From positions 1-51,135 of the forward strand of contig CALMRE010000154.1 in assembly GCA_937871295.1 (NCBI GenBank): a stretch of DNA of 51,135 nt, read 5' to 3'. This DNA comes from an uncultured bacterium (GTDB taxonomy: Bacteria > UBP6 > UBA1177 > JAKLFG01). A model generated the notes under the pieces. That model saw only the letters and a list, made by a program, of their open reading frames with translations, had not been told where the DNA came from and made no database searches. Of this stretch, positions 1 to 51,135 are shown piece after piece. Made by a program: the position numbers and the translations under genes. Every line of letters begins with the position of its first letter. The stretch's first letter is position 1.

Positions 1-1484
1 GCGGCCGGTTCGTCGGCCGGTTCGACAGCGGTCTTGTCCACACCCTTTTTCTGCTCTTTTTTCGAGGCTTCCTTCGGCGTCTTTTTCTGGAAGGAGAACC
101 CTACGCTGAAGGAATTCTTGCCGCCGCGGCTCGTTATCTGTCCCTTGTTGAGCTCCGTCACATAGTCAAGTTTCTCGAGGTTCTCCAGCATGGTGTTGAT
201 ATGCTCGAGCGAATCGGCCTCGCCCGAAAGTTTCACTTTGCCGTCCTTAAAGGAGAAGTCGCGGACCTCGACACTGCTGTCGCCTGAAACGGCCGCCGGG
301 AAGACCTGCTCCATCACGAAGACCGCCGAAAAGGGATAGAGTTTCTTGTCGTTTTTTCCCTCTTTCCCGCCACCGCCGCCGCCGCCGATGGTCTTCTGCA
401 TCACCGACAGCGCCTGCCGCAGGGAGGGATATTCCTTTCCCAGCACCTCCTTGGTCACCTTCCGCGCCTCCTCGTCGAGCGCCACCCCCGCATCGTTTAT
501 CTGCAGGAGACGCATCTCGAAGGCGGCGAACAGCAGGACGAAGCCGGCGATGAACAACGCGGCGGCCGTCAGAAGCCGGCGTTTCAGGAAAGTGAAACCG
601 CCGCGGTAGGCGAACTCGCCGTGCGCCAGATCGGCCCCTTCGCGCCCCTCGGCCATCGCGTTGATGCGGTCGAGCATCTCTTCGGCGGTCACCGGAACGG
701 CGCCGGGAAAGACCAGCGGGGCCAGCGCTTCGGCGTTGCCCGGCAGGCGGTCGGCGAAATGGATCATCGTGCGCGGGCCGCGCTTGAGGAAACGCCCGAA
801 TTCGGCCGCCAGTTCGTGATAGAACCTCTCGGCCGCCTTGCGCAGGAGCAGTTCGTCCTCCGACAGCGCCGGGGTATCGGTCAGATCGCGCGCCGAAGCG
901 AGTACCTGCAACGCCTCTTCCTCTGTCTTGTCCTGTCCGAGCGAGCCGCGCATCATCTGGGCGAGCCGTGAGAGGCCGATCGTACGGACCACCTGCCCGC
1001 GCGCATCGACAAAGACGGTGTTGTCGTCATCGATGAAAAGCGCCTGTGTCTCCTCCTCTTCTTCCGGCAATAGCGCCGTTTCGGGTATAAGACTCCGCAC
1101 GCGGTCACGGAGCGTTACCCCCGGCCGGTCGAACAGAGCGCGCAGTTTCTCCTTCGGGGCGATGAAGACCGGCGACATCCCGTCGGCACGCGCCGGGGTC
1201 ACGTCGAATACGATATCTCCTTCTTTGAAGGGGGTCGCCGACTCGATGTCCTGCAGGACTATCCGATCGAGATCATGCCGTTTCACCGGCGGATAATTAC
1301 CCGCGAAGCGCAGCACATCGCTTGCCGGAACGACCAGATCGATATATTCGTAAGGCGCCATTCCGGCGGCCGCCTCGTCGAACGAAAGCACCGTGAAGCG
1401 GCGCGACACGAGACGATTGTACTCCTTCTCGTAGCCGAGCACGAGCAACCGGTCCCGTTGTATCCTGCAAGCTGCGTATCGCAT
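1..1484 (-). CDS. gspL: Type II secretion system protein GspL (C-terminus beyond window)
   Basis: My own minus-strand reading; it is missing from the ORF track because it leaves the window. ATG at 1484 follows an AGAGAGG ribosome site, 14 nt after gspK, and 494 codons are open to the left edge. Residues 1 to about 290 look like the actin-like cytoplasmic domain of GspL/PilM proteins, with PFKEGDIVFDV. A membrane segment follows (LLTAAALFIAGFVLLFAAF, about residues 298-322). The periplasmic part contains a poly-Gly run (GGGGGGGKEG) and a PilN/GspL-type ferredoxin-like domain, then a Lys/Glu-rich tail. Known family role: GspL recruits the GspE ATPase to the inner-membrane platform with GspF and GspM. 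It is already longer than typical GspL (about 400 residues), so a long tail or a fused GspM-like part is possible. The position after gspK supports the name strongly. Confidence 0.85.
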   Translation of the reverse strand, partial: MRYAACRIQRDRLLVLGYEKEYNRLVSRRFTVLSFDEAAAGMAPYEYIDLVVPASDVLRFAGNYPPVKRHDLDRIVLQDIESATPFKEGDIVFDVTPARADGMSPVFIAPKEKLRALFDRPGVTLRDRVRSLIPETALLPEEEEETQALFIDDDNTVFVDARGQVVRTIGLSRLAQMMRGSLGQDKTEEEALQVLASARDLTDTPALSEDELLLRKAAERFYHELAAEFGRFLKRGPRTMIHFADRLPGNAEALAPLVFPGAVPVTAEEMLDRINAMAEGREGADLAHGEFAYRGGFTFLKRRLLTAAALFIAGFVLLFAAFEMRLLQINDAGVALDEEARKVTKEVLGKEYPSLRQALSVMQKTIGGGGGGGKEGKNDKKLYPFSAVFVMEQVFPAAVSGDSSVEVRDFSFKDGKVKLSGEADSLEHINTMLENLEKLDYVTELNKGQITSRGGKNSFSVGFSFQKKTPKEASKKEQKKGVDKTAVEPADEPA

Positions 1485-1498
1485 GCGTTCCCTCTCTT

Positions 1499-2686
1499 TC
1501 AGCCCTCGCGGTAAAAATAGATATTGAAATTCCTGTCGACCACCATCTCGATAAGCGCCTCGACCCCATCGCGTTCGCCGCGCACCCGGATACGGTAGAA
1601 ACTCCCTTCCGCGCTCAACAGCGAACTTATCGCCGGTTCCAGTTCCACCCCCTCCTCGCGGACCGCCGTGATGAAATCACCGGCCTTGTAGAAGCCGTCG
1701 CGGGCGCGCCGCGAGAGGATCTTGCCCATGAATTCGCGCATCAGGTCCTCGCTGTAGAACATCCCCATGTTCTTGTCCTTCGCGTAACTGCGGATGAGCG
1801 CCTCGAGGATGATGGGCTGCGCCTTGTTGACATTGATACGGCCGCTCGAATAGATCGTGATGTTCGGCGCCAGCAGGCGGAACACCACATCGTTGACGCC
1901 GTACACCATCCGCAATTCGTTGATGGTATCGAAACGGGCGTTCTTCACGACATATTTCGGCAGGAATTCATCGTACAGCGTGCGTTCGTCGCCGCCGATG
2001 AGATAGCGTTCATCGTCGCCGTCGGTCCAATCGGCGATGTTGGCGATGAGTTCCTCCCGCGTGACGAATTCGGGGCGCGCCGTGTTCTCAAGGAACAGGA
2101 AATCATACAGTTGCGGCTCGATCACACCCCAGAGCATCCGCGCGACCCCCTCTTTGGCGCCGCTGTCGAGCAGATTGATGTTTATCTTCGTATCCTCGTT
2201 CTCGAACTCCAGTTTGAAGTCGCCCGAGAAATCGAACAGCGGGTCACCCTCGTCGACCGGCGTGGTCACGGCGGTCGATCCCTCTGCGCCGGCCGCATCG
2301 CCGGAGCCGTCACCCACCAGTTCGCCGATCTCGGCAAAGGGACCGGCTGAGGTGAAACTGCGCAGAAGGCTCGTATCGAACGGGATGATGTCCCATATCT
2401 CGAAACTCTGGATGCCGAGCGACTTGAGCGCGCTCGACTTGAGCAGGGTCTCGACCTGCTTCTGGAGATCGAACACTATCGCGGCGAACGCCAGCCCCGA
2501 CTGGGCAAGCGCCTGCGCCTCGGCTTTTTTCTTGTAATTCATCGCGAGTTCGAATTCGGTGCGCGCCTCGTAGTTCATGTCGGTGACGATGGGCAGCATC
2601 ACGGCGATCATCACGACCACCAACAGGAGCGCTATCCCCCGCGGCCGCCGGAACTGTCGGATAATGTCGCGCGCCATCGCCTTCAT
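1499..2686 (-). CDS. gspK: Type II secretion minor pseudopilin GspK
   Basis: A 395-residue protein. The N-terminus is a prepilin-like leader ending RPRG, followed by the hydrophobic helix IALLLVVVMIAVMLPIV. As usual in GspK, position 5 is not Glu. The middle has the helical region seen in the family (FDTINELRMVYGVND). GspK is thought to cap the tip of the periplasmic pseudopilus with GspI and GspJ. An acidic, Gly/Ala/Ser-rich insertion lies near residues 120-150. The start at 2686 is 7 nt after gspJ stops, and gspL follows 14 nt later, so translation is probably coupled through the operon. Confidence 0.93.
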   Translation of the reverse strand: MKAMARDIIRQFRRPRGIALLLVVVMIAVMLPIVTDMNYEARTEFELAMNYKKKAEAQALAQSGLAFAAIVFDLQKQVETLLKSSALKSLGIQSFEIWDIIPFDTSLLRSFTSAGPFAEIGELVGDGSGDAAGAEGSTAVTTPVDEGDPLFDFSGDFKLEFENEDTKININLLDSGAKEGVARMLWGVIEPQLYDFLFLENTARPEFVTREELIANIADWTDGDDERYLIGGDERTLYDEFLPKYVVKNARFDTINELRMVYGVNDVVFRLLAPNITIYSSGRINVNKAQPIILEALIRSYAKDKNMGMFYSEDLMREFMGKILSRRARDGFYKAGDFITAVREEGVELEPAISSLLSAEGSFYRIRVRGERDGVEALIEMVVDRNFNIYFYREG

Positions 2687-2693
2687 CGCATTC

Positions 2694-3347
2694 TCAAAAG
2701 GTGAACGGTTTCTGCATTTTTATATTCACTACCGACTCGACGCGGAATTCCTTCCGGTCGCCATCCGCCTCGCGCACCAGTATCGTTATCTTCACCTTGG
2801 GAGGAAGCACATCGGCGTTGTCGGTCCCTTCGGAATCCCATGTCGGGCGCCATTCGCGGTCGGTCTCGTCCCAGAACTCGAAGGTGATGGAACGGAAACC
2901 GGAGAACACCGGAAAGATATTGCCCCCCTTCTCGGGGAAGCCGTCGACCCACGAACTCTCGCGCCGCATCAGCGTCGGTTCGCCGTCCACCGTATCACCG
3001 TAGTATTCCACCTCGGCCTGATCGCACTCCTTGCCGCCCGCCCGCATCTTGACATGGTTGAGGGTCGCGAAGGTCAGATGCGACACCGGGGAGTCCTCGA
3101 TGCCGGTGAACACCGTGATGTGCGTCTCTTCGGGCATGCCGCGGTTGCGCGTCAGGTAGGCGTTCTGGATATCGCGCCGCATCAGATCGAGCGCGAAGTA
3201 GACGCGCCGCAGATCTTCGCCGCGGTCCCGTATCCGCGTCCGCCCCTCGATGAGGTTGGCGAAAGAGAAATAGACCGACGAGACGATGAGCGCCAGTATC
3301 GCGGTCGCCACGAGCACTTCGATGAGGGTGAACGCCTTGCGGGTCAT
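2694..3347 (-). CDS. gspJ: Type II secretion minor pseudopilin GspJ
   Basis: 217 residues. The class III signal MTRKA-FTLIEV has Glu at +5 and a hydrophobic helix (LVATAILALIVSSVYFSF) needed for processing by the prepilin peptidase and for assembly. The globular domain contains the GspJ-like segment FRSITFEFWDETDREW. The gene starts one base after gspI ends and stops 7 nt before gspK. Its place in the I-J-K trio and its length match GspJ, a component of the pseudopilus tip. No prepilin peptidase gene (gspO) is present in the window, so it must be encoded elsewhere. Confidence 0.94.
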   Translation of the reverse strand: MTRKAFTLIEVLVATAILALIVSSVYFSFANLIEGRTRIRDRGEDLRRVYFALDLMRRDIQNAYLTRNRGMPEETHITVFTGIEDSPVSHLTFATLNHVKMRAGGKECDQAEVEYYGDTVDGEPTLMRRESSWVDGFPEKGGNIFPVFSGFRSITFEFWDETDREWRPTWDSEGTDNADVLPPKVKITILVREADGDRKEFRVESVVNIKMQKPFTF

Positions 3348-3348
3348 G

Positions 3349-4071
3349 TCATCTGCCCCCCGTCACCGGCACCCGCATCGTGCCGCGCCCCGTCGGATTG
3401 TTCCACAGCGGGGCGGGGGTGCCGCCCGGCGTGTTGCCCATCGACGGATTATTGAACATCGGCGGCCTCTTCGAGCCCTGTTGGCCCGGTTGACCGCCTT
3501 GCTGCGAACCACCCTGCTGAAATTCCTGCACCGTCGTGTCGGCCGGGATGAATACGACGAACGTGACCCGCTCCGATTCCCTCTTCCCCTCGCCCCACCA
3601 CACCTCAAGGGTCAGTTTCCGTATCTTTTCCTTGATGAAATCCTCTATCATCGACTTGGCCCCCATCAGCAGATCGGCCCCCTGGTCCTGCGCGCTCTGC
3701 TCCACCTCGCCGGTCGCCGTTCCGCCCGATATATCGGGGATCGGTATATGGACCCGCTTGATGCTGTATCTCCATTTGAAGCCTTCGTAGGCTTTTTCGT
3801 CGAAATCGCCCTCCTCCTCCTTGTCGGCCGTCGGCAGACCGTCCTTTTTTATATCGACCTCGATGTCATGCAGTTTGAGACGGGCGAGTTCGGTCCCGAG
3901 ATAGATGTCGGCGACCCGCTCGGTGTAGTAGTAACTGTGCGAAACAATGCGCGACACCGACAGGAGAAGCCCCGCCAATATCGCGATGGCCACCGTCACT
4001 TCCAACAGCGAGAAACCGCCCGCCGCAGAGATGTCGGCCATCATTCCGCGCACGTCACTTGCCCTCCGCAT
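3349..4071 (-). CDS. gspI: Type II secretion minor pseudopilin GspI with Gln/Gly-rich tail
   Basis: 240 residues. The prepilin motif GG-FSLLEVTVAIAILAGLLL follows a leader of about 18 residues. The ATG at 4071 overlaps the end of gspH by 17 nt and has AAGAGG just upstream. An internal ATG at 4044 (MMADIS) would give a shorter leader but has a poorer ribosome site. The globular part carries KWRYSIKRVHIP, as in GspI/GspV-type pseudopilins. The last 60 or so residues are unusual: a low-complexity stretch (QQGGSQQGGQPGQQG) and a Pro/Asn/Gly-rich end. GspI is normally about 120-130 residues, so this tail roughly doubles the protein. Identification rests on operon position plus the prepilin motif. 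Confidence 0.88.
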   Translation of the reverse strand: MRRASDVRGMMADISAAGGFSLLEVTVAIAILAGLLLSVSRIVSHSYYYTERVADIYLGTELARLKLHDIEVDIKKDGLPTADKEEEGDFDEKAYEGFKWRYSIKRVHIPIPDISGGTATGEVEQSAQDQGADLLMGAKSMIEDFIKEKIRKLTLEVWWGEGKRESERVTFVVFIPADTTVQEFQQGGSQQGGQPGQQGSKRPPMFNNPSMGNTPGGTPAPLWNNPTGRGTMRVPVTGGR

Positions 4072-4867
4072 CCTTATCCTCTTCCATTTCGGCGTATAGC
4101 CCCTTGACCTCCTCGCCGAAATCGCCCTTTTCCACCTTTACGCCGAGATACATGTCGGCCGCGATGTGCAGAAAACTCTCCTCCTCCTCCGGTTCGCCGA
4201 TGGAAAGGAAGAACGGCGATATCCGGCCCTGCGGGAAGAAATAGATGTAGGCCATCCGCTCCTTCTGTTCCTCCTCGTCGGCTTGGTGGGTCAGTATATC
4301 GGGCGTGTGGTAGGAAAAGAACTGCCGCCAGCAGAGCGCTTCCGGCAGAGATCGTTTTTCGGAGACCGCCGTGAATTCGGGCTTCAGAAGCTCCCGGATA
4401 TTGCGCCGTTCGGGGACGAAGTTCTCCCAGTTGTAGAGATCATCCGCCGCCGCCTCATCGGTCGCCTGCATCGAGAGCAACTGAAAGAAATTCTGTCCCG
4501 AAGCGCCGCTTCCCGCCTTGAGGGTACTATCCGCAGCCTCGGCCTCATCGTAATCCTCGAGCAGGCCCGCATTCTGGCGGTCGTAAACCTCCTGTTCCTT
4601 GCCGGTCATCAGAAAGAACGGCGTTTCAGTCTTTTCGGACCAGTAATCGCCGCTGCGCAGGTCTATCGCGATGCGCAGGTATTCATTGCGGCGGACCGAA
4701 TTGATGAAGGTCTTCTTCATGAAGGAATTGAATATCCCCAATTCGGAGGCCGCCTCGGAGCGCGAGATATTGGCGACCGCCGGGATGGAGACGCTGGCGA
4801 TGATGACCATGAAAGCCAGCACCACCATCATCTCGATCATCGTGAAGCCGCGCCGCACGCCGAACAT
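4055..4867 (-). CDS. gspH: Type II secretion minor pseudopilin GspH
   Basis: 270 residues from ATG 4867, chosen over the track start (4888) because AAAGGAG lies 5 nt upstream and gives a compact leader MFGVRRG-FTMIEMMVVLAF. Glu at +5 and the hydrophobic helix are canonical. The C-terminal domain is large, with acidic stretches (EPEEEESF, EEDKDAEGK). It is longer than typical GspH (about 170-200 residues). The start region sits directly beside a heptamer tandem repeat in the gspG-gspH gap. The stop overlaps the start of gspI by 17 nt. Expected role: joins the minor pseudopilin tip to the GspG shaft. Confidence 0.9.
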   Translation of the reverse strand: MFGVRRGFTMIEMMVVLAFMVIIASVSIPAVANISRSEAASELGIFNSFMKKTFINSVRRNEYLRIAIDLRSGDYWSEKTETPFFLMTGKEQEVYDRQNAGLLEDYDEAEAADSTLKAGSGASGQNFFQLLSMQATDEAAADDLYNWENFVPERRNIRELLKPEFTAVSEKRSLPEALCWRQFFSYHTPDILTHQADEEEQKERMAYIYFFPQGRISPFFLSIGEPEEEESFLHIAADMYLGVKVEKGDFGEEVKGLYAEMEEDKDAEGK

Positions 4868-4883
4868 AGCGACTCCTTTAATT

Positions 4884-4923
4884 CTCACTGCTCACTGCTC
4901 ACTGCTCACTGCTCACTGCTCAC
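4884..4923. repeat. Tandem heptamer repeat (CTCACTG)5.7 between gspG and gspH
   Basis: Five perfect copies of CTCACTG plus a partial copy fill most of the 59-bp gspG-gspH gap. Read on the coding strand it is CAGTGAG repeated, ending just before the gspH ribosome site. Short intergenic heptamer arrays of this kind are known, without an agreed function, in diverse bacteria. A degenerate relative is at 19267-19287 in this window. Confidence 0.92.
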
Positions 4924-4926
4924 AAA

Positions 4927-5346
4927 TTATTCCTCTTCGCCCCAATTGGTGATGTCATCACCGCCACCTTCGCGTCCATCCTTGCCGAAGGAGTAGAGAT
5001 CGAACCCGTCGGAATTGTTCGACCCGGGGTTGATGTAAACATATTCATTGCCCCACGGATCCTTGGGAACCTTTTTCTCCTTGAGTATCTTTTCCTTGAC
5101 GAGCGAATCGATCCCGTCGGGATACTTGCCGAACTCGCTTTTGTAAAGATCGAGCGCGTTGGCGATGGTCTTGATGTCCATGCCCGCCTGCTTGGTCTTG
5201 GCGCGGTCGAGATAACTCATGACGCCGACCGAAACGGCCCCCATGATCATCGCCATGATCGTAATGGTGACCATGATCTCGAGCAGCGAAAAGCCCTTCG
5301 ACACGGCGCGCGACCTGAACAAGCCTCTGATGATCTCACGTACCAT
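4927..5346 (-). CDS. gspG: Type II secretion major pseudopilin GspG
   Basis: 139 residues, the usual size. The leader ends SKG and is followed by FSLLEIMVTITIMAMIMGAV with Glu at +5. The C-terminal half has the diagnostic GspG signature, including DPWGNEYVYINPG and DLYSFGKDGREGGGDDITNW, whose aspartates form the calcium site in characterised GspG proteins. GspG polymerises into the periplasmic pseudopilus that pushes substrates through GspD. The gene lies 25 nt after gspF. The 59-nt gap before gspH is the longest in the operon from gspC to gspL and holds a heptamer repeat. Confidence 0.97.
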   Translation of the reverse strand: MVREIIRGLFRSRAVSKGFSLLEIMVTITIMAMIMGAVSVGVMSYLDRAKTKQAGMDIKTIANALDLYKSEFGKYPDGIDSLVKEKILKEKKVPKDPWGNEYVYINPGSNNSDGFDLYSFGKDGREGGGDDITNWGEEE

Positions 5347-5371
5347 GATGTTCCTCCTCCGACTGTTGTTA

Positions 5372-6595
5372 TCAACCGACCGCTTCGTTTATCTTCAGTA
5401 TCGGCATGACGACCGCGAAAACGATGAACCCGATGATGACCGCAAGGAACACGATCATGATGGGGTTTATCATCGCGGTGAGCCGCGCCAGCGAGTAGCC
5501 GACCTCTTTTTCGTATGAACCGGCCAGCGTCTCGAGCATCTCCTCCAGTTCCCCCGACTTCTCGCCGATGGCGATCATCTGGATCACTATCGGGGGAAAT
5601 TCGCCGGAGCGTTTGAGCGGCACCGCTATCGATTCGCCCTCCTTGATGTTCTCGCGCGCCACCGCCACCGCCTGCTCGATGACGCGGTTCCCGATGACCC
5701 TGCGGACGATATCGAGCGCCGCGAGTATCGGAACGCCCGAGGTGAGCAAGGTCGCAAGCGTCTTGGCGAAACGCGATATCGCCACCATTCTGTTGAGGCG
5801 GCCGAAGATGGGCATCGTGATGAGGATACGGTTCCATTTGATCTCGCCCGCCGGGGTATTCTTCCAGCGGTTGAAGCCCCAGAAGGCGGCCCCCGCGACG
5901 AGCAGCATCAGCCACCACCAATCGCTTACCAGCGCACTCAGCCAGATGAGCACGCGTGTCTGGAACGGCAGGATCATATTGACATCCTCGAACATCTTGG
6001 AAAGTTTCGGCACGACCACCGTGAAGAGCATTCCGACGACCAGTATCGCGACGATGAAAAGGATGACCGGGTAGGTCATCGCGGAGCGGACCTTGTTGCG
6101 CAGGTCCATCTGCGACTCGAGGAAATCGGCAAGCCGCAGGAGCACCGCTTCGGTCGCCCCCGATTCCTCGCCGGCAGCGATCATGTTGCAGTACAGCGGG
6201 CTGAAGACATCGGGGAAATCGCGCGCCGCGCGGGAGAAACTGTACCCTTCCTGCATCTTGGTCTTGACCAGCACCAGCACCTCGCCGAGCCGGGGATTAT
6301 CCTGCTGCTGGGCGACCGCGCTGATCGATTCGACCAGCGGGATGCGCGCCTTCTGAAGCGTGGCGAGCAACCGCGTCATGGAGGCGACCTCGTCGAGCGA
6401 CACCTTCTTGCGCTTCATGCTGAAGATCGTGCGGAGGAACGAGAGCCCTTCGCGCGTGACCTTTTCCTGTATCTCGACCACGAACCAGCCTTCGGACTGG
6501 AACTTCGCCTTGATCGCATTGCGCGAGGAACTTTCCATCGTCCCTTTTTTCTCGCGTCCCGCGCGGTCCATGACCTTGTAGGCGTAGAGCGGCAT
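5372..6595 (-). CDS. gspF: Type II secretion inner-membrane platform protein GspF
   Basis: 407 residues, full length. It opens with MPLYAYKVMDRAGREKKG, typical of GspF/PilC. Two repeated cytoplasmic helical domains alternate with three membrane segments (near residues 170-195, 220-240 and 375-400). The second domain has the conserved GVPILAALDIV and IAIGEKSGELEEML. GspF is the polytopic core of the assembly platform that couples GspE ATP hydrolysis to pseudopilus growth. The ATG directly abuts the gspE TAA stop, which implies translational coupling. Confidence 0.97.
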   Translation of the reverse strand: MPLYAYKVMDRAGREKKGTMESSSRNAIKAKFQSEGWFVVEIQEKVTREGLSFLRTIFSMKRKKVSLDEVASMTRLLATLQKARIPLVESISAVAQQQDNPRLGEVLVLVKTKMQEGYSFSRAARDFPDVFSPLYCNMIAAGEESGATEAVLLRLADFLESQMDLRNKVRSAMTYPVILFIVAILVVGMLFTVVVPKLSKMFEDVNMILPFQTRVLIWLSALVSDWWWLMLLVAGAAFWGFNRWKNTPAGEIKWNRILITMPIFGRLNRMVAISRFAKTLATLLTSGVPILAALDIVRRVIGNRVIEQAVAVARENIKEGESIAVPLKRSGEFPPIVIQMIAIGEKSGELEEMLETLAGSYEKEVGYSLARLTAMINPIMIVFLAVIIGFIVFAVVMPILKINEAVG

Positions 6596-8286
<1,691 letters not shown>

Positions 8287-8287
<1 letters not shown>

Positions 8288-10950
8288 CACTGTTCCTCTA
8301 TCGACGGTACGCTCTCCGAAGGCCCTATCAGCGTATCTTCGGCGGCATCCATGCGGACCTCCGATTCGCCCGCAGGGACCGAGGTCGGACCGGCGGCATC
8401 AGGCGCCGGGGCGCCTTCGGCCGGCAATTCCTCTCCCGATACGCCGTCGGGCTGACGGCCCATCTCGATATCCTTCTGCATCCCGTCGGGCCCTATCATG
8501 ATGGCCCGCCGACGGCTCATCCGGTCGATACGCTCTTTCTCCTCCTGTTCGCTGCGCCGGTCCTTATCGAGCAACCGGGCCATGGAAAGCAGGGCGCCGC
8601 GCTTCTTTTCCAGCGTTATCGAACGTTCATGTTCGGAGATCGAGCCGTAGAACTTCTTTGCGAATTCCTCGCGCTCCCGCATCTTCCGTTTGTAGATACG
8701 CTCGAAATCCTCTTTCCCCTCCACGATATGCGGGGTAAGGATAATGAGCAGGTTGACCTTCTCCTTCTTATTCTTGGTGTACTTGAACAGCGCCCCGAGC
8801 AACGGGATATCGCCCAGTATCGGCACCTTGTTCTCGCTTTCGGTGACGATATCCTTCATCAGGCCGCCGATCACCACCGTCTGCTGATCCTCGGCGTTGA
8901 TGATGGTCTTGGCGGCGCGCTTCGAGGTCGTATACCCGTACTGCGTGTTGGCGCCGAGTTCCGTCACCTCCTGATCGATCTGCAGGGTCATATAGCCGCT
9001 TTCGTTGATCTGGGGTTTTATTTTGAGTTTAAGCGCGACATCCTCGCGCTTGTAGGTTATCTGACTGCCCGCCGTTCCCGAGATGATGTTGCCCGACGGG
9101 AACGGTATCGTATCGCCGACCGTGATCTCGGCCTCTTCATTATCGGTGGTCAGGATGTGCGGCGCCGACATGACATTGACATTCGAATCGTTCTTCATCG
9201 CGTTAAGCAGGATACCAAGCGAAGGAATACCGGCAACCGGGCTGAGACCCGGTATCTGATCGGTGCCGGCGATGGTCGGACCCAGAAGACCGGCGACCAG
9301 ACCCGGCGTCGGCGTGGAGAACGCTTTGGCAAAGAATATCGGTATCTTCTCGCCGCCGATGGTCGCCTCGAAACCGGCCGAAGCATAGGAATTGCCGTAT
9401 TCCAGATCCTCGGAGACCTTCACCTCCATGATGACCGCCTCGACAAAGACCTGTTTGCGACGGACATCGAGTTGTTCAACCACTTTTTTCAGATTGCGGA
9501 AATCTCGCAAGGAAGACACGATCACCAACGAATTGGTCGCCTCGTTCGCTGAGATATTCACCTCTCCCTCGAAGACCTCGTTCCCTTTCGGCTGTCCTTT
9601 GTTCTGTTGTTTGCCGCCTTTTGTCAGGCTGTTGAGCGTAGTGACCAGATCCTTCGCCTTGGCGTTCTGGAGTTTAAGCACATGTATCTCGCCCTCCCCC
9701 TCGATATCGTGGTCTATCCTCTTGACCACCTGCAGGATCAATTCGTAAGTCGCCTTATTCGAAAGAATGATCAGCTGTTCATTCCGGTCGTCGGCCACGA
9801 TCTGCACATACATTGAAGTGATGGCGTCCGGCGTCCCCTCCTCCGCCGGCGGCTGCCCTTCCACGGGCGCCGGCTGCTGCGTCTTACCGTCGCCGGCAAC
9901 GCCGCCGAGCGCCGGCGTGTTGTCGCCCGCCTTCTTCTGTTGTTTTCCGGAGGCCTTGGTGAAATCCTTGAATATGTCGTCTATGAGTTTTTTCGCATCG
10001 CTCGGCACGATATGGACCAGCCGCACGAAATGGAGTCGCGCCGTATCGGAGTCGGTCGGCTGGTCGAGATCCTGCGTGAGTTCCCGTATCTTCCTGATGT
10101 TCGCCGCATAGTCGACAAGGATCATGGTCTTGTCGTCAAAGATGAGCGACTCGCCGCCCTTGTCACGGAAGATCTTGACCACCTTGTCCATCTCCTGCGC
10201 GGGGACATATTTGAACTTGAGAATGGTCGCGACCATCTTGAAGATATCCGGCAGCTTGTCCTCCTTGACCACCGATATCCCCTGTGAGAGGGTGTCCTTC
10301 TCGTTCATGATGATGAGGAATCTGCCCTCCTGCACGACCGAGATATTGTTGACGGCAAGAAGGGTCAGGAAGGTACGCCACGCCTCGTCGACGCTCACCG
10401 GCACCGGCGACATGATGGTTATTTTCGCCTTCGCGAGCCGCTCCTGCAATATGAAGTTCCGTCCGGTCGTTTCACTGAAATACTTGATCACCACCAACAG
10501 GTCGGCATCATTGTAATCGAGGAACACTTTAGCGTTCTTGCTGATCGGTTTCGCGTGTTTCGCCTCGATCTTGAGTGTACTGCCCGCTCCGGCCGACCGC
10601 GTCGGATCGTCACTGGGAGCGGAGGGGGATACGTTCACGCCGCCCGCCGATCCGGACGTTCCTTCAGAGGAAGCACCGCCGGGAGGAGGAGGCGCGCCGA
10701 CGGGACGCTCGCTCTGCTTGATACGCTCCTTTTCCTCTTTCTTCTTCTTTTCGGCATCTTCCTCGCTTTCGCTCTTTTTGGTGTCTTTCTTGCGCTTTTC
10801 CGACTTCCGGACACTCTTGGCGATATCCTTGACCGGCGACTGCAGGGTCGGGTTGAATTTGACGGGGAACTGCACATCGTTGGGCTGTTGAGCGGCCGCC
10901 GTCATGAACAAGCCGGCGACGAGGAGGATACACAATACTGCGTTCCGCAT
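8287..10950 (-). CDS. gspD: Type II secretion secretin GspD
   Basis: 887 residues, longer than typical GspD (about 650-700). It has a signal peptide (MRNAVLCILLVAGLFMTAAAQ), then a long Lys/Glu-rich, probably coiled linker to about residue 90. The N0 domain follows (VFLDYNDADLLVVIKYFSET), then N1-N3 domains with a Gln/Ala/Pro-rich insertion (near residues 340-375). The secretin core has VPILGDIPLLGALFKY and VNLLIILTPHIV. The C-terminal 120 residues are charged and Pro/Ala-rich. GspD forms the outer-membrane channel. No pilotin (GspS) is obvious nearby, although the lipoprotein at 12097-12996 is close. The gene lies 12 nt after gspC. Confidence 0.97.
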
Positions 10951-10962
10951 GATGACTCCTAT

Positions 10963-11940
10963 TTACTCCACACTATAATCCATGGTCTCCCGCTTGCCGC
11001 GGCGCACGATATCGAGGCTCAACTTATTCGCATTGCGGAGCCGCGAGTAGGCCTCGAGCGCCTTGTCGGGGCTGGAAAGTTCTATGCCGTTGATGCTTTT
11101 GATGATGTCGCCGTTCTGAACGCCGATCTTCTGATAGAGGCCCCCCGGCTTGATGGAGAATATCTTGAAGCCGCCTTCCTGCCGGTCGGGGACGATGCGC
11201 GCCTCGGTGGCAAGCGAATTGAGGTTGGCGGTAGCCTTGTTGAGATCCGCGCGACTGATGCGGTAGGAATTGGGACCGGTCTGCTGGACATTCATGTCGT
11301 TCGAGCCGCCGGTCTGATCCGGCTGTTTATTCACATCATTGACCGCCGATTCCTTGCCGACATTCTCTCCCAGACAGCGGATGCCGGAGACGGTCTTGAA
11401 GGCCACCAGATTGCGCCGGATCGCCGCCAGCACCGGACCATCGTCGAGTTCGTCGTCGATACGCATGATCATCACCATATCGCCGCCCGTTCCGCCGCGC
11501 GGTTCTTTGGGGCCCTTTGTCGACGACGAGGCGATGGTCGCGATCGACTCGGTCTCGGGAATGGCCACCGCCGTGCCGAGCAGGGTCGCTCCGGGAAGCG
11601 CCATGCAACGCTCCGGGGTATCAAGCAGTGCGTTGATCTCCTCTATGGTGAATTCCCGCGGCTTCGACATCGATTCGGAATTCTCCTGTTCGCTCAGCGT
11701 GACCTGCCGCATCGTCATATCGAAGATATTGGGCATCGCTTCGCTCTGGCTCCGGGAACCGAAGTACAACAATTCCTCGGAACGCGATTCCTCGACGGCC
11801 GTTTTTTGCTGGTTCTGCCGGGATACCGCTGTCGCTTGCTCGTCTTCCACCACAAAGGCGAAAAGCAAGGCATAAAGCGAGAAGAACAGGAAGGTCAACG
11901 ACACGAACAACAACAGGCCAAGCACCGTTCGATTTCTCAC
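10963..11940 (-). CDS. gspC: Type II secretion protein GspC
   Basis: I prefer GTG at 11940, which has GGAG six bases upstream and gives a short cytoplasmic tail (VRNRTVLG). The track start, a GTG at 11994, would add 18 residues. The layout is classic: one membrane helix (LLLFVSLTFLFFSLYALLFAF), a periplasmic HR domain, then a C-terminal PDZ domain (FSIKPGGLYQKIGVQNGDIIKSINGIEL). GspC connects the inner platform to the N0 domain of GspD and may select substrates. First gene of the gsp operon, with gspD 12 nt downstream. Confidence 0.93.
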   Translation of the reverse strand: MRNRTVLGLLLFVSLTFLFFSLYALLFAFVVEDEQATAVSRQNQQKTAVEESRSEELLYFGSRSQSEAMPNIFDMTMRQVTLSEQENSESMSKPREFTIEEINALLDTPERCMALPGATLLGTAVAIPETESIATIASSSTKGPKEPRGGTGGDMVMIMRIDDELDDGPVLAAIRRNLVAFKTVSGIRCLGENVGKESAVNDVNKQPDQTGGSNDMNVQQTGPNSYRISRADLNKATANLNSLATEARIVPDRQEGGFKIFSIKPGGLYQKIGVQNGDIIKSINGIELSSPDKALEAYSRLRNANKLSLDIVRRGKRETMDYSVE

Positions 11941-12096
11941 GCGCGACTCCGAAATCCATAAAAACGGGGCGCATTTAAGCAACCCTCGTGCCACAAGATA
12001 AAAATCGAGATATCAGTATGTTATAGACGAAAAAAAGCAAGCAATATGGCAGGCGGACAAAATGTCAGATCAGTTTGGCACCGAAGAAAAAGAAGA

Positions 12097-12996
12097 TCAG
12101 TCGGTCAGGAGCGCATCCGATCCGTCGGGCAGCTCGTCGACGGCGTTCTCATCGGGCGAGAGGGTGTCTTCATCCGGAGAATCGGCGCCACGGGCGATCG
12201 TAAAGGAGACGAAATCGAGTCCGCCGGCATACGCCGCATCCGCAGCCTCTTCCGAGCGGTCATCGACGATCAGATGGACCGTCAGGAGGCCGAGCGGGGG
12301 AAGCTCCACCTCGACCTTCGACGATATTGCGCCATCATGTATGACCGGAGCGGTATCGGCCAGCGAACTTTCCACGAACCAGCGGTAGCCGTACGCTTTG
12401 ATCGCGGGGTTCTCGTTCAGTTCCGCCTGTATACCTATCGTTTCGGCGGTCGTGCCCTCCGGAAGGAACACCGGATCGCCCGCCTCGACCGACAGGCCGC
12501 TGTGTCCCGGTATCTCTACCAGTATGCGGTTGATGGCGGGAGCCTGATAATTCAGGGCCGTCGCCACCGAACTCTTGGCCAGCAGAAAGCTCTTTTGTGC
12601 CGGTAGCAGGGTGCCGTCGGCCAGCCGGACAACGGCATGGACCATGACGGTCGCGCGGCCGGCGGTGGTGTACCGGTAATCGGTATCGGCGCCGAAGTAA
12701 ATGTCCACATCGGCCGTGTCGGGCATCGTGAAGCGGGCGGCACGGTCCGCCGGAAGGCTCTTCAGAAGATTGCCGAGGCTCCATTCCACCGTCGCCTCGC
12801 TGCGGTCGGCCATGTCCACGCCGGCAAGCAGCAGGGAGAAGTCGACCGTGTCGCCCGGAGAGAAGACCGGTTTATCGGCCGTTATCGCCAGGACGCGCGG
12901 ACCCTCTATGCGCCAGTCGGGAGCGACCGTATCGCCGGCACACCCGGCGAGCATCGCAAACAGGAAGAAAAAGATCGTGACAACTATGTTCTTCAT
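12097..12996 (-). CDS. Hypothetical lipoprotein upstream of the T2SS operon
   Basis: 299 residues from ATG 12996, chosen because GAGG lies 7 nt upstream; the track start at 13008 has none. The signal peptide ends in a lipobox (FAMLAGC), so this is a lipoprotein. The mature part contains Ig-like beta-rich stretches, for example VFSPGDTVDFSLLLAGVD. The C-terminus is acidic. I do not recognise the family. It begins 11 nt after the TonB-dependent-receptor-like gene and is surely cotranscribed with it. The 156-bp gap to gspC has no clear terminator, so it could share transcripts with the gsp genes. A role assisting the barrel or the secretin is only inference. Confidence 0.8.
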   Translation of the reverse strand: MKNIVVTIFFFLFAMLAGCAGDTVAPDWRIEGPRVLAITADKPVFSPGDTVDFSLLLAGVDMADRSEATVEWSLGNLLKSLPADRAARFTMPDTADVDIYFGADTDYRYTTAGRATVMVHAVVRLADGTLLPAQKSFLLAKSSVATALNYQAPAINRILVEIPGHSGLSVEAGDPVFLPEGTTAETIGIQAELNENPAIKAYGYRWFVESSLADTAPVIHDGAISSKVEVELPPLGLLTVHLIVDDRSEEAADAAYAGGLDFVSFTIARGADSPDEDTLSPDENAVDELPDGSDALLTD

Positions 12997-13007
12997 GGCG
13001 CACCTCA

Positions 13008-15968
13008 CTAAAATTCTCCTCTCACTCCGACCGTGGCGACCATCGGCGTGGTCGACAGATCGGCCTGTTCCGTGAAATCGGTGCTGTAGAGCGTGCCGAC
13101 GGCGTTCTTGTCGAACAGCGCGCTGATGCCGCGCATCTCGGCGAAAAGCGTCAGTATCATTTCGTCTAGGAAGAAGGTGTATTCGCCGCGCAGATCGAGT
13201 TCATGCACCAGCCCGTAGCGCGCATCGTTAAGGATGACGCGGCCGTTGGCGTCTCGCACGGGAAGGGGTTCGTAGCGCGATTCGATGCCGTCATCGATGA
13301 ACTCGGCGCCCGAAAAACGGGAATAGGGCGAACCGGAACGAAGAGAGAAGCGACCGTAAAGAGCCCACTCCTTCGCCGGGGTCCAGCGGCCGGTCAGTAT
13401 GAAGGTATGCGGGATATCGGCATCGCCAGAACGATATTCCAGCGCCGCGCTGTCCTTGCGCTGGCTGAGGCTGAATGCGTAGCCGACCATGCCGCTGAAG
13501 GTGTCGGTGATGTCGGCCTTAAAGTTCAGGACGCCGCCCGCCGCATAGCCTTCGCCGAGATTGTTGAATTCAAGCGGATCGGTCCCCGAACGGCGGATGA
13601 GATTGTAGAGGTATTTGTAGAAGCCCTTCACCTCGATGGTATAGGCGTTCAGGAAGGTCTTTTCAAAGCCGAGCACCGCATGAACGGCATGTTCCGCGAG
13701 CAGTTCCTCGGAACCCCACCAGCCACTCGCGATCTCGTAATCGGGCCGTCGTGAATACAGACCGCCCGACAGCCGGAGCGCCATCGAGTCATCGAAACGA
13801 TATTCCAGCATGAGCCGCGGATCGACCGATAGTTCCAGATGTTTTTTACTGTGAGCGTCGATGTAGAACACAAAACCGGGCTTCGCGGTGAACCCGGCGT
13901 ACGACAGTTCGTGCATCGCGTAGAGGGTCGGATGAAGATAGGGCTGGTAGCCGTGAGAGCCGAGTTTCTGATCGACACGCACCGCGAACGGCTCTCCCTC
14001 CAGAGGCAGGGAGATGTAGTCGGTGGCGACGTCGAAGAAACCGAGCCGCATATCGCCGCCGACGGTCAGTTTGTTATGCGCGTCAAAACGCCAGTTGAAC
14101 TCGTCGAGACCCTCGATGAGATGGGTCGTCAGGCCGAAGTCGCTCCCGGTATACATCGCGTATTGCGCGTTGCTGTTCTGATAGGAGAGGGCCAGCCGGT
14201 TGTCTATCGCGGCGTCCAGTTCCTTCCACGAATAGGTGTAGTCGGCCGTGACGCGGGTGAAGAACTGCGAAGAGGCGAGCAGGTTGGCGTGTTCGGGCAC
14301 CCCGTTGCGCAGGTTCCCGGCGCGCAGACCGATGCTGTCCATGCCGCCGAAGGCATAGACGCGGAGCCGGTGATTGCCGGGGAACTTATGCAGGTAGAGT
14401 ATCGTCATGTCGTAGTTGTCGTTGTAGACCAGCGACTCCCCGGAAGGGTAGAAGAAACGGGGGAACAGATCGGTCAGCCCTTTGCTCACCGCGGCGGCGA
14501 AGAAATCGTTCGGGGTGATGGGCCCTTCGGCCAGCACCGACACGCCGAAAAGGGAGAGATCGAACAGGCCGCCGAGCCGGTCGGCACGCGGATCGCGCAG
14601 GGTCAGCGACACGGCGCCGCCGGTCGCGTCGAACAGGGCGGGCGAGAAGCCGCCGTAGGAGAGTTCCGCCTTTTCGATGAGCGCGGGGTGTATCACCGTG
14701 TCGCGACTGAGCGCATGAAGCGCGAAGGGCGACTGGAAGCCTTCGATGTAGTAGCCGTTCTCGGCGGAGGAGGCTCCGGCGAGGGCAAAGCCGCTGTCGT
14801 ACCGGTGGGCGGGAGCCGTGATCGCCGCTCCCGGCAGATCGCCGAGGCGAACGGCGTCGCTGTTCACCATTTTTTCGTGATAGCCGTACATGCGGAGCGA
14901 TGAGTCCACCGGCGTCAGTTCCCACGTGATGTCGCCGTTGCCGGTGACCGACAACTTCTTTTCTTCGGGCACGAAACCGACTATCGGTATGAGCACGGTA
15001 TAATCGCCGGACTGCAGCGACAGTACGAACTTGCCGTCGGCGTCGACCGGCACCTGCAGCTTCTGTTCCTTAAGCAACAGCGAACCGGGGACCGGATCGC
15101 CGCTCTTTCCGTTCTTGAGCAGTCCGGTCACGACATATATCTGTTTCTGCGCGACCGGTTTCTCGGCCGTCTCCTGCGCCGCAAGCGCCTTCTGGGCGCC
15201 GCGCATACCGGCCGGTTCGAAGGGCTTGCCGTCGGTATGTTCGGCCATCGAACGGAGAGAGGAGGTCTCCAGCGCAAGCCATATCTTCACCGGCAGTTCC
15301 TTCATGCCGGCGACGACCTCTATGTCGAGGAGAAAAGGCTTATAGCCCGGCGCGACCACCTCGAGTTTATAGGTGCCGGGTTTCAGTTTCATGGGATATT
15401 TGAAAGAGCCGTCCTTCGCGGTGATCGCCGGATAGGGGAACGCATTGGTGGTCACCTTCGCACCGACCAGCGGTGATCTGGTATCGGCATCGGCGACCGA
15501 TCCGTTCATGACCACCGGTTCTCCCTTAACGACGGGCGCCGGGGCGGCCGGCTTTTCCTCCGCCTTCGGGGCGGGCGGCGGGGCGGCCGGTTTTTCCTCC
15601 GCCTTCGGGGCGGGCGGCGGGGCGGCGGGCTTTTCCTCCGCCTTCGGTGCGGGCGCCGGGGCGACCGGTTTTTCCTCCGCCTTCGGGGCGGGCGCCGGGG
15701 CGGCCGGCTTTTCCTCCGCTTTCGGGGCGGGCTTGGCTATCGGCGCGAGCACCGGTTCAGCGGCCGCCGGTTTCTGCGTCGCCTTTTCCTTTTTCTTATC
15801 GCCCTTCTTGGGCGCCTTTTCCTTCTTCGCCTCGGCGGGAGCGGCCTGTTCCTTCTTCTGCTGCTCCTCCACGCCTCCCTCGGGGGCGAATTTCTTCTTC
15901 GCCGCATAGAGCGGACCACCCGACCCGACAAACGCGATCAAAAGCAAAAAGGCAAGCAGTCGTGGCAT
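13008..15968 (-). CDS. TonB-dependent-receptor-like outer membrane protein with PAK-rich N-terminus
   Basis: 986 residues. The signal peptide (LLAFLLLIAFVGSGGPLYA) is followed by a Lys/Ala/Pro-rich region (residues about 24-150) with five 13-residue repeats of the PAPKAEEKPAAPA type. Two carboxypeptidase-regulatory-like beta domains follow (about 150-230 and 275-345; GSFKYPMKLKPGTYKLEVVAPGYK). Next come a plug-like domain (GYYIEGFQSPFALHAL) and a beta-barrel ending in Phe (TVGVRGEF), as outer-membrane barrels do. Family knowledge suggests high-affinity uptake or surface adhesion, but the substrate cannot be told. The Pro/Lys-rich N-terminus is odd because such spacers are typical of TonB itself. 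A strong promoter lies upstream and the lipoprotein gene follows 11 nt downstream. Confidence 0.85.
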   Translation of the reverse strand: MPRLLAFLLLIAFVGSGGPLYAAKKKFAPEGGVEEQQKKEQAAPAEAKKEKAPKKGDKKKEKATQKPAAAEPVLAPIAKPAPKAEEKPAAPAPAPKAEEKPVAPAPAPKAEEKPAAPPPAPKAEEKPAAPPPAPKAEEKPAAPAPVVKGEPVVMNGSVADADTRSPLVGAKVTTNAFPYPAITAKDGSFKYPMKLKPGTYKLEVVAPGYKPFLLDIEVVAGMKELPVKIWLALETSSLRSMAEHTDGKPFEPAGMRGAQKALAAQETAEKPVAQKQIYVVTGLLKNGKSGDPVPGSLLLKEQKLQVPVDADGKFVLSLQSGDYTVLIPIVGFVPEEKKLSVTGNGDITWELTPVDSSLRMYGYHEKMVNSDAVRLGDLPGAAITAPAHRYDSGFALAGASSAENGYYIEGFQSPFALHALSRDTVIHPALIEKAELSYGGFSPALFDATGGAVSLTLRDPRADRLGGLFDLSLFGVSVLAEGPITPNDFFAAAVSKGLTDLFPRFFYPSGESLVYNDNYDMTILYLHKFPGNHRLRVYAFGGMDSIGLRAGNLRNGVPEHANLLASSQFFTRVTADYTYSWKELDAAIDNRLALSYQNSNAQYAMYTGSDFGLTTHLIEGLDEFNWRFDAHNKLTVGGDMRLGFFDVATDYISLPLEGEPFAVRVDQKLGSHGYQPYLHPTLYAMHELSYAGFTAKPGFVFYIDAHSKKHLELSVDPRLMLEYRFDDSMALRLSGGLYSRRPDYEIASGWWGSEELLAEHAVHAVLGFEKTFLNAYTIEVKGFYKYLYNLIRRSGTDPLEFNNLGEGYAAGGVLNFKADITDTFSGMVGYAFSLSQRKDSAALEYRSGDADIPHTFILTGRWTPAKEWALYGRFSLRSGSPYSRFSGAEFIDDGIESRYEPLPVRDANGRVILNDARYGLVHELDLRGEYTFFLDEMILTLFAEMRGISALFDKNAVGTLYSTDFTEQADLSTTPMVATVGVRGEF
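15537..15731 (-). repeat. Five in-frame 39-bp repeats encoding PAPKAEEKPAAPA
   Basis: Five near-identical 39-bp units encode residues 80-144 of the TonB-dependent-receptor-like protein. The only substitutions are A/V and A/P. Such a repeat probably changes copy number by slippage and would lengthen a flexible periplasmic spacer. Confidence 0.9.
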
Positions 15969-16010
15969 TATATCCTCCGTACCCGTGTTCCGTACACTAA
16001 CGACGCGGCT

Positions 16011-16039
16011 ATACTAACACTACTCAACACTCATGTCAA
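16011..16039 (-). promoter_or_regulatory. Sigma-70-type promoter of the barrel-lipoprotein genes
   Basis: On the minus strand: TTGACA, 17-bp spacer, TAGTAT. The predicted transcript start is about 35 nt before the ATG at 15968, which has a GGAGG ribosome site. Confidence 0.75.
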
Positions 16040-16090
16040 AAAATCAGCGACATATCGTTCACCGAAAAGAACGGCCTGCGCGGACCCCTG

Positions 16091-16312
16091 TCACTCCGGA
16101 GTGGCCTTCATCATCGTCGTAAGGTAGGCGATCATATCCTTTTTATAGAGTTTGAGTTTACGGAGCCGTTTCAGTTCCATTTCCTCGTCGGGGGTTATGA
16201 CCTCTTTTTTCGCCAGTTCGTCGACCCGCTCGTTGAGATCGGAATGTTCCTGAATGGTCTTGTTGAGACGCTTCTCGATCTCCTGAGCCGGGACGACCTT
16301 GTACTGCTGCAT
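16091..16312 (-). CDS. DUF465/YdcH-like small coiled-coil protein
   Basis: 73 residues, almost entirely charged heptads, with LNERVDELAKKEVITPDEEMELKRLRKLKLYKKDMIAYL. This matches the YdcH/DUF465 pattern of a short helical hairpin with a KLKLxKKD motif. The molecular function is unknown. It starts 17 nt after tsaB stops, behind a GGAGG site, so it is the last gene of the rseP-tsaB operon. A 12-bp palindrome (CACTCCGGAGTG) sits next to its stop codon. Confidence 0.75.
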   Translation of the reverse strand: MQQYKVVPAQEIEKRLNKTIQEHSDLNERVDELAKKEVITPDEEMELKRLRKLKLYKKDMIAYLTTMMKATPE

Positions 16313-16329
16313 GGCAACACCTCCTTCGG

Positions 16330-17043
16330 TCAGTTCATCGAAACATAATATGCGGTATGCTCCCCCTGCAGGTCGGCAGGAGTAGCCATATATTCGAGCA
16401 ACAACGGATCGCTCCGCAGATCGGCGGTCGAGCGGACCGGAAGCGTCGGGAGCAGATCGAGGTCGATATCGCCGTCGGGACAGGCGCGCCGCAGGTCGGG
16501 GAACAGGCGGGAGAATTGATCTTCGACAGCCGTCGGCAGCTCGGCGTCGGCGATGAGTACGACGCTTTTCGCGACCGGGAAAACGAACAGCGCCGGCAGT
16601 TCTGCGAGCGGCGCCGAACGCTCCGCGATAACGGGTCGGCGCATCCCGTCACGCCATTCGAAGGCCGACAGGAACAGCGTGTTGTCGTTGAACGGCCGCG
16701 CGACGATATGGAGCGCCCCTTCGGTAAGCGGCACCCGCAGCGAACAAAGGTCGAGCGACGAGACCAGCCGCACCGTCGTCACGCCGCGCGCATAGAGAAA
16801 GCCGCCGAGGACCGCGATGCCGGTCTTGAGCCCGGTGAAAGAGCCGGGACCGGCGCCGAGGTAGACCGTCGTATCGGGACCTAGCGCGAGGGTGTCGGCG
16901 ATCTCTGCGAGGGACAGCGGGAACCGGGTGAGGAAACACCGTTTTTCATACCGCTCGATACTGCTTGCCTGCCGCTTGCCGGCACGCCGCCAGAGAAGGG
17001 CGTGCCCCGCGGAACTATCCCAGACAAGCACCTCTTGCGTCAT
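16330..17043 (-). CDS. tsaB: tRNA t6A-modification protein TsaB
   Basis: 237 residues. The N-terminal ASKHA-fold half has VLVWDSSAGHALLW and the hallmark GAGPGSFTGLKTGIAVLGGF (about residues 62-82), typical of TsaB. TsaB pairs with TsaD, TsaE and TsaC in making N6-threonylcarbamoyladenosine at position 37 of ANN-decoding tRNAs; it is an inactive structural paralogue of TsaD. The C-terminal half is divergent. It sits 3 nt after rseP. Confidence 0.9.
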   Translation of the reverse strand: MTQEVLVWDSSAGHALLWRRAGKRQASSIERYEKRCFLTRFPLSLAEIADTLALGPDTTVYLGAGPGSFTGLKTGIAVLGGFLYARGVTTVRLVSSLDLCSLRVPLTEGALHIVARPFNDNTLFLSAFEWRDGMRRPVIAERSAPLAELPALFVFPVAKSVVLIADAELPTAVEDQFSRLFPDLRRACPDGDIDLDLLPTLPVRSTADLRSDPLLLEYMATPADLQGEHTAYYVSMN

Positions 17044-17046
17044 ATC

Positions 17047-18654
17047 CTACCCGTTCCTGAAGATGGATATATAGCGACTGATATCGTTGAACATCGCGAA
17101 GACCATGAGCCCCATGAGCAGCGCCACCCCGACCCGGAGCGACCATTCTTTTACCAGAGGCGGTATCTTGCGGCGGGTCAGACCTTCCCATGCGTACATG
17201 ACCATGTGGCCACCGTCGAGCACCGGGACCGGCAGAAGATTCAGTATCCCGAGGTTGATGCTGATCATCGCCATGACCGACAGGAACACCTTCATCCCCC
17301 GTTCGGCCGCCTTCTGCGAGATATCGAACACGAGGATCGGGCCGCCGAGCGACTTGGCCGACAGTTTGCCCGCGACGAGGTAGTACATCCCCTTGACCGT
17401 CAGCACCGATATATTCCACGCCTCCCCCACCGCGTACCGCAGCGAATAGGAGACCGGATCGGCGCGCCGCGCCTGTGTCGGTTCGATATCGTAGTTGAAC
17501 AGGAACTGCGCCCCCCAGCGGACGCTCGTCTCTTTCTGACCGGTGTATTGGTTGTCCTTCGAATCTATCGCGATGACGATCTCTTTCTCGATGCGCTCGC
17601 CGCCGCGGTAGAGCGCGATCTTCACGGTGTCGCCCTCTTTCGCCTTTTTGAGTTCGCTGACGAATTCGAACGGCGCGACCGTCGCGATGCCGTTGGCCTC
17701 GACGATGAGGTCGCCCGGCTGGATGTCGGCCTTTTTCGCGACCGACCCGTCATCCACCTGCCCGATAAGCATCCCGCCGTGCCGCATCACCGCGGCCGCC
17801 TGCGCCGACTCCTCGGCGCTCAGGGAAAGCTCGACCCTCTTGCCGTCGCGTTCGACCTGAACGGCATGGGCCGCCGGGGTAAGAAGCGTCACCGCCTCAT
17901 ACCAGCGCGTTACCGGCCTGCCGTCGACCGCCCGCAGAAGATCGCCGCTCCTGAACTGTTCGACCGGACCGGTGAACGCGAGCCGGGAGTCGCGCGGAAG
18001 CGCCGCGATACCCATGACGCACCGTTCGGTCTGGTCTCCCAGCACATCGGCATACCGCCGCTTCTCCGGCTTGACGACGACCTCTTCGGGGGCGCCGGAG
18101 GGCCACCGGTTCACCGTTACGGTCAGCGGGGCACAGGCGCCGTTGACCGGCTCGGGAAGATTGTTCTGCACATCCTCCCACACGGCGGTCGGCGTCCCGT
18201 TCATCGCCACGACACGGTCCCCTTCCCGGATGCCGGCCTTTTGCGCGGCGCCGTCGGGCGATATGAACTCTATCACCGTTGCGTCGCTGGTATAATTGAA
18301 GAACGAGATACCGAGATACACAAGGATCGCGAAAAGGATGTTCATCACCGGCCCGGCCAGCACGATGAGGCATTTCTGCCACCACACCTTCGCTTGGAAA
18401 CTGCGCGGGATATCCTCCAGCGGTATCTCTTCCTCGGGGGTGTTCTCGCCGAGCATCTTGACATAGCCGCCCAGCGGCACCGCGGAGATGCGGTACTCGG
18501 TCTCACCGCGCCGCCAGCTGACCAGCGACGACCCGAAACCGAGCGAAAAAACGAAGATCTTTACATTGAATCGCCGGGCGACAAGAAAATGACCCAGCTC
18601 GTGCACGAAGATGACCAGTCCGAACAGGAGGATCGCGTAGAGGAAATTGGCCAT
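17047..18654 (-). CDS. rseP: RIP (site-2) zinc metalloprotease RseP
   Basis: 535 residues, somewhat longer than E. coli RseP (450). The first membrane helix carries HELGHFLVARR, the HExxH zinc site. GGYVKMLGE follows, then two PDZ domains (AAQKAGIREGDRVVAMNG and KADIQPGDLIVEANG). The last helices hold LLPVPVLDGGHM, which supplies the third zinc ligand. The family cleaves membrane-embedded anti-sigma factors and signal-peptide remnants during envelope stress. The usual E. coli partners (dxr, bamA) are not adjacent; instead it heads an operon with tsaB and a DUF465-like gene. Confidence 0.96.
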   Translation of the reverse strand: MANFLYAILLFGLVIFVHELGHFLVARRFNVKIFVFSLGFGSSLVSWRRGETEYRISAVPLGGYVKMLGENTPEEEIPLEDIPRSFQAKVWWQKCLIVLAGPVMNILFAILVYLGISFFNYTSDATVIEFISPDGAAQKAGIREGDRVVAMNGTPTAVWEDVQNNLPEPVNGACAPLTVTVNRWPSGAPEEVVVKPEKRRYADVLGDQTERCVMGIAALPRDSRLAFTGPVEQFRSGDLLRAVDGRPVTRWYEAVTLLTPAAHAVQVERDGKRVELSLSAEESAQAAAVMRHGGMLIGQVDDGSVAKKADIQPGDLIVEANGIATVAPFEFVSELKKAKEGDTVKIALYRGGERIEKEIVIAIDSKDNQYTGQKETSVRWGAQFLFNYDIEPTQARRADPVSYSLRYAVGEAWNISVLTVKGMYYLVAGKLSAKSLGGPILVFDISQKAAERGMKVFLSVMAMISINLGILNLLPVPVLDGGHMVMYAWEGLTRRKIPPLVKEWSLRVGVALLMGLMVFAMFNDISRYISIFRNG

Positions 18655-18681
18655 GCCGCTCCCGGCGCAGTTACAAAGGAC

Positions 18682-18690
18682 AGTATAACA
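18682..18690 (-). promoter_or_regulatory. Extended -10 element upstream of rseP
   Basis: The minus strand reads TG-T-TATACT, an extended -10, 28 nt before the rseP ATG. No convincing -35 box is present. It lies in the divergent gap between rseP and the small plus-strand gene. Confidence 0.4.
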
Positions 18691-18806
18691 ACAAAACCCG
18701 ATAAAGAAAGATTCCCTTTGAAAAAAAATGCGGGCCGCATTACGCCGATACCGGACGACTCAAAAGCAGGCACCGGAACCCGGACACCTTCTTTTCAAGC
18801 CTCGGG

Positions 18807-18835
18807 TTGACATCGTTACCTTTTCCCGATATAGT
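18807..18835 (+). promoter_or_regulatory. Strong sigma-70-type promoter for the small gene at 18951
   Basis: TTGACA, exactly 17 bp, then TATAGT. The predicted start near 18842 leaves a leader of about 108 nt before the ATG. The leader holds a short hairpin (TCAGG-CGAT-CCTGA). Confidence 0.8.
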
Positions 18836-18950
18836 GCGTTGAACTTGGTAGCGGTGACCGATCAGGCGATCCTGAAAAAGAGCGGAGAGCTTTCATCACT
18901 CCTTTCCTTGAGGATCGTGAACCCGATGCATTTTGTGACGGAGGAGATAT

Positions 18951-19166
18951 ATGAGTGAAGTAAGAACTATGACCGATGCGAAATTGAGGGAGGTCGGATA
19001 CCGGGCACTCCTTGATCGTATGGGCGTGGCCGGTTTTATTCGCTTCATGCGACAACTCGATGCCGGTTCCGGTGACTACACCGAAGACCGGCGGCAACTA
19101 TATGCCGGAATCAAGGTCGCCAACATCGTGAAAAAGATCGCCGGTTCTTCGTCAAAAACAAAATAG
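18951..19166 (+). CDS. Small conserved-looking protein, unknown function
   Basis: 71 residues from ATG 18951 behind GGAGGAG. The core LREVGYRALLDRMGVAGFIRFMRQLDAGSGDYTEDRR resembles, from memory, small proteins of the form LGxxxxxRFLQQ...GDYTxER. These occur across many bacteria and sometimes lie next to toxin genes, but I cannot confirm a family. Here no toxin-like ORF is adjacent. It has its own strong promoter and a long leader, and stands alone between divergent rseP and a convergent accessory operon. Predicted soluble, mostly helical, with a basic end. Confidence 0.7.
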   Translation: MSEVRTMTDAKLREVGYRALLDRMGVAGFIRFMRQLDAGSGDYTEDRRQLYAGIKVANIVKKIAGSSSKTK

Positions 19167-19184
19167 CCGCCCGACTTCTAATAT

Positions 19185-19209
19185 CCAGGAATCGCTTGCA
19201 ATTTCCTGG
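19185..19209 (+). terminator. Weak hairpin after the small gene
   Basis: CCAGGAA / TTCCTGG stem of 7 bp with an 11-nt loop, 18 nt beyond the stop. No U-tract follows, so intrinsic termination is uncertain. Confidence 0.35.
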
Positions 19210-19266
19210 CTCCTCTCCAACCGTTGATCGTCTGCATGATACCCTATCGGCAGACGCGTGTCAAGC

Positions 19267-19287
19267 GCTCACCGCTTACCGCTCACG
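19267..19287. repeat. Degenerate heptamer repeat (GCTCACC-GCTTACC-GCTCACG)
   Basis: Three imperfect heptamers in the gap between the small gene and the accessory operon. They are a decayed version of the CTCACTG array at 4884. Confidence 0.5.
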
Positions 19288-19313
19288 ATTCCGCCGTCAG
19301 TTATACACTTCTT

Positions 19314-19350
19314 GCGACCTGACCCCGAAGGCCTAGGGAATTCAGGTCGC
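19314..19350 (-). terminator. Inverted repeat overlapping the stop codon of the Asp-rich lipoprotein
   Basis: Perfect 9-bp arms GCGACCTGA / TCAGGTCGC separated by 19 nt. The stop codon TGA is inside the first arm as transcribed. There is no U-tract, so it may be an RNA-stabilising hairpin rather than a true terminator. Confidence 0.4.
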
Positions 19351-20007
19351 CCAGCAATCATCCATGTCGGGCAGGAGTATCTCGTCGGGACCGAAGCCTT
19401 CGTCTATCTGTCCGTCGCAGTTATCGTCGATGCCGTTGGGTTTCTCCACGGCGCTCGGGTGGACCTCCTGCGGGGTGAAGAAGGTACAGCAGTCATGGGG
19501 ATAGGGGCAACATTGCTCGATCCATGCACAGCAATCGGGCGTCTCTCCGCATTCGGTGTAGCCGTCGCTATCAACATCAAGGTCATCGACGGTGCCGTTG
19601 CAGTCCTCATCGATGCCGTTGTCGCAGATCTCGTAGATCGGGTGAATCTCTCCGGCGCAGTTGCCCCAAGTGCCGGTAGCCTTGCAGGTGCGGGTCGCCG
19701 CTATGCAGGCGCCGACATTCTCGGTCCCTTCGGGGCCGGTGTAAGAACATTTTTCGATGTCGCCGGGGGTGCAGACGACCATATCCTCGTCGGTGGTGTC
19801 GATGTCTTTGTCGCCCAAGGTGATAACAAAGTCTTTGTCGTCGTAGTCGATGTCTTCCTCCGGGCCGCAGCAGTCACCGTTTTCGTAGTAGTCGATATCC
19901 ACTTCGTCCAGATCGGTCGTGTCGCTATCATCGTCGGGACCATGGCTGTCCTTGCACCCGATGAGCGCGAATGCCGTAATGCCGATTAAAACAAGCAAGT
20001 AACGCAT
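19342..20007 (-). CDS. Asp-rich, Cys-rich lipoprotein with MopE-type metal-binding motifs
   Basis: 221 residues from ATG 20007 (AAGG upstream; the track start is 20025). The lipobox is ALIGC. An Asp-dense linker follows (DDDSDTTDLDEVDIDYYENGD). The second half has two copies of the MopE-like putative metal-binding motif, EICDNGIDEDCNGTVDDLDVDSDG and PNGIDDNCDGQIDEGF, plus many Cys pairs (DCCAWIEQCCPYPHDCC). Such proteins are common in myxobacterial-type and related genomes. They are assumed to be exported calcium- or metal-binding surface proteins; the role is unknown. The start overlaps the end of the upstream unknown gene, suggesting coupling. Confidence 0.82.
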   Translation of the reverse strand: MRYLLVLIGITAFALIGCKDSHGPDDDSDTTDLDEVDIDYYENGDCCGPEEDIDYDDKDFVITLGDKDIDTTDEDMVVCTPGDIEKCSYTGPEGTENVGACIAATRTCKATGTWGNCAGEIHPIYEICDNGIDEDCNGTVDDLDVDSDGYTECGETPDCCAWIEQCCPYPHDCCTFFTPQEVHPSAVEKPNGIDDNCDGQIDEGFGPDEILLPDMDDCWAT

Positions 20008-20014
20008 GGGTGCC

Positions 20015-20503
20015 TTAACGGTCATTGGCTATACGCACCTCAAGGTCCTCATCAACCAATGAACGAAGGGTCACTCCTACATCCATGCAACGAATTAACT
20101 TGAGAAGTGCTTGTGCCTTGATCTCTTTCTCAAAGACTTCAGCATCGTAAACCCTACCTCCATGTTCTTCTTTTGCCTTTTTAATCAATTCGCCAAAAGG
20201 TATCTCTTTAGATACAGCTACAACTTTTAGCGTTGTCATTCTGTTTTTTCCAAAAGGTGGCATGCCATAATCAAACATATTGAACTTAAACCCTATAATA
20301 TAATAGTCGTTAGGAACACCGACCAGCTTCCTGACAACTTTCTCAAACACCAACATATCGCTTGGATGACCATGAGTTTCAATTGAGATCAGCCCCGAAT
20401 AGATTTCCTTGCCATCACCCACCGACAGAACTGGGCTTGTCCCCTTTTTCCCTCGGCTGGGGACACCCCGTCCAATTCTGCGATTCGTTCTTACTTGCAA
20501 CAT
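20015..20503 (-). CDS. Hypothetical protein of the accessory operon
   Basis: 162 residues from ATG 20503, placed behind GAGGTGG. Not recognised. The N-terminus is basic (QVRTNRRIGRGVPSRGKKG). The rest looks like a folded alpha/beta domain (DMLVFEKVVRKLVGVPNDYYIIGFKFNMFDYG, ending DEDLEVRIANDR). There is no signal peptide or membrane segment, although both neighbours are exported. Composition is visibly A+T-richer than the housekeeping genes. The end overlaps the following lipoprotein start region. Frame and length look real but the start is uncertain, because the first 30 residues have odd composition. Confidence 0.6.
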   Translation of the reverse strand: MLQVRTNRRIGRGVPSRGKKGTSPVLSVGDGKEIYSGLISIETHGHPSDMLVFEKVVRKLVGVPNDYYIIGFKFNMFDYGMPPFGKNRMTTLKVVAVSKEIPFGELIKKAKEEHGGRVYDAEVFEKEIKAQALLKLIRCMDVGVTLRSLVDEDLEVRIANDR

Positions 20504-20545
20504 TGGCCACCTCAACTATTTTTTGCGCCACGGTCTTCCGGCATT

Positions 20546-20740
20546 TTATCTTTTCTTGCGATCCGGCTTCCCATGACTTACAAACAACACAAGAAATCCA
20601 AATATCGCGCCACCGATAGAAATAACAAGGCCAGCGAGTACAACCAATGTGTCTCTGTGCAACCAATTATATTTAAAAACCAAGAATGGAAAGATTATCC
20701 CTGTCACCACCATTAAAAGCGCCAAACCCCGCTCTTTCAT
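20546..20740 (-). CDS. Small two-helix membrane protein
   Basis: 64 residues with a strong GGAGG ribosome site 7 nt upstream. Two membrane segments (LALLMVVTGIIFPFLVF and LVVLAGLVISIGGAIFGFLVLFV) are joined by KYNWLHRDT, and the tail is basic (HGKPDRKKR). It starts 37 nt after the beta-propeller gene and so belongs to the accessory operon. Function unknown; it could be a small scaffold or superinfection-exclusion-like peptide, but nothing in the sequence decides this. Confidence 0.6.
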   Translation of the reverse strand: MKERGLALLMVVTGIIFPFLVFKYNWLHRDTLVVLAGLVISIGGAIFGFLVLFVSHGKPDRKKR

Positions 20741-20777
20741 TTATCTGCCTCCGTACTCACATGAACTTTTCTCGCCA

Positions 20778-22496
20778 TCATTCTGCGCTGAAGACGCTCA
20801 AGAAAATATCCGTGCTCCCCGGGTCGGGGTTCTCGTCAATTGCCCCTCCTGCCGAACCCGTGATGAAGATCTTTCCGTTATCATCTATGGCGATGGCTCT
20901 TCCCCAATCCTCCCCTTCACTACTTCCCCACTGTTGGGTCCATAATTTCGTTCCATCAGAAGCCCACTTGGTAAGAAACACATCACCCAATCCTATTTCA
21001 GCATTGCCATCTAACGGGCCATTTGCCGCTCCAGTCACGAATATGAATCCATCTTTGTCTACGGTCACTGCGGAGCCAATATCTGACTGATCTGTTCCCC
21101 ACTGTTTAGTCCATTCCCTCGTACCATCGGCATTCCACCTAGTAAGGAAAATATCACTGTTCCCGGCGCTGCTGTTCCCGTCAAGTCCCCCAGCGGTTGT
21201 TCCGGTTACATAGATGTTTCCGTTGTCGTCAACCGCGACACCCCATGCACTATCCACATTGTTTGTACCCCACTGCCGATGCCATACTTCGGTTCCCGCG
21301 CTGTCTGTTTTTATGAGGAACAGATCATCGTAGCCCGCATTCGTGTATCCGGAAAACGAACCGTTGGTCGAGCCGACTAGATAAAGATTCCCGCTTGTGT
21401 CTAAAGCCATTGCGTTGGTTATTTCCGAATCAGCGGTTCCGTACTGCTTTACCCATTGCTCGGAACTACTATTTAGATGCTTTGCCAAAAATACATCGTA
21501 GTTGCCAATATAAGTGCCTCCGTCAATGGAGGCTCCGACATCGCCGGAGGTGAAAATCTCATCGCTGGTGTTTATGACAATAGGGTATCCCTCTTCGTAC
21601 ATAGCACTTGTTGAGGTTGTGCCCAACAATTTGCTCCACGCCTTAGTGCCGTTAGCATTCCATCTAGTGATGAAGATGTCATCCCCGCCTATCTGCGTGT
21701 TGCCGTCGAAATTGCCCCGTGCAGTGCCGGTCACATAGATATTGCCACTGCTATCAACCGCCGCGCCGTGGCTCCACGCTTCTACGCCGGAACCCCACTG
21801 TTTCGTCCATTCCTCGACAAGATCCGCATTCCATTTTGTCAGAAAAATTGGGCCTGTTGTCGTGCTGCTATCAATGGTTCCTGAAGCCGTGCCCGCCACA
21901 AAGATATTGCCGTTAGAGTCTAGGACAACCGCAGTGCCGTAGTATAATCCAGTCGTTCTTCCCCACTGTTTTGTCACTCGGCGCACGGTCCAATGACCAC
22001 CGACGCATTCCGAAACCACACCCGTCTCGGTCTTCCAGTCACCGGTCACACATTCGTTCGTGTCAACATCCGGCACACCTTCGACTTCGCTCAGGTCAGG
22101 CACATCATCCTCAACTTCCGCCTCAACCGCATCCACATCCGGCTCCTGCTCCACCGCATCGGTGTCCGGCAGGATTTCGGCATCGGCGCTGTCGGATACA
22201 TCAGTGGAATCAGTATCTTCGACTTCGCTATCTTCGGCTGACAAGTCCTCATCCACCAGAATTTCGTCGGCTATCTCGTCGACATCAACGGAGCCGTCGG
22301 CATCAAGCGCCCGCAACTCCTCGACCAACGCCCCAATATCCACCCTCGCCGGATGATCGCACCCCACCACCACAAAGAACGCCGCCACTACCATTATATA
22401 TATGTAGCCGCCAACCTTCCCTTCCCTTGTCAAAGGGAGGGATAAAGGGTAGGATTTAACATTTATCACGGGAAGTATTTCGCTATCATTTCTCAT
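20778..22496 (-). CDS. SBBP-type seven-repeat beta-propeller lipoprotein
   Basis: 572 residues from ATG 22496, which has GGGGG just upstream and a promoter 30 nt away. The N-region encodes a translated palindromic repeat (YPLSLPLTREGKVGG), then a hydrophobic core and lipobox (FFVVVGC). An Asp/Glu-rich linker of about 100 residues follows. Seven repeats of about 52 residues come next, with the pattern WGT...A.A.D..GNIYVTGT..G..DGN and LTKWNADGTREWTKQ. Seven units fit one complete seven-bladed propeller. SBBP proteins are exported; their ligands are mostly unknown. It heads an operon with the 2-TM protein, the unknown protein and the Asp-rich lipoprotein. Confidence 0.85.
   Translation of the reverse strand: MRNDSEILPVINVKSYPLSLPLTREGKVGGYIYIMVVAAFFVVVGCDHPARVDIGALVEELRALDADGSVDVDEIADEILVDEDLSAEDSEVEDTDSTDVSDSADAEILPDTDAVEQEPDVDAVEAEVEDDVPDLSEVEGVPDVDTNECVTGDWKTETGVVSECVGGHWTVRRVTKQWGRTTGLYYGTAVVLDSNGNIFVAGTASGTIDSSTTTGPIFLTKWNADLVEEWTKQWGSGVEAWSHGAAVDSSGNIYVTGTARGNFDGNTQIGGDDIFITRWNANGTKAWSKLLGTTSTSAMYEEGYPIVINTSDEIFTSGDVGASIDGGTYIGNYDVFLAKHLNSSSEQWVKQYGTADSEITNAMALDTSGNLYLVGSTNGSFSGYTNAGYDDLFLIKTDSAGTEVWHRQWGTNNVDSAWGVAVDDNGNIYVTGTTAGGLDGNSSAGNSDIFLTRWNADGTREWTKQWGTDQSDIGSAVTVDKDGFIFVTGAANGPLDGNAEIGLGDVFLTKWASDGTKLWTQQWGSSEGEDWGRAIAIDDNGKIFITGSAGGAIDENPDPGSTDIFLSVFSAE
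22412..22460. repeat. Dispersed palindromic (REP-like) repeat inside the propeller gene
   Basis: CTTCCCTT-GTCA-AAGGGAGG forms an 8-bp stem (one G-T pair) with flanks rich in CCCTTT/AAAGGG. This matches the well-known CCCTTTGACAAAGGG type of short dispersed palindromes. It lies in frame in the 5' end of the propeller gene. Confidence 0.65.
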
Positions 22497-22526
22497 CGCC
22501 GCCCCCAATAACAGAAAGAACGGTTG

Positions 22527-22555
22527 ATTTTAGCCCACGACCGGGACGATTGCAA
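22527..22555 (-). promoter_or_regulatory. Promoter of the accessory operon
   Basis: The minus strand reads TTGCAA, 17-bp spacer, TAAAAT. The predicted transcript begins near 22520, about 24 nt before ATG 22496. This supports translation through the palindromic repeat. Confidence 0.7.
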
Positions 22556-22589
22556 GTAAAAGGGGACCGGCCGGAAGCCGCCAAAACTC

Positions 22590-22617
22590 TTGACACCCCG
22601 TCTTTTCTGACTATAGT
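22590..22617 (+). promoter_or_regulatory. Promoter of the DUF177-rpmF-plsX operon
   Basis: TTGACA, 16-bp spacer, TATAGT, about 27 nt before the GTG start. It overlaps none of the divergent accessory promoter, but the two lie only 35 bp apart. Confidence 0.78.
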
Positions 22618-22644
22618 CGGTATCCGCTTTTTTATGAGGTACCT

Positions 22645-23088
22645 GTGTTGCTCTATCTGCCCGATATCACCGAGAGCGAACGGCAACTTGTCGTCGACGA
22701 ACTCTTTACCGGCGAGACGCTCAATAACGGTACCGTCCTGCGGACCTGCGATATGACCCTCTCCCACTACCGCGCCGGCGAGACGATATCGCTCACCTTC
22801 GCCGGTCAGTTCGCGGTCGAAGCGGCCTGCGACCGGTGCAGTGTCCCGGTCGAGGTGTCGGTCGAACTGAAAGAGCAATTCATCCTCTTCCCGCAGGAGA
22901 GCAACCCCGATATGGATTATGTCTACAGCGGCGACGCCATCGAACTGGACCCTTTCGTCCGCGAGGCGATCGTGCTGAACATACCGCAGAAGATCCTCTG
23001 CGACGAGGAGTGCAAAGGGCTCTGCCCGATCTGCGGAAAGGACCGCAACGATGTCGACTGCGGTTGTATGAACAACGGTCAAGAATAA
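22645..23088 (+). CDS. DUF177 (YceD) family protein
   Basis: 147 residues from GTG 22645, with GAGG 5 nt upstream. It has the family layout: a beta-rich N-half (GETISLTFAGQFAVEAACDRC) and a C-terminal cluster of cysteines (CDEECKGLCPICGKDRNDVDCGC) that probably binds zinc. DUF177 proteins are linked to 23S rRNA accumulation and ribosome assembly, and are classically encoded just before rpmF, as here. rpmF begins 15 nt downstream. Confidence 0.92.
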   Translation: MLLYLPDITESERQLVVDELFTGETLNNGTVLRTCDMTLSHYRAGETISLTFAGQFAVEAACDRCSVPVEVSVELKEQFILFPQESNPDMDYVYSGDAIELDPFVREAIVLNIPQKILCDEECKGLCPICGKDRNDVDCGCMNNGQE

Positions 23089-23103
23089 CCACGGAGGACC
23101 ACC

Positions 23104-23292
23104 ATGGCAACGGTAAAACGGAAACATTCACGGGCCAGAGGCCGCACCCGCAGGGCGGGACACCCGAAACTGACCCCCGTCGTAGCGCGCACCTGCCCCA
23201 AGTGCGGCGAGACCATGATGCCGCACCGCATCTGCTCTTCCTGCGGCCAGTACCGCGGTAAAGAGATCCTCAAAGGCGGCGCCGAAGGTTAA
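23104..23292 (+). CDS. rpmF: 50S ribosomal protein L32
   Basis: 62 residues, beginning MATVKRKHSRARGRTRRAG. Two zinc-binding Cys pairs (CPKCGE and CSSCGQ) make this the C+ form of L32. It is placed between DUF177 and plsX, the classical rpmF-plsX arrangement linking ribosome and lipid synthesis. GGAGG lies upstream. Confidence 0.97.
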   Translation: MATVKRKHSRARGRTRRAGHPKLTPVVARTCPKCGETMMPHRICSSCGQYRGKEILKGGAEG

Positions 23293-23301
23293 GCGGTAGG
23301 C

Positions 23302-24330
23302 ATGTACGCCACCGTCATCGTCGACGCGATGGGGGGAGACCATTTTCCGGCGATCCCCGTCGAAGCCGCGATCAACGCCTGCAGAGAGAACCGGCTGTTA
23401 CGGGTCATCCTCGTCGGCCGGGAACGCGATATCCGCAACGCCATCCCCGACGGACGGGAACTTCCGCGTAATATCGAGATCGTCCACGCTCCCGAACATA
23501 TCGCGATGGATGAAAGTCCCTCGGCGGTCGTCCGCAAAAAAAGCCGCTCCTCGCTTCATGTGGGCTTGAAACTGCTCGCCGAGGGGAAGGGAGACGCCTT
23601 TTTCACGGCGGGGAACACCGGCGCCACCGTCGCGGTCGCCTACTTCATTTCCGGGGCGATCCCGGGCATCTCACGTCCGGCGCTCACGGTCGTTTTCCCC
23701 GCGATGCAACAGAAGAAGGTGGTCATGCTCGATCTCGGCGCGACCATGGAGGCCAAGGCCGAGACGCTCTACCACTTCGCCCTTCTGGGCGAGGCCTTTT
23801 CCCACTGCATCACCGGACTGGACAAACCCTGCGTCAAACTGCTCAGCGTCGGCGAAGAGATGACCAAGGGGAGGCCGGCGGTACTCGAAGCGGCCGAACT
23901 GGTGAAGAGCCGTCTCAACTACGGCGGCTTCATCGAGGGGAATCAACTGTTCAAGAATCCGGAGGCCGACGTGATCGTCACCGACGGCTTCACCGGCAAT
24001 GTGTCGCTCAAGGTCATCGAAGGCCTTTCGGAGACGATCTACGAACTGGTCCGCGCCAAGATAGCGCCCCACCAGTACTGGATGAAGATGTCGGGCTTCT
24101 TTTTCAAGACCTTTTTCGGGTCGGCCTTTCAGCGGTTCGACTACACCCGCTACGGCAGCGCGGTGCTGCTGGGCATCAATCATCTGGTCGGCATCGGCCA
24201 CGGCCGCTCGAATGTACGGGCCTTCAAGACCGGGATACTGACGCTGGCGCGCTACGCCGAAGAGGATATGCAGTCGCGGTTCCGGATACGGCTGGAGCGG
24301 CGGTTGGCGAAGATCGACCGTCAGAGGTAG
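23302..24330 (+). CDS. plsX: Phosphate acyltransferase PlsX
   Basis: 342 residues, full length. The N-terminus VIVDAMGGDHFP is diagnostic, and the Rossmann-type core has FFTAGNTGATVAVAYF and VTDGFTGNVSLKVIEGL. PlsX converts acyl-ACP to acyl phosphate, which PlsY uses to start phospholipid synthesis. It starts 9 nt after rpmF. Its last 10 bp overlap tail-to-tail with the convergent response regulator gene. Confidence 0.96.
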   Translation: MYATVIVDAMGGDHFPAIPVEAAINACRENRLLRVILVGRERDIRNAIPDGRELPRNIEIVHAPEHIAMDESPSAVVRKKSRSSLHVGLKLLAEGKGDAFFTAGNTGATVAVAYFISGAIPGISRPALTVVFPAMQQKKVVMLDLGATMEAKAETLYHFALLGEAFSHCITGLDKPCVKLLSVGEEMTKGRPAVLEAAELVKSRLNYGGFIEGNQLFKNPEADVIVTDGFTGNVSLKVIEGLSETIYELVRAKIAPHQYWMKMSGFFFKTFFGSAFQRFDYTRYGSAVLLGINHLVGIGHGRSNVRAFKTGILTLARYAEEDMQSRFRIRLERRLAKIDRQR

Positions 24331-24680
24331 TTGCGCACCACTTCCCAGACATAGTCGAGACTGGAGAAGGGCTTGAGCAGGTAGTCGCTCGCCCCGTTCT
24401 GAAGGGAGGACACGGTATTCTCTATCGAAAGCATCCCGGTCATGACGATGACATGGATGGCGGGATCCTTTTCCTTGATGCGCTTCAGGAGTTCGATGCC
24501 GCTGATGCCCGGCATGATGACATCGGTGATCACCAGCGCGACATCCTTTTCCTTTTCCAGAATATCGAGCGCCTCTTCGCCGGTGACGGCGATAAGGGCG
24601 TCGACCCCCTTGAACTGGAAGAAATTTTTCATCGACTTGACGAGAGCGACCTCGTCATCGACGATGAGCACACGCTTCAT
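24321..24680 (-). CDS. Single-domain CheY-like response regulator
   Basis: 119 residues from ATG 24680, behind AGAGGG; the track start at 24779 has no support. All receiver residues are present: acidic pair in LIVDDE, phospho-acceptor Asp in VITDVIMPG, Thr in VIVMTGM and Lys in LLKPFSS. There is no output domain. No histidine kinase is adjacent; the nearest in the window is 36291-37961. It probably acts by protein-protein contact or phosphorelay. Confidence 0.92.
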   Translation of the reverse strand: MKRVLIVDDEVALVKSMKNFFQFKGVDALIAVTGEEALDILEKEKDVALVITDVIMPGISGIELLKRIKEKDPAIHVIVMTGMLSIENTVSSLQNGASDYLLKPFSSLDYVWEVVRNYL

Positions 24681-24744
24681 CGCATCCCTCTGAGATACCG
24701 TTGGCTCATAACGACCGGATGATATATCGGCGGGCGCCGCATTG

Positions 24745-25845
24745 TCAAGTTTCTCTCCGCAGACGGGCGAACAATTCAAGATGCCGCGTGGCGGGGAACT
24801 GGTCGACTATCGTGAGGGCGTCGAGGGTGAAGCGTCCCTGTCGTTCGAGGCGGCCGAGATCGCGCACGAAGGTGGCGCCGTCGCAGGAAATGTAGCAGAG
24901 TTCGTTCGCCGGCGCCGCCGACAGCGCGGCGACCAGTTGCGGCGAAAGCCCGGTGCGCGGCGGGTCGACCACGATAAGGTCCGCCTCCGGCAGCGCGGCG
25001 GCATGATCGAGATCGGCGCGCACGAACCGCGCCGCGCCGCCGAGATTGACGGCGAAATCGGCCGCCGCCCGTTCCGACAGTTCCATGCCGGTCACCGCAC
25101 AGCCGCGCCGGGCCGCGAACAGCGAGAAAAGCCCCGCGCCGCAGAACAGGTCGAGCACCCGCGCCGGCCGCAGCCGGCCGAGCAGTTCGCCGAAAAGCGC
25201 CGCGAGCGCCGCCGCCCCCTCCTCGGAGGCCTGAAAGAAACTGCCGCGCGAAACGCGGAACCGTTCGTCCCCCACCACCTTCACGACCGCCGCATCGCGC
25301 GGTGTCCAGCCGCCGCCCTGCGGCGCATATTCGTACGCTATCTCACCGCCGGAGCGGACGGCCGCATCTGCCCGCAGGACCTCATTGAGCCCCGGATGCA
25401 ACAGCGGACAGGCGCAGAACGGGACATCCTCGTGGGAACCGCGCCGCCGGAAGGCCGGCCGGCCGCCGACGATGCGGACCTTGGCGCGCGTTCTGAGCCC
25501 CAACTCGCCGACGCTCACCCATTGCGGCGCGACGATGAGTTGGGCGCCGTTCTGACGGAAGAATTCCGCCACGACACCCTCCTTGACCATCTGCTGTAAC
25601 GGATAGTCCATGTGGAGGAAGGAACAGCCGCCGCAGCGGCCGAAGAGCGGACAGACCGGCTCGCGACGACCTGCCGCCTTTTGCAGTACGGTGAACGCGG
25701 TCGCCCGGAAGGCGCGCCGGACCGGCTCGACGGCCGTTATGTCGACCGTCTCTCCGGGAAGGGTGCCGGGAACGAAATAGGTCTTTCCCTCCGCCCAACC
25801 GATACCGTCGCCGGAGGATATGATCTTTTCGATGGTTACGCGCAA
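24745..25845 (-). CDS. RumA/TrmA-family RNA 5-methyluridine methyltransferase
   Basis: 366 residues. The cluster CPLFGRCGGC plus Cys in FCACPLLHPG matches the iron-sulphur site of RlmD-type enzymes. The methyltransferase core has VLDLFCGAGLFSLFAARRG, DLIVVDPPRTGL and LCYISCDGATFVRDL, the last carrying the catalytic Cys. It likely makes m5U in rRNA or tRNA; which one cannot be told. The start in the track is TTG at 25845 without a clear ribosome site, so the first residues are uncertain, though MRVTIEKIISSGDGIGW aligns with the usual beginning. It lies 38 nt after the lipoprotein gene. Confidence 0.88.
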   Translation of the reverse strand: MRVTIEKIISSGDGIGWAEGKTYFVPGTLPGETVDITAVEPVRRAFRATAFTVLQKAAGRREPVCPLFGRCGGCSFLHMDYPLQQMVKEGVVAEFFRQNGAQLIVAPQWVSVGELGLRTRAKVRIVGGRPAFRRRGSHEDVPFCACPLLHPGLNEVLRADAAVRSGGEIAYEYAPQGGGWTPRDAAVVKVVGDERFRVSRGSFFQASEEGAAALAALFGELLGRLRPARVLDLFCGAGLFSLFAARRGCAVTGMELSERAAADFAVNLGGAARFVRADLDHAAALPEADLIVVDPPRTGLSPQLVAALSAAPANELCYISCDGATFVRDLGRLERQGRFTLDALTIVDQFPATRHLELFARLRRET

Positions 25846-25883
25846 TGGAGGGACTATCGCGTTATCGCGTGCGCAGAGATGTT

Positions 25884-26528
25884 CTACTTCGCCGGCTTGG
25901 CGCCCTTCTTTTCCGGGGCGGCCGGTTTTTCGGGACGGGGATAGCCGACGAACATATTGTTATCATCCAGCAATTCCGGGTACTTCGAAATGAAGGTGTC
26001 TTTCCATTCCTTGAGCGGGAAACGCCCTTCGTTGTAGAACATCGTGATGTACATCAGGCGATCCTTATCGGAAATGACCTGATAGCGCATGTACAGTTTG
26101 TTGAGAAGGCCCAGCAGTTCGTCGTCCTTGAGTTGGCGCGCCCCGGCGTCGATCGCCTTCTGGGTCGCCTTCTGGATGCGGTCCTTGACCATGTCGCGGT
26201 TGAAGTTCTCGATCTCCTTGATGCGGATCATCGCCTTGATCCACTCCTGATAATCGTCCTTCGCCTCGGCCTCTTTCCATATCGCGTCGTATTTCTGTTC
26301 GGCGATCTTGATGTCGCAGTTACGCTCCATTTCCATCAGTTGCTGATCGTTGGGATAATTGCTCCGCAGGGCGATAAGCAGCTGTTTGGCGGGGCCGAAC
26401 TGTCCCTGCTCCATGAGTTTCTGCACATCGGCGCGCCGATCGGTCTCTTTGCCGCCCGAACAGCCCGACGCAAGCAGCAGCCCGACGATAACCAGCGCCG
26501 CCAGCGCCACGACCATGATCCGCTTCAT
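25884..26528 (-). CDS. Hypothetical helical lipoprotein
   Basis: 214 residues with GAGGAGG upstream. The signal peptide ends in lipobox LLASGC. The mature protein is helix-rich and charged, with TPR-like character near the N-terminus (ADVQKLMEQGQFGPAKQLLIALRSNYPNDQQLMEMERNCDI). The Lys/Ala/Pro tail (EKPAAPEKKGAKPAK) resembles the spacer of the barrel protein at 13008. Family unknown. It has its own strong promoter abutting the terminator of the upstream gene. Confidence 0.82.
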   Translation of the reverse strand: MKRIMVVALAALVIVGLLLASGCSGGKETDRRADVQKLMEQGQFGPAKQLLIALRSNYPNDQQLMEMERNCDIKIAEQKYDAIWKEAEAKDDYQEWIKAMIRIKEIENFNRDMVKDRIQKATQKAIDAGARQLKDDELLGLLNKLYMRYQVISDKDRLMYITMFYNEGRFPLKEWKDTFISKYPELLDDNNMFVGYPRPEKPAAPEKKGAKPAK

Positions 26529-26569
26529 GTTGTACCTCCTCGCTATGTTAGCAATACCGGTTGTTTTTT

Positions 26570-26598
26570 ATGATAGGGATGCCGCCAGCCGATGTCAA
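26570..26598 (-). promoter_or_regulatory. Promoter of the helical lipoprotein gene
   Basis: The minus strand reads TTGACA, 17-bp spacer, TATCAT, 42 nt before the ATG at 26528. The -35 box directly follows the U-tract of the preceding terminator. Confidence 0.75.
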
Positions 26599-26627
26599 TA
26601 AAAAAAAGGGCCCGGTCTCCCGGGCCC
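26598..26627 (-). terminator. Rho-independent terminator of the porin-like gene
   Basis: Minus strand: GGGCCCGG-GAGA-CCGGGCCC followed by eight T. A perfect 8-bp G+C stem with a GNRA-type loop, 25 nt after the stop codon of the porin-like gene. Confidence 0.95.
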
Positions 26628-26651
26628 TCGCGAAGCGTTTATCGGAGCGGG

Positions 26652-28253
26652 TTAGAATTCGGCGCCGCCCTGAATGCTCACATTGTAGAAACCGTAGGCG
26701 AACACATCGTTGGTCGAGCCGTTCATATTGACCAGTTGCGACTGCGGCTGCATCATGAACGAGATGCCCCAGAACGATCTCACCGTCTCGAATTCCTTCG
26801 CGAACAGGTTGATCGCGATGCCGAAACGCATGGTCATCGCGTCGTTCTTAAAGGTGTAGTTCTTCAGCGCGTTGGAAGCAGTACTCGTAGCGCTGTACCA
26901 GTGGAGATAGTTGCCGGCGGCGGCGTCGCGGTTGTAGACACCGTAGTTGAGGTCGAAGCGGACGCCGAACTGCAGTTTGTCGATGATGCCGTAATCGATC
27001 GACAGATTGTAGGCCGGCATGATCGACAAGCTCATCCCGCCGGTCAGGTCGCTGATGAGGTATTTCGGAGGCTGACCGCTGGGGGTGATGGTCCTGATGA
27101 GATTGGCCATCGTGTAATCGAAGGTAAGCCACGTTTCGAAGCCTTCGTAACTGAATATGGCGCCGAGGCCGAAACCGATGAAGGGGATCTGCTTTTTGGT
27201 GGTCGCTTCGTAGTCGGTGCGGTACTGGAAACCGAGCATCGCGGTGATCATCTCGGAGCGGTAGCCGCCCTTGAAGTAGATGCCCATGGTCTTCTGGCTG
27301 AACCAGTACTGCGATATCGACGGGATGACGCCGGTGGCCAGTTGGAGTTCGGCGGTGACGCCCGATTCGTCGTCAAGCGCGTAATCGAAGCCGATGCCGA
27401 AACCGGCGTCGGTCTCCGGTATCCACCCTTCGGTCGCGAGGAGCGAACGGGTGCCGTACGGGGTGCCGATCGCCACGCCGAGGTGCTGGTATTTGTCGAG
27501 TATGCCGTAGGAGGGGATCATCTTGCCGGCGCGCAGGATGAGCACATCGAACAGTTTCATCCCGCCGTACACCTCGTAGGGCATGCCGTTGAGGATGCTG
27601 TTGAGGGTGTAGTTGTCGTCCATGAGCGGGTTGTACTGCACCACCGGGCCGCTGCTCGAAAGGAGCGGGTTGTTGGTGCGGACGTTGATGGTACCCTTGG
27701 CGAAGATCGATTTGCCGGTGTATTCGGCGCCGAGAATGCCCTCTTCGACCGCGCCGAACATGAGCGACTGGGCGCTCGATTTGACGGCGCCGGCCGGTTT
27801 TTCGGTGTAGCCGCCGAAGTTGAAGGAGCCCTTCACCATGATGACCGGCTTGATCCCCGCCGGAGCGGAGGGAGCGGCCTTTTTCTTTTCTTCTTTCTTC
27901 TTGGTGCCGAGAAGATCGTCCACCGATTTCTTCGGTTCGGCCTTCTTGGGCGCTTCCTCTTCTTCCTCGAAATCGTCGGCTTTCTTCGCCGGAGCGACCT
28001 CTTCCTCCTCTTCCTCCGGTTCCTCTTTCGCCGGCGTATCGCCCAGCAGGTCCTTTATCGCCTGATCGCTCGCCTGTTTGTCGGCGTCTTCCTTGTCGGA
28101 GGCCGACTTTTCGGCATCGAACAGCTCCTCCTCCGCCTTCTTTTCTCCGCCGCCGCCGCCGAACTCTTCGTCGAACTCATCGGCCACGCACAGCGAGAAC
28201 GGGAGCAGCATCATAAGAGCGATGAACAGGGTCTTACCAGAAATGCGCGTCAT
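26652..28253 (-). CDS. Porin-like outer membrane beta-barrel protein with acidic linker
   Basis: 533 residues from ATG 28253, behind GGAGG; the track start is 28274. The signal peptide is LFIALMMLLPFSLCVA. Residues about 25-140 form a Glu/Lys-rich disordered linker with two related motifs, IKDLLGDTPAKEE and VDDLLGTKKKEE. The remainder is a barrel with alternating aromatic strands and a terminal Phe (VSIQGGAEF). Features such as YGTRSLLATEGWIPETDAGFGIGFDY recall porins, but the substrate is unknown. It is monocistronic between a clear promoter and a strong terminator, suggesting an abundant product. Confidence 0.85.
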   Translation of the reverse strand: MTRISGKTLFIALMMLLPFSLCVADEFDEEFGGGGGEKKAEEELFDAEKSASDKEDADKQASDQAIKDLLGDTPAKEEPEEEEEEVAPAKKADDFEEEEEAPKKAEPKKSVDDLLGTKKKEEKKKAAPSAPAGIKPVIMVKGSFNFGGYTEKPAGAVKSSAQSLMFGAVEEGILGAEYTGKSIFAKGTINVRTNNPLLSSSGPVVQYNPLMDDNYTLNSILNGMPYEVYGGMKLFDVLILRAGKMIPSYGILDKYQHLGVAIGTPYGTRSLLATEGWIPETDAGFGIGFDYALDDESGVTAELQLATGVIPSISQYWFSQKTMGIYFKGGYRSEMITAMLGFQYRTDYEATTKKQIPFIGFGLGAIFSYEGFETWLTFDYTMANLIRTITPSGQPPKYLISDLTGGMSLSIMPAYNLSIDYGIIDKLQFGVRFDLNYGVYNRDAAAGNYLHWYSATSTASNALKNYTFKNDAMTMRFGIAINLFAKEFETVRSFWGISFMMQPQSQLVNMNGSTNDVFAYGFYNVSIQGGAEF

Positions 28254-28300
28254 CACGAAACCTCCTTCTTCCATATTCCAAAGATTGCAACTGTCGCCAC

Positions 28301-28329
28301 ACCTTATGGGAACAGAACGGAAATTTCAA
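28301..28329 (-). promoter_or_regulatory. Promoter of the porin-like gene
   Basis: The minus strand reads TTGAAA, 17-bp spacer, TAAGGT, 47 nt before the ATG. It is divergent from the queD promoter, with -35 boxes 36 bp apart. Confidence 0.55.
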
Positions 28330-28365
28330 GTTTTTTTGTCCGCGCCCCGCAGGGGAAGATGAAAG

Positions 28366-28394
28366 TTGAAACGACACGCTGTTTGTGCTAGAGT
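28366..28394 (+). promoter_or_regulatory. Promoter of the queD-rppH-PBP1A-murJ operon
   Basis: TTGAAA, 17-bp spacer, TAGAGT, 44 nt before the queD ATG. Confidence 0.6.
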
Positions 28395-28438
28395 GGCCTG
28401 CCATTACGGAACCGGCCCGACGCCGGTCGGAGGAACGG

Positions 28439-28822
28439 ATGAGATTTCTGGTGTATCGCGAATCGACCTTTTCGGCGGCCCACCGCCTGCGCAACTACCA
28501 CGGCAAGTGCGAAAATGTCCACGGCCACAACTGGCGGGTGCGTCTTTATGCGGCGCGGCCGGAACTCGACCCGAACGGTTTTGTGGTTGATTTCAAGGAA
28601 CTCGACGCCATCCTGCTGCGGATACTGGACCGGCTCGACCATAAGGATATCAACGAGGTCGCTCCCTTCACGACCGAGAACCCGACCGCCGAACACCTCG
28701 CCCGCCACATTTTCCGGGAGGCGGAACGGGAACTGCTCGAACGCGATCCGGCCTGTTCGGTGGAGCGGGTGATGGTGTGGGAATCGGAAAAGTCGTGCGC
28801 CATCGTCGAGAGGGACGCATGA
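28439..28822 (+). CDS. queD: 6-carboxy-5,6,7,8-tetrahydropterin synthase QueD
   Basis: 127 residues from ATG 28439 (GGAGG upstream). It has the zinc ligands and the catalytic CENVHGHNW motif, the CxxxHGH form typical of QueD. The conserved Asp and His of LDRLDHKDIN and Glu of ENPTAEHLA also appear. QueD makes the deazapurine precursor on the way to queuosine in tRNA. Other queuosine genes are not in the window. The stop overlaps the next start by ATGA. Confidence 0.92.
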   Translation: MRFLVYRESTFSAAHRLRNYHGKCENVHGHNWRVRLYAARPELDPNGFVVDFKELDAILLRILDRLDHKDINEVAPFTTENPTAEHLARHIFREAERELLERDPACSVERVMVWESEKSCAIVERDA

Positions 28823-29253
28823 AGTTGCGGCCCAATGTGGCGCTCGTCGTCCGCGACGGCGCCGGTCGTCTGCTCATCGGAGAACGGAGCGATATGGTCG
28901 GCGCGTGGCAACTGCCGCAGGGGGGCGTAGAGGCCGGGGAGGCGCCCGAAGCGGCGGCGTGGCGCGAACTGGCCGAGGAGACGGGACTGACCCGCGCCGA
29001 GGTGAGCCTCGCGGGATCGGCGGGGCCCTTCAGTTACCGCCTTCCCAACGGCGTGGTGGCCGCTCGCGGTTTCATAGGGCAGGAACAGACTTATTTCCTG
29101 TTCCGGCTCGAAAAGCCGGCCACACCCCGGCCGAACGACGAGTTCCGCGCCTTCCGCTGGGAAGAACCGGCGGCGGTACTGGCGCTCGCGGTCGATTTCA
29201 AACGCCCCTGCTACGCGGCGGCGTTCCGTGAACTGTTCGGAGAGAACGGATGA
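28819..29253 (+). CDS. Nudix hydrolase, RppH-like
   Basis: 144 residues from ATG 28819, which overlaps queD by 4 nt; the track start at 28777 lies inside queD. The Nudix box is perfect: GGVEAGEAPEAAAWRELAEETGL. The surrounding RPNVALVVRDG and WQLPQGGVE match RppH, the RNA 5'-pyrophosphohydrolase that starts mRNA decay, and related Ap(n)A hydrolases. The overall size also fits RppH. Coupled by ATGA overlaps to both neighbours. Confidence 0.88.
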   Translation: MKLRPNVALVVRDGAGRLLIGERSDMVGAWQLPQGGVEAGEAPEAAAWRELAEETGLTRAEVSLAGSAGPFSYRLPNGVVAARGFIGQEQTYFLFRLEKPATPRPNDEFRAFRWEEPAAVLALAVDFKRPCYAAAFRELFGENG

Positions 29254-31703
29254 AACGCTATCGATACCTTGCGGGGAAAAAACCGATCAAAGTCATCGCG
29301 TGGACGCTTTTCGCGCTTTTTATCAGCGGCGCGATCGGCCTTTTCGCCGGGTACCGGTACCTGAAAGGCGAGATACCGAAGATAGAGACCATCGCCGATT
29401 ACAAGCCGGTGCAGGGGACCAAGGTGTACGCCTACGACGGTCAGTTGATCGCCGAGTTCTATCAGGACAACCGCCGCAATATCGTGCCGTACGACAAGAT
29501 ACCGCGCCTTCTGTCGCTCGCTTTCGTCGCGGGCGAGGACGGCGAGTTCTTCAAACACAAGGGGATCGATCCGGTCGCCATCGTGCGCGCCGCGTTCAAA
29601 TACGCCTTCACCGGCGTCAAACAGGGGGGCTCGACCATCACCCAGCAACTCGCCAAAGCGTTCGTCGGCACCGAACGGACCTATACCCGGAAACTCAAGG
29701 ATATGCTGCTCGCGATGGAACTGGAACGGGCGCTCACCAAGGAGGAGATACTCTACCTGTACCTCAACGAGATATTCCTCGGCAGCGGCGCCTACGGGGT
29801 CGAATCGGCGGCGCTCACCTACTTCTCGAAACATGTCTGGGAACTCTCGCTCCCCGAGATGGCGACGCTCGCCGGGCTTCCCAAGTACCCTTCCGAAGCC
29901 TCGCCGAAGAACAACCCGGAGAAGGCGACCAAACGGCGCGACTATGTGCTCGGCCGGATGCGCGCCGACGGCTACATCACGCAGGAACAGTACGACGCGG
30001 CGGTCAAAACGCCGATGTTCGTCACGCCGATGAAGGATTTTTTCCTCGACAAGACCCCCTACTTCAGCGAAAAGGTGCGCCGCCACCTGCAGACGGCCTA
30101 CGGCAACGACCAGTTGTACCAGCAGGGGCTGGTCGTGTCGACCACCGTCGATATGCGCGCGTCGCAGATGGTCGACGAAGCGCTCTACACCGGCCTGCGG
30201 GCGCTCGCCCGGCGTCAGGGCTATGTCGGCCCGCTGTACCGTATCGACCTCAAGAAGGATATCGACCGCTATCTGGCCAGACACCGCAAGGCCTTCGGCG
30301 CCATAACGCCCGGAACGATGACGCGCGGCGTCCTCTATCAGGGGGTGGTGCTGTCGGCCGCGAAGAACGAGGCGATCGTGCAGGTCGGCGAAGTGAAAAA
30401 ACCGCTCTACCTGAAACATATGCAGTGGGCGCGGCCCCACAATCCGCTCGGCGGCTGGGTGAATATCGCCTCGACCGAACAGGTGCTCAAGCCGGGCGAT
30501 GTGGTCATCGTCCGCGCCACCGATGAGAAGGGGGTGACCGAGGATTTCGATCACCGCGCCTTCGAGGCGCCGCTGCCGTCCGATTTCTTCTTCGCGCTGG
30601 AACAGATACCGGTGCCGCAGGGGGCCGCCATCGTGAAGGATCCCTACTCGGGCTACATCCGCGCCGTGATGGGGGGCTACAATTTCGAACAGAGCGAATT
30701 CGACCGCACCTCGCAGGCCTGCCGCCAGCCCGGTTCGGCGATGAAACCGGTCTTCTACGCCGCGGCGCTGGAACAGAAGGACGAGGAGCGGAAACTCAAG
30801 TTCACCCCCGCCACGATGCTGCTCGACGCGCCGGTGGCCCTTACCGATATGAACTTCAAGCCGGAGAACCACGACGCCACGTTCAAAGGAGAGGTGACGC
30901 TGTGGGAGGCGATCGTACTGTCGATGAACGCGCCGGCGGTCCGGATGTTCATGGACATCGGCATCTCCTACGGACTCGACTTCGCGAAGAAACTGGGGAT
31001 CAAGAGCGAACTCCGGCCCGAGTTCGGCACCGTTCTGGGCGCCTCCTGCCTGACGCTCGACGAACTGACCGACGCCTATTCGCACTTCCCGAATCAGGGG
31101 AAAAAACCGCACACGACCTACATCCGCAAGGTGGTCGACCGTAACGGCGCCCTGCTGGAGAACAACACCGTCTTCTATGATCCCTATCTGTCGGCCGCCG
31201 AGAAGATAGAGCGGATGCTCCTCAACGCCCGCCGGCCCGAGGAACAGAATATGTCGCCGCAGAGCGCCTACCTCATGACCAAGATACTGCAGGACGCTTC
31301 GACCTACGGCACTTCGGCGCAGGCGTCGTCGCTCGGACGCAACCTCGGCGGCAAGACCGGCACCACCAACGACAGTTTCGACGCGTGGTTCATCGGCTTC
31401 TCGCCCGAATTCATCGCCGGGGTCTGGGTGGGCAACGACCAGCACGGCATCACGCTGGGCCCGAATGAATCGGGCTCGAAGGCGGCGTTGCCGATCTGGA
31501 TGGACTTCATGTCGCGCTATCTCGCCAACTTCCCCAAGACCGATTTCCGGCGGCCGCCCGGCATCGTGTCGGTCCAGATAGACCGCAAGACGGGACTGGT
31601 GAGCGAAACGGGACGCATGATGCACTTCGTCGCCGGCACCGAACCGACCACCACCGTCGAGGAAAAAGATGTCGTCGATCCGACGCTCATGAAGGTGCAG
31701 TGA
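29250..31703 (+). CDS. Class A penicillin-binding protein (PBP1A family)
   Basis: 817 residues. One N-terminal membrane anchor (VIAWTLFALFISGAIGLFAG). The GT51 glycosyltransferase domain has EDGEFFKHKGIDPVAIVRA and QGGSTITQQLAK. A transpeptidase domain follows, with the active Ser in QPGSAMKPVFY (about residue 495) and KTGTTNDSFDAWFIGF (about 701). An OB-like insertion lies between them, as in PBP1A. It makes and cross-links peptidoglycan at the periplasmic face. ATG overlaps rppH by ATGA, and the stop overlaps murJ by GTGA. Co-location with murJ, the lipid II flippase, is functionally coherent. Confidence 0.95.
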   Translation: MKRYRYLAGKKPIKVIAWTLFALFISGAIGLFAGYRYLKGEIPKIETIADYKPVQGTKVYAYDGQLIAEFYQDNRRNIVPYDKIPRLLSLAFVAGEDGEFFKHKGIDPVAIVRAAFKYAFTGVKQGGSTITQQLAKAFVGTERTYTRKLKDMLLAMELERALTKEEILYLYLNEIFLGSGAYGVESAALTYFSKHVWELSLPEMATLAGLPKYPSEASPKNNPEKATKRRDYVLGRMRADGYITQEQYDAAVKTPMFVTPMKDFFLDKTPYFSEKVRRHLQTAYGNDQLYQQGLVVSTTVDMRASQMVDEALYTGLRALARRQGYVGPLYRIDLKKDIDRYLARHRKAFGAITPGTMTRGVLYQGVVLSAAKNEAIVQVGEVKKPLYLKHMQWARPHNPLGGWVNIASTEQVLKPGDVVIVRATDEKGVTEDFDHRAFEAPLPSDFFFALEQIPVPQGAAIVKDPYSGYIRAVMGGYNFEQSEFDRTSQACRQPGSAMKPVFYAAALEQKDEERKLKFTPATMLLDAPVALTDMNFKPENHDATFKGEVTLWEAIVLSMNAPAVRMFMDIGISYGLDFAKKLGIKSELRPEFGTVLGASCLTLDELTDAYSHFPNQGKKPHTTYIRKVVDRNGALLENNTVFYDPYLSAAEKIERMLLNARRPEEQNMSPQSAYLMTKILQDASTYGTSAQASSLGRNLGGKTGTTNDSFDAWFIGFSPEFIAGVWVGNDQHGITLGPNESGSKAALPIWMDFMSRYLANFPKTDFRRPPGIVSVQIDRKTGLVSETGRMMHFVAGTEPTTTVEEKDVVDPTLMKVQ

Positions 31704-33298
31704 ACACCCGGGGTATCGTCCGCCATAGTCTGAAACTGGTATTTCTCACCGCCGGCAGCCGCGTATTGGGCCTTATCCGCGAGATCGTGCGGGCCGCCTA
31801 CCTCGGCACCACCGCCTTTTCCGACGCCTTCACCATCGCGTTCCTCCTTCCCAATCTGATGCGCAAACTCTTCGCCGAAGGGAGCATCGCCGTCGCCTTC
31901 GTTCCGACCTTCAAAGGCTACCTCATCGAGGACAACAGGGAGAAGATACGGCTCTTCCTCTCGTCGTTCCTGACGGTGCTCACCTTCCTCGTGGTCACGG
32001 CGGTCACCCTCGGCATTCTCTTCACCGGACCTCTTATCCACACCTTTTACGCCGATCTGACCCCCGACATACAGCAGGAAACGGCGTTCCTCACCCGCAT
32101 CATGTTCCCCTATCTCGCGTTCATATCGATGGCCGCTTTTTTTCAAGGGATACTCAACAGCGTCAACATATTCGGCCCCGCCGGCGCGGTGCCGATGGTC
32201 TTCAACGGCTGTATCATCGCCTCGACGGTGCTTCTGTCTCCCTATATGGACAATCCGGCGCGCGCCATGACGGTCGGCGTCATCGTCGGCGGCTCTCTGC
32301 AGGCGCTGCTCCAACTGCCCTATGTCATCAGGACGGGGTTTCGCTTCTGCTTCCGGCCGCTCGCCGCGGCGTTCCGCGATCCCGGCGTCCGCAAGATATT
32401 TCTGCTGGTCGGCCCCACCGTCATCGGGATGGCGGCCTACGAAGTGAATGTCCTCGCCTCCTCGGTCATCGCAAGCACCGCCGGAACGGGCGTAGTCAGT
32501 TCGCTCCAGTTCAGTAACCGGCTCCTTGAACTGCTCCTTGGCATCTTCGCCGTCTCTATCGGGACGGTGGTGCTCACCGAACTTTCGGAGAACGCCAAGC
32601 GGAACGAGTGGGATAAATTCACCGGGCATCTGCTGTTCAGCATCAACCTCATCGCGCTGGTCACCATCCCGGCGACCCTCATCGCCCTCATGAACGGCCG
32701 CGAGATCATTACGCTGGTCTTCAAGGCGCGCGCCTTCGGCGACGATTCGGTGACGCTCACTACCGCCATATTCCTCTGTCACATCGCGGGGCTCTACTTC
32801 ATCGCCGCCAACCGCGTCCTCGCTCCCGCCTTCTACGCTCAGGAAGATACCAAATCGCCGACCTGGGCCGGAATGTGGTCGTTCGGCGCCAATATCGCGC
32901 TGTGTCTGGCGCTGGTCGGGCCGCTGAAAGGGCAGGGGATCGCGCTGGCCGCGACGCTGGCCGCTCTCATCAACACGACCTTCCTCGTTCTGCCGCTCAT
33001 CCGGAAGAAGCGCGACGCCTTCGGGCCGATGACCGGCCGCGCCGCCCTCTATGCCTTCCGCATACTGCTGATTTCGGGAGCCATCGCCGCGCCGCTCTAC
33101 TTCCTCAAGCCGTATCTCTACGGCCTCTTCGCCGCGAGCGGCTGGCGGATAGTCGCCTTGGGCATACCGCTGACACTCGTATCGATCATCTTTTTCGCCC
33201 TCTTCTTCGCGGCGCTCTTCCTCATGAAAGATACGCAGGCGCTGTGGCTGGCGGGAAAACTGAAGAAGAAATTCATGGGCGGGAACGGGAAAGAGTAA
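31700..33298 (+). CDS. murJ: Lipid II flippase MurJ
   Basis: 532 residues, about 14 membrane helices. Starts at GTG 31700, overlapping the PBP gene. The N-terminus has the MurJ signature: GLIREIVRAAYLGTTAFSDAFTIAFLLPNLMRKLFAEGSIAVAFVPTF. MurJ moves lipid II across the inner membrane, supplying the substrate for the class A PBP encoded immediately before it. The C-terminal end is basic (KLKKKFMGGNGKE). No clear terminator in the 43-bp convergent gap to yhcG. Confidence 0.96.
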   Translation: MNTRGIVRHSLKLVFLTAGSRVLGLIREIVRAAYLGTTAFSDAFTIAFLLPNLMRKLFAEGSIAVAFVPTFKGYLIEDNREKIRLFLSSFLTVLTFLVVTAVTLGILFTGPLIHTFYADLTPDIQQETAFLTRIMFPYLAFISMAAFFQGILNSVNIFGPAGAVPMVFNGCIIASTVLLSPYMDNPARAMTVGVIVGGSLQALLQLPYVIRTGFRFCFRPLAAAFRDPGVRKIFLLVGPTVIGMAAYEVNVLASSVIASTAGTGVVSSLQFSNRLLELLLGIFAVSIGTVVLTELSENAKRNEWDKFTGHLLFSINLIALVTIPATLIALMNGREIITLVFKARAFGDDSVTLTTAIFLCHIAGLYFIAANRVLAPAFYAQEDTKSPTWAGMWSFGANIALCLALVGPLKGQGIALAATLAALINTTFLVLPLIRKKRDAFGPMTGRAALYAFRILLISGAIAAPLYFLKPYLYGLFAASGWRIVALGIPLTLVSIIFFALFFAALFLMKDTQALWLAGKLKKKFMGGNGKE

Positions 33299-33341
33299 TC
33301 GGGGCAATCGCTTGAATACAATATAAGGTATGAGAAACTTG

Positions 33342-34514
33342 TTATTTTCTAGAACGGTTCTTTTTCCGTAGCTCCAACTGCTTGCGCGTTTTCTCGATCT
33401 CCGCCAGCAACAGATCCGCATCAGGTAAAATGGTTTGATATTCCGCGGCAAGCATCCTGTTCAATGAACCGCCCAAAGCATAGCGTACCAGATCGTTGCC
33501 TTTCTCCGCGCAGAGAATAATGCCGACCGGCGGGTTTTCATCGGGGCGCGTCCAGTTCTCGCGTGCATAATTAAGATATACTTGCATTTGTCCACTGTCG
33601 GCATGAGTGAACCTGCCCAGTTTAAGGTCAATAAGCACCAAGCACTTGAGACGGCGGTGAAAGAAAACCAGATCGACCCGGAACCAAGTGTCGTCAATGC
33701 GAAGCCTTTTCTGCCGACCGATAAAGGCGAAGTCGGTTCCCAATTCCAAGAGAAACGATTCCAAGTGACGAATGATGGCATCTTCCAGTTCCGATTCGGA
33801 GTATTCGTCCTTGAGTCCAAGAAATTCCAGCACCAGCGGGTTTTTGATCTCTTCTTCGGGACTCACCGTATCTTGCGGCAGTGCTTTTTCTCCTTTTTTC
33901 AGCATGGCGGCCTTGTTTCTGGAAAGCGCAGTTCTCTCATAAAACATTGATGATATCTGCCTATCGAGTTGCGGCTCCGACCAGCCACCGCGCAATGCCT
34001 CGATCTCATAAAAAGAGCGAGCATCAGCATTCTTGACCGATAACAGACGGACATAATGAGACCACGGCAGAGGAAACAGCCCGGCTATATAGGCCAAAGA
34101 CCATTTGACGGGAGCCTTCCGCGTTGTTTGCGGCAAATTGCCAGAAGCCTTCTGACCTTTCTCGGAGGTTTCGTCGGCCAACAAATTGCCAGAAGCCTTC
34201 TGGCAAATCTTTTCCGGAGGAAAAACTAAATAAAACTGACGCATCTGCTGTAGGTTTTGCCGCGAAAAACCTCTGCCTAACCGCTTCGTCAAGTCGGCAG
34301 AAAGACGCTTCAACAGCGCAGTTCCGTACTCCGCTCTCTTTTTGCCGTCTTGTTCATATTCGACTATTCGATGGCCGACCTCCCAATAAGTCGCGGTCAT
34401 GATGCTGTTGACCGTTCGTGCCGCGGTCCTTCGTGCATCTTCCAAAAGTCCGATCATGCCGGAGAGCATGGAGAGATATTCGGGCGGTGTTTTTTCCAGT
34501 TGTTTGTCGCTCAT
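33342..34514 (-). CDS. YhcG-family PDDEXK nuclease domain protein (DUF1016)
   Basis: 390 residues. The N-terminal DUF1016 helical domain has NSIMTATYWEVGHRIVEYEQDGKKRAEYG and FSRQNLQQMRQFY. The C-terminal nuclease domain carries FRVDLVFFHRRLKCLVLIDLK, the Asp...Asp-x-Lys site, and MQVYLNYARE. The family is widespread and mobile and is often found near restriction-modification or other defence genes; its true role is not settled. Between the two domains lies a repeat insertion with two copies of QKASGNL. The gene is A+T-richer than its neighbours and stands between housekeeping operons, so transfer is likely. RBS AGAGAGG. Confidence 0.9.
   Translation of the reverse strand: MSDKQLEKTPPEYLSMLSGMIGLLEDARRTAARTVNSIMTATYWEVGHRIVEYEQDGKKRAEYGTALLKRLSADLTKRLGRGFSRQNLQQMRQFYLVFPPEKICQKASGNLLADETSEKGQKASGNLPQTTRKAPVKWSLAYIAGLFPLPWSHYVRLLSVKNADARSFYEIEALRGGWSEPQLDRQISSMFYERTALSRNKAAMLKKGEKALPQDTVSPEEEIKNPLVLEFLGLKDEYSESELEDAIIRHLESFLLELGTDFAFIGRQKRLRIDDTWFRVDLVFFHRRLKCLVLIDLKLGRFTHADSGQMQVYLNYARENWTRPDENPPVGIILCAEKGNDLVRYALGGSLNRMLAAEYQTILPDADLLLAEIEKTRKQLELRKKNRSRK
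34131..34206. repeat. Duplicated palindrome-containing unit inside the yhcG-type gene
   Basis: CAAATTGCCAGAAGCCTTCTG occurs twice about 50 bp apart. The second copy extends to GCCAGAAG-C-CTTCTGGC, a perfect palindrome around one base. It encodes the QKASGNL repeats. Confidence 0.8.
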
Positions 34515-34549
34515 AGAGCACCTCTCTTTTTTTACAGTCGCTAAGTCAA

Positions 34550-35662
34550 TCAGAAACTCGCATTCAATATCGGCATGAAGAATACTTTATTGTTCTTCAC
34601 GATGTTGACGAGTCCTATCTGGAAGCCGTAGAGGTCGCCGGTATAGTTCACGAGGCCGATCTGCGCGCCATAGACGGTGCGCGCGACATTGACCACGCCG
34701 GTCTGCGTCCCTTTCATGGTCTGCGCCATGTTGAGGATGCCGAACTGGCCGATGCCGGCGAACTTCGTCGCAGTATTCCAGACGCCCACCTGCATACCGC
34801 CACGAAAACCTTCACGGGCTTGACCCAGTTCCAACACTTCGCCGGTGTCTGGACGAGTATAGGTTTCATTCGGCAATTCTTCTTCTTCCGTCATTACGAG
34901 CGAATCGCCAAGACTACTGTATCCGGTACTGTTGATGAATCCCGCCTGTATGAAACCACGAAATGAACCGTTGAAGGAGAATATCGCGCCGATTTGAAGA
35001 AGACCCTTGAACATATAGTTGAAATTCATAGCACCAATCTGAACCCCGCCACGGAAACCGTCCCATTTTCTTCTGCCGCCCCAAAAGGATTTATCGGGAT
35101 GCCATGCTCTTCTGAGGGAAATGAATCCTGCAGTATTCAAAGGAGCGAACTGCACAAGAGACCACACATAATCAGCCCGCGATTTAATGGTGTCAATCTT
35201 AAGTAATGTATAGGAATGCCCTACATAGGAATAATTCCCGAAATGTAACAAAGCAAATTCTACTTGTGCGTAATCCACTAAAGACACTCGAACTAGGGCA
35301 CCAGTCAAGGAATCGGCATTTAACATGGTTATCTGTGCCAAAAGAAAAGATTTCCAATGCGATCCAACCATTGAAAGTTGCGTCAGTGCAATTTGCCGAT
35401 GACTTGAAGAATTGTACAGAGATCCCATGCTGACAAGGCCAGTAAATTCACCGCTGCTGCAATACCCTATCATTGTGAATTTCTTTCCACGATACCCATT
35501 ACAGGTCAAGTAAGGATCTGCCGTGTCTTCAATCCTTTTTCGGTATTTTTCCCAAGCTATCTCTTCCAGAGAGTCAGCACCAAAACATAGTTCAGAAAAA
35601 AGAAGGCTCACCAGAAGCACGAAGTTCAGAAGTCTTTTCGAGAAAATCTTACGAAGCCCCAA
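34550..35662 (-). CDS. Secreted surface-repeat protein (LA_2272-like GxQIGxxN repeats)
   Basis: 370 residues from a TTG start at 35662 with AGGGG about 8 nt upstream; an in-frame stop just upstream rules out a longer form. The signal peptide is LLNFVLLVSLLFSELCFG. The C-terminal two thirds repeat a unit of about 18 residues of the type FRGGVQIGAMNF, GMQVGVWNTATK, GTQTGVVNVARTVYGAQIGLVNYTG and GFQIGLVNI, as in LA_2272-type surface-repeat proteins. A beta-helix or barrel-like surface fold is likely. The function is unknown. It lies 35 nt upstream of yhcG on the same strand and is similarly A+T-rich. Confidence 0.72.
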   Translation of the reverse strand: MGLRKIFSKRLLNFVLLVSLLFSELCFGADSLEEIAWEKYRKRIEDTADPYLTCNGYRGKKFTMIGYCSSGEFTGLVSMGSLYNSSSHRQIALTQLSMVGSHWKSFLLAQITMLNADSLTGALVRVSLVDYAQVEFALLHFGNYSYVGHSYTLLKIDTIKSRADYVWSLVQFAPLNTAGFISLRRAWHPDKSFWGGRRKWDGFRGGVQIGAMNFNYMFKGLLQIGAIFSFNGSFRGFIQAGFINSTGYSSLGDSLVMTEEEELPNETYTRPDTGEVLELGQAREGFRGGMQVGVWNTATKFAGIGQFGILNMAQTMKGTQTGVVNVARTVYGAQIGLVNYTGDLYGFQIGLVNIVKNNKVFFMPILNASF

Positions 35663-35740
35663 AGTGACACACCCCTATCACGAAATCACCGCCAGTATAT
35701 CATAAGGAAAAGGTTTTGCCAGAGAAAATTGAAGGGGGAC

Positions 35741-35772
35741 GCGGGAGCTAATCTTGTCTTCCTCCCGCTTTT
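35741..35772 (+). other. Terminator-like hairpin upstream of the hypothetical gene
   Basis: GCGGGAG, 14-nt loop, CTCCCGC, TTTT. It has terminator shape on the plus strand, but no plus-strand gene ends before it. Its loop contains a possible -35 (TTGTCT) paired with TAGCTT 17 bp on. It may instead insulate the gene from plus-strand readthrough. Confidence 0.4.
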
Positions 35773-35830
35773 ATGATAGCTTCCCCCGACCGATGACCGG
35801 TCAGGGAAGACCACCGAACGGAGTAACGAC

Positions 35831-36286
35831 ATGGCGCAGAAGAACGACGAGATCGTGGTACCGCACGGCATCATCTTCAACTGGGGCGAATACCTCGGCA
35901 AGCGGGTGAACTACATCCTCAAACACATGGGCTACGGCACGATGACCGTCTACCCCAAACGCGGCCAGAACCCCAACGACGACTATGTGGTCTTCGACTA
36001 CACCGACCGCGACATCCTCTTCTTCGTCCGCAACGGACTCATCGTCGAGATCCGCTTCCTCACCAAGCACCCCGAGAAGGTCTTCAACCTCGGCATGGGG
36101 ATGACGCGCGAACAGATCGAGGCGGTCGCCGGACGGCCCAACAAGGTGATGAAGGCGGCCGAGATCGGCTTTCAGGCGCCCTTCGAGCACGTCTGGGCCT
36201 ACAACGACATGGAACACTTCGACTTTACCCTTGAGGTGCTGTTCGACGATCGCTGGATATCGAATCAGATAAATATCTATCCGTAA
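35831..36286 (+). CDS. Hypothetical protein with SmpA-like GMTREQIEAVAGRP motif
   Basis: 151 residues, no signal peptide and no Cys. Alternating beta and helix; the most recognisable stretch is GMGMTREQIEAVAGRPNKV, resembling the GMTxxEVxxxxGxP motif of BamE/SmpA-type domains. I do not recognise the whole protein. Codons are strongly G/C-ending, as in highly expressed genes here. A GCGGGAG...CTCCCGC hairpin followed by TTTT lies about 60 nt upstream. It is convergent with the histidine kinase gene, 4 bp apart. Confidence 0.75.
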   Translation: MAQKNDEIVVPHGIIFNWGEYLGKRVNYILKHMGYGTMTVYPKRGQNPNDDYVVFDYTDRDILFFVRNGLIVEIRFLTKHPEKVFNLGMGMTREQIEAVAGRPNKVMKAAEIGFQAPFEHVWAYNDMEHFDFTLEVLFDDRWISNQINIYP

Positions 36287-36290
36287 GGCT

Positions 36291-37961
36291 TCAGACCGCG
36301 CCGATCCGCGGGACCGTCACGACAAATCGCGCGCCGCCCAGCGATGAATCCTCCACCGCGATGGTGCCGCCCGCTTCGGTGACCAGTTTCAACGAATGAC
36401 TGAGTCCGATGCCGGTGCCGCCCGGCTTGGTGGTATAGAAATTCCGGAATATCTTTTCCCTCTCCGCCGCCGGGACACCGTGCCCGCTGTCGTCCACAAA
36501 AAGACGGACCATGCCGCCCGCCGCTTCGCCCGACAACATCACGCGGCCGCCGTCACCCAGTTCCTCCCACGCGTTCTTGAGGAGATTGAGCATCACCTCG
36601 CGGAACGAATTGAGCGCGATGGTCAGTTCGGCGTCGGGTAACATCGCCACATCCAGCGATATGCCGCGTTTCTTGAATTCACCTTCGTGGAACTTCAACA
36701 GGTCGTTCAATGCCTCGGGCAGGAGCGTTCTGTGGGCCGGTTCATCTTCGGCGCGGTAGCGCACCATCCCCATGTAGCGGTCGGTCATCTCCTCGAGTCG
36801 TATCACCTCCTTGACGATGAGGGCGATCGAGGCCGACAGTTCGTCGGGGGTAAGGTTCCGCGCGTTGTCGGCGATGTATTCGGCGTTGAGTTTGACCGTC
36901 GAGAGCGGATTGCGGATCTCGTGGGTCACCTTCGAGGCCATCTCGCCGATGGAGATGAGCCGCTCCGAATTGAGCAGGCGGCTGGCGAGCCGTTCCTGTT
37001 CGCTGATGTCGCGGACAACGTGGAGCACCGTGCCGCCCACCGTCGTCACATCGCGCCAGTAGGTCTTCCCGGTATGCGGCAGTTTACCCGGCAGGGAGAT
37101 ATCGATGCCGCTCTTCGCGATGACCGCCTTCAGCGGTTCCCCGATGAACTCCGGTCCGGTGCCGAACCATTCATGGAAAACGGTGTTGACGAACAACACC
37201 CGCTCCGACGCGGTGTCGGCGGCGACGATGCCCGCCTGCAGGGAATCGAGGATATCGCGGTACCGTTTGAGTATCGTCCGTTCCCGGGTCAGTTCGCGGC
37301 GGTCGGCGTTCTCGGCGGTCGCGCGTTCATCGCCGATCCGGCCGGCGCACGCCATCAGGTCGTCGGCGCCGGGATCGGGCAGGCCGATCTTCTTGGCGAC
37401 CGCCTCAAGCCGTCTGCCGCCGCGCCGCGCCAGAAAAAGCGCCGCCAAGCCCAGCGCCGCGACCGCGGCGAACAGCCCGGCGGTAACGCGCGCGGTCAGT
37501 AGAAGTCCCTGCCGGCGCGCCCCTTCGGCCTCTTTGCCCAGCCGTTTGCCGGCAAGCACCAGTATCTTGTGCAGAATCTTGATCTCTCCGCGCAGAAGCT
37601 CGCTTTCGACGGCCGGATCCCCCGAGGCCCATTGCGCGACGGCGGGCCAGACCTTTTCGTGATAGCCCGTCAACCGCGTTTTGAGCAACGGGTCCAGACG
37701 ATCGGCGACCGCGACCGCATGACGCTCATAGCGGCCCTTCAGACGATTCACCGCATCCTGCAGGCGCGGGTCGGCGGGTGTGCCGGTCGCGATGTATGCC
37801 TGTAACAGTTCGATCTCTTTTGCCATATCGTCCGCCCAGAGCGGCACCGGGTCGGCGGCGGCGCGGTAACCGTCCACGAACAGGGTGTTGAGAGAGATAA
37901 ACCCGGCCGACGCAACGGTCAGAATCGCGATAAGAAGGATAAGAAGGATGCGATTAGTCAA
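36291..37961 (-). CDS. Membrane sensor histidine kinase with PAS domain
   Basis: 556 residues. A membrane helix at the N-terminus (ILLILLIAILTVASAGFI) and a second near residue 155-175 (VTAGLFAAVAALGLAALFLARR) flank a helical periplasmic sensor. A PAS domain follows (DSLQAGIVAADTASERVLFVN). The H box is EMASKVTHEIRNPLSTVKLNAEYI. The ATPase domain has LLKNAWEEL, DDSGHGVP and GGTGIGLSHSL. No response regulator is adjacent. The start overlaps the LysM gene by 8 nt, so the two are cotranslated and probably sense the same envelope state. Confidence 0.93.
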   Translation of the reverse strand: MTNRILLILLIAILTVASAGFISLNTLFVDGYRAAADPVPLWADDMAKEIELLQAYIATGTPADPRLQDAVNRLKGRYERHAVAVADRLDPLLKTRLTGYHEKVWPAVAQWASGDPAVESELLRGEIKILHKILVLAGKRLGKEAEGARRQGLLLTARVTAGLFAAVAALGLAALFLARRGGRRLEAVAKKIGLPDPGADDLMACAGRIGDERATAENADRRELTRERTILKRYRDILDSLQAGIVAADTASERVLFVNTVFHEWFGTGPEFIGEPLKAVIAKSGIDISLPGKLPHTGKTYWRDVTTVGGTVLHVVRDISEQERLASRLLNSERLISIGEMASKVTHEIRNPLSTVKLNAEYIADNARNLTPDELSASIALIVKEVIRLEEMTDRYMGMVRYRAEDEPAHRTLLPEALNDLLKFHEGEFKKRGISLDVAMLPDAELTIALNSFREVMLNLLKNAWEELGDGGRVMLSGEAAGGMVRLFVDDSGHGVPAAEREKIFRNFYTTKPGGTGIGLSHSLKLVTEAGGTIAVEDSSLGGARFVVTVPRIGAV

Positions 37962-39114
37962 GCGTGGTGGCGGTCGCTATATCGCCGCGTTCGATGCCGA
38001 CGACGCTCCGGGTGATGATGGCCACCGCGGTGTGCGGCTCGGCGCGGACGACCACGATCTCGCCCACCTGCTCCCGGGGAAGTTTGAGCACCTCATCGGG
38101 GTCGAGCGTCCCGAGGCCGTCCTGCTGGCGACGTATCGTCAGCATGTGTCCTTCCTGCAGACCCTCCTTGAAGCCCTTGTCGAGATAGACCAGATAGCCG
38201 GGACCGAAGTAGATGACCGGATCGTAGCCGGTGAGGACCGTCACTTCCATTTTCTTGTCGAGTTGCACGATGCGGATGTTGGTCTTGAGTTCCTCGAACT
38301 CGCGGACGCTGTCGCCGCGCTCGACCGAGGTATAGGACTTGACGATCTTGACCGTCGCGATGCCGGACTTGTTGATGTCGATGATCTTCCCCTTGCCGGT
38401 GATCTCGACCCGATTCCCCACCACATCGCCCGACACCGGGTGTTCGATCTCCTCCTCGACACGGAAGAACTCGAGATAGTCGCCCACCGCCAGTTTCTTG
38501 CCGTCGAACTGTACGTAACAATCGTCCTCGGTGGAGAGCAGTTCCTTCTGGTCGTAGGCGGCCAGCAGTTTGCCGGCGATCTTGAGCCCTTCGGGCGATA
38601 TAAAGCCGCGGTGCGGCACGTCGAGCACCGTGTCGTCTATCTGACGGAAACGGTCGATGCGATATTTGCCGCCGAGTTTGACGTATTCTTTGTAATTCTC
38701 CGGCTTGTCGTCGAGCGTTTTGCCGGTGCGGGCGGTCTCATCGGTCTCCATATCCTCGGAGGATTCACTCCCCTCGCCGATGGCCAGACCCCCTTCGTTG
38801 GTCGGCGGCATCATGATCTCGCCGGTACCCTTGAAGTATATTTTATCGCCGGGGTAGATGAGATGGGGATTCTTGACCTGCGGGTTGATCGACCAGACTT
38901 TCGGCCAGTACCACGGGCTTTTGAGATATTTCTCCGAAAGGTCCCACAGCGTATCGCCCGTCGCCACTTCGTGTTCGTCGGGCGCCTGCGTGAAATCGGC
39001 CTGATTCAGGTCGATGAAGGGGGGCACCGGCACCTCTTCGGAGTTGCCCGGCGCCTCCTGCGCCGCAAGCGTCAAGGCGAACACTATCACGAACAGAACC
39101 AGCAGGTTTTTCAT
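37954..39114 (-). CDS. Secreted LysM-domain protein
   Basis: 386 residues behind GGAGG. Signal peptide (LLVLFVIVFALTLAAQ). One LysM domain at about residues 48-95: HEVATGDTLWDLSEKYLKSPWYWPKVWSINPQVKNPHLIYPGDKIYF, which binds peptidoglycan. The rest is beta-rich with no catalytic motif that I recognise. Proteins of this layout occur in deltaproteobacterial-like genomes. Transcription begins at a strong promoter with a palindromic operator. The stop overlaps the start of the histidine kinase gene. Confidence 0.88.
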   Translation of the reverse strand: MKNLLVLFVIVFALTLAAQEAPGNSEEVPVPPFIDLNQADFTQAPDEHEVATGDTLWDLSEKYLKSPWYWPKVWSINPQVKNPHLIYPGDKIYFKGTGEIMMPPTNEGGLAIGEGSESSEDMETDETARTGKTLDDKPENYKEYVKLGGKYRIDRFRQIDDTVLDVPHRGFISPEGLKIAGKLLAAYDQKELLSTEDDCYVQFDGKKLAVGDYLEFFRVEEEIEHPVSGDVVGNRVEITGKGKIIDINKSGIATVKIVKSYTSVERGDSVREFEELKTNIRIVQLDKKMEVTVLTGYDPVIYFGPGYLVYLDKGFKEGLQEGHMLTIRRQQDGLGTLDPDEVLKLPREQVGEIVVVRAEPHTAVAIITRSVVGIERGDIATATTLD

Positions 39115-39140
39115 CGCTGCCTCCGCAAAGTTACATAACT

Positions 39141-39170
39141 ATGCTTAATTAGCATAACAATTCATGCTAA
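39141..39170. promoter_or_regulatory. Palindromic operator at the LysM promoter
   Basis: TTAGCAT-N8-ATGCTAA (39149-39170) overlaps ATGCT-TAATT-AGCAT (39141-39155). It sits at the predicted transcription start, just after the -10 box, where a repressor would block transcription. Confidence 0.6.
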
Positions 39171-39171
39171 C

Positions 39172-39200
39172 TATATAACAATTATCTATATTATTGTCAA
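39172..39200 (-). promoter_or_regulatory. Strong promoter of the LysM-kinase operon
   Basis: The minus strand reads TTGACA, 17-bp spacer, TATATA in an A+T-rich stretch. The TGA of the -35 box is also the stop codon of the upstream lipoprotein gene. Confidence 0.85.
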
Positions 39201-39790
39201 TTTTTCTCAACATTTTTCCTTTGCCGACTTTTCAGGAGCGTCACCGTCTGCCGCTTCACCGCGCCGCTGCGGGCATCCTCCAGATAGGTCTCTATCTTTA
39301 CGATGCCGACCCGGGGGACGAAATAATGCACCGATTTCAATAAGATATCAGCGGTCGCCGCGACGCTCGTCTCGACCGCGATCGCCCCCTCGAAACGGCC
39401 CGCAGGGGTATCGACCGGCGTATCGACCGATACAATAGTGCGTGTCTCCCGCTGGGTGGGGGTCAGGAAGGCGACCCACGACCGTTTCTCCTGTAGCGGA
39501 AAAGTGAGCAGGTAGCGGTCCTTGTCGCGGATGCCGCGATGATCGGCCGTGAGCATGGTGCCGCGGTTATCGACGAACCATTCTCCCTCCTGCCGGACGA
39601 TCTCGACGGTCATCTCCCCCGCCTGACCGAGGTAGTCGACCGTATAGACCCACTGTTCCCCCACCGCGAGAGGCAGGTAGACAAGGGCGGAGTCGCGGTA
39701 ATCCTGCGCCGGCTTTTTCTCCGGACCGCCCGACGAGGCGCAGGCGGCGATAAAAAGCAGACAGCTGCCGAGCACGATGTTTCTGATCAT
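39197..39790 (-). CDS. Hypothetical lipoprotein downstream of lipB
   Basis: 197 residues from ATG 39790, overlapping the lipB stop by ATGA; the track start at 40048 lies inside lipB. Signal peptide with lipobox IAACA (weak) or nearby Cys (LLFIAACASSG). The mature part starts with LPLAVGEQWVYTVDYLGQAGEMTVEIV, a motif seen in beta-rich exported proteins of unknown role. Last gene of the S/T-kinase operon. Confidence 0.8.
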   Translation of the reverse strand: MIRNIVLGSCLLFIAACASSGGPEKKPAQDYRDSALVYLPLAVGEQWVYTVDYLGQAGEMTVEIVRQEGEWFVDNRGTMLTADHRGIRDKDRYLLTFPLQEKRSWVAFLTPTQRETRTIVSVDTPVDTPAGRFEGAIAVETSVAATADILLKSVHYFVPRVGIVKIETYLEDARSGAVKRQTVTLLKSRQRKNVEKN

Positions 39791-40452
39791 GGTATCGGGT
39801 ACTCCTTCAGGTTGTCGGTGCCGAATCGTTCCGCGAGAAAGGAAAGCAGTTCGCGCGCCAGTTCGGCGGGGCGCGGCGCCGCGCCGCGTTCGCGCTGTAT
39901 GGAGGTCACTCCCCCGTCGGTGATGCCGCAGGGGACGATGCCGGTGAAGTGGGTCAGGTCGGGGGCACAGTTGAGCGCGAAACCGTGGGCCGAGACCCCC
40001 CGTTTCACATGGAGACCGACCGCGGCGATCTTGTTGCGGCCGACCCACACACCCGTTCTTTTCTCATCCCAGCGCGCCGCGATACCGTAGCGCGTTTCGA
40101 GCACCCGGGCCATACCGGCGCCCCACCATACGACGAATTCCTTCACCGATCCGAACCGGCAGCGGTGCAGGTCGAGAACGGGATAGATGACCAGTTGCCC
40201 GGGCCCGTGGTAGGTCACATCGCCGCCGCGCCGGGTCCGGTGAAGGGCGATGCCGCGACGCTCCCGTTCGGCGGCGGGCATCAGGATGTGCCGCTCGACG
40301 CCGCGTATCCCGAGCGTGTAGACCGGCGTATGTTCGAGGAACAGCACGATACCTTCGCCCAGTTCCCCGGCGAGCACCCGGTCGCGGAGCGCCTCCTGAC
40401 GTTCCAGCATCGCCCCGTATTCCTGCGGCCGGTCGAAGATATGCCAGTACAT
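39787..40452 (-). CDS. lipB: Lipoyl(octanoyl)transferase LipB
   Basis: 221 residues, full length. It has RRGGDVTYHGPGQLVIYPVLDL, the invariant Lys in GRNKIAAVGLHVKRGVSAHGFALN, and the catalytic Cys in FTGIVPCGITDGGVTS. LipB moves octanoate from octanoyl-ACP to lipoyl domains, the first step of de novo lipoate assembly; LipA is not in the window. The gene follows the phosphoesterase by one base and overlaps the next lipoprotein by ATGA. Confidence 0.96.
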   Translation of the reverse strand: MYWHIFDRPQEYGAMLERQEALRDRVLAGELGEGIVLFLEHTPVYTLGIRGVERHILMPAAERERRGIALHRTRRGGDVTYHGPGQLVIYPVLDLHRCRFGSVKEFVVWWGAGMARVLETRYGIAARWDEKRTGVWVGRNKIAAVGLHVKRGVSAHGFALNCAPDLTHFTGIVPCGITDGGVTSIQRERGAAPRPAELARELLSFLAERFGTDNLKEYPIP

Positions 40453-40453
40453 G

Positions 40454-41200
40454 CTAATGCCCCTCGAGCAGGCGGTCGGCGAAACTGCGCGGCAGTTTCA
40501 GTTTCCGTATCTGGTTCACCGTCTTTTCCACATCATATTCGACGCGGTGGAACTGGACCGCCATCTTCTCGGTGTCGAAGGTGACGAAGCCGGCCCGTTT
40601 GTCGCCGTCGCGGGGCTGACCGACCGAACCGACGGCGCAGACCGAGGGGTAGGGAAAGTCGATATCTATACGGCCCGAGGTGAGGTCCAGTTCGATCGAA
40701 CGACCGTTGCCGGTCAGGACGAAATAACTGAAAAAGTGGGAATGGGCGACGAACGTGACGCGCCGTAGAAAGGGCTCCACCTCGTACAGCCGCTCGACCG
40801 TCTCTTTGCTGTAGAGGTAGTCGAACCGTTCCGGCATCCGCGGCGAGCCGTGCGAACAAAGGATCAGCCCGGTGTCGTCGTTGAAGATGTATTTCAGGTC
40901 GGCGAGGAATTTTTTCTGCTCGTCGTTCAACTGATCGCGCGACCATTCGATGACATACCGGATGGCGTCGTAGTAACTCGACACGTCCACCTTGCGCACC
41001 GCGCCGGCGTCATGGTTGCCCAGCACCCCGCCGTGGACGTTGCGGCGCAGTATCTCGACCGATTCGGCCGGCCACGGCCCGTACCCGACCGCATCGCCGA
41101 GGAAATAAAGCCGGTCGGGCTTGAGCCCGGCGATCTTCCGGATGACCGCCTCGAGCGCCGGCAGGTTGCCGTGTATGTCCGACAGAAGGGCGATCAGCAT
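40454..41200 (-). CDS. Metallophosphoesterase (YfcE-like)
   Basis: 248 residues. Calcineurin-like metal site motifs in order: SDIHGN (start), GDAVGYG, GNHD, CSHGSP and VAHSHF. The compact form with an N-terminal DIHGNLPAL is typical of small cytoplasmic phosphodiesterase/phosphatases, and many members act on phosphoproteins or cyclic nucleotides. Being encoded with a Ser/Thr kinase makes a phosphoprotein phosphatase role tempting but unproven. It lies 5 nt after the PhoH-like gene and 1 nt before lipB. Confidence 0.9.
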   Translation of the reverse strand: MLIALLSDIHGNLPALEAVIRKIAGLKPDRLYFLGDAVGYGPWPAESVEILRRNVHGGVLGNHDAGAVRKVDVSSYYDAIRYVIEWSRDQLNDEQKKFLADLKYIFNDDTGLILCSHGSPRMPERFDYLYSKETVERLYEVEPFLRRVTFVAHSHFFSYFVLTGNGRSIELDLTSGRIDIDFPYPSVCAVGSVGQPRDGDKRAGFVTFDTEKMAVQFHRVEYDVEKTVNQIRKLKLPRSFADRLLEGH

Positions 41201-41205
41201 TTTTG

Positions 41206-42531
41206 TTACAACAGCTCCGCCGCCGCGTTGGCAAGCGCCGAGCGCTCGCCTTTTTCAAGGATGATATGTCCCGCGAGATCGAATTCCTTGAACTTGTCGA
41301 CGATGTAGGAAAGTCCGTTGTTCGATTCGTTCATGTAAGGATTGTCTATCTGGAACGGGTCGCCGGTCAGCACTATCTTGGTGTTCTCGCCGACGCGCGA
41401 CACGATGGTCTTCACCTCGTGCGGCGTCAGGTTCTGCGCCTCGTCGACGATGATGAACTGTTCGGGGATACTGCGGCCGCGGATATAGGTGAGCGCCTCC
41501 ACCTCGATGATGCCCGAATTCAGGAGATCGTTCATCTTGCCGAAGTTGGTCGAATCGTAGCCGGCCAGCAGGTACTCGAGATTGTCGAAGACCGGCTGCA
41601 TCCACGGCTTGAGTTTCTCGTTGACCGTGCCGGGGAGATAGCCGATATCGCGCCCCATCGGGTAGATCGGCCGCGCGACGAGCATCCGGGTGTAGACCCC
41701 CTCCTCGAGGCACTTGACCAGTCCCGCCGCGATGGCAAGGAGCGTCTTGCCGGTGCCGGCCATACCCATGAGCGACACCAGTTTCACCCGGTCGTCGAGC
41801 AGGAGGTCGAGCGCCATTTTCTGTCCCACGTTGCGCGCCGATATGCCCCAGACCGACTTGTACTGCTTGAGCGGCACCGCCGCTTTGTCGAAGGGATCGA
41901 TCCGGACGATCGACTGATGCTGTTCGTTGGCGGCGTCCTTGAGCAGGAAGAACTGGTTGGCAAAGCCCTTCTGGAACGGCGCGGCAAGCGCGTCGTCAAG
42001 CGGCAGTTTCTTCATCTGGTGGATACGGTCGATAACCTCGCCGGCGATCTCGAGCGGCTCGAACCCCTTGTGAAGACTCGTGAAATTTATCGTCTCGTTC
42101 TTGTAGGTCTCGGCCTGTATCCCCAGCGCATCGGCCTTGATGCGCATGTTGATGTCCTTGCTGACCAGCACCACCGGCACATTCGGGTTCTCCTTGGTGA
42201 CGCGGTAGGCGCTCGAGAGGATGATGTTGTCGGCGTGCGAACCGCCCAGATCGAGCGCCGGCAGATCGACCTTCGACGCGAGGTCTATCCGTATCGAGCC
42301 ACCCTCCTTGAGTTGGACCCCCTTCAGCAGACTGCCGCGCTTGCGGATACTGTCGATGTAGCGGGCGAAGGCGCGGGCCGCGAGGCCGATCTGGTTCATG
42401 TCCTTCTTGAACTTGTCGAGTTCCTCGACCACCACCAGCGGAATGACGATGTCGTTCTCCTCGAAGTTGAAGATCGCCTTGGGATCGGAGAGGATGACAT
42501 TCGTATCAACGACGAAGATCTTCTTGGACAT
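41206..42531 (-). CDS. PIN-PhoH family ATPase/ribonuclease
   Basis: 441 residues from ATG 42531, with GGGAGG upstream; the track start is 42573. An N-terminal PIN domain (KIFVVDTNVILSDPKAIFNF, then DNIILSSAYRV with catalytic acids). A C-terminal PhoH ATPase domain has Walker A (GMAGTGKT), VARPIYPMGRDIGYLPG and Walker B (FIIVDEAQNL). The PhoH2/YlaK type couples helicase and RNase activities; the physiological RNA target is unknown. In the S/T-kinase operon, 16 nt after the kinase stop. Confidence 0.93.
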   Translation of the reverse strand: MSKKIFVVDTNVILSDPKAIFNFEENDIVIPLVVVEELDKFKKDMNQIGLAARAFARYIDSIRKRGSLLKGVQLKEGGSIRIDLASKVDLPALDLGGSHADNIILSSAYRVTKENPNVPVVLVSKDINMRIKADALGIQAETYKNETINFTSLHKGFEPLEIAGEVIDRIHQMKKLPLDDALAAPFQKGFANQFFLLKDAANEQHQSIVRIDPFDKAAVPLKQYKSVWGISARNVGQKMALDLLLDDRVKLVSLMGMAGTGKTLLAIAAGLVKCLEEGVYTRMLVARPIYPMGRDIGYLPGTVNEKLKPWMQPVFDNLEYLLAGYDSTNFGKMNDLLNSGIIEVEALTYIRGRSIPEQFIIVDEAQNLTPHEVKTIVSRVGENTKIVLTGDPFQIDNPYMNESNNGLSYIVDKFKEFDLAGHIILEKGERSALANAAAELL

Positions 42532-42547
42532 GGGCGCCTCCCGTCGG

Positions 42548-44110
42548 TTACTGAAGTTGCTTGAGATCCACATTGACCGTCATGTCCCGGTCGAGCGCTA
42601 TGGCCATGGGGCGGATATTGAAATCGTCTTTCTGGAAACCGAGCACCATCACCGCGCCGTCGTTCTTGGGCAGGCGCGTCTTGCACGGCGTCACGCAGAG
42701 CACCTTGCCGGTCTCGTTGTTGAGGACCGTCACGCCCTCGACATTCGCGTTGACCGTCAGCAGGATGGTCTTTCTCGCGGTACCGGTCACCTTCTTGCCG
42801 CTGTAGGTCTTGGGCTCATGCTGCTTCTGGACCGGCGGCTTACGGTCGGGTTCCTTCTGTTTTATTTCCGGTACGCTCTTTTTCGGATCCTCCCCCTGCG
42901 ACCGCTCGGCGACGAGGATGTCGCTCTTTTTCGTGACGGTCCGGTAGATGAGCACCGCCGCCACCAGCAGCAGCGCCAGTATGACGACGATGGTGATGAG
43001 GGTCGATTTCTTCTGGACCGCCGCGACCGTATCGCTCCTTTCGCGGTGACGGCCCGCCATCGTCCCCTGATTGAGCATGAGGAGCATGTCGCGTTCCGAC
43101 GGCCGTTCCTGCGCGGTCGGCGAGGGCTCCTCGCCCTCGGCGCGCGAGATGACGGTCGAATTGAGGAGGAAGGCGAGGTTTATCCTCTTCTCGAGACCGT
43201 ACTGGGTGTAGACCCTCTTGAGGTCGGCGATGAGATCGAGCATCGTGGGGTAGCGGTTCGCCGCGTTCTTTTCGAGACAGCGCATCACGATGGCGTCCAT
43301 TTCGGACGGCACGGTGGGCTCCTTCGACGAGGGGAGATCGGGTATCTCGTACTGGTGCTTGTGGAGCACCTTCATGTAGTTCTGATCGACGAACGGGAGT
43401 TTGCCGGTAAGCATCTCGTACATCATGATGCCCAGCGAATAGATGTCGGTCCGCGTATCGACCTGCTGGCCGCCCGCCTGCTCCGGCGACATATATTCGG
43501 GGGTGCCGAAGATCGCGCCGGTCTTGGTGAGGGTCCGCTCCTTGCGGGCGGTCACGTTGGTCCCGATGATCTTCGAGATGCCGAAGTCCACGATCTTGAC
43601 GAAGGGCGATATCTCATCCTTCGAAGTGATGAGGATGTTCTCCGGCTTCATGTCGCGGTGGACGATGCCTTTGCCGTGGGCGTTGTAGAGCGCCAGCGCC
43701 ACCTGCGCCGATATCGCGATGACATGATGGAGCGGCAGCGGCGCCCGTTTCTTGATGATATCGGCCAGCGACTCCCCCTCGACATACTCCATGACGAAGA
43801 AGGAGTTGCCCTGTTCGGTATAGCCGAAATCGGTGACATCGACGATGTTGGACTGGCCGATGTTGCTGGCCGCGATCGCCTCGCGTTTGAACCGCTCGAG
43901 GGTATCCTTGTTCTTGGAAAGTTCGAAGTGGAGTATCTTGACGGCGACCTTCTTCTTGAGCAGGACATGTTCGGCGAGGTAGACATTACCCATGCCGCCC
44001 GAACCGATGATGCCGGTGATGAGGTATCGCTCGCTGATGGTCTGGCCGATAAAGGGATCTTTTTTCTCTTTGAGTTCTATCTCTTTCGAGCTGAATTCAG
44101 GTATCGTCAT
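42548..44110 (-). CDS. Transmembrane Ser/Thr protein kinase with PEGA-like C-terminus
   Basis: 520 residues. The kinase domain (about residues 28-300) has GSGGMGNVYLAEH, the catalytic Lys in VAVKIL, HRDMKPENIL (RD kinase), DFGISK and GTPEYMSPEQ. A membrane segment (LITIVVILALLLVAAVLIY) follows at about residue 365-385. The exported part is Lys/Pro-rich, then a PEGA-like beta domain (ILLTVNANVEGVTVLNNETGKVLCVTPCKTRLP). This is the eukaryote-like kinase layout common in myxobacterial-type genomes. First gene of an operon with PhoH-like, phosphoesterase and lipB genes. Confidence 0.94.
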   Translation of the reverse strand: MTIPEFSSKEIELKEKKDPFIGQTISERYLITGIIGSGGMGNVYLAEHVLLKKKVAVKILHFELSKNKDTLERFKREAIAASNIGQSNIVDVTDFGYTEQGNSFFVMEYVEGESLADIIKKRAPLPLHHVIAISAQVALALYNAHGKGIVHRDMKPENILITSKDEISPFVKIVDFGISKIIGTNVTARKERTLTKTGAIFGTPEYMSPEQAGGQQVDTRTDIYSLGIMMYEMLTGKLPFVDQNYMKVLHKHQYEIPDLPSSKEPTVPSEMDAIVMRCLEKNAANRYPTMLDLIADLKRVYTQYGLEKRINLAFLLNSTVISRAEGEEPSPTAQERPSERDMLLMLNQGTMAGRHRERSDTVAAVQKKSTLITIVVILALLLVAAVLIYRTVTKKSDILVAERSQGEDPKKSVPEIKQKEPDRKPPVQKQHEPKTYSGKKVTGTARKTILLTVNANVEGVTVLNNETGKVLCVTPCKTRLPKNDGAVMVLGFQKDDFNIRPMAIALDRDMTVNVDLKQLQ

Positions 44111-44147
44111 GCGGCGTCCGCACCTTTCCTATGATAAAGCACCGGCA

Positions 44148-44176
44148 AACGTATCATTTCCAGCCTGCTTTGTCAA
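44148..44176 (-). promoter_or_regulatory. Candidate promoter of the kinase operon
   Basis: The minus strand reads TTGACA, 17-bp spacer, TACGTT. The -35 is perfect but the -10 is poor. Confidence 0.45.
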
Positions 44177-44189
44177 AAAATGTGCCGGT

Positions 44190-46262
44190 TTATTCGCCCG
44201 CCGACACCGCCGCGCGGAAGGCGGCGATATCCTCGCGCCGGGCGGCGACGATAAGGGTGTCGCCTTCGCCGAGTTGTCGTTCCGGTTCGATGATGCCGCG
44301 TTCGTTCCCTTTTTCCCGGACCGCGAGCACCTGCACGCCGAAACGCTGGCGCAGTTTCAGTTCAATGAGGTTGCGCCCTACGAGCGTCCCGTGAGCCGGG
44401 ATCGTTTCGATGACGAACTCCCCCGTCAGACGTATCTGCTGCTGCCCCTGCTCTTCGTGCTGGCCGACCATCTTCACCAGATGAGACTTGGAGAGGATCT
44501 CCCGCTCGTAGAAGGCGATTATGTCGTGTTCGTGGATACAGCCGAGCAGTGTTCCGTCATCGCCGATCACCGGTATCTCGATGACATCGTACTCGGCGGT
44601 CTTGCGCATCGCCTGCGCGATGCTGTCGCCGGGACGCACCGTCGGGAAGGAGGTGTTGACCAGATCGTTGGCGACCACCACCGGACTGATGAGCCCGTAC
44701 TCCACTTCGCGGGCGCTGGTAAGTACCGCGTTGATGGTGCCGAGATACTTCCCGCGCTCGTCGACCACATAGGCTTCGAACCGCTCCTTCTCGCGCATCC
44801 GGTCGACCACCGCGCTGAGCGGCTCATGCGGCGCCGCGGTCACGCAATCCTTTTTATAGCAGACCTCCACCTTGGTCTCGTGCATCAGCGAGGTCTCCTC
44901 GGCGGCGTGCGGCAGGATACCCTCCTGCATGAGTTGGTAGTTGTATATCGAAGCGGAGGAAAGTGTCCGGGACATGAAGACGCTGACGACCGTCGCCAGC
45001 ATCAGCGCCGGCAGTATCGTGTAGTCGCGGGTCAGTTCGAAGACCAGCAGGAAACTCGTTATCGGCTCCTGTGTGGCCGCGCCCAGAAGCGCGCCGGTAC
45101 CGACCACGGCGAAAGAATAGGCGCTGCCGACCGGCAGGTCGGAAAGGAGGAGCGGCATGAGCTTGCCGAACCCGAGTCCGAAGACGAAACCGACGAACAG
45201 GATGGGAAAAAAGATGCCGCCCGAGGCGCCGCTCGAAAAGGCAAGCGGCAGGAAGACCAGTTTGAGCAGCGCGATGCCCATCAGCAGCCACGGACCCCAC
45301 GCGAAGGCGTCGACCATGACATCCCTGCCGAGCCCGAAGATCGAAGGAACGAAGGGGACCACCAGCGCGAAAGGCAGCAGTATGAGCGGCGCATGAAGAT
45401 ATTCGGGGATACGCTTCTTGAGCGGTTCGAAGCGGGCGGTCAGCGCCGCGGTCGCCTTGATCAGCGCCACCCCCAGAAGCGCGCAGATGATGCCGAGCGC
45501 CAGATAGAGCGATATCTCGGTCACGGAGTGGATGGCGGTCGAAGAGACGGTGTCGGCGCCGTAGGTCTGCGCTATCCGGCTGAACGGGAGCGCTTCGTGG
45601 CCCGGCAGAAAATAGGCGCCGAAGAAACTCGCCGTGGCGGCGGCCACCACTACCGGGGTGAGCGTCCCGATGGCGTAATTGCCCATGACCGTCTCGACGG
45701 CGAAGATCGTCCCGGCGATGGGGGCGTTGAAAGCGACGGCGAGTCCGGCCGCCGATCCGCAGCCGAGCAGAAGTTTCATGCGCGAATAACCGACCTTGAG
45801 CGCCTGCCCCACCGACGAACCGATGGAGGAACTGATCACGATGACCGGTCCTTCGAGCCCGAGCGGCGCGCCGCAGGCGATCGACAGGGCCGCCGTCACC
45901 AGTTTGAACGGCGCGAGCGCATGCGGCAGGATGCCGTTCTTCAGCCGTATCGTCTTGAGCAGGAGCCCGACGCCCGTCCCGGCGCTCTCCTTCGAGAAAT
46001 AACGTATCAGGAACCCGCCCGCCGCAACACCGGCCAGCGGCAGAAGTATCCGTAACGGCAGCGGCAGGGCGCGGAAACCTTCGACCACGCCGTCGGTGCC
46101 GGTCCCGAGCAGTAAACGGCTGATCAGTTCGATCAGGCCGCTGAAAAGCAGATAGGCGACACCGGACAGCATCCCGATGCCGACCGCCGCCACCAGAAGC
46201 ACCGTACTCTCGCGGCGGCTGAACCCGATGAGGAACGCGCCGATGCGGCCGACACTGTTCAT
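44190..46262 (-). CDS. ClC-type chloride channel/antiporter with CBS pair and TrkA_C domain
   Basis: 690 residues from ATG 46262, overlapping the upstream gene by ATGA; the track start at 46340 lies within that gene. The ClC membrane part has GLEGPVIVISSSIGSS with the gating Glu, GASGGIFFPILFVG, and many helices. The usual GSGIP is here GTGVG. Two CBS domains follow (about residues 465-585), then a TrkA_C-like domain (LVGRNLIELKLRQRFGVQVLAVREKG). The CBS and TrkA_C regions usually bind nucleotides and gate transport. It probably moves chloride or fluoride-like anions with protons. Confidence 0.93.
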   Translation of the reverse strand: MNSVGRIGAFLIGFSRRESTVLLVAAVGIGMLSGVAYLLFSGLIELISRLLLGTGTDGVVEGFRALPLPLRILLPLAGVAAGGFLIRYFSKESAGTGVGLLLKTIRLKNGILPHALAPFKLVTAALSIACGAPLGLEGPVIVISSSIGSSVGQALKVGYSRMKLLLGCGSAAGLAVAFNAPIAGTIFAVETVMGNYAIGTLTPVVVAAATASFFGAYFLPGHEALPFSRIAQTYGADTVSSTAIHSVTEISLYLALGIICALLGVALIKATAALTARFEPLKKRIPEYLHAPLILLPFALVVPFVPSIFGLGRDVMVDAFAWGPWLLMGIALLKLVFLPLAFSSGASGGIFFPILFVGFVFGLGFGKLMPLLLSDLPVGSAYSFAVVGTGALLGAATQEPITSFLLVFELTRDYTILPALMLATVVSVFMSRTLSSASIYNYQLMQEGILPHAAEETSLMHETKVEVCYKKDCVTAAPHEPLSAVVDRMREKERFEAYVVDERGKYLGTINAVLTSAREVEYGLISPVVVANDLVNTSFPTVRPGDSIAQAMRKTAEYDVIEIPVIGDDGTLLGCIHEHDIIAFYEREILSKSHLVKMVGQHEEQGQQQIRLTGEFVIETIPAHGTLVGRNLIELKLRQRFGVQVLAVREKGNERGIIEPERQLGEGDTLIVAARREDIAAFRAAVSAGE

Positions 46263-46786
46263 CCGCGCCACTCTATGAGCGATTGGGCGGGGGGCTCCTT
46301 CAATTCCATGACTATGCGGGGTGCGCAGAGTCGCCGCCATTCCGCGGCATGAGGACCCGACACGACGATCGACACGAAACGGCTCTCGCGGACGAAACGG
46401 CGGAAGCCCTTCAGCGTCTCGGCCGTCGGCCGCTCATCGGCGGGGAAAAGCAGGATCGTTTCCCCGCCGCTCCGGAAGGGGATATCGGGAAGGACCGACA
46501 GATAGTAATACCGGCCGTCGATGAGCGGGTTGACCGTCAGCGGCCCCAGCCATGCCGGTTCTATCGCGAAGGGCCCCGCCGATACGGGGCCGCCGAGCGG
46601 CAGATATGTCACGATCCCGAGCTCTTTGGCGATAGCGGCGGTGGTGATGGTGATGCCTCTGCGCGCACGGGGCGACAACGCCGAAGCGTTGGTCAGCACC
46701 GCCGCCGCGCGGGAACGGGGCGGCACGCGGTCTATCAGCAGCGTACGGCCGTCTTTTATCAAGTGCTGAACCGTGATGATGCGCAT
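46259..46786 (-). CDS. Hypothetical protein upstream of the ClC channel
   Basis: 175 residues; not recognised. Compact, beta-rich, with SRAAAVLTNASALSPRARRGITITTAAIAKELGIVTYLPLGG and LIDGRYYYLSVLPDIPFRSGGETILLF. No signal peptide or membrane segment. The start at 46786 has only a distant GGAG, so another start is possible. Translationally coupled to the channel gene by ATGA overlap, which suggests a functional link. Confidence 0.75.
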   Translation of the reverse strand: MRIITVQHLIKDGRTLLIDRVPPRSRAAAVLTNASALSPRARRGITITTAAIAKELGIVTYLPLGGPVSAGPFAIEPAWLGPLTVNPLIDGRYYYLSVLPDIPFRSGGETILLFPADERPTAETLKGFRRFVRESRFVSIVVSGPHAAEWRRLCAPRIVMELKEPPAQSLIEWRG

Positions 46787-46819
46787 GGCGAAAGTATCAG
46801 GACTCCGGCAGAGGGAACG

Positions 46820-47320
46820 TTATTCGGTCTCGGCGTCGGCATTCGACGGAGCGGCGCCCCCCTCTTTCCTCGCGCCCGGACGGCGGCGGGGACGGCGGCG
46901 TCGGCGCGGCGCCTCGGGACGGCGTTCGCCCTGCTCTTCGGCCGGTCCCGGCTTGGAGGAGCGTGATTCGCCCGCAGCGGCCTTCGGAGCGCTTTTCGCC
47001 GGCGGCACCGCGTCGAGTCCTTCGTTCTCGGCCTCGCGTAATATCTCCTCCAACATCGGCATGACCGCCTTTTTCACCTGCTCTTTGACCGCGCTGTACA
47101 TCGTGCGCAGAAAAAGCGGGGAGGAATCCTTTTTCTCAATGAAATCGTCGATGCGCCGCATAAGAGCCAGCAACTCGTCGCGACGCACCCGGGCCCGCTC
47201 GTTGTCATCCACGACACGGTGCAGCCGGCGAGCACCCGACACGATCTCCTCGCGGAGCGCCTGCACTTGATCCTTCGTCAGGACGACCGACAGCAGGTCT
47301 TCCAATCCTTTTTTCTTCAT
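46820..47320 (-). CDS. Hypothetical helical protein with Arg-rich tail
   Basis: 166 residues from ATG 47320, 4 nt after the TetR-family stop; the track start at 47404 lies inside that gene. Residues 1-100 are helical, charged and probably coiled (LTKDQVQALREEIVSGARRLHRVVDDNERARVRRDELLALMRRI). The C-terminus is a Pro/Ala/Glu/Arg-rich tail with APRRRRRPRRRPGARK, which could bind nucleic acid or polyphosphate. Family unknown. Confidence 0.75.
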   Translation of the reverse strand: MKKKGLEDLLSVVLTKDQVQALREEIVSGARRLHRVVDDNERARVRRDELLALMRRIDDFIEKKDSSPLFLRTMYSAVKEQVKKAVMPMLEEILREAENEGLDAVPPAKSAPKAAAGESRSSKPGPAEEQGERRPEAPRRRRRPRRRPGARKEGGAAPSNADAETE

Positions 47321-47324
47321 GGTG

Positions 47325-47924
47325 TTATTCTCCCGCGAATGCGATGTAATTCTGTATCTTGAAATTCTTCGCCACCTTGATGAGCGGATCCATGTCGAGC
47401 ACATTGCCGCCGTCGATGGCCCACTGGTAGGCGATCTCTTTTATCGTCCCGAGCAGCGAATAGGAAAGAAGCCGGACATTGATGTGCGCCGAGATGTCGC
47501 CGTTCTTCTGCAGCATCGTCAGCGCCCCCTCGACATACTCGACCAGCCGCGCGTAGAACAGGATGAGCTGGTGATCGAACTCCGAATCGAGTCCCACCGC
47601 CTCCGAGACGATGATCTTCGTCAGGTCCTTGTTCTGCGTGATATTGTCGACCATCTTGCACATGTTGCGGTTGAACTGGAGTTGGAGCGGCTCGTCCTTC
47701 GAGAACATCGTGATATCCTGTATGATCGAGCCGGTGAAATTCTTGATGAGGGTGTCGAAGATATCGCGCTTATTCTCGAAGTAGAGATAGAGGGTGCCGC
47801 GCGCCACGTCGGATTTCTTGCAGATGTCGCTGATGCTGGTCGCGTGGTAGCCCTTCTTGGCGAACACCTTGGCCGCGCAGGCCAGTATCTGTTCGCGCCG
47901 ATTCTCTTTCTTCGCGGTACGCAT
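47325..47924 (-). CDS. TetR/AcrR-family transcriptional regulator
   Basis: 199 residues behind GGAGGG. The N-terminal helix-turn-helix is canonical: EQILACAAKVFAKKGYHATSISDICKKSDVARGTLYLYFENKRDIFD. The ligand-binding domain is generic. Heads an operon with the coiled-coil protein, the 175-residue protein and the ClC channel, so it may control that operon and itself in response to a ligand that is not evident here. Confidence 0.94.
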   Translation of the reverse strand: MRTAKKENRREQILACAAKVFAKKGYHATSISDICKKSDVARGTLYLYFENKRDIFDTLIKNFTGSIIQDITMFSKDEPLQLQFNRNMCKMVDNITQNKDLTKIIVSEAVGLDSEFDHQLILFYARLVEYVEGALTMLQKNGDISAHINVRLLSYSLLGTIKEIAYQWAIDGGNVLDMDPLIKVAKNFKIQNYIAFAGE

Positions 47925-47953
47925 GGACCCTCCTTCTTTCGAGGTTCGCGTGT

Positions 47954-47981
47954 ATTATCGGGAAAGAACGCCAAAAGTCAA
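47954..47981 (-). promoter_or_regulatory. Promoter of the TetR-ClC operon
   Basis: The minus strand reads TTGACT, 16-bp spacer, GATAAT, 30 nt before the ATG at 47924. Confidence 0.6.
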
Positions 47982-48036
47982 ACTCGCGGATCAAACTATC
48001 CGGATACCGCCGAAGGCCCTGCGGAAAAACGGTCTC

Positions 48037-48927
48037 CTACCGAAGCGTGGTCATAAAAGCGGCGACCGTGTAGAATCCGGCGAAAAAGTATGCCATGCCG
48101 AACTTGGCGCGTGAAATGAGCAGTTCGGCGAGAAAGGCGGACGGCAGAAAAACCAGCCCGACCAGCACCATATCGACGATAGAAAGTGTGGCGTAGGAGC
48201 AGTAGGCTGTCCCGAAGATGCCAATGAGTATACCGGCCACCGTGAAGATCGCGACTCGCATAGCATTAGAGCGGCGCAAGAAGGCCATTATCTCAGGGAT
48301 GAAGAGTATTGCGCAAAGGATGAGCGACACCAGCAGATAAATGAGGGCAAGCAGTTTCTGGTTGGTGAATGCCGTCGGCAGAAGGACGAACGCCTTCGAG
48401 CGAGGAGCCGCACCGAAGAGGTGCAATCCCAGTGCGATATAGGAGCCGTAGAAACCGATCAGGATCGCCAAGAGGGTCCGGTAGAGACTTCTTGTGAGAG
48501 CAACGGATGCAGTGATGGTTATGATGAGGAGAGGAGCGAGGGTGAAGAACTGGTGGTGGTTGCGCGGGTGGAAGTAGTTGAGCGTGAGGAGGTGAAACCA
48601 GAAATCCTCATCGACCGGCAGGTAGGCAAGATCGAGAGGAGAACCGGTTAGCCACGCATGGAGCACTGGGATGAGAACCAGTGGAGCGCCCCAACCGATG
48701 AGGTGCAGTCGTTCAACCGGAACCTTCAGCACATAGCGGGCGGTTGCCGCGAACCAGAGGAAGACCGAGGTGAACCAGAAGAAGTGATGAATGAAGAGGT
48801 GATAGTCAAGACGATGGGAAAAGACCGCGAGTTCGAGGTAGACGCGGAGAAGAATTGTCGTTGCAATGTTGAAAACAAACAGTGTTTTTATGAAGTTCCC
48901 CTTCGACAGATTGCATCCAACGCCCAT
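48037..48927 (-). CDS. Polytopic membrane protein of unknown function
   Basis: 296 residues with about eight membrane helices (LFVFNIATTILLRVYLELAVF, LLALIYLLVSLILCAILFI, MVLVGLVFLPSAFLAELLI). Two His clusters lie at helix ends: RLDYHLFIHHFFWF and LNYFHPRNHHQFFTL. I do not recognise the family. A+T-richer than the core genes, it starts 12 nt after the WG-repeat lipoprotein and may belong to the RHS module. Confidence 0.78.
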   Translation of the reverse strand: MGVGCNLSKGNFIKTLFVFNIATTILLRVYLELAVFSHRLDYHLFIHHFFWFTSVFLWFAATARYVLKVPVERLHLIGWGAPLVLIPVLHAWLTGSPLDLAYLPVDEDFWFHLLTLNYFHPRNHHQFFTLAPLLIITITASVALTRSLYRTLLAILIGFYGSYIALGLHLFGAAPRSKAFVLLPTAFTNQKLLALIYLLVSLILCAILFIPEIMAFLRRSNAMRVAIFTVAGILIGIFGTAYCSYATLSIVDMVLVGLVFLPSAFLAELLISRAKFGMAYFFAGFYTVAAFMTTLR

Positions 48928-48939
48928 TTCTGCTCTATT

Positions 48940-49980
48940 TTAGGGCAAACACTCCTTCTTTTTAAGAAAAATTGACACTATGGCGCGACCATTACGAAAT
49001 GATGTCGCCTTATAAAATCTCGGTTTAATTATCCATTTCCCCGTATGATCAATGTACCCCGACGAAAAAAGATCTTGATCCAGCGCAACCGCAGCAAGTC
49101 CTTCACTAAAGTCAGATGCGAACATAAATCTGGGGGAGATAGCCCATCTTCCTTGAGTGTCAAGAAAACCCTCCTTAGAAGAATAGTCTTTCTTTACCAA
49201 AGCAAGCCCCTCGGAGAAATCATTGGCGAAAAGAAACGAGGGAGGTATCACAAACTCGTCTTTCTCATTAACATAGCCCCACAATTTCGCGTCCTCCAGA
49301 CCATCATTTCTTCTCAGAATGTTTTTTATCACGATGCTTTTCCTTCTCAATCCATCGCGAAGGGGTGGGGTTGGGTACGGGGGACGATCTATAAATTCTC
49401 CTTGTGCATTTACAAATATCTCTTTGCTGTCACTATCGTAATAAGTGAATCGAACTACCCCCTCTTGATGTTCATATGCGGTAATAGATCGAGCATTCTC
49501 GGAAATCGGAAGTTTCAATTGTGAGCCTATCTGTCCATCTGAAAAAAAGTAGAAGAGGTCGTCTTTTTTTACAATAAACTTTCCCTTTGAAAGATATGAA
49601 ATACCCTCATACTCCGGCGGAATCACCAAATTGAAATCTTCATCCCAGCAACCCCAGTTCCCATTTTGGGCTCTAAAGGCAAAGTATTTAGACAGTGTTC
49701 CCTTGCCTAATATCTTTTTTTCTTTTTTCAGCAAATTCCCATTACTGTCAAAAAGGAAGCTATAAGAGTCTCCCTTATCTTCCTTTTCTGCAATAAAGTT
49801 CTTCCAGTCATTTGTAGGGTGAATGGTATAGTACTCCGGTTGAAGAACCCAATCCCCACTTTTATTTATGACACCATACATCTCCTCAGCATTTTCGCCA
49901 ATAACAAGTTTCTCAGCAGTGGCACAAGAAACGAGCAAAAAAAGAGCAGTAGAAAGGAAAATCACTATTCGCTCGCGCAT
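48940..49980 (-). CDS. WG-repeat lipoprotein, putative immunity protein of the RHS toxin
   Basis: 346 residues from ATG 49980, behind GAGG; the track start at 50067 lies within the RHS gene. Signal peptide IVIFLSTALFLLVSC with a lipobox. The mature protein has about seven WG-type repeats, for example MYGVINKSGDWVLQPEYYTI, GYVNEKDEFVIPPSFLFANDFSEGLALVKKD, GFLDTQGRWAISPRFMFASDFSEGLAAV and GYIDHTGKWIIKPRF. WG repeats form elongated binding scaffolds. The gene follows the RHS tip by 7 nt, the place where polymorphic-toxin immunity genes usually lie. The immunity role is inference. Confidence 0.8.
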   Translation of the reverse strand: MRERIVIFLSTALFLLVSCATAEKLVIGENAEEMYGVINKSGDWVLQPEYYTIHPTNDWKNFIAEKEDKGDSYSFLFDSNGNLLKKEKKILGKGTLSKYFAFRAQNGNWGCWDEDFNLVIPPEYEGISYLSKGKFIVKKDDLFYFFSDGQIGSQLKLPISENARSITAYEHQEGVVRFTYYDSDSKEIFVNAQGEFIDRPPYPTPPLRDGLRRKSIVIKNILRRNDGLEDAKLWGYVNEKDEFVIPPSFLFANDFSEGLALVKKDYSSKEGFLDTQGRWAISPRFMFASDFSEGLAAVALDQDLFSSGYIDHTGKWIIKPRFYKATSFRNGRAIVSIFLKKKECLP

Positions 49981-49987
49981 GTCCGCC

Positions 49988-51135
49988 TCACCATTCATAT
50001 GGATCGATGTTTCCGGGGTTGAAATCGCCGGAAACCCATTGCCATGCTGTGTTAGGATAATAGGCACCGCCGTTTTCTGATTCGGGACCTAACTTTAACT
50101 CTCCCGTAAGTCGGTTGTAATATCGGCTTTTAGAAAAGAGCAAAAAAAGTACCGGATCCTTGAGTTTTCTTTCTCTCGGGTACACATACACTACGCGAGG
50201 AATGGAAATCCAGTCAGAGGGAGTCGGATCTTTCAAAACGACCCTTTCTTCTTTTCCGGGTCGTTCCAAAATCATGCGGCGTATCCTGTTCATTTGAAAG
50301 TATTGGTAGGCGGTATTCCCTTCTTCAGGGTCAGCTGGCCGATTTGTTAGTTGCTTTCCCTTTTTACCCGTAACGGAGCTGGTTCTGGTCGTACATACCG
50401 AGCCTTCGCATTGTGCATTTTCCATTTTAACCTTTTCCCCGTTCACATATATTATAAATGCTTCTCCTGTTTTGTTATCAACAACAACTTCCCCAATAAC
50501 TTTGCCATCATTATCAACCAGTTCATATGACTTGATATCGTGTTCTCCTTGAGTTCTGGCGAAAATATCACGCCCCTCTTCTTTGCGTCCACCTTGTTTG
50601 GTCTCTTCTAGGCCCGAAAGGTCTTGATATGCCTGCGTTCTTTTCTTTTTCCATTCCTCAGCGTTACCCTCATCTCCTGTCGCTTTCGCCATTTTTACAT
50701 CGTCTATGGTTGGCACCGTCGCTGTGGCGGCATCTAAAAGCGAAACACCGATTGAAGCGGCCAGAGCGGATACTGAAGCTGGCAATCCATATGTTAATGC
50801 CATTACACCCATAACAACTGTTGCCCCTTGTTCGCCTGCCGATTTCTTTTCTGCTACTCCCAAGGCAAGGTCGCGAGTTACGGAAAAGGGGACACTCAAT
50901 GGCCCCAAAGCCTTGTTTAAACAAGCGTCAAACAATTGCCATCCAAGCGCCATAGAGGTGCTTCCAGCGGCATCGGCGTATGTTTCATCTCTCAACCCCG
51001 TGAGATCACTATGCTCAATCACCATCCCCGCAACATAGGAAAAACCATTACCGAGGTTATTGGCATCACCCCAGATACCGATCGGGTCCTGATTGATGAA
51101 CCGCTTCATGCCGATGTGGTAATAGCGGTTCCGCA
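49988..51135 (-). CDS. RHS-family protein, C-terminal end with variable tip (5' beyond window)
   Basis: 382 residues visible to the right edge. In the truncated part the frame reads RNRYYHIGMKRFINQDPIG, the RHS-core signature RYY...RFIxxDPIG. After GNGFSYVAG the core boundary DLTGL (normally DPLGL) appears. About 340 residues beyond it form the variable C-terminal tip. The tip holds Ala/Gly-rich hydrophobic stretches (VSALAASIGVSLLDAATA) that could be a translocation helix region. A terminal soluble domain follows (SDWISIPRVVYVYPRERKLKDPVLFLLFSKSRYYNRLTGELKLG). I do not recognise the toxin fold. The DNA is much A+T-richer than the core genome. Confidence 0.85.
   Translation of the reverse strand, partial: RNRYYHIGMKRFINQDPIGIWGDANNLGNGFSYVAGMVIEHSDLTGLRDETYADAAGSTSMALGWQLFDACLNKALGPLSVPFSVTRDLALGVAEKKSAGEQGATVVMGVMALTYGLPASVSALAASIGVSLLDAATATVPTIDDVKMAKATGDEGNAEEWKKKRTQAYQDLSGLEETKQGGRKEEGRDIFARTQGEHDIKSYELVDNDGKVIGEVVVDNKTGEAFIIYVNGEKVKMENAQCEGSVCTTRTSSVTGKKGKQLTNRPADPEEGNTAYQYFQMNRIRRMILERPGKEERVVLKDPTPSDWISIPRVVYVYPRERKLKDPVLFLLFSKSRYYNRLTGELKLGPESENGGAYYPNTAWQWVSGDFNPGNIDPYEW

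What the first reader, a model, noticed from the sequence alone, without database searches (positions are those of the whole stretch)
48940..51135. Polymorphic-toxin-like module: RHS tip followed by a WG-repeat lipoprotein
The visible RHS core ends at DLTGL and is followed by a roughly 340-residue tip that I cannot match to a known toxin fold. Seven bases later a lipoprotein with about seven WG repeats begins. RHS tips are usually paired with an immunity gene immediately downstream. A lipid-anchored, repeat-scaffold immunity protein acting in the periplasm or at the outer membrane would be unusual. The whole segment is A+T-rich compared with the rest of the window, a common sign of horizontally moved toxin tips.
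Basis: partly seen in the sequence, partly recalled or inferred. Interest (0 to 1): 0.68.

Follow-up and report, generated by a model that had tools for sequence, protein, structure and literature searches.

The report
RHS toxin tip with WG-repeat immunity partner
A surface-displayed bacterial weapon protein ends in an exchangeable toxin segment and is followed by a lipid-anchored repeat protein that most likely protects the producer; related bacteria carry dozens of such swappable toxin-plus-protector cassettes, all closed by the same unusual tail domain after the toxin.

Summary
An RHS core ending DLTGL is followed by a 334-residue tip and, 7 bases later, by a lipoprotein with WG repeats (5 detected, not 7), in A+T-rich DNA. 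The RHS gene is cut off by the contig end.

The toxin-plus-immunity reading is well supported by comparative genomics. In genomes of the same candidate phylum (UBP6), RHS genes with the same core form tandem arrays, each followed by an exported or membrane protein (WG, ankyrin or TPR repeats, or TM proteins). Partner type tracks toxin type (14 of 15 similar partners have similar toxins; 0 of 5000 shuffles). WG genes lie just downstream of such tails 15 times in 45, against about 0.02 expected.

The toxin is not at the extreme C-terminus: it sits between the core and a conserved ~115-residue C-terminal domain (CTD), found here only in UBP6. Truncated CTDs lie between downstream immunity-like genes and keep their 3' ends (30 of 35), as expected if successive cassettes displaced older toxins. 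The window's own toxin segment has no homologue found; it looks helical with one hydrophobic hairpin. Toxicity and neutralisation are inferred, not shown.

The parts
50993..51133 (-). end of the RHS core, with the DLTGL motif at 50993-51007 (P0001 residues 1-47); gene cut by the contig end
   Evidence: TIGR03696 match; 34 of 37 core residues identical to relatives
50564..50992 (-). variable segment = predicted toxin (residues 48 to ~190); no homologue found; mostly helical with one hydrophobic hairpin at about 50723-50830
   Evidence: no match in genome contigs, plasmids, relatives or PDB; no profile match to relatives' toxins; low-confidence AlphaFold model, helices 53-193; hydropathy
50336..50563 (-). 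linker, predicted beta strands, with a CxxxxC motif (CEGSVC); relatives' linkers also carry Cys-Gly motifs
   Evidence: alignments; best-modelled stretch, residues 201-220, pLDDT 73-77
49991..50335 (-). constant C-terminal domain (CTD) ending NIDPYEW, a divergent member
   Evidence: HMM built without the window hits it over positions 14-138 of 139, 17.7 bits, i-E 9.9e-6; alignment; also hit, where the window was itself part of the model
48940..49980 (-). WG-repeat lipoprotein, predicted immunity protein; lipobox at 49924-49935; repeats at 48973-49059, 49081-49170, 49186-49281, 49555-49656, 49801-49878
   Evidence: PF14903 E 1.7e-43; repeat coordinates; translation; positional association in relatives
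48037..48927 (-). polytopic membrane protein gene 12 bases after the WG gene; the same gene (81% DNA identity) follows the other cassette on contig C186; probably the 3' flank, possibly a third gene of the module
   Evidence: family present in 23 of 28 UBP6 genomes, mostly away from RHS genes

Best explanation
This is the 3' end of a gene for an exported RHS surface protein, followed by its cognate immunity gene. The tail has three parts: a conserved RHS core, an exchangeable toxin of about 145 residues, and a linker plus a constant C-terminal domain (CTD). The RHS filament would display the tip on the cell surface (inferred). The tip would be released at the conserved DxTGL border (inferred from other RHS proteins) and would act in the envelope of a neighbouring cell (inferred from the exported or membrane-bound partners). 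The WG-repeat lipoprotein would sit anchored on the periplasmic or surface side of the producer and block sibling toxin by binding it (inferred). New cassettes enter between the shared core and a shared 3' flank: the CTD and its remnants in the rumen relatives, probably the downstream membrane-protein gene in this genome. They displace the old toxin and leave the old immunity gene (inferred from the remnants). For this particular toxin, attack on the membrane through its hydrophobic helical hairpin is the best guess, at about 40%.
For: Same core with unrelated middles and the same CTD in 36 intact frames. Partner directly downstream and co-varying with toxin type: 14 of 15 partner pairs with >=50% identity have similar toxins, 0 of 5000 shuffles reach this. 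15 of 45 WG genes within 600 bp after a CTD, expected 0.018. CTD remnants between successive immunity-like genes: 30 of 35 keep the 3' end, 2 of 35 the 5' end. In this genome two cassettes share the core and the membrane-protein gene and differ between them: WG partner in the window, TPR partner on C186. 32 of 36 partners have an N-terminal hydrophobic segment, background 45 of 89. RHS N-termini of relatives start with a signal peptide-like stretch and EGF/LRR motifs. In relatives 8 of 9 WG-paired toxins carry HExxH, against 2 of 25 others. Precedents: RHS toxin/immunity pairs (PMC3150448), effector displacement leaving immunity arrays (PMC5361080).
Against: No activity data. The window's toxin has no detectable relative, no known motif and no confident fold (pLDDT 50, pTM 0.24; no PDB match with E <= 0.001). 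It lacks the HExxH motif of most WG-paired toxins. 30 of 45 WG genes have no CTD nearby, so WG proteins may have a wider role. The genomes are related, so pair counts are not independent and co-inheritance may partly reflect linkage. The window's CTD match is weak when the window is left out of the model (17.7 bits).
Confidence: 0.78

Rival explanations
1. The CTD, not the middle segment, is the active toxin or effector, and the middle is a carrier or pre-toxin region. The downstream proteins would then neutralise one common domain.
For: The CTD is the last domain, the usual place for an RHS toxin, and it is strongly conserved.
Against: Partner families change with the middle segment, while the CTD is shared. 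Middles include HExxH sequences and marginal peptidase-like matches. CTD remnants persist as short fragments, as expected of leftovers.
Confidence: 0.1
2. The WG lipoprotein is not an immunity protein but a surface anchor or display partner for the RHS protein, as proposed for the MafA lipoprotein next to MafB toxins (PMC3482391).
For: Lipid-anchored repeat scaffold; the C186 cassette and relatives also have exported repeat proteins next to RHS genes.
Against: An anchor for a constant RHS body should be constant, but the partner type varies with the toxin. Partner-like genes pile up in series downstream of RHS genes, separated by CTD remnants, as immunity arrays do.
Confidence: 0.1
3. The tip and lipoprotein are ordinary neighbours brought in together on an A+T-rich island, without functional pairing.
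For: The whole segment is A+T-rich, and 30 of 45 WG genes are not near a CTD.
Against: 15 WG genes after a CTD against 0.018 expected, and tight spacing of 7-10 bases repeated across genomes.
Confidence: 0.05

Closest known systems
RHS polymorphic toxin / immunity systems (PMC3150448; Zhang 2012 PMC3482391)
   Same: constant RHS core ending in a DPxGL-like border, variable toxin, immunity gene immediately downstream, exchange of tips, orphan modules
   Different: a constant domain follows the toxin instead of the toxin being last; Sec-type N-terminus with EGF/LRR motifs in relatives; repeat-protein partners that are exported
Imm-ank, Imm-LRR, Imm-HEAT and Imm65 immunity families (PMC3482391)
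   Same: repeat scaffolds serve as immunity proteins (Imm-ank); Imm65 is a lipoprotein, described there as the only one in that collection
   Different: WG repeats are not named as immunity in the passages read, and no paper found by search links WG repeats to immunity; here WG, ankyrin and TPR partners are exported
Immunity gene arrays formed by effector displacement in Vibrio cholerae T6SS (PMC5361080)
   Same: new effector-immunity modules displace the old effector and leave immunity genes in a row
   Different: here each row is marked by remnants of one shared C-terminal domain, which could act as a common 3' homology arm
T9SS substrates with a C-terminal sorting domain (described in PMC7073777)
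   Same: a constant domain at the extreme C-terminus of an exported protein
   Different: no Pfam or NCBIfam sorting-domain match in the tip; hits of the CTD in UBP6 are RHS tails or short fragments; no link to T9SS shown

Membership tests
polymorphic toxin system, RHS type | constant body or core joined to unrelated toxin segments | tested here: met
   same core, at least 10 toxin groups in relatives, two unrelated tips in this genome
polymorphic toxin system, RHS type | cognate gene immediately downstream, type tracking the toxin | tested here: met
polymorphic toxin system, RHS type | toxin domain at the extreme C-terminus (the usual arrangement) | tested here: not met
   a constant ~115-residue CTD follows the toxin
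polymorphic toxin system, RHS type | toxicity and neutralisation | not testable with these tools
   needs expression and rescue assays
T6SS-type RHS effector | N-terminal PAAR domain | tested here: inconclusive
   relatives start with a signal peptide-like stretch and EGF/LRR motifs, no PAAR; the window gene's own N-terminus is missing from the contig
WG_beta_rep proteins (PF14903) | WG repeats above the curated cut-off | tested here: met
   146.7 bits against a cut-off of 25.6
bacterial lipoprotein | signal sequence ending in a lipobox cysteine | tested here: met
   MRERIVIFLSTALFLLVSC; judged by motif and hydropathy only
zinc metallopeptidase toxins (Tox-MPTase type, PMC3482391) | HExxH motif in the toxin segment | tested here: not met
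   absent in the window's tip; present in 10 of 34 relatives' toxins counted
T9SS substrate | Por_Secre_tail-type C-terminal domain | tested here: not met
   no Pfam or NCBIfam match to such a domain in the tip

The most novel reading that the evidence does not exclude
UBP6 bacteria use a distinct class of RHS weapon in which the toxin is an internal cassette held between a constant core and a constant post-toxin domain. That domain works both in delivery or release and as the shared 3' handle by which new toxin-immunity cassettes are captured, leaving a row of remnants and immunity genes. WG-repeat proteins are a new family of envelope immunity proteins, mostly against metallopeptidase-like toxins.
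Probability: 0.35. Interest if true: 0.75.

Novelty: new variant of a known kind. Interest (0 to 1): 0.58.

Why it matters
If right, a common bacterial repeat (WG) gains a role as an immunity scaffold, and about a dozen unstudied toxin families with envelope-located partners become recognisable by position. The constant post-toxin domain gives a sequence handle for finding such cassettes, and its remnants give a readable record of the order in which toxins were replaced. The work concerns an uncultured phylum found in rumen samples, where the means of competition are little known.

Tried and rejected
Tip search in genome contigs, plasmids, 41 genomes and PDB: no relative or no significant match. 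Pfam and NCBIfam on the tip: only the RHS core end; the NusG_II match is below its threshold. PADLOC: none. AlphaFold of the window tip (pLDDT 50) and of a relative with HExxH (pLDDT 44) were poor and Foldseek gave no significant match, so no fold is claimed. Profile comparison of the window's toxin with relatives' toxins gave at most 14% probability, in the linker. Pfam hits for relatives' toxins (Peptidase_M15_4, PPPDE, DUF5675) are marginal and used only as hints. The idea that the downstream membrane protein is RHS-specific was dropped: it is present in 23 of 28 genomes, mostly away from RHS genes. Papers: no article linking WG repeats to immunity was found.

Full report
Observation. The window is one whole contig (G000:C154, 51,135 bp). 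Its last 141 bases encode, on the minus strand, the end of an RHS core (TIGR03696) up to DLTGL. A 334-residue tip follows. After 7 bases comes a 346-residue protein with a lipobox (LVS|C) and five detectable WG repeats. G+C falls from 59% to 41-47%.

A second cassette in the same genome. Contig C186 begins with the same ~55 bases in the same frame, then diverges within the tip. It carries a different tip, then a TPR protein, then a membrane-protein gene 81% identical in DNA to the one behind the window's WG gene. RHS repeat sequence that may belong to either copy lies on contig C245, which ends inside the YD repeats. Two cassettes between the same core and the same 3' neighbour are what cassette exchange would leave.

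Relatives. Genomes of the same order match contigs of candidate phylum UBP6 (UBA1177, UBA1209 and rumen MAGs; contig lengths agree). There, RHS genes with the core RFINQDPIGIWGDANNLGNGFAYVAGMVIEASDPTGL stand in tandem arrays, each followed, usually within about 10 bases, by a partner gene. Partners are WG, ankyrin or TPR proteins or TM proteins. The tails have a variable middle, a linker and a conserved C-terminal domain (CTD) of about 115 residues. An HMM built from 34 tails without the window hits the window tip over positions 14-138 of 139 (17.7 bits, i-E 9.9e-6). The same domain was found 91 times in 28 UBP6 genomes and in none of 165 genomes outside the phylum. One CTD contig is filed under a Methanobrevibacter MAG, most likely contamination.

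Which part is the toxin. The middle segments fall into at least ten unrelated groups. Partner types change with the middle: of 15 partner pairs with at least 50% identity, 14 have similar middles, and none of 5000 shuffles reaches this. The CTD is shared by all. So the middle is most likely the toxin and the CTD is not. Several middles carry HExxH; others have marginal matches to M15 or PPPDE peptidases.

WG proteins as immunity. 45 WG genes were found in the phylum; 15 have a CTD ending within 600 bp upstream on the same strand, against 0.018 expected under uniform placement. Among intact cassettes of relatives, 8 of 9 WG-paired toxins have HExxH against 2 of 25 others (Fisher p 2e-5; the toxins form few families, so they are not independent). 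32 of 36 partners have an N-terminal hydrophobic segment, background 45 of 89. Only 13 of 42 WG proteins have a lipobox-like motif, so export rather than lipid anchoring is the shared feature.

Displacement arrays. Behind the intact pairs come further immunity-like genes, many preceded by a truncated CTD. Of 35 CTDs without a core in frame, 30 keep the 3' end and 2 the 5' end. Displacement of an old toxin by a new cassette, keeping the old immunity gene, explains this; a comparable process is described for Vibrio T6SS loci (PMC5361080), and orphan RHS tips are known (PMC3150448, PMC3967940). That the CTD also serves as homology arm is an inference.

Delivery. RHS N-termini of relatives begin with a signal peptide-like stretch and EGF-like and LRR motifs, not PAAR. 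Display on the surface and release at DxTGL are inferred from other RHS proteins.

The window's own toxin. Residues 48-190 have no homologue found. Hydropathy shows one strong hydrophobic stretch and the low-confidence model is helical. Membrane attack is the best guess, at about 40%. It lacks HExxH, so the WG partner here faces another toxin type, or the toxin has diverged beyond recognition.

What is shown and what is inferred. Shown: anatomy, repeats, positional association, partner-toxin co-variation, remnant pattern, phylum restriction within the collections searched. Inferred: toxicity, immunity, release, envelope target, role of the CTD.

Noticed in passing
34550-35662, minus strand: 370-aa exported protein in A+T-rich DNA, 62% identical to the gene directly downstream of another RHS gene of this genome (contig C76, L026:3128-4246); possibly an orphan RHS partner.
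   Followed up: partly
48037-48927 and L025:1843-2706: Polytopic membrane protein family present in 23 of 28 UBP6 genomes, with three copies in this genome; two lie behind RHS cassettes.
   Followed up: partly
L088:2294-16637: Long stretch in one relative with two intact RHS tails and eight or so CTD remnants interleaved with small exported proteins, an apparent immunity array.
   Followed up: partly
L027:949-3403 (contig C219): RHS gene without CTD whose tip has a hydrophobic stretch then a short polar C-terminus, with an overlapping 200-aa frame downstream; another tip type of this genome.
   Followed up: no
L156: UBP6-type RHS tail on a contig filed under a Methanobrevibacter MAG, probably a binning error.
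   Followed up: no
20015-22508: Another A+T-rich stretch of the window (G+C 0.44-0.52).
   Followed up: no
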